Assembly (NCBI GenBank): GCA_945921465.1
Contig: CAMEKS010000009.1
Span: 1-35,307 of the forward strand
Source of the DNA: an uncultured Clostridia bacterium
GTDB taxonomy: Bacteria; Bacillota; Clostridia; Christensenellales; UBA1242
Length of the DNA stretch: 35,307 bases
Reading direction: 5' to 3'
Below are positions 1 to 35,307 of this stretch, piece after piece. The notes below the pieces were generated by a model. It searched no databases. It was not told the DNA's origin and saw nothing but the letters and a program-made list of their open reading frames with translations. Position numbers and translations under genes: made by a program. Within the stretch, counting starts at the first letter, position 1. Every line of letters starts with the position of its first letter.

Positions 1-479
1 CATTTGATGGGTTAAGTATAGCTTGGGCTGTGATAGAATATATATCCAATCATTATAGGTGTAAAACATTATTTTCTACACACTTTCACGAATTAACAGA
101 ACTAGATGGCTTGCTAGATGGCGTAAAAAATTATAAAGTTCTAGTTAGAGAGTATAATAACAATGTGATATTCCTTAGAAAAATAGTAAGAGGGAGTGCA
201 AATCAAAGTTTTGGAATACAAGTGGCAGCACTGGCTAAATTGCCTCAGGAGGTATTGGATAGAGCATCACAAATTTTACATAATCTAGAGGAACACGATC
301 TTAATCAAAATTTAATTGCAGAGACTACCAATAACGACACTGCTGAATCCAATGTCAAGTATAGACGAGGATTGAACGAAATTGCAGGGATTTTGAACGA
401 CCTAGATATTAATACTCTAACCCCATTAAGCGCATTCGATACACTAATTCAATTAAAAGGATACATAAATAAGGACTAA
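1..479 (+). CDS. mutS: DNA mismatch repair protein MutS, C-terminal end (partial)
   Basis: This is the last part of MutS, the ATPase that recognises mismatches and recruits MutL. The reading frame is open from base 3 and the gene starts outside the window. The first visible residues, FDGLSIAWAVIEY, match the MutS ABC-ATPase region just after Walker B. STHFHELTEL follows, holding the conserved His of the TLFSTHYHEL motif. Next come a beta-rich stretch (VREYNNNVIFLRKIVRG), the SFGIQVAALAKLP dimer and helix-turn-helix region, and a short tail. The stop codon lies 2 nt before mutL and the mutL ribosome site is inside the mutS end, so the two are almost certainly cotranscribed and translationally linked. 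Confidence 0.97.
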   Translation, partial: FDGLSIAWAVIEYISNHYRCKTLFSTHFHELTELDGLLDGVKNYKVLVREYNNNVIFLRKIVRGSANQSFGIQVAALAKLPQEVLDRASQILHNLEEHDLNQNLIAETTNNDTAESNVKYRRGLNEIAGILNDLDINTLTPLSAFDTLIQLKGYINKD

Positions 480-481
480 TT

Positions 482-2458
482 ATGTCAAAAATAAACATCT
501 TAGACAAATCAATATATAGCTTAATTGCTGCTGGAGAGGTCGTAGAGAGACCCAGAAGCATAGTAAAGGAGTTGTTAGAGAACTCCATTGATGCGGGAGC
601 CACCAATATAGTCATAGAGATTACTAATGGCGGGCTAGAAAGTATAAAAGTATCTGATAATGGATGTGGAATAGCAAAAGAAGATTTGCAGGCAGCTTTT
701 CTACCACACGCTACTAGCAAGATAAGCAAAGCGGAAGATCTAGAACACATAGGCACACTTGGTTTTAGGGGCGAGGCATTATCAACTATTGCCGCCGTAT
801 CCAAAGTAACGATGATAACTAAGACTGAAAACGCTGATTGTGGCAATATTATCAAAATTAGCGGTGGTGAAATTGAGTCAATAGAACCAATAGGCTGCTC
901 TAACGGAACTACTATTTATTCCAAAGATATTTTCTACAATATCCCTGCCAGACGGAAATTTTTGGGTAAACCTCGCAGTGAAGAGGCAGAGATAACTAAC
1001 ATTGTAGCTCGAATTATTTTATCTCACCCAGACATTGCTATTGAATATGTTTCTGACGGAAAGCAAATTTACAAATCAACAGGTGCTGGACTATTTGATG
1101 CAATATACTCTATATATGGCAAAAGTGTCATTAATAACTTAATAGAAGTTAAATTTGATCGTGATGGCATCAAAGTATGGGGTTATGTTGGCAAGCCGAG
1201 TTTTGCTAAGCACAATCGAACATATCAGACTTTGATAGTAAATGGTAGATATGTTGTCAATCAGACTGTATCAACTGCAATTTTCAAATCTTTTGAAAAC
1301 TATTTAATGAAGAATTTATTTCCATTCTTTGTGCTTAATATGGAATTGGATCTTAGTGAAGTAGATGTTAATGTTCATCCTAACAAGATGGATATTAAGT
1401 TTGCCAACACTAAGAAAGTATTTGAGATAATGCTGATAGAGATTTCGAAAGTGCTTCTGGATTCTATTAACTTAGAAAATGTTGTGATGACAAATGCAGA
1501 AAGTGTTGAGATGAATCCCAAAATAAATCTTAATAACTTGCAAGTAATTAACGATAACGAAGGCATCAGTTATAGCAAAAATATTATAGATAACCAAAAT
1601 ACTGCTATTAATAGCGTAAAAGACAACACCACATCATATATTAGACCACAAGAAGTATTGATAGAGAATGATATCATAGATAATAATAAAGATAAAAACA
1701 CAAAGTTTTCATTTGATTATAATCAAAAATTTGATATTTCGCCTATTGACAACTTCAATGGCGAATATGTTCTGCATTCACCTAGCGATGTTGAACAAAA
1801 AATAACGGAAATATCTAACAGAGCGCAACTTGTTATTGCTGATGATAGCAAGATACAGGACGCATCTCAAATATTGAATGATAGTAATTATCAAGTAATT
1901 GGCACTTTATTTGATACATATATTGTGTTGCAATTTGCAGATTATATTTATCTTATAGATCAGCACGCAGGGCATGAGAGGGTGCTATTTGACAAATTAT
2001 GTAAAGAGTTGAAAGATGGTAGCGTTATAAGTCAGCCATTGCTTATTCCTTATACTTTTACAACTAATAGTATCGAAACATCATTTATGCTTAATATTCT
2101 AGATGAGATTAATAATTTAGGCTTTGAAATTGATGAATTCGGAAATAATGTTTTTCGAGTATCATCTGTCCCATTAATATTAAAAAATATTTCACTAAAA
2201 AACTTTTTTGCTGATATACTGAAAGATATTAATGCTCCAAAATTAAATTTGTCAGAGATTGATGTGATATATGATTTCTTGGCATCTACTGCATGCAAAC
2301 ATGCTATTAAAGCTTATGATAAATTAGATAAATCTCAGATTGATTTTCTGTTAGAATTGCTTAAGGATACGCCAGTATTATTATGTCCTCATGGTAGGCC
2401 AATAGTATTAAAGATTACAGAAAAGGAAATTGAAAAGTGGTTCAAAAGAATAGTATAA
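482..2458 (+). CDS. mutL: DNA mismatch repair protein MutL
   Basis: MutL couples mismatch recognition by MutS to strand incision and removal. The N-terminal GHKL ATPase shows IAAGEVVERP with KELLENSIDAGA, then DNGCGI, ATSKI and GFRGEALSTIAAVS. A low-complexity Asn/Asp-rich linker (about residues 330-460) joins it to a C-terminal dimerisation and endonuclease domain. That domain has a DQHAGHE motif at residues 493-499, ACKHAIKA near 603 and CPHGRPI near 634, the signature of endonuclease-type MutL in organisms without MutH. The second Glu of the DQHA(x)2E(x)4E motif is Asp504 here. The ATG start has AAGGA about 6 nt upstream. The length (658 aa) is normal. The last 22 nt overlap miaA. Confidence 0.97.
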   Translation: MSKINILDKSIYSLIAAGEVVERPRSIVKELLENSIDAGATNIVIEITNGGLESIKVSDNGCGIAKEDLQAAFLPHATSKISKAEDLEHIGTLGFRGEALSTIAAVSKVTMITKTENADCGNIIKISGGEIESIEPIGCSNGTTIYSKDIFYNIPARRKFLGKPRSEEAEITNIVARIILSHPDIAIEYVSDGKQIYKSTGAGLFDAIYSIYGKSVINNLIEVKFDRDGIKVWGYVGKPSFAKHNRTYQTLIVNGRYVVNQTVSTAIFKSFENYLMKNLFPFFVLNMELDLSEVDVNVHPNKMDIKFANTKKVFEIMLIEISKVLLDSINLENVVMTNAESVEMNPKINLNNLQVINDNEGISYSKNIIDNQNTAINSVKDNTTSYIRPQEVLIENDIIDNNKDKNTKFSFDYNQKFDISPIDNFNGEYVLHSPSDVEQKITEISNRAQLVIADDSKIQDASQILNDSNYQVIGTLFDTYIVLQFADYIYLIDQHAGHERVLFDKLCKELKDGSVISQPLLIPYTFTTNSIETSFMLNILDEINNLGFEIDEFGNNVFRVSSVPLILKNISLKNFFADILKDINAPKLNLSEIDVIYDFLASTACKHAIKAYDKLDKSQIDFLLELLKDTPVLLCPHGRPIVLKITEKEIEKWFKRIV

Positions 2459-3384
2459 ATTATAATTGTATAATAATAATTGGACCAACTGCATGCGGCA
2501 AAACAAGTCTGTCAATAGAACTAGCGAAAACTCTAGAATCTGAGATCGTCAGTGCAGATAGTGTCCAAATATATCGTGGGCTAGATATTGGCTCCGCCAA
2601 AGTGACAAATGAAGAGATGTCAGGAATCCGTCATCATATGATTGATATAATTGATGCTGACGAATCTTACAGCGTTTCTCAATATAAAGCGGATGCCACA
2701 AGTGATATAGAAGGAATAATGTCACGAGGCAAAATGCCAATAATAGTAGGTGGAACGGGATTCTACATAACAGCATTACTTAACGATAATAATTATGGAG
2801 ACACTCCACCTAATAACGAAATAAGGAATAAATATGCTCAAATTTTAGCAGAAAAGGGTGCCGCATATATACATCAACTTCTTTCACTAGTTGACCCAGA
2901 GTCGGCTGCTACACTACATCCTAATGATACAATGCGAACTATCAGAGCACTAGAAATATGGGAAAGTACTGGCAAGACGAAATCTGAATGGATCAAAATA
3001 AATAAAGCAAAAAAATACAATTCTAACTTGCGGCCTTTAATTGTCGGACTTAATCTATCTACTAGGGCAAAATTGTATAATAAGATTAATCGCAGAGTTG
3101 AAGTGATGTTTGAGAATGGATTGGTGGGTGAGGTAGAGGGCCTCTTGCGTAGAGGCATTGCTTGGGAAGCGCAATCTATGCAAGCGATTGGATATAAGGA
3201 ATTTAGGCCATATATAGATGGAATAATCAACTTAGAAGAATTGAAAGAAGTGATTGCTCTCAATAGTAGGCATTATGCTAAGAGGCAGTTGACATATTTC
3301 AACAAATTCCCTCAAGCCTTTTGGTACAATACAGACCAAATGACCAACAAAGAAATAATTAAAGACATATTGGCAAAATTATAG
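2437..3384 (+). CDS. miaA: tRNA dimethylallyltransferase MiaA
   Basis: MiaA transfers a dimethylallyl group from DMAPP to N6 of A37 in tRNAs that read UNN codons, giving i6A37. The P-loop is GPTACGKT, followed by SADSVQIYRGLDIGSAK (the DSxQxY motif), a conserved HH pair (RHHMIDI) and IIVGGTGFYI. The length of 315 aa is typical. The GTG start lies inside the mutL end and has AAGGAA about 10 nt upstream, so expression is probably coupled to mutL. MutL-MiaA adjacency is common in bacteria. MiaB, the next enzyme on the same nucleotide, is encoded elsewhere in this window (20338-21663). No clear terminator follows. Confidence 0.97.
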   Translation: MVQKNSINYNCIIIIGPTACGKTSLSIELAKTLESEIVSADSVQIYRGLDIGSAKVTNEEMSGIRHHMIDIIDADESYSVSQYKADATSDIEGIMSRGKMPIIVGGTGFYITALLNDNNYGDTPPNNEIRNKYAQILAEKGAAYIHQLLSLVDPESAATLHPNDTMRTIRALEIWESTGKTKSEWIKINKAKKYNSNLRPLIVGLNLSTRAKLYNKINRRVEVMFENGLVGEVEGLLRRGIAWEAQSMQAIGYKEFRPYIDGIINLEELKEVIALNSRHYAKRQLTYFNKFPQAFWYNTDQMTNKEIIKDILAKL

Positions 3385-3545
3385 TATAATTATAAATAAA
3401 TGATTTTATTACATTTCGTTGATTAATATAAATAAATTATTTGTAATTAAATTAATAATTTTTAATGCCTTTATTGGTTATATTTTATAAAATTCATATT
3501 AATCACTTAAGAGAATTTGGTAATATTGAATTGATAAACAAAAAA

Positions 3546-3572
3546 AATTGGGCAACATATTGTTGTCCAATT
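3546..3572 (-). terminator. Intrinsic terminator of tRNA-Trp
   Basis: A 12-bp stem with one G-T pair (AATTGGGCAACA / TGTTGTCCAATT) has a 3-nt loop. On the minus strand it is followed by a run of T (the A-run at 3541-3547 on plus). It sits 13 nt beyond the 3' CCA of the tRNA, so it probably ends that transcript. Confidence 0.85.
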
Positions 3573-3584
3573 TTGTATTAGTAT

Positions 3585-3659
3585 TGGCAGGGAAGAGAGG
3601 ACTCGAACCCCCAACCTACGGTTTTGGAGACCGCTACTCTACCATTGAGCCACTTCCCT
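3585..3659 (-). tRNA. tRNA-Trp (anticodon CCA)
   Basis: Read on the minus strand, the 7-bp acceptor stem AGGGAAG / CTTCCCT closes a full cloverleaf. The anticodon stem GCGGT/ACCGT carries the loop CTCCAAA, giving anticodon CCA (Trp). The T arm contains GGTTCGAGTCC. The discriminator base is G and the 3' CCA is encoded in the DNA. It stands alone between miaA and rnhA on the opposite strand and has its own terminator. Because it reads UGG with A36 and A37, it is an expected substrate of MiaA and MiaB. Confidence 0.97.
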
Positions 3660-3773
3660 ATGAGCTTATGTGTAGTATACAATAATTAAAGGAAACTTGT
3701 CAATTATTTATATAAATTAATTAATTTATTTTTGCTGTTCTAAATAATTTGATATACTCTTAGTGATAATAAG

Positions 3774-4020
3774 ATTATCTCATTATCTCTAATTATCTTA
3801 CAACTACTTTTGATAATATTCCTTGGTCGCAATCTATGACTGGTTAAAGTAGTTAAAATATATATGTAGCAGCATTATAATCTATGTGTTACGCTGTCGC
3901 TCGCAACTTATCAAGATAATCGCTAATCGGCTATTACTAACGTAATTCTGGTTGAATAATCTTTAGTTATGCACTTGTTACCCCATCGGCTACGTTTGTT
4001 TATCGTTTGAGATAATTTTG
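3774..4020. repeat. Degenerate copy of the modular palindromic repeat family
   Basis: This non-coding stretch keeps recognisable pieces of the repeats seen intact at 9049-9357 and 27783-28169. ATTATAATCTATGTGT at 3874-3889 matches the head of the 79-bp module. GGTTGAATAATCTTTAG near 3949 resembles the conserved flank GATTGAATTAACATCAG. Positions 3796-3862 match 27955-28020 and carry their own inverted repeat, ACTACTTT / AAAGTAGT. The hairpin ATTAC-taac-GTAAT is also present. The stems are more decayed than in the other clusters. The remainder of 3660-4157 is AT-rich, with no further gene recognised. Confidence 0.55.
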
Positions 4021-4107
4021 ACTAGGTATATTTGACTATATTGATGCATTTATATATTGCGTCAGATTATTTTAGATTTGTGGTTAATTTATTATAGAAT
4101 ATATTTT

Positions 4108-4136
4108 TTGAGATTAATATTTAGATAACATTATAT
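4108..4136 (+). promoter_or_regulatory. Possible rnhA promoter
   Basis: TTGAGA and TTATAT are separated by 17 nt and lie about 20 nt before the rnhA start. The match is modest and other AT-rich hexamers are close by, so this is tentative. Confidence 0.3.
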
Positions 4137-4157
4137 GATAGAAAAGTAGGGCGTAAT

Positions 4158-4622
4158 ATGAAAGATATAATATTATATACAGACGGGGCTTGTTCGGGGA
4201 ATCCTGGAATAGGCGGATATGGATATGTATTGATGTATAAAGACAAGATTAAGGAGTTCTCTGGGGCAGAGCCAATGACTACTAACAACCGTATGGAATT
4301 AACGGCAGTTATCAAGGGGCTTAACCAAATCAAAGAACCTTGTAATGTTACAATATATACCGATAGTGCTTATACTATGAATGCTTTTGACCAAGGATGG
4401 ATAGACAAATGGCAGCTAAGCGGTTGGAAAACTGCCAATAATAAACCTGTTAAGAATGACGATTTATGGCAAGAATTATTGGCTGCGATTGCTAGACACA
4501 ATAGTATTAAATGGGTTAAAGTAAAAGGTCATGCTGACAATGTATATAATAACCGTTGCGATAAATTAGCAACGGGTGAGATAGAGAAATATAGACTAAA
4601 TCATTCTACTATTAGTCAATAA
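4158..4622 (+). CDS. rnhA: Ribonuclease HI
   Basis: RNase HI cleaves the RNA strand of RNA-DNA hybrids, for example R-loops and replication primers. The four metal-binding carboxylates are present: Asp9 (YTDGACSGNPG), Glu47 (NNRMELTA), Asp69 (YTDSAY) and Asp135 (NNRCDKLA). His125 lies in VKGHADNVYNN. A basic WxxGWK-like segment (WQLSGWKTANNKPVKN) matches the handle region of the E. coli type. The length of 154 aa is normal. The ATG has a weak AGGG about 7 nt upstream. It is a single-gene unit with its own downstream terminator. Confidence 0.96.
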   Translation: MKDIILYTDGACSGNPGIGGYGYVLMYKDKIKEFSGAEPMTTNNRMELTAVIKGLNQIKEPCNVTIYTDSAYTMNAFDQGWIDKWQLSGWKTANNKPVKNDDLWQELLAAIARHNSIKWVKVKGHADNVYNNRCDKLATGEIEKYRLNHSTISQ

Positions 4623-4664
4623 TCAATTAGAGTTAAAATATATTATATAATAAGACAGTTGATT

Positions 4665-4711
4665 AACAACAAATGTTTAACTAGGATGTATATTTTCATT
4701 GTTGTTTTTTT
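4665..4711 (+). terminator. Intrinsic terminator of rnhA
   Basis: AACAACAAATG pairs with CATTGTTGTT (one bulged A) around a 21-nt loop, and a run of T follows on the plus strand. It lies 43 nt after the rnhA stop. Confidence 0.75.
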
Positions 4712-4770
4712 GATTTATTTTAATTAGAGTTGATTTATTATTAATTTATTCAATTACCAATTGTATAATA

Positions 4771-4812
4771 AAAAAACTTCGCTAAAATTTATGATTTAGT
4801 CGAAGTTTTTTT
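4771..4812 (-). terminator. Bidirectional terminator between rnhA and the ABC exporter operon
   Basis: ACTTCG (4776-4781) pairs with CGAAGT (4801-4806), with further CTAAA/TTTAG pairing inside. Runs of A upstream and T downstream allow termination on either strand. It lies 5 nt beyond the stop codon of the minus-strand permease. Confidence 0.8.
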
Positions 4813-4816
4813 TGAA

Positions 4817-6859
4817 TTAATATGATTGTTTACGAAATATAAGCCTACTAATATTGTTGATTATTATTATAGACAATATCATATAGATTAGACTAATATA
4901 AAAGTTTTGAATAGAATAAGAAGTTGTATCAAATAATGCGTGCAAAATATTGTTATTTGTATTGTAGTTATTAGTATAGAAATATTTGGCTAAATTAAAG
5001 TTATTAGATGGTAATGCTGTCATATATATCAATTTTATTTTGCTAAGACCATATATTCCTAATGAAGTAGAAATTGTTGCAATAATAGAGGATGAGTATT
5101 TCTTAAATATGGAAGAAACCAAGAATAACAAACTGGCATAACCTACAATAGCCACAATCTGACAAAGCAGTAATATTATGGATGCAATAATTGGTGATAG
5201 TGTTATTACTGAATTGGCATTAAATATTGTAACAATATTAGATGTAGGCAACCCAAACTTAATCAATCCAATAGCCAACGAAATTAAATAGGTTAGGACT
5301 AATAACAAACTATTAACAATAATAATTGACCAAAATTTTGTTTTCCAAATTTTATTTCTTTTGTTTGGGCTCATTATTATTAATTTTAGAGTACCGTTGT
5401 AATTTTCGCCTGCTATAGTGTTGCTGATCATAATAGCCATAAATATTACTATTATTGCACTGGCCAACTTAATAACAAATTGGGCATAGTCTAATACTGA
5501 AATATCAGAATTAACCTGATAATTGAATTGATATAGGTTGCTATCGGTATTAGTGTAAGTATTGGTATCTATATTATATTTGGCAAGCGTAACAATACTA
5601 CGACTATTATATATTTCACTTTCGTCGATGTAATCACTATATACACTAAAATTCTGATAACAAGCCAGCGAAATTGAATTGTTAATTAATTCAACAACCG
5701 AATTTTTCAATTCAATTTGATTAATGATCCCAGTTTTCAATTGCTCAAAATTGTTGTGAGAATGAGCCATTTCTATCTCATTTTTTATTACAGTTAAATT
5801 ATTATTGGCGATAGGAATGTAAGAATTAATGGATTTTACCTGCTCATTAGATAGGCTAATAATAGTAAAGTGGTCTACAAAGTTTTCAAAAGCAGTCAAG
5901 AAATTAATTTTGTTAATACTTTCTATCAGTGATAGATGAGCTTGTCTAGTATTAGATTCTAGTGTTAATTCTTGCAAAGCATTTAACTTATTTTCTAGAG
6001 TAGTTACTATTTTTTTCTTACATAATATCATTTTATAATCAAACTGATTAAGCTTAGAATAAAAACTAATAAATTGATCAAGGTTGGCAGTAAATGAGGA
6101 ATATAAATTGTTTGCTTGAGTTACAGAGAAGTATCTAGAAGTTGTGCTATCCATATAATTACGATAGCTGTAATAAGATTCCACAATATTATCATAATAC
6201 AAACCAATTGTGTAATTGACAAAATTAATTGATCTAGATGCACAATCATCTAATAAATTCTGTAATTTATTATTAACTAATAGATTATATACATTGATTC
6301 CTCTACTAGAATTATTAGAACTAATCTGTTCCTCACAAGCACTTGCTAATTGACGCACTTTGTTAAAATACACATCATTAGTAAAAGATGCATTAACACT
6401 AATTTCATAGATATAATCGATGCTCACTAAATCACCAAATGAGGTAAGTGATTCGGCAAAGGTGTTAAGATTAGTGGTTATTAATTTTGCTTGATTATTA
6501 AGAGTAGTATTTTCGCCGGCATTTTTATAAGCTTCTAATAACTCAAAATCAGACTTAATTTGGGTGGACAATTGTATGATAGACTCTTGCCTATTATTTA
6601 GTTTGGTATAATATTCTAACATTGATTGCGCTTGAGCAATAGATTGAGTTGTACTAGAATTAATTGAGGTATTATATTCCGTATATAATTCATTAACCGT
6701 AGATGCCTCTATAGAATATTCGTTGTTATTATTGATTGGGGTAGGGCTGAATAGGAAAAATGAAGCTACTATAATAATTGCGATTATGCAACTACAAATA
6801 AGTAAACATTTGCTTCTTATATTCTTAGTCAACTCTAATTTCAATAAATTTTTCGTCAC
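4817..6859 (-). CDS. ABC-2 type exporter permease with a large extracellular domain
   Basis: This 680-aa membrane protein is the likely partner of the ATPase encoded just upstream. It has one N-terminal membrane segment (about residues 18-37), then an Asn/Ser-rich, helix-forming stretch of about 415 residues (40-455) predicted to lie outside the cell. At least five C-terminal membrane helices follow. Between the first two of these, AGENYNGTLKLIIMSPNKR matches the ExxxGTL motif of ABC-2 permeases. This is the layout of YhgE/Pip-like or bacteriocin/multidrug ABC-2 permeases; the substrate cannot be read from sequence. The GTG start shares one nucleotide with the ATPase stop (TAGTG), which implies translational coupling. 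Confidence 0.85.
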   Translation of the reverse strand: MTKNLLKLELTKNIRSKCLLICSCIIAIIIVASFFLFSPTPINNNNEYSIEASTVNELYTEYNTSINSSTTQSIAQAQSMLEYYTKLNNRQESIIQLSTQIKSDFELLEAYKNAGENTTLNNQAKLITTNLNTFAESLTSFGDLVSIDYIYEISVNASFTNDVYFNKVRQLASACEEQISSNNSSRGINVYNLLVNNKLQNLLDDCASRSINFVNYTIGLYYDNIVESYYSYRNYMDSTTSRYFSVTQANNLYSSFTANLDQFISFYSKLNQFDYKMILCKKKIVTTLENKLNALQELTLESNTRQAHLSLIESINKINFLTAFENFVDHFTIISLSNEQVKSINSYIPIANNNLTVIKNEIEMAHSHNNFEQLKTGIINQIELKNSVVELINNSISLACYQNFSVYSDYIDESEIYNSRSIVTLAKYNIDTNTYTNTDSNLYQFNYQVNSDISVLDYAQFVIKLASAIIVIFMAIMISNTIAGENYNGTLKLIIMSPNKRNKIWKTKFWSIIIVNSLLLVLTYLISLAIGLIKFGLPTSNIVTIFNANSVITLSPIIASIILLLCQIVAIVGYASLLFLVSSIFKKYSSSIIATISTSLGIYGLSKIKLIYMTALPSNNFNLAKYFYTNNYNTNNNILHALFDTTSYSIQNFYISLIYMILSIIIINNISRLIFRKQSY

Positions 6860-7806
6860 TAGTTATATTCCTCTACCCATGATTTGTTCATTGCTTTTCT
6901 TTGCAATATTTCGTCTAGCAATTCCGACAAAGGACGACTTATTACTTCTACTTTGAATATATTGATTTTGTAATCAGTCAGACGTTTAGTAATTTTCTGT
7001 TCGTTTTCTTTTTCTGTATATACTAAGACTTTGTTACCACATAGTGCAACTTTTATGCCCATTTCATTAATGATTATTTTCCCTGCAAAGTTAGGATAGT
7101 CTACGGTAAACGCTAATTTGTCATCTTTGGCACCAAGTTGTCGTATAGAATCTATGCTTCTTGTCTCTAGTATTCCGCCATTATTAATAATTGCTATCGT
7201 GTCACACAACTCTTCTATTTGTCCTAAAACTTGACTAGATAATATAAATGCAATGTTATATTTCTTAGCCAAAAGCCTTATTAGATTCTGCTGATCTATA
7301 ACTTCTTTTTGTTTCATTCCAGCAAAAGGATCATCTAGAATTATAACCTTTGGATTGGTTATCATAGCATTTACTAAATATAATTTCTGGCGATCAGCTT
7401 TAGTGTAATTTTTTAGTTTTGTATTTGATAAATGTTCAATGCCAACTATTCTAAAGACCTCTAATATGTCTTGTTTGCTATAGTTGCCGCGTAATTGAGA
7501 AAATAATGCGACATTTTGCAATCCTGTCATATTAGGAAACATCTTAGGGGATGTGATATATCCAGCAATATATTGCATGGCTTTAGAATAATTATTTTTG
7601 AATGAATAAGTATTGATGATAATATCGCCGTTTTTAGGAACCAATGAACCGCATATAGCACGCAAAATAGCAGATTTTCCAGAAAAAGAAGGCCCCAGAA
7701 GACCAAAAATTTCTCCTTCGTGAATTGTGAAGGATACATTATTGATAACTAGTTTTTTACCAAAAGATTTTGATAAATTCTTTACTTCTAGAACAGGAAT
7801 TCCCAA
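6859..7806 (-). CDS. ABC transporter ATP-binding protein with degenerate motifs
   Basis: This 315-aa protein has the fold and length of drug- or peptide-export ABC ATPases. Walker A is intact (GPSFSGKS, 38-45). Walker B reads VIILDDP, so Asp159 stands where the catalytic Glu normally is. The signature LSGGQ is replaced by YTKADRQ (134-140), and the H-loop His of SSHxL is Gln192 in SSQVL. Such a protein may hydrolyse ATP slowly or act mainly by binding it. The start is a TTG with GGACGG about 9 nt upstream; no better in-frame start was seen. It is the first gene of a two-gene operon with the permease at 4817-6859. Its substrate is unknown. Confidence 0.88.
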   Translation of the reverse strand: MGIPVLEVKNLSKSFGKKLVINNVSFTIHEGEIFGLLGPSFSGKSAILRAICGSLVPKNGDIIINTYSFKNNYSKAMQYIAGYITSPKMFPNMTGLQNVALFSQLRGNYSKQDILEVFRIVGIEHLSNTKLKNYTKADRQKLYLVNAMITNPKVIILDDPFAGMKQKEVIDQQNLIRLLAKKYNIAFILSSQVLGQIEELCDTIAIINNGGILETRSIDSIRQLGAKDDKLAFTVDYPNFAGKIIINEMGIKVALCGNKVLVYTEKENEQKITKRLTDYKINIFKVEVISRPLSELLDEILQRKAMNKSWVEEYN

Positions 7807-8047
7807 TTTTTATTTCCGTCCAAATTTTATTAATTTTCTTAATTGCTTCACTTATTATAGTTGTTGCTTCTTATTTATTTCCAAATTTCGAATTATGTTG
7901 ACTATTCAATATATTTCTTAATTTTACAAAACAATACCCATCCAATAGTTGTAATATAAATTTTGTGCAGTATTGCGAAGAAAAGGAACACGATCAGCAA
8001 TAGTATATTTTATTTATTTATAATTAGTTTAGCATATAGTTTTTATT

Positions 8048-8076
8048 TTGACAAATCATATTTGTCCTAATTTAAT
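8048..8076 (+). promoter_or_regulatory. Promoter of the VTT protein gene with an overlapping palindrome
   Basis: TTGACA (8048-8053) is followed 17 nt later by TTTAAT (8071-8076). A perfect inverted repeat GACAAAT-cat-ATTTGTC (8050-8066) covers part of the -35 and most of the spacer, a typical position for a repressor operator. The bound protein is unknown. Confidence 0.6.
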
Positions 8077-8117
8077 AATACTAATATTTAAGAATCTATA
8101 TAGGGGAAACTAAACTA

Positions 8118-8993
8118 ATGAATGACAAAACAAAACGCATCTTGAATATAGTGGTATCCATAATTCCAATATTAATAATGATAGTTGCAATAATTATAAG
8201 TAATATGCCAACGATTAAGATAGTTCTAAAATGGGTTTTGCTTCTTTTAATTATTATTTCTTCTATACTAATGTTATTTACGCGAAAACATATAAAACCC
8301 ATTATATACAAATTTATTGCTATTGTCGCTTATTTGACCTCTTTTGGATTGCTAATCTATTCGTTTCTATATAAATATGATTTAACAAAATATTTTTCAT
8401 CTATTACTGCTATCAAAGAATTGATACTATCTAGTGGAGCAATGGGTGGCATTATATTTATAATTATACAAATAGCCCAAGTTGTATTTTTACCTATTCC
8501 TGCTGTAGCACTGATGATAGTTGGTATCATAGTCTATGGGCCAATTCGAACATCTATATTGTGCATTATTGGGGTGTTGTTAGGCTCTTATCTTTCTTTT
8601 ATGGTTGGCAAAACTTTTGGTTACAAATTTATTAGTTGGGTAGTTGGTGAAGAAAAAGTAACAAAATATTCTAATATATTAAGAAACAATGGAAGATTAA
8701 TTCTAACACTTGTTTTCTTGTTTCCTATGTTACCAGATGATTTGTTCTGTATGATAGCAGGTATTTCACCAATGACATTCAAAGAGTTTTTTTTGATTGC
8801 AACGTTAGTGAGGCCAATCACAATTATTGTTTTGTGTGCTTTTGGCGGCACATCCATACTGTCGTTTGACAATCCTTTAGGTATAATTATAACAATTAGT
8901 ATATTAATTATCGCTATAGTTTTTGCCACTATAATGATTAAGAAAAATAAAAGGGTAAAAAGTTTGTTTCTAAGAATGAAAGTTATTAAATAA
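8118..8993 (+). CDS. TVP38/TMEM64 (VTT domain) membrane protein
   Basis: This 291-aa integral membrane protein contains a VTT/SNARE-associated (DedA-related) domain. After two or three N-terminal helices, the core shows FLPIPAVALMIVGIIVYGP, then a glycine-rich helix (GVLLGSYLSFMVGKTFG), RLILTLVFLFPMLPDDLFCMIAG and a final helical pair. The family is linked to lipid scrambling or membrane homeostasis in other organisms; no substrate can be assigned here. The C-terminus is short and basic (KKNKRVKSLFLRMKVIK). The ribosome site AGGGG lies about 11 nt before the ATG. It is monocistronic, with an operator-like palindrome in its promoter and a terminator that overlaps its stop codon. Confidence 0.85.
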   Translation: MNDKTKRILNIVVSIIPILIMIVAIIISNMPTIKIVLKWVLLLLIIISSILMLFTRKHIKPIIYKFIAIVAYLTSFGLLIYSFLYKYDLTKYFSSITAIKELILSSGAMGGIIFIIIQIAQVVFLPIPAVALMIVGIIVYGPIRTSILCIIGVLLGSYLSFMVGKTFGYKFISWVVGEEKVTKYSNILRNNGRLILTLVFLFPMLPDDLFCMIAGISPMTFKEFFLIATLVRPITIIVLCAFGGTSILSFDNPLGIIITISILIIAIVFATIMIKKNKRVKSLFLRMKVIK

Positions 8994-9048
8994 AAAGCAC
9001 CTAACACTAATAACCACAATTGGATTAAAAGTGTTAGGAGGCTTTTTT
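8992..9048 (+). terminator. Intrinsic terminator of the VTT protein gene
   Basis: CCTAACACT (9000-9008) pairs with AGTGTTAGG (9030-9038). Past one A-A mismatch the stem continues as AAAAAGC / GCTTTTTT. The T-run at 9042-9048 ends exactly where the repeat module at 9049 begins. Confidence 0.9.
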
Positions 9049-9127
9049 AATCTATGTGTAATTGGATATTCGCCCAATATGCACTATCGTGCACCCCAGC
9101 CGACTAGCGTCGTCTGACATATTGATT
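9049..9127 (+). repeat. 79-bp cloverleaf repeat module, copy at 9049
   Basis: This copy starts AATCTATGTGT and ends CATATTGATT, which pair imperfectly as the outer stem. Inside are three hairpins: ATTGG/CCAAT, GCAC-TATC-GTGC, and CAGCCGAC-TAGC-GTCGTCTG (one mismatch). It aligns without gaps to 27848-27926. It directly abuts the upstream terminator and shares its last 4 nt with the next module. Confidence 0.8.
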
Positions 9128-9196
9128 GAATTAACATCAGTTGCTGTTAAATATCCCTATGGGCTGCTTGATGACAACTTCCGATAATATAATCTA
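9124..9196 (+). repeat. Hairpin repeat module with conserved flanks, copy at 9124
   Basis: The conserved left flank GATTGAATTAACATCAGTT and right flank CTTCCGATAATATAATCTA enclose nested complementary arms (AGTTG/CAACT, then a CCC-TAT-GGG tip). It is nearly identical to 28102-28169. The terminal AATCTA is also the head of the next module. Confidence 0.75.
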
Positions 9197-9275
9197 AGGG
9201 ATGATGCTTTGCTTACTATGTTCGCAACTCAGTTTGCTAATCGCAAACACCGCAATTGCTTGCGGCATCCTGATT
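9191..9275 (+). repeat. Cloverleaf repeat module with variant stems, copy at 9191
   Basis: It occupies the slot of a 79-bp module and keeps the AATC...GATT ends, but its interior is different. The outer stem is extended by GGATG/CATCC. Inside are GTTTGC-taatc-GCAAAC (9232-9248) and CCGCAA-TTGC-TTGCGG (9250-9265), with a weaker TTGC/GCAA arm before them. The topology is kept while the sequence is not. Confidence 0.65.
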
Positions 9276-9357
9276 GAATTAACATCAGTTTTGCTTGAAT
9301 ATACACTCGCTTTGCTCGTGTGCATTCAGACAAAACTTCCGATATTATCGTTTAGAT
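9272..9357 (+). repeat. Hairpin repeat module with variant stem, copy at 9272
   Basis: The left flank GATTGAATTAACATCAGTT is identical to that at 9124, and the right flank AACTTCCGATATTAT is nearly so. The stem between them is different: AGTTTTG/CAAAACT, TGAAT/ATTCA and ACAC/GTGT around a GC-containing tip. Downstream, AATCTAC (9370-9376) and GTAGATT (9410-9416) form a further inverted repeat before the next gene ends. Confidence 0.7.
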
Positions 9358-9426
9358 TAATTCGTAATCAATCTACATCATTATTATCAATTTGTTCAAT
9401 ATTTTGTTAGTAGATTTGACGCGACA

Positions 9427-11400
9427 CTAATACAGTTGTTTATTTTTGCTTATTATTCTATATATCATTGGTGCCCAAATTAAGTTAGATGATAATACAA
9501 TAGGGACAAATAATTTTACATAAAAGTCATTAATATTAGTAAAATCTAAACCAATAAATGTATTAATAGCATATGACAATATGGACAAGACTAAGAAACT
9601 AAGTATTCCCATGCTAACACTAAAACCACACCGGAAAGTGCTTAGCTTTCGCTTATTAGGGTTGGCTATAAATGGAGACATTAATGCAAAGGCAACCACA
9701 AAGCAAATCACATATGCACAAATAAATATAATATTATCGCTTTTAGTCATTAGGTCAAGAGTCTTAAATACTGTAAGCATTATAGACACTTCTACAACCA
9801 TAAGTAGCAATAGCACTATACCCAAAATAAATTTTGCTTTGTTTATTTTGATATAATTATAACTATCATTATTATTGTAAATATTATCAAATTTATTTAT
9901 TGTTATACTACTACTATTAAGTTGTTCATTAAATTCTTGCGTCTCTTCAGCTGTTTCTTTTGTTTTGGTAGGGAAATAGTAACTGTCTTCTTCATCCAAA
10001 TCTACAAATTTTTCTTCTTCTTTTTTTGATTGATATTCTGTATCAATATCTTCATAATTTGATTTGATATCTAATATATCTTCATCTTGATTTGTCATAG
10101 ATTGCATTGTAGCCAAATCTTCGGTGTAAGTGCCATCAGTTTTAACTAATTTACTGTCAGCAATCATATCAAATCTCTCAACGAACTCTTTGTTACGTGC
10201 TTCTCTTTCTTTATCAGAAATTTCGTTTACAGAACTTTGATTTGTTTTGTTTTGGTTTGACCTATAATTATTAGTGGCTTTATTACGCTCTAGTATTTCC
10301 TCAAAATCAGATGTATTATAGCCAGTAAATACTTTTGCCTGATTAATTGACTGCGACGTTATTGTACTTGTGTTCTTTTTTATCGATTTTGCTTCGTTGT
10401 AATAATTTGGAGATGAATTAACGAATTGATACTTATTGCTAGATTTCGTTTCTTCATTTTTGTTGCCACCATACAATATTTCTAGAGATGCTTTCTTCTT
10501 TTGTTCCCTAATGTAATCAGGTTCATCGTCATATGTCTCGATTTTTGCACCTGACTTGATACTATAATACACATTATCCATTTCCTTTCTAAGGTTATTG
10601 GTGTATTTAATTGTATCTTTGTTAGCAACATCATCTTGTCTGGTAGAATAATCTTGATGAATGTTATTAATTGAATTATATAGTGCTTGTTCTTTTAGTT
10701 CTTCTTCATCTGTTTCCACCAAGTCGTCGTCAATAATAGGTGAACTATTGTCTATTACATATGCGTCTTCAGTTGAATTCTCTTTTGCAATACTATTTGT
10801 ATCTAAAATATTTTCATCATCTTCTAATTGTATATTGCTGTTATTATCTATTGTTTGAGTAGATATGAGTTCTTCATCTTCGTCTAATATTTCTTCATTG
10901 TCAGTGCCTTCTAATAGTGTTCTCATTCTATCCTGTACATCGAATGTATAGTTGGCAAAATTATTTGTAGAATAATCTGATGTGTCATTATCGTCAATCA
11001 TATATTCTTCAGTCGTAGTATTATCTACAATGTTCTCACTGTCAACATCTTCATCAATTTGTTCTTGCTTTGTTGTATAGTCGTTATCTAGCCAGTCAAA
11101 TTCTGATTTTTTGTTCAAGACATTATTTTCAAAGTACTTTCTACCAGCATCTAATAACTTATAGTAGTGCCTCTTGCCACCAATTTCGCTATCAGCCCAA
11201 TATGAAGTGACATATCCTTTGTCTTCAAAACGTGTAAGACTGCTATAAAGACTGGGCTGCTTTAATACAACTTTGCCATCAGTCTTTGATTCTACTTCAC
11301 TAATTATTTCGTAGCCATATTTATCACCGGAATATAGTGATTCTAAGATTATGTTATTGACCGAACCACGGCTAGCATTTTTCTTATTTTTTTTTGCCAT
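9427..11400 (-). CDS. PadR-type winged-helix regulator fused to a C-terminal membrane domain
   Basis: The first ~95 residues are a PadR-like winged helix: NIILESLYSGDKYGYEI, a recognition region around LKQPSLYSSLTRFEDKGYV, and a wing ending SEIGGKRHYYKLLDAGRKYF. About 425 acidic, Asn/Asp/Glu/Ser-rich, apparently disordered residues follow. Four membrane helices lie at the C-terminus (about 523-545, 556-578, 592-613 and 628-650). Soluble PadR proteins are usually 100-200 aa; this one is 657 aa. The layout predicts a DNA-binding domain held at the membrane on a long tether. The ATG has GGGAG 7 nt upstream and a good promoter. Neither the target nor the signal is known. Confidence 0.75.
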   Translation of the reverse strand: MAKKNKKNASRGSVNNIILESLYSGDKYGYEIISEVESKTDGKVVLKQPSLYSSLTRFEDKGYVTSYWADSEIGGKRHYYKLLDAGRKYFENNVLNKKSEFDWLDNDYTTKQEQIDEDVDSENIVDNTTTEEYMIDDNDTSDYSTNNFANYTFDVQDRMRTLLEGTDNEEILDEDEELISTQTIDNNSNIQLEDDENILDTNSIAKENSTEDAYVIDNSSPIIDDDLVETDEEELKEQALYNSINNIHQDYSTRQDDVANKDTIKYTNNLRKEMDNVYYSIKSGAKIETYDDEPDYIREQKKKASLEILYGGNKNEETKSSNKYQFVNSSPNYYNEAKSIKKNTSTITSQSINQAKVFTGYNTSDFEEILERNKATNNYRSNQNKTNQSSVNEISDKEREARNKEFVERFDMIADSKLVKTDGTYTEDLATMQSMTNQDEDILDIKSNYEDIDTEYQSKKEEEKFVDLDEEDSYYFPTKTKETAEETQEFNEQLNSSSITINKFDNIYNNNDSYNYIKINKAKFILGIVLLLLMVVEVSIMLTVFKTLDLMTKSDNIIFICAYVICFVVAFALMSPFIANPNKRKLSTFRCGFSVSMGILSFLVLSILSYAINTFIGLDFTNINDFYVKLFVPIVLSSNLIWAPMIYRIISKNKQLY

Positions 11401-11440
11401 ATACGGCTCCCTTTGTACAAAAATATTATTTTTATTATTA

Positions 11441-11482
11441 AGTATATAAAAAATTGACAGAATTAGTCAAATGAAATATTAT
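11441..11482. promoter_or_regulatory. Divergent overlapping promoters sharing one inverted repeat
   Basis: On the minus strand, TTGACT (11470-11465) and TATACT (11446-11441) are spaced by 18 nt and serve the PadR-membrane gene. On the plus strand, TTGACA (11454-11459) and TATTAT (11477-11482) are spaced by 17 nt and serve the metallopeptidase gene. Both -35 boxes lie in the inverted repeat TTGAC-N7-GTCAA (11454-11470), so one bound protein could control both genes. Autoregulation by the PadR domain is possible but unproven. Confidence 0.65.
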
Positions 11483-11503
11483 GTTATAGTTAAATTAAAT
11501 ATT

Positions 11504-11550
11504 ATAATACTATGCAAAGTATTATGCAAATTTGCAAAAAACTACATAGT
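11504..11550 (+). other. Structured 5' leader with alternative hairpins
   Basis: The untranslated leader of the metallopeptidase gene can form ATAATACT-ATGCAA-AGTATTAT (11504-11525). Alternatively, ACTATG (11509-11514) can pair with CATAGT (11545-11550) around an inner GCAAATTTGC palindrome. The two folds exclude each other. The ribosome site lies just downstream, at 11564-11567. Confidence 0.45.
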
Positions 11551-11572
11551 TTTGTCGTTATTTGGAGTATAT

Positions 11573-12238
11573 ATGATTAAACCAGATATGATAATCAGAA
11601 CCAATAGAAGGAGTATGTCACTTACTGTTAGTAAGGATGGTCAAGTAATTATTAGGGCTCCTAAGTCATTACCACTAGATCGCATTTTTCAATTCCTTAA
11701 TGAGAAAGAGGGGTGGGTTAATAAGCACTTAACTAGGATAAAAAAAGAAGAAAATAACAACATAGATATCCGAAATCATCAATCGTATCTAATTCTTGGT
11801 AAAAAGTATAAGCCAAAGGCTATGGCTGGAATAAAAAAAATTGAAATATATAACAATGAAATTATTTACCCATCTAATTGGGATGATCTGACATTGTATA
11901 ATAAAATGAAGAAGTATTATCTTAATTTAGCTTCCGAAATATTACCTAAGAGGTTGGAATATTTTGCCGACTTAATGCAAATCGATTATTCTGATGTAGT
12001 AATCAAAGGGTTCAAGGCCAAATGGGGTAGTTGTGATAATAAAGGGATTATCACTATAAATTACAAAACAGTTATGCTTCCCCATAGGGTAATAGATTAT
12101 ATACTAATACACGAACTTAGTCACCGAATAGAATTTAATCACTCACCAGCATTTTATAAGGTGATAGAGTGCATAATGGACGATTGGAAGAAACAAAGAA
12201 AACAATTACATAATTATAATTACTTGTTGTCTGTATAA
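11573..12238 (+). CDS. YgjP-like (DUF45/M48-type) zinc metallopeptidase
   Basis: The protein has the YgjP/DUF45 metallopeptidase fold. The family core is complete: FKAKWGSCDNKGIITINY, then HRVIDYILIHELSHRIEFNHSPAFY, where HELSH supplies two zinc-binding His and the catalytic Glu and the later NHS His is the third ligand. The N-terminal half (IRTNRRSMSLTVSKDGQVIIRAP) is the usual beta-rich region. The ATG at 11573 is chosen because GGAG lies 5 nt upstream and residues align with the family from there. An in-frame ATG at 11471 would add an unconserved hydrophobic stretch running through the promoter region. The physiological substrate is unknown. Confidence 0.87.
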   Translation: MIKPDMIIRTNRRSMSLTVSKDGQVIIRAPKSLPLDRIFQFLNEKEGWVNKHLTRIKKEENNNIDIRNHQSYLILGKKYKPKAMAGIKKIEIYNNEIIYPSNWDDLTLYNKMKKYYLNLASEILPKRLEYFADLMQIDYSDVVIKGFKAKWGSCDNKGIITINYKTVMLPHRVIDYILIHELSHRIEFNHSPAFYKVIECIMDDWKKQRKQLHNYNYLLSV

Positions 12239-12285
12239 ATGTATTATAATTTGTTTGGTAATAAATAATGACAATAATTAGTAGT

Positions 12286-12355
12286 AGGGTAAGTACTATG
12301 CAATAAGTGGGACAAAAGTAATTAAAATTAAGCAGGGGACTTACCCTGTTTTTTT
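12286..12355 (+). terminator. Terminator of the metallopeptidase gene
   Basis: AGGGTAAGT (12286-12294) pairs perfectly with ACTTACCCT (12339-12347), and a run of seven T follows (12349-12355). The 44-nt loop is unusually long for an intrinsic terminator. Confidence 0.65.
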
Positions 12356-12738
12356 AATTACAAAGAATAAAACCAATTAATAATATTAGCCATTATATCA
12401 AATATCTATTTAGGGCAGTAGTTAAAATTCCGCTAATTAATATAGTAAAACAGGGTAGACATAAGTTGTAGACAACTCCTAATATAAGAAGGAATGTAAG
12501 AAAAGATAGTAAAATAGTATTAAAATAAACATCCAAAATCTTTTCGCAAAAGAATACTTTTGCGAATACATAGGGCTTTTTTTAATATAACTAACAATAA
12601 ATTATAATGACATACGCAAAGTATTTGCAAGCACAGCATTTTGTCCTAAATTTAGGCTATTTTTAATATTATGCAAATTACAAAAAAGTACTACGCAATG
12701 TTCTTGCATAGTACATGTTATTGATTTTGCATAGTACT
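12292..12738. repeat. Widely spaced perfect 12-bp inverted repeats around a non-coding block
   Basis: AGTACTATGCAA (12292-12303) recurs as its exact reverse complement TTGCATAGTACT (12727-12738). One-mismatch copies lie at 12687-12698 and 12704-12715. The enclosed ~447 bp is AT-rich, holds no credible ORF, and contains two further hairpins: AGTTGT-ag-ACAACT near 12470 and a 10-bp stem at 12543-12566. Related TATGCAAA strings occur at 11511-11530 and 12606-12680. It could be a decayed small mobile element or clustered binding sites. Confidence 0.45.
12543..12566. other. Perfect 10-bp hairpin in intergenic DNA
   Basis: TTCGCAAAAG and CTTTTGCGAA flank the tetraloop AATA. A run of T begins 11 nt further on (12578), so it may be a weak terminator. 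It could also be a protein-binding site. Confidence 0.5.
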
Positions 12739-12743
12739 TTTTG
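12681..12743 (-). terminator. Probable terminator of the CD-NTase-like gene, with competing stems
   Basis: The segment at 12681-12698 (AAAAAAGTACTACGCAA) can pair with the near arm 12704-12714, giving an 11-bp stem with one mismatch and a TGTTC loop. It can also pair with the far arm 12727-12743, giving a longer stem that includes an A/T run. On the minus strand the longer form ends in a T-run, as a terminator would. The choice between the two stems resembles attenuator geometry, but no leader peptide was seen. Confidence 0.5.
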
Positions 12744-12806
12744 TACAGCACATAACTGCATTAATTTTATTTTTTACAACATATAATTAATATTATATAA
12801 TAACAT

Positions 12807-13775
12807 TTATTTCAAATTCAGATAATATCTTTCAATATACTTTAATATCTCTTTTGCATTGATTACAGAATATTCTTTATGAATTGAAGAAAAAGCATAA
12901 TTTTGTTCATCTATAGTTTTATAATCAGCAAATGAATAATTCCTAATATAATTTAGAATACGCATTAATCCTAATTTGCTATATTCAGTGAAACAACCAT
13001 TAGGAACATTGTATAGCATCATTTCTATTAAATCCCCTGATTCTACATTAGTAATTTTTGCTTTGATTGCAATGTGTTTGAATAATAAAACATATTTCTC
13101 AAATATATCTGATGTCTCATAGTTTTTGCACACATAATTTTCTAGAGTAACAACTGGATAATTGACCTTAAAATCCTTCACAGAATTTCCAAATGTTTTC
13201 AAACCATATTTATAATTTTTGTTTCGAAAAGAAACTCCAATTATCAGCTGGCAATTAAATACACCTATTGTTGTTCCTTCAGTAGTGTTTTGCTCTTTGC
13301 CAAAAAGAATTTTTGCAGCCAATCCCCTTTTTTTAACTTTGTTTTTTTTGCCATCAAACTTAGATTGAGCTGTGTTATTATCAGAAGATAATTCTTGGCA
13401 ATATGTCATATATATGCTATATTGGTCATGCCATAGTAGAGTATCTTTGTCAGATTTGTGTATTAATAAATTAAATATTTTGTTATTAATCAACTTTAAT
13501 TTTTCTGCTATAATTTTGTTGTTTTGGTCTTGGTCAGATGAATATTTTGGCAATTTTAATTCTACAAAAATAGTATTAACTATATTTTCGCTTATGTTGT
13601 TGTGCAATTCATATTGATCAACATAATAACTTCTATAATCTTTTGAATATTTGATGTCATTGCTGTTTTGTAATATTTCTTCAAAACATTCGTCTATTAA
13701 TGCTTTATATTCGTCTCTGAAATATTCTAAAATATCACTCTTAATTGGTGATATATTTGGTAAGCATATATCCAA
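12807..13775 (-). CDS. CD-NTase-like nucleotidyltransferase-fold protein, probably catalytically inactive
   Basis: The C-terminal half follows the pattern I recognise from bacterial CD-NTase/OAS-like nucleotidyltransferases: NYPVVTLEN (205-213), a conserved KN (217-218), FEKYVLLFKHI (225-235), then LIEMMLYNVPN (249-259) and a helical end with NYAF. The active enzymes carry GS...SDxD near residues 50-70 and a third Asp before the YPxxxxEN motif. Here the equivalent stretches read VDQYELHN, ENIVNTIF and FNCQLIIGV, so the GS and all three acidic ligands seem absent. The TTG start has AGAGG 6 nt upstream and a good promoter. No effector gene is adjacent. The family assignment comes from remembered patterns, and the loss of activity is inferred. 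Confidence 0.5.
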   Translation of the reverse strand: MDICLPNISPIKSDILEYFRDEYKALIDECFEEILQNSNDIKYSKDYRSYYVDQYELHNNISENIVNTIFVELKLPKYSSDQDQNNKIIAEKLKLINNKIFNLLIHKSDKDTLLWHDQYSIYMTYCQELSSDNNTAQSKFDGKKNKVKKRGLAAKILFGKEQNTTEGTTIGVFNCQLIIGVSFRNKNYKYGLKTFGNSVKDFKVNYPVVTLENYVCKNYETSDIFEKYVLLFKHIAIKAKITNVESGDLIEMMLYNVPNGCFTEYSKLGLMRILNYIRNYSFADYKTIDEQNYAFSSIHKEYSVINAKEILKYIERYYLNLK

Positions 13776-13815
13776 TTTATACCTCTTCTCATTTACTTTA
13801 CAATTATTTCTTTTT

Positions 13816-13844
13816 ATTGTATTATTTATATATTAGTATAACAA
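13816..13844 (-). promoter_or_regulatory. Promoter of the CD-NTase-like gene
   Basis: On the minus strand, TTGTTA (13844-13839) and TACAAT (13821-13816) are separated by 17 nt, about 40 nt before the TTG start. A perfect tandem 10-mer, ACAAATATTA (13841-13850 and 13851-13860), begins inside the -35 and lies between the two divergent genes. It may be a regulator site. Confidence 0.6.
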
Positions 13845-13885
13845 ATATTAACAAATATTAAAACATAAATAAGTAGATTTTGAAT

Positions 13886-14932
13886 ATGTCAGAAAATTAT
13901 TATAAGGATAGAGATTATAAAAATCTCGACAAAATTAATAGTCTTCTATATACCCTACCAGATTTTTGTACTGAATTTGCTAGGGGTATTGAACAACGAA
14001 CATCTAATTTAACACGGCTTGGTTATATTTCTGATATCAAATTGTTTTTGGGGTATTTGGTTGATAATATATCAGAATTTAGAGGCAAACAAATTAAAGA
14101 ATTGAGTATAGAAGATTTGAATACATTAACGCAGACTCATATTGAGATGTTTTTATCTTATCTAAAATTATATAAACAAGGTACAGAATATGTCAGCAAT
14201 GGTGATTGTTCAATATCGCGAAAATTAAGTAGTATTCGTTGCTTATTGAAATATTTTTTTAGAAAAGATAAGCTAGACAAAAATGTTGCTGCCAAAGTTG
14301 ATACCCCTAAAATTAGGGAAAAAGATATAATTCGATTGGATGTAGATGAGGTTGCTAAAATTCTTAATCTATCCGAAGATGGATACGAATTGAATACAAA
14401 AATGCAACAAGAATATCACAAAAATACTAAAGAAAGAGATTATGCTATACTTAGTTTATTTCTTGGTACAGGGATCCGTATATCTGAGTTGGTCGGTTTA
14501 GATGTTAATGATATAGATTTTAGTCAAAATGCATTTAATATTACGCGAAAAGGCGGAAAAAAGACAACACTATATTTTAATGAAGAAGTTGCTGACGCCT
14601 TAAAAATGTATATTGAGCATAGAAGCAAAATAAAAAATTTGCCAGATGATGAAAAGGCATTATTCTTAAGTCTGCAAAACAAAAGAATTGGTGTGAGAAC
14701 AGTTCAGATACTAGTTAAAAAATATGCTCAAATTATTAATCCCCTAAAGCATATTACACCTCACAAATTGCGTAGCACTTTCGGTACTAATTTGTACAGA
14801 GAGACCAATGATATTTATGTTGTAGCAACTGTTTTGGGACACAAAGATATTAATGTAACCCGTAAACATTACGCTGCGACCTCTGATGATATTAAGCGAG
14901 AAGCTTTGACAAAAAATGTTAAATTAAGATAA
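13886..14932 (+). CDS. XerC/XerD-like tyrosine recombinase
   Basis: This is a tyrosine site-specific recombinase of XerC/D type. An N-terminal core-binding domain (about 20-135) precedes a catalytic domain with the full active site. Numbered from the ATG at 13886, it has Arg198 (GTGIRISEL), Lys222 (TRKGGKK), His293 and Arg296 (ITPHKLRSTF), His319 (LGHKD) and Tyr329 (KHYAA). At 348 aa it is longer than typical XerC (about 300), partly through an insert near 165-180. A TTG 6 nt upstream is an alternative start; neither has a strong ribosome site. It lies two genes' promoters away from lexA and has no phage genes around it. Chromosome dimer resolution is therefore more likely than phage integration, but this is not shown. 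Confidence 0.85.
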   Translation: MSENYYKDRDYKNLDKINSLLYTLPDFCTEFARGIEQRTSNLTRLGYISDIKLFLGYLVDNISEFRGKQIKELSIEDLNTLTQTHIEMFLSYLKLYKQGTEYVSNGDCSISRKLSSIRCLLKYFFRKDKLDKNVAAKVDTPKIREKDIIRLDVDEVAKILNLSEDGYELNTKMQQEYHKNTKERDYAILSLFLGTGIRISELVGLDVNDIDFSQNAFNITRKGGKKTTLYFNEEVADALKMYIEHRSKIKNLPDDEKALFLSLQNKRIGVRTVQILVKKYAQIINPLKHITPHKLRSTFGTNLYRETNDIYVVATVLGHKDINVTRKHYAATSDDIKREALTKNVKLR

Positions 14933-14935
14933 TCA

Positions 14936-15022
14936 AACGAGTAAGTACTAACCCAGAGATAGTTAGTAACTATACTCGTTATTAAATAATTAACTTAACA
15001 TTATTGTTAATCGTTATTTAAT
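14936..15022. other. Two consecutive hairpins downstream of the recombinase gene
   Basis: The first hairpin pairs AACGAGTA (14936-14943) with TACTCGTT (14973-14980), and TACTAAC with GTTAGTA inside. The second pairs ATTAAATAATTAAC (14981-14994) with GTTAA and TTATTTAAT (15006-15022) around a TCG bulge. Neither has a proper T-run, so they are poor intrinsic terminators despite starting 3 nt after the stop. Confidence 0.5.
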
Positions 15023-15076
15023 TTTAATGATTTAATAATATGTTCGAAAAATATTTTATAAAATTTTCGAAATGGT

Positions 15077-15116
15077 AGAACAAATGTTTGACACAAATAT
15101 TTTTGTGTGTTATAGT
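15077..15116 (+). promoter_or_regulatory. lexA promoter with overlapping SOS (LexA) box
   Basis: TTGACA (15088-15093) and TATAGT (15111-15116) are separated by 17 nt. AGAACAAATGTTTG (15077-15090) matches the Gram-positive LexA box CGAACATATGTTCG at 11 of 14 positions and overlaps the -35, as expected for autorepression. A second inverted repeat, ACACAAA/TTTGTGT (15091-15108), fills the spacer. TTCGAAAA/TTTTCGAA (15043-15071) lies just upstream. Confidence 0.85.
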
Positions 15117-15209
15117 ATTAGTGTTATAACAAGAATTGAAGCAGTAAATGACGTGTTATTTGTTTGATTCTGATACATTTTTGTAAAAAATAACAAATAG
15201 AGGAAAATT

Positions 15210-15824
15210 ATGAGAAAAAATAAAGAAGAAGTATTGTTAAATTTTATTAAAAGTTATATCAAGGAGAATTGCTATCCACCTACAGTAAGAGAGATGTGTA
15301 GAGCTATATCAGTTAGTTCTACTAGTACGATCTCTTACTATCTAGACAAATTAGAGGCGAATAATCTAATTAAGAAAAACCCTAATAAGAATAGAGCTTT
15401 AGAAATTGTTGATGAAAACTTTACAATTAGTGATAATGTTACTAAAAATGATGTTTTAGCTATTCCTGTTTTGGGCACTATTGCTGCTGGGCAACCAATT
15501 TTGGCTGTTGAGGACTGCGAAGAATATTTCTACACCTCCCCTAATATGTTTCGTGGAAATAATTTATTTATGCTTAATGTTCATGGTGATAGTATGATTA
15601 ACGCTGGTATATTAGATGGAGACCAAGTCGTACTAAGACAGCAGTCAAATGCGGATAATGGGGATATTGTAGCTGCTATGGTAGATGGGTGTGCAACCCT
15701 TAAGAGATTTTATAAGGAAAATGGTATATATAGATTGCAGCCAGAGAATGACAATATGGCTCCAATTATGGTAGATAATGTAGAAGTATTAGGAAAGTTA
15801 GTGGGATTAGTTAGAAAGTTTTAG
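15210..15824 (+). CDS. lexA: LexA repressor (SOS regulator)
   Basis: LexA represses DNA-damage genes and cleaves itself when RecA filaments form. The N-terminal winged helix (about 1-65) includes PPTVREMCRAISVSSTSTISYYLDKLE. The cleavage site is Ala93-Gly94 in TIAAGQPI. The catalytic pair is Ser128 (VHGDSM) and Lys165 (ATLKRF), and the autoprotease fold ends EVLGKLVGLVRKF. The length of 204 aa is standard. The ATG has GAGG 7-8 nt upstream. Its promoter carries a LexA box, so it should regulate itself. It is convergent with rny and shares a terminator with it. Confidence 0.96.
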   Translation: MRKNKEEVLLNFIKSYIKENCYPPTVREMCRAISVSSTSTISYYLDKLEANNLIKKNPNKNRALEIVDENFTISDNVTKNDVLAIPVLGTIAAGQPILAVEDCEEYFYTSPNMFRGNNLFMLNVHGDSMINAGILDGDQVVLRQQSNADNGDIVAAMVDGCATLKRFYKENGIYRLQPENDNMAPIMVDNVEVLGKLVGLVRKF

Positions 15825-15966
15825 TTCTATGCCAAGCGATATTATAGCCTCTAACTTACAATTTTGATAGATTATCAAGATAACACTACAGTATTTTATA
15901 ATATAGATTACTCTTAATTAATAATTATAGTATACGAATGTTTTTGGATAAATTTTATTAAAAGAT

Positions 15967-16011
15967 AAAAATAACCTATTAGTTTTAGAATTTTACTAAT
16001 AGGTTATTTTT
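15967..16011. terminator. Bidirectional terminator between lexA and rny
   Basis: A perfect 17-bp stem, AAAAATAACCTATTAGT / ACTAATAGGTTATTTTT, has an 11-nt loop and A/T runs on both sides. It can end lexA (plus) and rny (minus) transcripts; the rny stop lies 7 nt away. Confidence 0.92.
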
Positions 16012-16017
16012 TATTAA

Positions 16018-17616
16018 TTATTTTGCATAATCAACTGATCTAGTTTCTCTGATTACATTGATTTTAATCTGACCTGGATAATCCATTTCTTTTTCTACTT
16101 TCTTTGCAATATCTTTTGCTAAGAACATAGCATCCTCATCACTAATCATTTCTGGTTTAACAATTATTCTAATTTCTCTACCAGCTTGTATAGCATAACT
16201 CTTTTCAACGCCGTTGAAGTTGTTAGCGATTTCTTCTAATTGCTGTAATCTCTTAATATAAGATTCTAGAGATTCTTTTCTTGCGCCTGGTCTTGCACTG
16301 CTTATAGCATCTGCAGTCTGTACCAAAATTGCTTCTAGCGACTCATATTCTACTCCGCCGTGATGTGCGGCAATACAGTGAATTACTTCTTTTGACTCTT
16401 TGTACTTAGTAGCCAATTCTACACCAATGCTAACGTGTGTACCCTCAACTTCGTGGTCTACTGCTTTACCAATATCGTGCAGAAGTCCTCCACGTCTAGC
16501 AATTTTCTCGTTAGCGCCAATTTCCTCGGCAAGTAAACCTGCTAAGTAAGAGACTTCTAGTGAGTGCTTTAAGCAGTTTTGACCATAACTAGTTCGATAT
16601 TGTAATCTACCTAATATTTTAACAAGTTCTGGGTGAATTCCATGAACTCTTGCATCAAATACGGCAGCCTCACCTGCTTCTTTGATAGTGTTTTCAATAT
16701 CTCTAGTTACTTTTTCAACCATTTCTTCAATTCTGGCTGGGTGTATTCTTCCGTCTAAAATTAATTTTTCTAATGATTGTCTAGCAATTTCTCTTCTTAC
16801 TGGATCGAAGCAACTAATTACCACTGCTTCTGGTGTATCATCGATTATTAAGTCAACACCTGTTGCACTCTCTAATGCCCTGATATTTCTTCCTTCTCTA
16901 CCTATAATTCTACCTTTTAATTCTTCATTTGGTAATGCTACAGTAGATACTGTTACCTCACTAGTATGATCTACAGCAGTTTTCTGAATCGCAAGCGTTA
17001 CTATTTCTTTTGCTTTCTTATTTGCTTCACTCTTGGCTTCTTCTTCTATGTTTCTTACAAGAATTGCAGCATCTTTTTTTGCCTCTTCTTCATATTTGTC
17101 AATTAATTCTTTTTTGGCTTCTTCTTTGGTTAGCTTGGCAATACGTTCTAATTCGGCAGTCATCATTTGCGTTATTTTATTTTGTTCTTCAATTTTTTGG
17201 TCAATAGTTTCTTCTTTTTGCTTTAATTCGTCTTTAATCTTTTCAATGTTTTCTAGCTTTTTATCCAAAGCATCTTCTTTAGAATTCAGAACATCTTCTC
17301 TTTGCATAATACGATTTTCAGATTTTTGCATTTCTAGACGACGTTCTTTAAGTTCTTCGTCGCATTCTGCTTTTAATTTATGAACCTCTTCTTTGGCCTC
17401 TAATACTATTTCTTTTTTAAGATTCTTTGCTTCATTCCTAGCATCTTCTAATAATGCAGATGCTTTGGCTTGATTCTTAGTATAAGAGCCTTTTGATAAA
17501 TATTTCATTACCAAATATGTGGCTGCTACAGCAATGCCGGCGCCGATTATTAGGCTAACAATTGCTGTTGCAAAACTAAAGGCAGACAACGAAAATAATT
17601 TTGCAATATTCTGCAT
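16018..17616 (-). CDS. rny: Ribonuclease Y
   Basis: RNase Y is the membrane-bound endoribonuclease that starts mRNA decay in many Bacillota. An N-terminal membrane helix (about 12-37) is followed by a long charged coiled coil (45-210). Next are a KH domain with [12 protein letters not shown] (235-246) and an HD domain containing LKHSLEV (His351) and [13 protein letters not shown] (His380-Asp381). The C-terminal [20 protein letters not shown] is typical of the family. The 532 aa length fits. The ribosome site GGGAGAGA lies just before the ATG. It is a single-gene unit facing lexA, with a terminator on each side. Confidence 0.97.
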
Positions 17617-17713
17617 TGTCTCTCTCCCTTTATAAAAATATGATTATTCAAAAATATTTCTACATATATAATAATTTAGCGTACTAACGCTACTATTGAT
17701 TGTATAATGTGGA

Positions 17714-17772
17714 CCAAAAAAAGTCAAACAATTTGTTCTTCAATTTGAATATAAAGTCGAAATTGTTTGACT
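17714..17772 (-). terminator. Terminator at the end of the miaB-iscS-thiI operon
   Basis: A perfect 13-bp stem, AGTCAAACAATTT (17722-17734) / AAATTGTTTGACT (17760-17772), is followed on the minus strand by a T-run (the A-run at 17715-17722). It lies about 250 nt past the thiI stop and about 100 nt before rny. A readthrough transcript would therefore carry the structured element at 17846-17997. Confidence 0.8.
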
Positions 17773-17845
17773 ATTGGTATTATTAATAAATCAATTAAAG
17801 GTTAATTAATATTTTATACTGTCTTCGCATATCTCTAAAAGCATA

Positions 17846-17997
17846 TAAATTGGATCTGTGCTTATCACAAATGAAGATAAATCTTATTCAACTCGCTAAT
17901 AACACTGCTATAAGATTATGTAATTAGCTATAAGACACATTATCATTAAGTTAATGATAAACGTATCTTGAGGCTTGCTTGTATATAATCCAATTTA
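17846..17997. other. Structured non-coding element between thiI and rny
   Basis: The perfect 10-bp ends TAAATTGGAT (17846-17855) and ATCCAATTTA (17988-17997) enclose two further hairpins. One pairs ATAAATCTTAT with ATAAGATTAT (about 17878-17918, one bulge). The other is TTATCATT-aagtt-AATGATAA (17940-17960). No ORF is present. The layout resembles the repeat modules elsewhere in the window, but the sequence is different. It may be an mRNA 3' structure, a small RNA or a decayed mobile element. Confidence 0.5.
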
Positions 17998-18021
17998 GGA
18001 ATAAATCTAGACAATAATCAA

Positions 18022-19191
18022 TTAAATGTCGTAATTATCAGTTTCTACAATCTCAATATTGTTTAATGCTTCCGTTACTAATTCTTCTATATCTAATTTG
18101 TTCTCTTCTATCTCTACTTTTTCTAGTCTAGGCTTAATTATAGGATACTTTGGTAAGAAAACAGTGCAGCAATCTTCGTAAGGTAATATTGATGTTTCAA
18201 AAAAATTAAATTTTTTAGAAATTTCAGTTATTTCTTCTTTATCCATTGCAATACATGGTCGCAAAATAGGGGTTTGCTTAGCAACTATGTTGGTGCTTGT
18301 AATACTTTCTATAGTTTGACTAGCGACCTGCCCTAAACTTTCGCCAGTAATAATGGCCTTCAAATTATTATCTATAGCGATCTTTTCAGCAATTCTAATC
18401 ATTATTCGTCGCATTATTGTAATCATATATTCAGGCTTACAGTGTTTGTGGATTTCCTCTTGTATCTTGGTAAATGAACAAATATATAATTTAATGTTTC
18501 CCGTATAATCGCTTAATATTTTTGCTAATGTTTTTACTTTTTCTTTTGCCATTTCGCTAGTATAAGGAATGGATTGAAAATGCAGAGCAGATATAGGCAT
18601 TCCCCTCTTTGCCATCAAGAAGCCAGCGACTGGCGAGTCAATGCCGCCAGACAGTAGTAACAATCCTTTGCCACTTGATCCAACAGGCATCCCGCCAACA
18701 CCATTAATAATCTTATAAAATATAAAAGTTCTGTTTTGTTCTCTTATATCGACAAATATTTCTGTCTCATAGGTATGTAGGTTAACAACTGATTGTGGAT
18801 TATTATCTAAAACAATCTCGCCCAATACTTTAGAAAATTCAGTAGAATTTATAGGAAAAGATTTATCTGCTCTTTTAACGGTTATTCTAAATGTTTTGGT
18901 TTGTAATTTAATTTGTGAGATATATTTTCTGATATTATCTACACTTGTTTCTATCATTATAGTTGGGCTGATAGAGTGAACTCCAAATACATTTTTGGCA
19001 GCATTAATTATTTTATTTTCGGACTTATCAGCATAATTAGTAATAAGAAATCTACCACTAATTTTGTTAACTGTACATTCGTAATCTCTAACAGCATATA
19101 TGATATTATTTAATAATTCTTTTTCAAAAAATCCTTTATTTTTGCCTTTTAAGAATATTTCGCTATATCGTACTAATATTGCTTTTTGCAT
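18022..19191 (-). CDS. thiI: tRNA 4-thiouridine synthase ThiI
   Basis: ThiI adenylates and thiolates U8 of tRNA and in many species also supplies sulfur for thiazole synthesis. An N-terminal ferredoxin-like/THUMP region (about 1-165) precedes the PP-loop pyrophosphatase domain with LLLLSGGIDSPVAG (SGGIDS at 181-186). YEDCCTVFLPK carries the conserved region with the catalytic-type Cys. There is no C-terminal rhodanese domain, as in Bacillus ThiI, so sulfur probably comes directly from the desulfurase encoded just upstream. The start is 4 nt after the iscS stop, with which it forms an operon. The length of 389 aa is usual for this shorter form. Confidence 0.96.
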   Translation of the reverse strand: MQKAILVRYSEIFLKGKNKGFFEKELLNNIIYAVRDYECTVNKISGRFLITNYADKSENKIINAAKNVFGVHSISPTIMIETSVDNIRKYISQIKLQTKTFRITVKRADKSFPINSTEFSKVLGEIVLDNNPQSVVNLHTYETEIFVDIREQNRTFIFYKIINGVGGMPVGSSGKGLLLLSGGIDSPVAGFLMAKRGMPISALHFQSIPYTSEMAKEKVKTLAKILSDYTGNIKLYICSFTKIQEEIHKHCKPEYMITIMRRIMIRIAEKIAIDNNLKAIITGESLGQVASQTIESITSTNIVAKQTPILRPCIAMDKEEITEISKKFNFFETSILPYEDCCTVFLPKYPIIKPRLEKVEIEENKLDIEELVTEALNNIEIVETDNYDI

Positions 19192-19195
19192 ATAA

Positions 19196-20335
19196 TCACC
19201 TATTTGTATTTTCTTTGTATTTGCTTAGTATTTCGCTAAGTTTGGATATAAATTGATCAATTTCTTCTTTGGTGGTTTGGTCGCAGAAACTTATTCTAAG
19301 AGCGCCCTCTATATATTTGTTATCTATTCCCATATTGCTAAGGATTCGATTACCTCTCTTTTTACTAGAACAAGCAGAGCCGTTCCCGATCAATATTCTT
19401 TCCTGCTCCAACATCCTTAAGATTGTCTCTGCTCTTAAATTGGCAACTGCAAAAGATATAATATATGGAGAACAATTATCTCCACTATTAATAATTATAT
19501 CAAATGGCAATTGTGACAATCTCATTTTAGTATAATCAGAGATTTCTTTGATTGTGTCGTAATTAGATTTGATATTATTAATAGCAATTTCCGCTGCTTT
19601 AACGAATGCAAATATAGCTGGAGTATTTTCAGTTCCGCTTCTAAGATTATTTTCTTGCCCGCCGCCAAGCAACATTGGGTTAATATTAATGCCCTTTTTT
19701 ACATATAATGCGCCAATACCTTTTGGCCCATAAATCTTGTGCGAACTGATTGTAAATAGATCAACTCCTAATTCGTCTAAATCTATATCAATTTTACCAA
19801 CTGCTTGTACACCATCCGAATGGAATACTACAGAGGGGTTTACATTTTTGGCTATATCTACTAACTGACTAATTGGATTAATTGCGCCTGTTTCATTATT
19901 AACAAGCATAATTGATACAAAATCCACATCTTTAGTCATTTTTTGCTTAAAATCTTCTAAATCAATTGTACCATTACTGCTAATTTTTACAAATTCGATA
20001 TTGTATCCATCGTCTAAGTATTTTTTTGCGACATTATATACTGATGGATGCTCAGAAATACCAAACAATGCTTTTTTATTTTTGCTTTTGACAAAACTAT
20101 TAATAGCCATATTATTAGATTCGGTAGCGCCACTTGTAAAAATAATATTATCAAACTTGTTGCCGCCTAGCAAAGCAATTAATTGATGTTTTGCTTTAAT
20201 AATTGATTGACCAATATTGGCGCCTGCCAAATATAGTGCACTAGGATTATAATATTGATTATTAGAATAATCTACATATACTTGCAAGGCTTGTTCGTTA
20301 ATTCTGGTAGTGCTTGCGTTATCTAGAAAAATCAT
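19196..20335 (-). CDS. Cysteine desulfurase (IscS/NifS family)
   Basis: This PLP enzyme takes sulfur from cysteine to form a protein persulfide. Seen in order are SGATESNNMAI, His96 (SEHPSV), HSDGVQAVGK with His172 and Asp174, the PLP lysine Lys200 in SSHKIYGPKG, RSGTENTPA, and the active Cys322 in GNGSACSSKK. The GSACSS loop is of the NifS/IscS group I type. At 379 aa it is normal. It lies between miaB and thiI with gaps of 2 and 4 nt, which points to a dedicated role in tRNA thiolation; iron-sulfur supply for MiaB is also possible. No iscU or sufB gene is present in this window. Confidence 0.95.
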   Translation of the reverse strand: MIFLDNASTTRINEQALQVYVDYSNNQYYNPSALYLAGANIGQSIIKAKHQLIALLGGNKFDNIIFTSGATESNNMAINSFVKSKNKKALFGISEHPSVYNVAKKYLDDGYNIEFVKISSNGTIDLEDFKQKMTKDVDFVSIMLVNNETGAINPISQLVDIAKNVNPSVVFHSDGVQAVGKIDIDLDELGVDLFTISSHKIYGPKGIGALYVKKGININPMLLGGGQENNLRSGTENTPAIFAFVKAAEIAINNIKSNYDTIKEISDYTKMRLSQLPFDIIINSGDNCSPYIISFAVANLRAETILRMLEQERILIGNGSACSSKKRGNRILSNMGIDNKYIEGALRISFCDQTTKEEIDQFISKLSEILSKYKENTNR

Positions 20336-20337
20336 TT

Positions 20338-21663
20338 TTACCTCCTTATTACACCATATAATTTGTTTTTAGTATACTCTGTAATTGTTACATTATAGAA
20401 ATTATTAATTGTTAATTCGTCTATTTTCTTAACAATGATAGTTTTGCCACTATCAGTGTAGCCTATATATTCGTTCTTGGCATCATCAAAACTATCTACT
20501 ATTATCCTATATTGTTTGCCAATGGATTCCTGGTTAAGTTGCTTAGTAATATCCTTGGACAATTGTAATAATTTGTTAACACGTTCACGCTTTATTTTAA
20601 TATCAATTTGGTTATCCATAGCGGCCGCAATTGTTCCATCTCGCTTAGAATACATAAATGCAAATACACCATCGTATCTGATTTGATTAACTATATTGTA
20701 TGTATCTAAGAAATCCTCGTCTGTCTCTCCAGGAAATCCTACTATTATGTCAGTTGAGATATAGCAATTAGGTATTTTTGCTCTAATTTCCTCTATTTTT
20801 GCTAAATACTTTTCTCTAGTATAATTACGATTCATATCTTTTAGTACTTTGTTACTACCCGACTGTATTGGCAAGTGAATAACTTTAGCCAGTTTTGGCT
20901 CGCTTGCAATAACATCTATTACGTCACTATTAAGATCTTTTGGATGGCTTGTCATAAATTTGACAACGAAATCACCTTCTAGTGTAGCAACAGTTCTTAG
21001 CAAATTGGCAAAAGTAATATTATCATCATTTATGTCATTGCCATAACTATTAACATTTTGACCAAGCAGAGTAATATATTTGTATCCGTCAGCTATTAGT
21101 TCCTTGCATTCTTTAATTATGTCATCGAAGTCACGACTTCTTTCTCTTCCCCTAACATAAGGGACAATGCAATAAGTACAAAAATTATTGCAGCCATAAC
21201 TAATATTAACCCAAGCATTTTTGCCAGATGTGCGATACATATCTATATGTTCGTCTATCCCTTTTGCTTCATCCCAAATATCACAAATATATTGATGATT
21301 AGAATTGAATTCTATCAAATAATTCTTAAATTTATTGATATTGTGAGTCCCGAAAATTATGTTGACAAATGGAAATTTTTTCTTTATTGTCTCAGGTCTA
21401 TTTTTGACCTGAGTCATACATCCACAAATTGCTATCACAAGATTAGGATTAGTCTTCTTAAGAGATTTTAATGCTCCTATATGCGCATAAATTTTTTGCT
21501 CTGCACCATCTCTAATACAACAAGTGTTAAACACGATAACATCAGCGTCTTTATCTATGTCAGTCTCGGTATATCCCAATGATTGTAGCATCCCCGCCAA
21601 TTTCTCACTCTCGTGCACATTCATTTGACAACCATATGTTTTTATTAAATATTTTTTATCCAT
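20338..21663 (-). CDS. miaB: tRNA-2-methylthio-N6-dimethylallyladenosine synthase MiaB
   Basis: MiaB is a radical SAM methylthiotransferase that converts i6A37 to ms2i6A37. The N-terminal MTTase domain has cluster cysteines Cys12 (YGCQMN), Cys48 (FNTCCIR) and Cys82 (CGCMTQ). The radical SAM motif GCNNFCTYC places Cys158, Cys162 and Cys165. A C-terminal TRAM domain follows (about 370-441). The ATG at 21663 is chosen because GAGG lies about 6 nt upstream and the protein there starts MDKKYLIKTYGCQMN. An in-frame start 45 nt earlier would run through the promoter. It is the first gene of the operon with iscS and thiI. MiaA, which makes its substrate, is at 2437-3384. Confidence 0.96.
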   Translation of the reverse strand: MDKKYLIKTYGCQMNVHESEKLAGMLQSLGYTETDIDKDADVIVFNTCCIRDGAEQKIYAHIGALKSLKKTNPNLVIAICGCMTQVKNRPETIKKKFPFVNIIFGTHNINKFKNYLIEFNSNHQYICDIWDEAKGIDEHIDMYRTSGKNAWVNISYGCNNFCTYCIVPYVRGRERSRDFDDIIKECKELIADGYKYITLLGQNVNSYGNDINDDNITFANLLRTVATLEGDFVVKFMTSHPKDLNSDVIDVIASEPKLAKVIHLPIQSGSNKVLKDMNRNYTREKYLAKIEEIRAKIPNCYISTDIIVGFPGETDEDFLDTYNIVNQIRYDGVFAFMYSKRDGTIAAAMDNQIDIKIKRERVNKLLQLSKDITKQLNQESIGKQYRIIVDSFDDAKNEYIGYTDSGKTIIVKKIDELTINNFYNVTITEYTKNKLYGVIRR

Positions 21664-21698
21664 TTTATCCTCGGTATGGTATTTATTTATAACAATCA

Positions 21699-21727
21699 AT
21701 TGTATCATTTTTTTCTTATATTTTCAA
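21699..21727 (-). promoter_or_regulatory. Promoter of the miaB-iscS-thiI operon
   Basis: On the minus strand, TTGAAA (21727-21722) and TACAAT (21704-21699) are separated by 17 nt, about 36 nt before the chosen miaB start. The fit supports that start over the longer reading frame. Confidence 0.75.
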
Positions 21728-21782
21728 CATTTTGGTACATATTAATTATAGAAATAGTTTGTATATAATTAGAGGTGTGTTG

Positions 21783-24080
21783 TTGAAAAAAATATTAAAA
21801 ATAGCGTTAATCGTTGGTTTAGGTATATTTTTGATCGCATTAATAATTACTTTGCTCTTGATATATAGGCTTAGTTCTGAAGTTAGCCTAGATGATCTTG
21901 ACAAAACAAAACTAATGTCTAGCATTAATCAAGTGCAAGTATATGATACTAATGGTAAACTACTTAATCAAAATAATTACATAAGAGTATCAGAATTAAA
22001 TGACTATACCAAGCAGGCATTTATTAGTATAGAAGATAAAAACTTTTATCAACATAATGGGTTAAATTATAAGAGAATGTGCAAAGCCTTACTCAATAAT
22101 ATTAAGAGTGGCAAGTTCAGTGAAGGTGCTAGTACAATTAGTCAACAATTGGTTAAAAACACACAATTAAGTAACGACAAGACGATTGAACGAAAATTAA
22201 AAGAGATCTACATTACACAAGAGTTGGAAAAAGAATATAGCAAAGACGAAATACTAGAAATGTATCTAAATGTTATATATTTTGGTAATTCTTCTTATGG
22301 TATTGGCGAAGCGGCAAATAATTATTTTGGTAAAAATGCTGCCGACTTAACTTTATCTGAAAGTGCAGTTCTTGCTGGAATTATAAAATCGCCAAAGATA
22401 TACTCCCCTATACTCAATTATGACAATAGTATATCACGACGAGATTTAATTTTGAAAGAAATGTACAAAGATGGATACATTACAGAAGAACAATATGAGA
22501 CAGCGCTTGCGGAAGATGTTGTTATTGTTCCGCAAGACAACATAGTTGACTATAACTCAATTATTAGATATGATTATATGTCCAAAGCCTTAACGGAAGC
22601 GTCAAAAATCTTAGGAATAAGCATAGAGAAAATTAGCAATGAAAAATATCAAATATATACGTATATGGATAGTGAACTACAAAATGAATTATTTAATATT
22701 GTCAATTCCGAGCAATACAAAGTAGTCAATTCCAAAGGCAATGAGTGTCAAGGAGTGTTGTGTGTAGTTGATAATAGCAACAACACGTTAGTAGCATATA
22801 GCAGCAACACTAATTACTCTGTAGCTAATTTAATTAGACAACCAGGTTCTGCTATCAAGCCGATAATAGTATATGCGCCAGCACTAGAAGAAGGCTTGAT
22901 TAATCCTATGACCAAAATATTAGATGAAAAGATAGATATAGATGGGTATTCGCCTAAGAATGTAGGAAATGTGTATCACGGAATGGTATCTATAAGAGAT
23001 TCTGTAGCATATAGTCTAAATATTCCAGCGATTAAAATTATGCAAGAGTTGGGCTTGGAAAAGGCAAAACATTATGGAGAACAAGTTGGTATTAATTTTG
23101 ATACAAAAGATAATGGCTATGCAATCGCATTAGGAGGAATGACAAATGGCATAACTCTAGAGAATTTAACAAATTCATATACAGTTTTTGCAAATTCTGG
23201 CTATTATAAGCCACTAAGTACAATTAAGTGTATCAAAAATAAATATGGGATTTGCGTGTATTTAGATAATAGAACCAACTCAAAAGTTTTTAATGATGAT
23301 ACTGCATATTTGACTACTTCATTATTGCAAGATGGTGTTAGATATGGCACAAGTAAGAGGTTAAATACATTGCCATTTGATGTTGCAGGAAAAACAGGGA
23401 CAGTTGCAGTACCGGGTACTAATAACAATACTGATGCTATTAGTATAGCATATACTACTGGTTATACCGTTGGCAGCTGGCTGGGCAATTACACTTTAGA
23501 CCCCGCATACAATTTGGATGGCAGTAATAACGGAGGGACATTTGCGACGTCTATGTTACGGGATGTATTAGAATGTATATATCAAGATGATACTCCTAGA
23601 GATTTTGATGTGCCTGATAATATTGTAAGAAGCAGAATTAATGGAATAGTTTATGAGAGAACTGGAGATGTCGTTTTGGCAGACGCAAATATTGGCGAAA
23701 GATATGTGTTAGAAGATGTATTTTCTAAAAGATATTTGCCCCCTAAATCAATTGATAATACTATAGAAATTAATTTTGAAACTAAGTACGAAAATGATAA
23801 AGTAATAATCACTTTTGATTCTGACAAATATTGTAATTATGACATAATTAGAATCAATAATAACCAAGAAAAAACTATCCATTCTGTTTCAAACACTACA
23901 GGAAAAGTAGAATGGATAGATAATGTTGCAAAATTAAATGGAAGTGCAACTTATTATATTAAGTATAAATCAGCAGAAATGAAATACAGTATGATTAGTA
24001 AAAAATACAATATTGATTTGCCAGAAGTGAATAATTCTAAAGGTTATACATTTACTCAAGATGAATGGCTGTTTGGATAG
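21783..24080 (+). CDS. Class A penicillin-binding protein (PBP1a-like)
   Basis: This bifunctional enzyme polymerises lipid II and cross-links peptidoglycan outside the membrane. A signal-anchor helix (about 5-28) leads to a GT51 transglycosylase domain with IEDKNFYQHNG (Glu84), EGASTISQQLVKN, KEIYITQELE and YGIGEAANNYFGK. The transpeptidase domain has SAIK (Ser356-Lys359), SLN (411-413) and KTG (537-539), so all three penicillin-binding motifs are intact. A beta-rich tail ends the protein. The TTG at 21783 is chosen because AGAGG lies 7 nt upstream; an open frame extends back to 21732. A TATAAT hexamer lies at 21764-21769 without a clear -35. The gene ends 3 nt from the convergent deacetylase. 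Confidence 0.93.
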   Translation: MKKILKIALIVGLGIFLIALIITLLLIYRLSSEVSLDDLDKTKLMSSINQVQVYDTNGKLLNQNNYIRVSELNDYTKQAFISIEDKNFYQHNGLNYKRMCKALLNNIKSGKFSEGASTISQQLVKNTQLSNDKTIERKLKEIYITQELEKEYSKDEILEMYLNVIYFGNSSYGIGEAANNYFGKNAADLTLSESAVLAGIIKSPKIYSPILNYDNSISRRDLILKEMYKDGYITEEQYETALAEDVVIVPQDNIVDYNSIIRYDYMSKALTEASKILGISIEKISNEKYQIYTYMDSELQNELFNIVNSEQYKVVNSKGNECQGVLCVVDNSNNTLVAYSSNTNYSVANLIRQPGSAIKPIIVYAPALEEGLINPMTKILDEKIDIDGYSPKNVGNVYHGMVSIRDSVAYSLNIPAIKIMQELGLEKAKHYGEQVGINFDTKDNGYAIALGGMTNGITLENLTNSYTVFANSGYYKPLSTIKCIKNKYGICVYLDNRTNSKVFNDDTAYLTTSLLQDGVRYGTSKRLNTLPFDVAGKTGTVAVPGTNNNTDAISIAYTTGYTVGSWLGNYTLDPAYNLDGSNNGGTFATSMLRDVLECIYQDDTPRDFDVPDNIVRSRINGIVYERTGDVVLADANIGERYVLEDVFSKRYLPPKSIDNTIEINFETKYENDKVIITFDSDKYCNYDIIRINNNQEKTIHSVSNTTGKVEWIDNVAKLNGSATYYIKYKSAEMKYSMISKKYNIDLPEVNNSKGYTFTQDEWLFG

Positions 24081-24083
24081 ATT

Positions 24084-24791
24084 TTAATTTAATCCTATAT
24101 TATTAGATACGGGTACAACTTCTAAGTTATTGATTTTGATATATTCCAAAATGGCTGGCAGAGCCTCTAATGTCTTGGCAGTTGGATGCATTAGGATTAA
24201 ATCCCCACCTTTTAGATTTTTAGTAGCTCTAGTATATATTAATGCCGAATCTTGATCACGCCAGTCTATAGTATCTTTGGACCACATTATGTTAATATAT
24301 CCCAGATCTGTTGCTGCTTGTATTGTCGATGAGTTATATGCACCACTAGGTGGAGCAAATAGCGCCATTTTGATACCTGTATTCCTACCGACAATATTAT
24401 GACATGCTGTTATCTCTTCTGTATTTTGATCATAATTAAGCGTAGAATGATCTAAATGGAAATATCCATGATTTCCTATTTCGTGACCATGAGATATTAT
24501 ATCCCCTAATTTAGACAACTCTTTTTCTACCCAGCATCCACCTACAAAGAATGTAGTCTTGGCGTTATAATTATCTAGAGTAGTTAATATTCCGTCTAGA
24601 TATTCAGTCCCCCAATATACATTGAACATTAATGTTACTTTGTTGCTGTCTCTATTGCCATTGAATATTATATTATCGTTGCCTATAGTACTAACATAAA
24701 CTCCGTTAAAAGAGAAAGTAATAAAAGATAGAATGCTTAGCATAGTAATAATAACAATGTTACTAATAGTAGTTTTGTTCAATTTTTTCAT
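24084..24791 (-). CDS. Polysaccharide deacetylase-family protein, YlxY-like
   Basis: The 235-aa protein has a signal anchor (about 8-30) and a NodB-type deacetylase domain facing outward. Motif 2 is intact (GNHGYFH, His108 and His112), and the C-terminal MWSKDTIDW and LILMHPT (His202) are present. Motif 1 reads FNVYWG, with Asn57 where active enzymes have the catalytic Asp. Motif 3 reads FAPPSG, with Ala for the usual Arg. The NVxWG form is what I recall from the sporulation-associated YlxY-like subgroup, so reduced or absent activity may be a family trait. The ribosome site AGGA lies about 10 nt upstream. It converges on the PBP gene with no terminator between. Confidence 0.82.
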   Translation of the reverse strand: MKKLNKTTISNIVIITMLSILSFITFSFNGVYVSTIGNDNIIFNGNRDSNKVTLMFNVYWGTEYLDGILTTLDNYNAKTTFFVGGCWVEKELSKLGDIISHGHEIGNHGYFHLDHSTLNYDQNTEEITACHNIVGRNTGIKMALFAPPSGAYNSSTIQAATDLGYINIMWSKDTIDWRDQDSALIYTRATKNLKGGDLILMHPTAKTLEALPAILEYIKINNLEVVPVSNNIGLN

Positions 24792-24870
24792 GATTTTATT
24801 ATCCTGTATTTACTACTAATAATTATATTATTCATTTATAATAATAATTACAAAACCAAAAAATATTTTA

Positions 24871-24903
24871 CAAAAAAACACTCTGATTATCAATTCAGAG
24901 TGT
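24871..24903 (-). terminator. Intrinsic terminator of the coiled-coil protein gene
   Basis: A perfect 9-bp stem, ACACTCTGA (24878-24886) / TCAGAGTGT (24895-24903), has an 8-nt loop and a T-run on the minus strand. It lies 8 nt beyond the stop codon. Confidence 0.9.
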
Positions 24904-24911
24904 TATTTGTA

Positions 24912-27596
24912 TTACTGATTATTATTGTTTAACATTTCTTTTATGTTATTAATTTCTTCGGTCAATAATGAAATATGCTTGTTAATTAAATTGTAGTTCT
25001 TCTCAAGGTCTGGTAAACGATTTTTGTTATTATTTAATACGACTTCACAAGACTTAATGCTTTCTTTCAAATCAGCAACTAATGCTTCATCCTCTTTAAT
25101 TTTTGCTAGTTTTTCGTCCGAAACTTTAGTATTCTTGACGCCAAATAGACTAACCTTTTGTTTTGCTATCTGCATTTCTTTTTTACTTAATTTTGCTTTA
25201 TCGCGCTCATATGCTTTTTTAATTCGAAGTAATGGTAAATATTCTTTATTAATAGATTTTAATTCTTTTTGCGCTTCTGTCAATTCAGCTTGGAATTTTT
25301 CTAATTTTAAGTCATATTCAGTTTTGATAATTACTGGCTTATGTACTTTTTTGGTCACTACAGGAGTTGTCTCTACTGTTTCTACTACAACTGTATCAGT
25401 AGGTACTGATTTTTCTTCTACAGTCGTTTTAGGTTCAGTTTTAGTTGTAGTTTCTACAACACGTCTTGTAGACTTCTTAGTATATTCAATAGTAGCATTA
25501 TTGTTGCTGCTTGCGTGTGCTACAGGGCCATTACTTAGATTGGATTGCTGCTTATTTAATTCTTGCAAACTCTTAGTTATTCTCTTTAATTTCTCGTTTT
25601 GACTACGAAGAGTTTCGTTATGAGCTTCCATTCTCTTCAATTCTGTATTTCTCTTAATTTGAGCATTTTCTTTCTCAATAATAGAAACGTTTTGAACAAT
25701 CTTAGTTAACTTTGCGCTCATTTTGCTTATATTTTGATATTTGCTTAAGTTATTATCTTCTGCTTTAACATCATTACGATTATATCTTTCTTTGTAAACC
25801 TTATAATCATTTTCACTTACTTTTAATTGTTTGGTAAGTAGTTTTAGATCGCTAGCCTGCGAAGAAGTATCTTGATTTAGATTCTTAAACTCATTAATTT
25901 CATTTTCTTTGTTTGTAATTAATGCTTTCAAGTCATCGATTTCACGATTTAATTTTGTCATTAGCGTGATCAATTCTTTATCTAATTCTTTTTCTAATAT
26001 CTTAATTGACGCTTCGTCTTCATCAATTTGATTTCGAATATCTGATATCTTCTTAGCATACTCTTCGGAATCTTCCTTGGTTGCATTGTTGACTAGTCTC
26101 TCTAGCTCTTTCTTTGCCTTTTCAATTTTCTTACGCAATTCAGAGATTTGCTTATCTATTTCGTCAATTCTATGCTCAATTGTCTCAATCTCTTTACGTT
26201 CATCTTCTCTTAATCTAGCTTGAACTAGTTCCAACTCCTGTTCTTTCTTATCCCAGGCTTTCTTCATTTCTTCTAATTCAATTATTTCGTTAGAATAATC
26301 TTTTTCAGTATTCTTCAATTGATATATTATTTGCTCTTTTTCTTCCATCTTCTTGATGAATTCTTCTAGATCCAAAGTTAATCTATCAATTTGCTTGTTG
26401 TTTTCTTCTTTTTGTTGTTCTTGAATGTTTTCTAGTTCTGATTGTTTGTCTTCTAATTCTTTCTTTAATTCTTTTAATTCATTAACAGAATTAGTAATAT
26501 CATTATTTTCCTTCTTTAATTCATCAATTTCTTTTTGTTTATCAGCTATTTCTTTTCTCGATTGTTCTAATTCTGCTATTAATGAATCAATATATTGCTG
26601 ATCGCCAATTCTATGATTCTCTTGAAGCTTATATATTTCTTCTTCCTTATCTGCTAATTTTAATTTAAGATCTCTCAACTCAATAGCTTCGTCAGAATAA
26701 TCCTTGTTTAATTGGCGCAACTTAGCAATTTCTTTTTCTTTTTTATCAATTTCATCTTTGTAGCCGTCTAGAGTATAAGTTAATTCTTCATACAATTTCT
26801 CATATTCTTTGATTTCTTTTTCTTTCTCGGCTTTTTGTATGCGTTGTTGCTCTAGCAATTCACTTTCTCTTAGTCTCCACTCACGCTTTAACTCATTAAT
26901 CTCACCATTGTTCTTGGTGTTTCTGTTCCTGTTGTTACGGTTTTTCTTGTTGTTTCTAGGATTTTTGTAATTTTCTTTGTATAACTGCTCTTTTAATTTA
27001 ACCAATTCTTTTCGTTCTTTCTCAAACATTTCTTTGGCTAAACGCAATTCTTCTATTTGCTTATCATAAGCAGCATCATCTATCTCTATTTTCTTCTTAT
27101 CATCCTTAGGTTCTTCTGTAACTGATATCTGAACTTCTTCTTTTTGCTCTTCTTTAACAGGCTCTTCTTTGACTTTAGACTGTTTTTCCTCGTTATAAAT
27201 TTTCATAGCTTCATCAGTTACTTCGTTTAAGATTTTATCGTAGTCAACAGCAATTTCTTCTTCATTTGGTTTTATAACGACTTCTTTATTTTGCAATTCT
27301 TTTTGTTCTTCTACAGCTTTGTCGAAGTCTACTTCAGAGTACTCTTCGTTGTTATACTCTTTTGTCTCAATCTTGGTTGAATTATTATCTTTGTCAGTAT
27401 GTACAATTATATCTTTGTACTCAGATTTATTTGAAGTCTTTTTAGCCGTTTTTTCTCCTCTATTGAAATATAGTCCTCTTGTGGGAGAAAATGCACTAAA
27501 TATAGCATCTATAATTAAAGACAACAAGAAAGCCCCTGCCATTATAATTAGGGAAATTACTATAATTTCTATTATGATATATAAAAATTCAGACAT
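24912..27596 (-). CDS. Large membrane-anchored coiled-coil protein with internal repeats, function unknown
   Basis: I do not recognise this 894-aa protein. One N-terminal membrane helix (about 5-30) is followed by an acidic region (60-170) and a basic Asn/Arg/Lys patch (210-230). A very long coiled coil spans about 235-680. A Thr/Val/Pro-rich linker (700-755) and a second short coiled coil (760-890) follow. Within the main coil, three related units repeat at exactly 67 residues: the Ile of KEI...L......DYS falls at 290, 357 and 424. No ATPase or enzymatic motif is visible. RNase Y- and EzrA-like scaffolds share the anchored-rod layout. The ATG has AGAGG 7 nt upstream. A cytoskeletal or scaffold role is only a guess. 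Confidence 0.75.
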   Translation of the reverse strand: MSEFLYIIIEIIVISLIIMAGAFLLSLIIDAIFSAFSPTRGLYFNRGEKTAKKTSNKSEYKDIIVHTDKDNNSTKIETKEYNNEEYSEVDFDKAVEEQKELQNKEVVIKPNEEEIAVDYDKILNEVTDEAMKIYNEEKQSKVKEEPVKEEQKEEVQISVTEEPKDDKKKIEIDDAAYDKQIEELRLAKEMFEKERKELVKLKEQLYKENYKNPRNNKKNRNNRNRNTKNNGEINELKREWRLRESELLEQQRIQKAEKEKEIKEYEKLYEELTYTLDGYKDEIDKKEKEIAKLRQLNKDYSDEAIELRDLKLKLADKEEEIYKLQENHRIGDQQYIDSLIAELEQSRKEIADKQKEIDELKKENNDITNSVNELKELKKELEDKQSELENIQEQQKEENNKQIDRLTLDLEEFIKKMEEKEQIIYQLKNTEKDYSNEIIELEEMKKAWDKKEQELELVQARLREDERKEIETIEHRIDEIDKQISELRKKIEKAKKELERLVNNATKEDSEEYAKKISDIRNQIDEDEASIKILEKELDKELITLMTKLNREIDDLKALITNKENEINEFKNLNQDTSSQASDLKLLTKQLKVSENDYKVYKERYNRNDVKAEDNNLSKYQNISKMSAKLTKIVQNVSIIEKENAQIKRNTELKRMEAHNETLRSQNEKLKRITKSLQELNKQQSNLSNGPVAHASSNNNATIEYTKKSTRRVVETTTKTEPKTTVEEKSVPTDTVVVETVETTPVVTKKVHKPVIIKTEYDLKLEKFQAELTEAQKELKSINKEYLPLLRIKKAYERDKAKLSKKEMQIAKQKVSLFGVKNTKVSDEKLAKIKEDEALVADLKESIKSCEVVLNNNKNRLPDLEKNYNLINKHISLLTEEINNIKEMLNNNNQ

Positions 27597-27628
27597 AGTT
27601 ATACCTCTATATTTTGATCATCGAGAGT

Positions 27629-27657
27629 ATTTTATCATTTTGTCAAGTGTTTGTCAA
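27629..27657 (-). promoter_or_regulatory. Promoter of the coiled-coil protein gene
   Basis: On the minus strand, TTGACA (27657-27652) and TAAAAT (27634-27629) are separated by 17 nt, about 32 nt before the start codon. A second TTGACA lies within the spacer. Confidence 0.8.
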
Positions 27658-27782
27658 TACTTATTTCAAATTAACATATAGGATAATATACAATATTTAA
27701 TTTGTTTTTTAATGATATTTTATGATATATACAGTAGAACGAAAATAATTAGTAATTCACTAATTTGTAATATTTCACAACG

Positions 27783-27847
27783 AATATTATCGGAAGCTAT
27801 ATACAATCTACCATTCGCGTACATTTGTATATAACTTCCGATATTAT
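27783..27847 (+). repeat. Inverted-repeat module linked to the cloverleaf repeat family
   Basis: AATATTATCGGAAG at the left is the reverse complement of the CTTCCGATAATAT flank of the hairpin modules. Together with TATATACAA / TTGTATATA it forms a long imperfect hairpin ending in CTTCCGATATTAT. The next module (27848) follows with no gap, as at 9191. Confidence 0.7.
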
Positions 27848-27926
27848 AATCTATGTGTAATTGGGCTATCGCCCAATATGCACAGCCGTGCATCCCAGCC
27901 GACTAGTGTCGTCTGACACATAGATT
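27848..27926 (+). repeat. 79-bp cloverleaf repeat module, best-preserved copy
   Basis: The outer stem is a perfect 11-bp inverted repeat, AATCTATGTGT / ACACATAGATT. Inside are three hairpins, each with a 4-nt loop: ATTGGGC-TATC-GCCCAAT, ATGCAC-AGCC-GTGCAT and CAGCCGAC-TAGT-GTCGTCTG (one mismatch). Linkers between stems are 1, 0, 2 and 0 nt. The result is a compact four-way junction as RNA or cruciform DNA. It is not a tRNA. Confidence 0.85.
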
Positions 27927-27954
27927 GTTTTCTTCGTCATATTATCTCAAGGTG

Positions 27955-28020
27955 TTTTACGACTACTTTGGATAATATTTCCTCGGCACAATCTATTACT
28001 GACTGCAGTGGATAGTATAT
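27955..28020 (+). repeat. Second copy of the ACTACTTT-containing repeat piece
   Basis: This segment shares GACTACTTT, GATAATATT and CAATCTAT with 3796-3862 in the same order and spacing. It joins two cloverleaf modules. The complementary arm is less well kept than in the copy at 3796. Confidence 0.5.
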
Positions 28021-28026
28021 ATTTAT

Positions 28027-28105
28027 TATCTACACAATATGGGGCTATCGCCCAATATGCACTATCGTGCATAGCAGCCGACTAGCGTCGTCTGACACAT
28101 AGATT
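28027..28105 (+). repeat. 79-bp cloverleaf repeat module, copy at 28027
   Basis: Its hairpins GGGC-TATC-GCCC, ATGCAC-TATC-GTGCAT and CAGCCGAC-TAGC-GTCGTCTG match the other copies. The right end ACACATAGATT is intact, while the left end has changed to TATCTACACAA, so only the outermost ATCTA/TAGAT pairs remain. Confidence 0.75.
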
Positions 28106-28169
28106 GAATTAACATTAGTTGCTGTCAAATATCCCTATGGGCTGCTTGATGACAACTTCCAATAATATA
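28102..28169 (+). repeat. Hairpin repeat module with conserved flanks, copy at 28102
   Basis: It is nearly identical to 9124-9190, differing at only a few positions (for example CATTAGTT for CATCAGTT, and TGTCAAAT for TGTTAAAT, which improves pairing with TTGA). It runs directly into the degV terminator. Confidence 0.8.
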
Positions 28170-28200
28170 AAAAAAGCCAAAAACTTTATTTTGGCTTTTT
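28169..28200 (-). terminator. Intrinsic terminator of degV
   Basis: AAAAAGCCAAAA (28171-28182) pairs with TTTTGGCTTTTT (28189-28200) around a 6-nt loop, with a T-run on the minus strand. It lies 35 nt past the degV stop. Confidence 0.85.
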
Positions 28201-28235
28201 AACTTGTACAATTAGAAAAAGAATGTTTTTTATTA

Positions 28236-29099
28236 TTATTTTTTACCATGGAATGCTATTCCTACAGTTCCTGGACCACAATGTGTACCTACAGTAGGAC
28301 CTATATCTTGCAACCAAATTTCAGCATCCTTTCCGATTAATTCTTCTATTTTACTCTTTACAAATAATGCATCGTCTAAGCAATCAGAATGCAATATTCC
28401 GATAGGATAATCTGCAGTATTTTGTCCTTTCTCTTTGAATATATTAACTAGTTCTAACAGAGATTTCTTTCTGCCATTAACCTTGTTACAGTTAATTATT
28501 TTGCCTTCTTCAGTAATTTTAAGAACAGGCTTAATTCCTAGAAGAGTGCCTATAGTAGCAGCAACTGCGGATATTCTACCGCCACGTTTTAGGTGCATTA
28601 GGTCATCAACAATAAAATATTCGCTAAAATTGTCTCTATTGTCTTCAACAAATTTAATTATTTCATCATCAGTAGCACCTTTCTTATATTCTAGTGCAGC
28701 CAAATATGCTAATATACCGGCGCCAAGCGAAATATTTTTTGTATCAACATACTTAATACTTCTATCTGGGTAAGTAGTTTTTAGAGTAGCGATAGCCTTG
28801 TCTAATTGAGCAAAAGTTCCACTCATTTGATTAGAAAAAGTGACATATATAATATCGTTTCCTTGCTCAAGAAATGGGTTAAAAATGTCAATATAATTTT
28901 GCTCATTTAATGCCGAAGTAATAGGGATAGAACCTTGTCTAATCTTATCGTAAAACTCTTTGAAATTAGTATTCTTGCCTAAATCATAATAATATTCTTT
29001 GTCATCTATTGTATAAGGCATACTGATATATTCTATGCCTAATTTTTCTACCTTGTCATACCATAATTCACTATTACTATCTATAAAAAATACACTCAT
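28236..29099 (-). CDS. DegV family fatty-acid-binding protein
   Basis: DegV/FakB-type proteins bind a fatty acid and, with the kinase FakA, feed exogenous fatty acids into phospholipid synthesis. The 287-aa length, FIDSNSEL near the N-terminus, PITSALNEQNY (the PTSQPS-like loop), TFSNQMSGTF, VDTKNISLGAG, DDLMHLKRGGRIS and the C-terminal PTVGTHCGPGTVGIAF all fit the family. LKRGGRIS followed by LLGIKPVLKI is especially typical. The ATG has AAGG about 7 nt upstream. It is a single gene between the repeat cluster and lysS. Several paralogues usually exist in one genome, so the lipid bound cannot be named. No fakA is in the window. Confidence 0.93.
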   Translation of the reverse strand: MSVFFIDSNSELWYDKVEKLGIEYISMPYTIDDKEYYYDLGKNTNFKEFYDKIRQGSIPITSALNEQNYIDIFNPFLEQGNDIIYVTFSNQMSGTFAQLDKAIATLKTTYPDRSIKYVDTKNISLGAGILAYLAALEYKKGATDDEIIKFVEDNRDNFSEYFIVDDLMHLKRGGRISAVAATIGTLLGIKPVLKITEEGKIINCNKVNGRKKSLLELVNIFKEKGQNTADYPIGILHSDCLDDALFVKSKIEELIGKDAEIWLQDIGPTVGTHCGPGTVGIAFHGKK

Positions 29100-29256
29100 A
29101 ATCTACCTTCTTAATTAAACTGTTATTATATAATTTATTGTTATGTTTTGCTAAATTTATACGAAATACACTGTTTCACAACGTTACTCTGATATGATTA
29201 TAAAACAAATATAATTAATAACCAAACAAATATTAACTTATGCAAAAATAATTAAC

Positions 29257-29300
29257 AAAAAATGATAAATGCTATGTCTGTTTTACACTTATCATTTTTT
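29257..29300 (-). terminator. Intrinsic terminator of lysS
   Basis: AAAAAATGATAA (29257-29268) pairs with TTATCATTTTTT (29289-29300), and a TG/CA pair lies beyond one mismatch. The T-run is on the minus strand, about 90 nt after the lysS stop. Confidence 0.7.
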
Positions 29301-29392
29301 TATAATATTAAATTATCAATATACTTTTGACTATAATAGATTCTAATGTTTATTGAATTATAACACTACTCGATTTTTTTTTGGTATAAACA

Positions 29393-30871
29393 CTATTTCA
29401 TAATTGGAAACAAAACAACATCTCTAACACTTGGCTGTTGATATAACGCAACCATTAATCTGTCTATTCCCATTCCTAGACCAGACATAGGTGGCATACC
29501 ATGTTCCATAGCATCCAAGAAATCTTCATCTATATCCATAGCTTCCTCGTCACCCATAGCTTTTGCTTTGGCTTGTTCTTCTAGCGTTTGCCTTTGTATG
29601 ATTGGGTCTACCAATTCGGAATATGCCTTGCATAATTCTTCGCCATTAATCAAGAATTGGAACATTTCTATCGTTCTTGGGTCATCATCACTTCGCCTTG
29701 CAAGAGGGACAAGAGATGCTGGATAATTGTACAAAAATGTTGGCTCAATTATCTCAGGGCGAATTTTGCGTTTGTAGATATAATCTATTACTGCCCCACA
29801 TGTCTTAAGAAGGTTGATTTCGTCAGCATCGAACATTTTAGTATTTAATACTTGATTTTTAAGTTCTTTTACATCTTGGTAGTCTAATACATTGAACCCA
29901 AGAATCTTGTTAATAGTTGCTGTATAATCTACTCTTTCGAATTCTTTGTCTAGAGAGAATGCTTTGCCACCTATAACAATTTCTTGCTTACCTAACATAT
30001 ATTGAGTGGCTTCTCTAATAAACTTAGTAAAAAATTTGATATTATCTTCAAAATTCCAATAACTTGCATACCACTCTACTTGAGTAAATTCTTGCAAATG
30101 CGAAGCATCCATACCTTCATTTCGGAAGCATTTTGCTACTTCAAATACCCTTGGGAAACCGCCAGCCACTACTTGTTTTAGATACACCTCTGGGGCAATT
30201 CTTAAATTACACATTTTGTCTAAAGCATTGTGTTTGGTGAAGAAAGGCTTGGCAGAGGCACCACATACAGCACCTTGCAATATAGGAGTCTCTACTTCTA
30301 CGAATCCGTTATCTTCTAAGAAATGTCTTATAAATGATACTAACCTACTACGTCCCAAAAGAACTTGTCTTGTTTCATCATTCATAACTAAATCCAAATA
30401 TCTTTGTCGATATCTGGCTTCTATGTCAGTTAGTCCGTGATACTTTTCAGGAAGTGGCAACATGGCTTTGCTTAACAATTGATAATCCAAAGCCTTGATT
30501 GTCAACTCTCCTGTCTGAGTCTCATACAATTCTCCATTTATGCCAATATAATCACCTATATCTATATATGTCTTAAAAAACTTAAATTTATCAAGTTCAA
30601 TTTCATTTACGCTTAAGCTAATCTGAATCTTGGCGTAAACATCGCTAATTTGTACGAACATAAATTTGCCAAACACTCTGCGAAAAGTCATACGACCAGC
30701 CACTCTGATTTTAGAGCCCAAATCCATTGTACGTGCTTGTTGAATAGAACAATCAGCATCAAACTTATCTGCATAAGGATTGATACCATTTTCTTTTAAT
30801 AAATTAATTTTGTTCATCCTAATATCTGTTTCTTTAGTTAAATTTTGACTAGGATTTTCTGGTAAAGCCAT
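29393..30871 (-). CDS. lysS: Lysyl-tRNA synthetase, class II
   Basis: LysRS attaches lysine to tRNA-Lys. An N-terminal OB-fold anticodon-binding domain (about 55-140) has VAGRMTFRRVFGKFMFVQISD. The class II catalytic core follows: motif 1 around RQRYLDLVMN and FVEVETPIL, motif 2 as FRNEGMDASHLQEFTQVEWY, and motif 3 as GLGMGIDRLMVAL. The length of 492 aa is standard. GGAG lies about 10 nt before the ATG. The upstream 195 nt show no T-box specifier or antiterminator, so its control is not evident. It lies between degV and the slt/gpr genes on the same strand, with a terminator after it. Confidence 0.97.
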   Translation of the reverse strand: MALPENPSQNLTKETDIRMNKINLLKENGINPYADKFDADCSIQQARTMDLGSKIRVAGRMTFRRVFGKFMFVQISDVYAKIQISLSVNEIELDKFKFFKTYIDIGDYIGINGELYETQTGELTIKALDYQLLSKAMLPLPEKYHGLTDIEARYRQRYLDLVMNDETRQVLLGRSRLVSFIRHFLEDNGFVEVETPILQGAVCGASAKPFFTKHNALDKMCNLRIAPEVYLKQVVAGGFPRVFEVAKCFRNEGMDASHLQEFTQVEWYASYWNFEDNIKFFTKFIREATQYMLGKQEIVIGGKAFSLDKEFERVDYTATINKILGFNVLDYQDVKELKNQVLNTKMFDADEINLLKTCGAVIDYIYKRKIRPEIIEPTFLYNYPASLVPLARRSDDDPRTIEMFQFLINGEELCKAYSELVDPIIQRQTLEEQAKAKAMGDEEAMDIDEDFLDAMEHGMPPMSGLGMGIDRLMVALYQQPSVRDVVLFPIMK

Positions 30872-31066
30872 ACTTAGTATTCTCCATTATTAATAATTTT
30901 CAGTTATGTTTAGTTGTTACTGATACACTATCTTGTTTTATAGTTAATAAAAAATACAGCAACATACATATCAATAACTAATCAGCGCAATACTATTATA
31001 ATTGTTGCACCATAATACATAACATTGTAATGGATATTTAGGCAAAAGTCAACTTTATTCGCTTTT

Positions 31067-31642
31067 TTATTTTATTTTACCCCATTTGTAATATAGATTA
31101 TAGATTGCTAATGCTTTGTTGATTTTGTTAATATATTCTTCTGTTTCTTCAAACGGAATATTGCATAATCTGCTGTTGTTATCTAAATAATCAGGATTCT
31201 GTATCCAAGTATTGACGTTGCCAAGTCCAGCGTTGTATGCGCAAAGGGCATAAAATAAATCTCCCTTGTAGTAATCTATTAAGTATCGCACATATTTGCA
31301 ACCGCATTTGATATTGATTTCGGGTATTAACAAATTTGCGTCAGTTATAGTATCATTCATCATATCTTGCGCAGTTTCCAATTTGATTTGCATTAAGCCT
31401 ATTGCATTAGCGTTAGAAATTACATCCTCTCTATAGCCAGATTCCACTGCTATAATAGAATATATCAATCTTGTATCAAGGTTGTTTTCTTCAGCGAATT
31501 GTTCTATATAATCGGAGTATTTAATGGGATATACAACAAATAATTGCGAGTACCCAATCAGAATTATACTCGCAAGACCAAGTATAGTTATCATACTATA
31601 TATCATAATTTTTCTAAATGTACTTGTTTTTATGTCTTTCAT
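31067..31642 (-). CDS. Membrane-anchored soluble lytic transglycosylase (SLT domain)
   Basis: This peptidoglycan-cleaving enzyme has an N-terminal membrane anchor (about 12-34) and an SLT/GH23 domain. The catalytic Glu lies in IIAVESGYRED. ANAIGLMQIKLETA and CAYNAGLGNVNTW are the other family motifs. At 191 aa it matches the small YjbJ/CwlQ-like lytic transglycosylases of Bacillota. The ATG at 31642 is preferred over a GTG 6 nt upstream; the ribosome site is weak for both. It follows gpr by about 33 nt on the same strand and is probably cotranscribed, which suggests a link to spore formation or germination, though not proof of one. Confidence 0.9.
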   Translation of the reverse strand: MKDIKTSTFRKIMIYSMITILGLASIILIGYSQLFVVYPIKYSDYIEQFAEENNLDTRLIYSIIAVESGYREDVISNANAIGLMQIKLETAQDMMNDTITDANLLIPEINIKCGCKYVRYLIDYYKGDLFYALCAYNAGLGNVNTWIQNPDYLDNNSRLCNIPFEETEEYINKINKALAIYNLYYKWGKIK

Positions 31643-31675
31643 ATACACTAGTTATATATATTCCTAATTGCAAAA

Positions 31676-32539
31676 CTATAGACGCTCTATACCAATTAAT
31701 GTCTTATTAATTGCCCTAGCAATAACTCTAGACAACGATGTAACCACCTCAGATATATCGCTATATGTTACCACCAAGTTAGGATCGATGTCGCACATAT
31801 TTTTACAAAATGTCTTAGCATATATCATCAGTGGAATACCGATGGTTATAACATCACACCCAATGGTATTGCGTGAGATTTTGGACCTAACATTATTGAC
31901 GCCAGCACCAGGTGTAATACCGGCATTTGTTATTTGAATTGATTTACCTAAACGCTTAGGAGAACTAGCACACAGCGAATCAATTACAATTACGCATTTT
32001 GGCTTTAATAATTTAGCGATACTACTTATTGTGTCAGAAGTTTCAATGCCAGTCCTGCCCATTACAGATGGAGAAAATACAGAAATCTTTGGCTTGCCAT
32101 CTAACAGTATAAGATTACGAGTCACAATAATTTGGTCGCAAACCATATTTCCTAAACTGTCAGATTCTATTTTGTCATTACCTAATCCAACCACTAAAAC
32201 AGTATCTCTATCTGATAATGCTGGTAACAAATCTATAAGTAACTCTTGTATTAATGTAATATATTTATTTTTTGTAACATCACTGACATCTCGAATATCA
32301 TTAATTGTAAGGATATGATATATACCACGCATTTTACCATAGTCTAGTTCTTCTTGTTTAGTCGAAATTACAAAAGAATCAATATGATATTCCTTGCCAT
32401 GCCTATTATAATTAATCAATGAAGAATTAGCATCGGATTCTATATTATGCTTTTCTATTATTTCGCTAAGTATGTCAGAGTAATTGTTGTAACAATTTAT
32501 ATTATTTTTTAGATTATTATTTTGTTTTGATTCATTCAT
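31676..32539 (-). CDS. gpr: Spore germination protease Gpr
   Basis: Gpr degrades small acid-soluble spore proteins when spores germinate, so this gene marks the organism as a probable spore former. Family segments seen are VVGLGNDKIESDSLGN, MGRTGIETSDTISSIAK, KPKCVIVIDSLCASSPKRLGKS, IQITNAGITPGAGVNN and DVITIGIPLMIYA. The Asp residues in GIETSD and VIDSL lie where the A25 family places its acidic residues. The 287 aa length is shorter than the roughly 370 aa Bacillus protein; the missing part is mainly at the C-terminus. It is upstream of the lytic transglycosylase and divergent from rpsT, an arrangement common in Clostridia. Confidence 0.93.
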   Translation of the reverse strand: MNESKQNNNLKNNINCYNNYSDILSEIIEKHNIESDANSSLINYNRHGKEYHIDSFVISTKQEELDYGKMRGIYHILTINDIRDVSDVTKNKYITLIQELLIDLLPALSDRDTVLVVGLGNDKIESDSLGNMVCDQIIVTRNLILLDGKPKISVFSPSVMGRTGIETSDTISSIAKLLKPKCVIVIDSLCASSPKRLGKSIQITNAGITPGAGVNNVRSKISRNTIGCDVITIGIPLMIYAKTFCKNMCDIDPNLVVTYSDISEVVTSLSRVIARAINKTLIGIERL

Positions 32540-32604
32540 ACTTAATTGTTAGTCAAAATTATAGCAATTAAACTTAGTTTTTTTAATAAAATAATAAAAT
32601 AGCC

Positions 32605-32633
32605 TTGCTTTTATGTAATTAATATGCTAAAAT
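32605..32633 (+). promoter_or_regulatory. rpsT promoter (extended -10)
   Basis: TTGCTT (32605-32610) and TAAAAT (32628-32633) are separated by 17 nt. TGC directly before the -10 makes it an extended -10 promoter. It lies about 45 nt before the rpsT start. Confidence 0.75.
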
Positions 32634-32678
32634 AGTTTCGATTTTGAAAAAGGATAAATAAATATAAGGAGAAATACT

Positions 32679-33077
32679 GTGGCAAATATTAAATCAGCTA
32701 AAAAAAGAATCAACACAATTGCTAGAAGAAGAGACGAGAATAGATTGGTAAGAAGTACTCTTAGAACTCAAATTAAGAAATATAAGAAGACTTTGGATGC
32801 CAAGGATTTGACTGCTGCTGAGGCTAGCTTAAGAGAGACTATTAGCCTAATAGATAGTGCTAGAGCAAAAGGTGTTTTGCATAAGAACAATGCTGCTAAC
32901 AAAGTTGCTAGATTATCTTCTGCTTTGAATAAATTGAAGAAAGAGTTGGAGACTACTCCTGTTCAAGAGACAAAAGAAGAAGTTAAGGCAGAGGCTGTAG
33001 TTGCAGAGGTAGTAGAGGAAGAGAAGAAGCCTGTTAAGAGAACTAGAAAAACTACTAAGACAACTGAAGAAAAATAG
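32679..33077 (+). CDS. rpsT: 30S ribosomal protein S20 with a charged C-terminal extension
   Basis: S20 binds 16S rRNA early in small-subunit assembly. The first ~89 residues are a normal S20: MANIKSAKKRINTIARR, then helices ending ANKVARLSSALNKLKKE. About 43 extra residues follow, rich in Glu, Val, Lys and Thr and ending in a basic RTRKTTKTTEEK. S20 is usually 85-90 aa. The start is GTG with a perfect AAGGAG 7 nt upstream. It has its own extended -10 promoter and terminator and is divergent from gpr. No frameshift is needed to explain the tail, which appears to be a true extension. Confidence 0.95.
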   Translation: MANIKSAKKRINTIARRRDENRLVRSTLRTQIKKYKKTLDAKDLTAAEASLRETISLIDSARAKGVLHKNNAANKVARLSSALNKLKKELETTPVQETKEEVKAEAVVAEVVEEEKKPVKRTRKTTKTTEEK

Positions 33078-33086
33078 TTATTATAG

Positions 33087-33118
33087 AAATCGTCTATCAC
33101 AATTGAGACGATTTTTTT
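33087..33118 (+). terminator. Intrinsic terminator of rpsT
   Basis: AAATCGTCT (33087-33095) pairs with AGACGATTT (33106-33114) around a 10-nt loop, followed by a T-run. It lies 9 nt after the stop codon. Confidence 0.92.
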
Positions 33119-33189
33119 GTTGTATATTTGTTGTTTGTGACATAAATATTATCAGGCTTAATACTTCATTATATAAAGAAGAGTTAATT

Positions 33190-33237
33190 AAAAAAAACTA
33201 TATCTCAAAGTCATTTAGTAACTTTTTGATATAGTTT
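33190..33237 (-). terminator. Terminator of the queA-tgt-yajC gene group
   Basis: AAACTATATC (33195-33204) pairs with GATATAGTTT (33228-33237), with AAAGT/ACTTT inside. A T-run follows on the minus strand. It lies 7 nt past the yajC stop. Confidence 0.85.
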
Positions 33238-33244
33238 ATTTTTA

Positions 33245-33730
33245 TTATTTAGTGTTTTTCTTAGAAGTTTTCTTTGATTTACTTGTTTTTACTTCTACAT
33301 TTTGCTCTTCTGCATTGTTGGATTCGGTAGCAGTTGTATCAGTTTCATCTTTTTTATCGTCAGAAGTTTTATCTTCGTCAGCGAATGTTATATCATTGCC
33401 TCCTGCATCTAATACAATATCTCGCTTGGTATCAATACCCATAATCGCATCGGCGTGAATTTCTTGATAAGAAACATTCTTTCCTTCACCAGTTTCAATT
33501 ACATATACTTTGCCGATTGTGGTCTCCCTAGCACTGATAATTCTGCCAAATACACCGGCAGTCGTAATAATCCTGTCTCCATTTTTTAGAGAGTTCATCA
33601 TCTCAGTTCGTTTAGCACCATCTTTCTTATTCCTAATCATAGTAGGAATAATCATTACAGCTATTAATACAACCAAAATAATTAATAATCCGTATTGTGA
33701 AAAAAAATCACTTGCTAATAATAGATTCAT
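33245..33730 (-). CDS. yajC: Preprotein translocase accessory subunit YajC
   Basis: YajC is a small inner-membrane protein associated with SecDF and the Sec translocon. One membrane helix (about 13-31) is followed by the family core: MIRNKKDGAKRTEMMNSLKNGDRIITTAGVFGRI and then VYVIETGEGKNVSYQEIHADAI. YajC is usually about 85-110 aa. Here about 60 extra residues form a Asp/Glu/Thr-rich tail ending in a lysine cluster (KTSKSKKTSKKNTK). AGGGG lies about 8 nt before the ATG. It follows tgt on the same strand in the widely conserved order queA-tgt-yajC. secD and secF are not in the window. Confidence 0.93.
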   Translation of the reverse strand: MNLLLASDFFSQYGLLIILVVLIAVMIIPTMIRNKKDGAKRTEMMNSLKNGDRIITTAGVFGRIISARETTIGKVYVIETGEGKNVSYQEIHADAIMGIDTKRDIVLDAGGNDITFADEDKTSDDKKDETDTTATESNNAEEQNVEVKTSKSKKTSKKNTK

Positions 33731-33858
33731 TTATATTTCCCCTTTGTTAATAATTTGTTGATATACCTCAATGCGATATACATTTTAATATTTCAATCAT
33801 TTAAGAGATTGTAACATATTGTATTAATATTTCAAAAGCAATATTTATCAAAAAATGT

Positions 33859-35022
<1,164 letters not shown>

Positions 35023-35174
35023 TTATATCATATTAATCGATGTTAATCAATATCATAAATTGAAATGTATTTCTATACTTGATTATATTTTGTAATAACG
35101 GCAAACATATATGTCTTACATAATAACGTCTAATCTAAATATAGTTATCAAATAATATAATAGATTTATATATA

Positions 35175-35307
35175 CTAATATAAGAAACAAGCATCACCAA
35201 AACTAAAGAACCTATACCCTTCTTCTACAGCGACTTTATAGAAATCCAGAGTTTCTTCTATTCCGCAGAATGCAGATATAAGCATAATTAAGGTACTCTT
35301 AGGTAAA
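35175..35307 (-). CDS. queA: S-adenosylmethionine:tRNA ribosyltransferase-isomerase QueA, C-terminal end (partial)
   Basis: The last 44 codons of queA are present and the gene continues past the window edge. Read on the minus strand they give [15 protein letters not shown], then [23 protein letters not shown] and a stop. LPxSTLxMLxSAF and YRFFSFGDA are the standard QueA ending. QueA transfers the ribosyl part of SAM to preQ1 in tRNA to form epoxyqueuosine, using the product of Tgt. It is too short to appear as a full reading frame but is unambiguous. Confidence 0.93.

Follow-up and report, generated by a model that had tools for sequence, protein, structure and literature searches.

A three-hairpin cloverleaf is the left half of a longer intergenic repeat, possibly a non-autonomous mobile DNA element, in a genus of Clostridia

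Results

The cloverleaf and its copies in the window

The window (the whole stretch of DNA analysed, 35,307 nucleotides) is contig C9 of a draft genome, here called G000, that comprises 1,165,090 bases in 60 contigs and is 94.75% complete. It carries a repeat at three sites, namely a composite array at 27795-28168, a two-unit array at 9049-9348 and an old copy, and the parts of each are listed in Table 1 along with two genes of the window.

Table 1. Parts of the repeat, and two genes, in the window
Feature	Position	Strand	Basis
Decayed copy (B-like 3781-3833, C-like 3878-3950)	3781-3950	+	profile matches
Cloverleaf type A, left half, unit 1 of two-unit array	9049-9127	+	alignment, fold, profile
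hp4 half, unit 1, end GATAATAT	9128-9190	+	profile match, hp4 pattern
Cloverleaf type C, left half, unit 2; TAT joint to unit 1	9191-9275	+	profile, junction pattern
hp4 half, unit 2, end GATATTAT	9276-9348	+	profile match, hp4 pattern
XerS-like tyrosine recombinase	13880-14932		best NCBIfam match PRK05084
894-aa ORF adjoining the composite array	24912-27596		SMC-type coiled-coil models match weakly
Remnant of an hp4 half, TAT-ended, upstream of cloverleaf	27795-27847	+	reading; profile match 27796-27847
Closed cloverleaf type A, outer stem AATCTATGTGT/ACACATAGATT enclosing hp1-hp3	27848-27926	+	fold, covariance model match
Module B, hairpin after A in G000	27929-27992	+	profile match
Module E, between B and second cloverleaf	27996-28045	+	profile match
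Second cloverleaf A', left outer arm unmatched	28027-28105	+	alignment, fold, profile match
hp4 half (D), AACTTCCAATAATAT, terminates unit	28106-28168	+	profile match

An earlier note on this DNA had described a cloverleaf of three tetraloop hairpins at 27848-27926, and the fold bears this out. An outer stem of 11 bp encloses three hairpins (hp1 to hp3) with loops of 4 nt, hp3 having a single internal C/T mismatch. Folded as DNA, the plus strand reaches -24.6 kcal/mol (z -8.60) and the minus strand -27.5 kcal/mol (z -9.39), values that 0 of 200 shuffled sequences equalled on either strand. The same note had listed two further copies as full-length and gapless. As far as the alignment goes this holds, the copies starting at 27844 and 28023 being 86% and 79% identical to the reference copy at 9045-9128 over 84 nt without gaps; the 28027 copy, however, lacks the outer inverted repeat, since its left outer arm is unmatched and the outer stem unformed (z -2.90, equalled by 2 of 200 shuffles). 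In the 9049 copy the closure is mismatched and hp1 is shortened (z -3.48).

The cloverleaf belongs to a unit with a fourth hairpin

The complete layout is clearest in G003, another draft genome from this genus, which has clean single copies. These start with AATCTATGTR directly after a TAT, lead through three hairpins to YACATAGATTGAATAAACATCAGTT and a fourth hairpin (hp4), and end in AACTTCCGATAATAT. The general layout is TAT, then AATCTATGTR, hp1-hp2-hp3, YACATAGATTGAATWAACATCAGTT, hp4 and AACTTCCGATAA, followed by TAT, and it spans 140-160 bp, with the cloverleaf as its left half and the hp4 part as its right half. The 79-bp module of the earlier note is therefore real as a fold, but it accounts for no more than the left half of the unit.

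By reading, a TAT flanks the left end in 7 of 7 readable cases in G003 and in 13 of 21 in G000, the latter after 12 of 33 listed rows had been dropped as reverse-strand, interior or chance. All 11 right ends in G003 are GATAATAT. Both flanks are TAT in 7 of 7 readable G003 units, which would result alike from a duplication and from a target plus the unit's own end. Since four of the seven G003 left flanks have no terminal ATAT, the idea of a four-base target duplication was given up. Like MITEs, the units are short, gene-free, multi-copy and strong in secondary structure; the terminal inverted repeats of MITEs are absent, since by reading the unit end AATCTATG does not match the other end, CCGATAAT, when the latter is inverted.

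Units are either solitary or arranged in head-to-tail arrays. We counted 11 exact unit junctions at TAT (nine in G000 and two in G003), several of which join unlike types, against a background of 11,019 TAT sites in the noncoding DNA fetched from G000. The junction pattern had given 12 rows, of which one was dropped as a mere flank, and one of the nine in G000 leads into a left arm only. The cloverleaves fall into types that we named A and C in G000 and 1, 2 and 3 in G003, type 3 resembling C. Halves are mixed in G003, where two hp4 types accompany type 1 and three accompany type 3, and one G003 locus (L080) carries three unlike cloverleaf types consecutively. An identical 156-bp unit is present at two loci of G000, on C5 and C28. 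Two additional modules, B and E, occur in G000, as does a repeated block, A(BEA')n; on C47 the order is A-B-E-A' with the block repeated, that is, a fixed order with a variable tandem block, as in BOX-like elements. The mismatches in hp4 lie at like places in both species.

Some loci depart from this layout. A longer related sub-family (L034:4380-4740, L035:2878-3833 and L036:3874-4392) has an A-B part that leads into long hairpins nested in one another; these share a core of the kind TTTCGAACRCCTCAAC...CCGTTGCCAGYGGAGAAA, around which the stems are of unlike sequence. At G003:C16:34846-34977 (L109) the unit is truncated on the left in the middle of a cloverleaf arm and has TAGT at both sides. 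We also noted a direct tandem repeat of about 2.08 kb, with 99.4% identity, at G000:C32:4008-8116.

Copies are numerous in two genomes of one genus

BLAST with a 96-base query gave 34 matches in G000. The covariance-model search proposed in the earlier note was also carried out, with a model built from 27 G000 copies; its 43 rows correspond to 32 distinct places when matches on both strands at one place are counted once. Intact hp4 halves number 17 in G000 and 11 in G003, and a reversed control pattern found 0. Contigs C12, C14, C18, C32 and C47 start or finish within or beside the repeat, as expected because repeats break assemblies.

Among 147 genomes sampled from the family, G000 included, matches were seen only in G000 and G003 (four places in the latter), the filters being stricter so that weak matches are lost. 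The arm pattern had seven matches on five stretches of a genome-contig collection, all from the MAG 'Clostridiales bacterium isolate SIG400', which is G003, and the exact pattern was found in G000 alone among 396 genomes of the order, a sample without G003. Allowing at most two mismatches, the linker occurred 40 times in G000, 12 times in G003, twice in G011 and once in G007 among 13 genomes of the genus, where the reversed control occurred four times in total. One of the three G007 and G011 matches was read as a decayed unit (G011:C37, L177) and two as chance, and model R1 scores none of these three loci. A 20-base match in G008 lies within an apparent gene and was judged chance. The viral contigs, plasmids and phages searched contained no match, and a phage or plasmid origin is thus unsupported. 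Clear copies are confined to G000 and G003 among the samples searched, and we conclude that the repeat is genus-restricted.

Genomic context

We catalogued 52 loci in the fetched stretches and tested the context of 44, after excluding eight at contig ends. In keeping with the intergenic location anticipated in the earlier note, none of the 44 overlaps an ORF of at least about 100 codons (repeat-internal ORFs uncounted), in fetched DNA of which 79.8% lies in ORFs of at least 90 aa. Twelve of these loci lie between divergent genes, nine between convergent genes and two are unclear; where the neighbours are co-directional, the minus strand of the unit would be in the transcript at 13 loci and the plus strand at eight. 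Relative to replication, the direction of which was deduced from GC skew and gene direction, 19 of the 52 loci have the same orientation, 21 the opposite one and 12 are unclear, and there is no bias. At L020 (C18:24245) and L037 (near 345) the unit sits at the 3' end of a gene and, as we read it, seemingly provides the last codons or the stop.

At orthologous neighbourhoods a unit is present in one species only in two comparisons (C47 with G003:C12, and C4 with G003:C16). Both species have a unit in the same orientation at G000:C1:61753-61904 and G003:C3:37708-37853, and this shared place could be an old inheritance. When empty target sites were sought at orthologous neighbourhoods of the two species no clean one was readable, because the intergenic DNA is too diverged, and we therefore infer movement.

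Stem changes are paired between the two species

Within G000 alone covariation is modest. Across 27 copies, 86.9% of cells are paired against 85.4% in shuffled sets (1 of 500 shuffles reached this value), eight pairs are changed on both sides against 4.4 in shuffles (reached by 17 of 500), and there are 14 double-changed cells, with 16 in a control slid by +2. For the comparison across species we used the 16 G000 copies with a left arm, the other 11 of the 27 having it absent, unlike or truncated, together with three type-1 copies from G003; type-2 and type-3 copies were excluded because they needed a shifted or different structure. In this set 97.1% of cells pair, slid controls giving at most 42.1%, and 15 of 31 pairs, in 43 cells, are changed on both sides with pairing retained. 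None of 500 shuffles reached the observed pairing, double-changed pairs or double-changed cells, and 28 of 500 reached the number of further pair types. The compensated stem changes that the earlier note had named as support are thus seen between two species. As the three G003 copies are mutually related, these stand for few evolutionary events rather than 43.

Changes on both sides affect 14 of 20 pairs in the inner stems and 1 of 11 in the outer arms; a comparison of the two species shows fixed outer arms and linkers, whereas inner stems vary yet still pair. This distribution fits an account in which rare copying spreads the repeat and its stems are kept paired without selection, through fold-back template switching that copies one arm onto the other as DNA is synthesised (quasipalindrome correction). 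Two fold-back-like derivatives can be cited for the same account: the remnant at 27795-27847 of the window, whose left side approximates the inverse of its right side, and G000:C3:21652-21697, which is perfectly inverse to the left arm and hp1. Pure correction, however, would not be expected to keep the hp4 mismatches in both species, nor the strand polarity of the loops, and the dispersal of copies and the exact TAT junctions would remain unexplained. We regard correction without selection as a rather improbable account of the repeat, less so than only one of the alternatives discussed below.

DNA or RNA folding

The simple hairpin finder returned 66 distinct hairpin sequences, some of them chance, of which 53 have 4-nt loops. 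GNNA loops make up 30 of these 53 on the minus strand and none on the plus strand; five of the 30 are GNRA, and UNCG does not occur. Nakano and colleagues reportedly described d(cGNNAg) in 2002 as an unusually stable DNA loop, and our literature search on GNNA DNA loops found no paper. With DNA energies the fold of the minus strand is the better one in all 21 units compared, and with RNA energies in 20 of the 21 (four of 25 units were left out as truncated or composite, and one sequence was counted twice); since both models favour the same strand, the energies cannot separate DNA from RNA. The two fold-back-like derivatives point to the formation of hairpins by DNA inside the cell, and together with the minus-strand GNNA loops they favour folded DNA over RNA.

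The earlier note had also offered a structured RNA. Such an element would most likely be formed by the minus strand as part of the transcripts of neighbouring genes, and would be retained because its RNA fold serves, for instance, the processing or stability of mRNA; the paired stem changes, the RNA energies and the 13 co-directional loci with the minus strand in the transcript all agree with this. However, 13 against eight is no clear bias, 12 divergent and nine convergent loci stand beside them, and the wobble pairs in the G000 alignment show no strand preference (GT 26, AC 20). Loops of the minus strand are GNRA in only 5 of 53 and never UNCG, and clean units have, by reading, no terminal T-run. 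Nor is there a match to Rfam: at gathering scores it recognised one tRNA only in the window, and with E up to 1 it gave one weak microRNA-model match, judged chance, in L080, L113 and L001, which leaves a known structured RNA family unsupported. With neither a wobble preference nor an orientation bias to genes, the RNA reading is weakened, and we consider it unlikely.

Search for a mobilising enzyme

No match to Y1_Tnp, RVT_1 or DDE_3 was found in G000, G003 and G011, all incomplete drafts. Across 13 genomes of the genus, Y1_Tnp matches in five, none of which is a clear carrier, and DDE_3, the IS630-type transposase, in none. We accordingly rejected a REP/RAYT or IS200/IS605 origin (carriers have no Y1 gene, and there is no replication-strand bias), a retroelement (carriers have no RVT_1) and an IS630-derived MITE.

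Tyrosine recombinases are represented in G000 by the XerS-like gene of the window, which scores 207.9 bits with PRK05084, below the cut-off of 267, and by a fragment on C38 that lies within a frame of 133 codons. G003 has a counterpart of the XerS-like gene and a second integrase, encoded about 0.9 kb away from a unit and next to the genes for tRNA-Glu and tRNA-Met; we took the latter for an ordinary island integrase and not for a dedicated mover. If a tyrosine recombinase acted on folded single strands in integron fashion, the units would be cassette-like sites, and the arrays of unlike units, the exact junctions, the irregular hp4 hairpins and the presence of the XerS-like gene in the window could be understood in this way. 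The units are gene-free, however, and the arrays scattered, and 8 of 8 genus genomes tested have a phage-integrase match with a comparable score, six of these genomes having no linker match. The boxes of integron attC sites follow the order AAC...GTT, whereas we read the reversed order, GTT...AAC, around hp4, and there are no cassette genes. We think such a system very improbable.

Discussion

Our best explanation is that the cloverleaf makes up the left half of an intergenic repeat of 140-160 bp, and that this is a non-autonomous mobile DNA element moved in trans, a reading that we believe about as much as we doubt it. Of the readings offered in the earlier note, the best fit is that of a non-autonomous mobile element with structured ends. 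The boundaries, the TAT ends of clean copies, the dispersed and tandem copies, the mixed types and the paired stem changes are the observed part of this explanation. It is likely that the folded DNA of the repeat matters. A trans-acting enzyme encoded elsewhere is predicted to read the folded single strand together with the fixed arms; these arms (AATCTATGTG/CACATAGATT, GAATWAACATCAGTT and AACTTCCGATAATAT) are putative protein-binding parts, and the inner hairpins would need only to fold. The relevant folding would be that of DNA, probably of the better-folding minus strand. Arrays may form by insertion of a unit at another unit's TAT end, or by recombination through that end, and template switching by fold-back at the hairpins may contribute to maintaining stem pairing. 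Should units excise or circularise, the junction expected of a single unit is GATAATATAATCTATG.

A literature search, covering titles and the opening of abstracts, found no description of the present unit. Several known systems resemble it by description. BOX of Streptococcus pneumoniae (boxA-boxBn-boxC) is a composite intergenic repeat with a tandem block and predicted stem-loops, and has been proposed to be a non-autonomous mobile element (PMC3049150). The present repeat shares its composite intergenic modules, tandem-repeated block, stem-loops and proposed non-autonomous mobility; it differs, as far as the descriptions allow comparison, in sequence and module set, in the closed three-hairpin cloverleaf with a fourth hairpin, in the mixed halves and in the TAT ends. 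Repeats bcr1-bcr18 of the Bacillus cereus group are likewise group-restricted and intergenic; bcr1-bcr3 are MITE-like, and bcr10 and bcr18 have conserved secondary structure (PMC3446304). Tandem exchange of halves, as found here, is undescribed for bcr repeats in the portion of that source we consulted. REP/BIME sequences with Y1 (RAYT) transposases are also palindromic intergenic repeats in composite arrays (PMC2817692), but REPs measure 20-40 bp (PMC3733652), our unit being several times longer and its carriers without Y1_Tnp. The subterminal hairpins and the short fixed left-junction sequence would suit single-strand transposition of the IS200/IS605 kind (PMC6006769); unlike there, carriers have no Y1_Tnp and the loci no lagging-strand orientation (19/21/12 of 52).

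We conclude that the repeat is BOX/MITE-like and non-autonomous, with an unusually elaborate and shape-keeping anatomy, its movement, its enzyme and its use of folded DNA being what we infer. A bolder version, as unlikely in our estimation as the structured RNA, is that it represents mobile DNA of a new kind, with an enzyme that reads shape: a three-hairpin DNA cloverleaf with a mismatch-bearing hairpin, free turnover of stem sequence, cassette-like exchange of halves and a recombinase that belongs to none of the Y1, IS630 and reverse-transcriptase groups. If our explanation is right, parts read as sequence (the fixed arms) and parts read as shape (the inner hairpins) would be separable by comparing two species. 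It would then be testable how hairpin repeats spread in genomes without an obvious transposase, and whether fold-back DNA synthesis or selection is the keeper of stem pairing.
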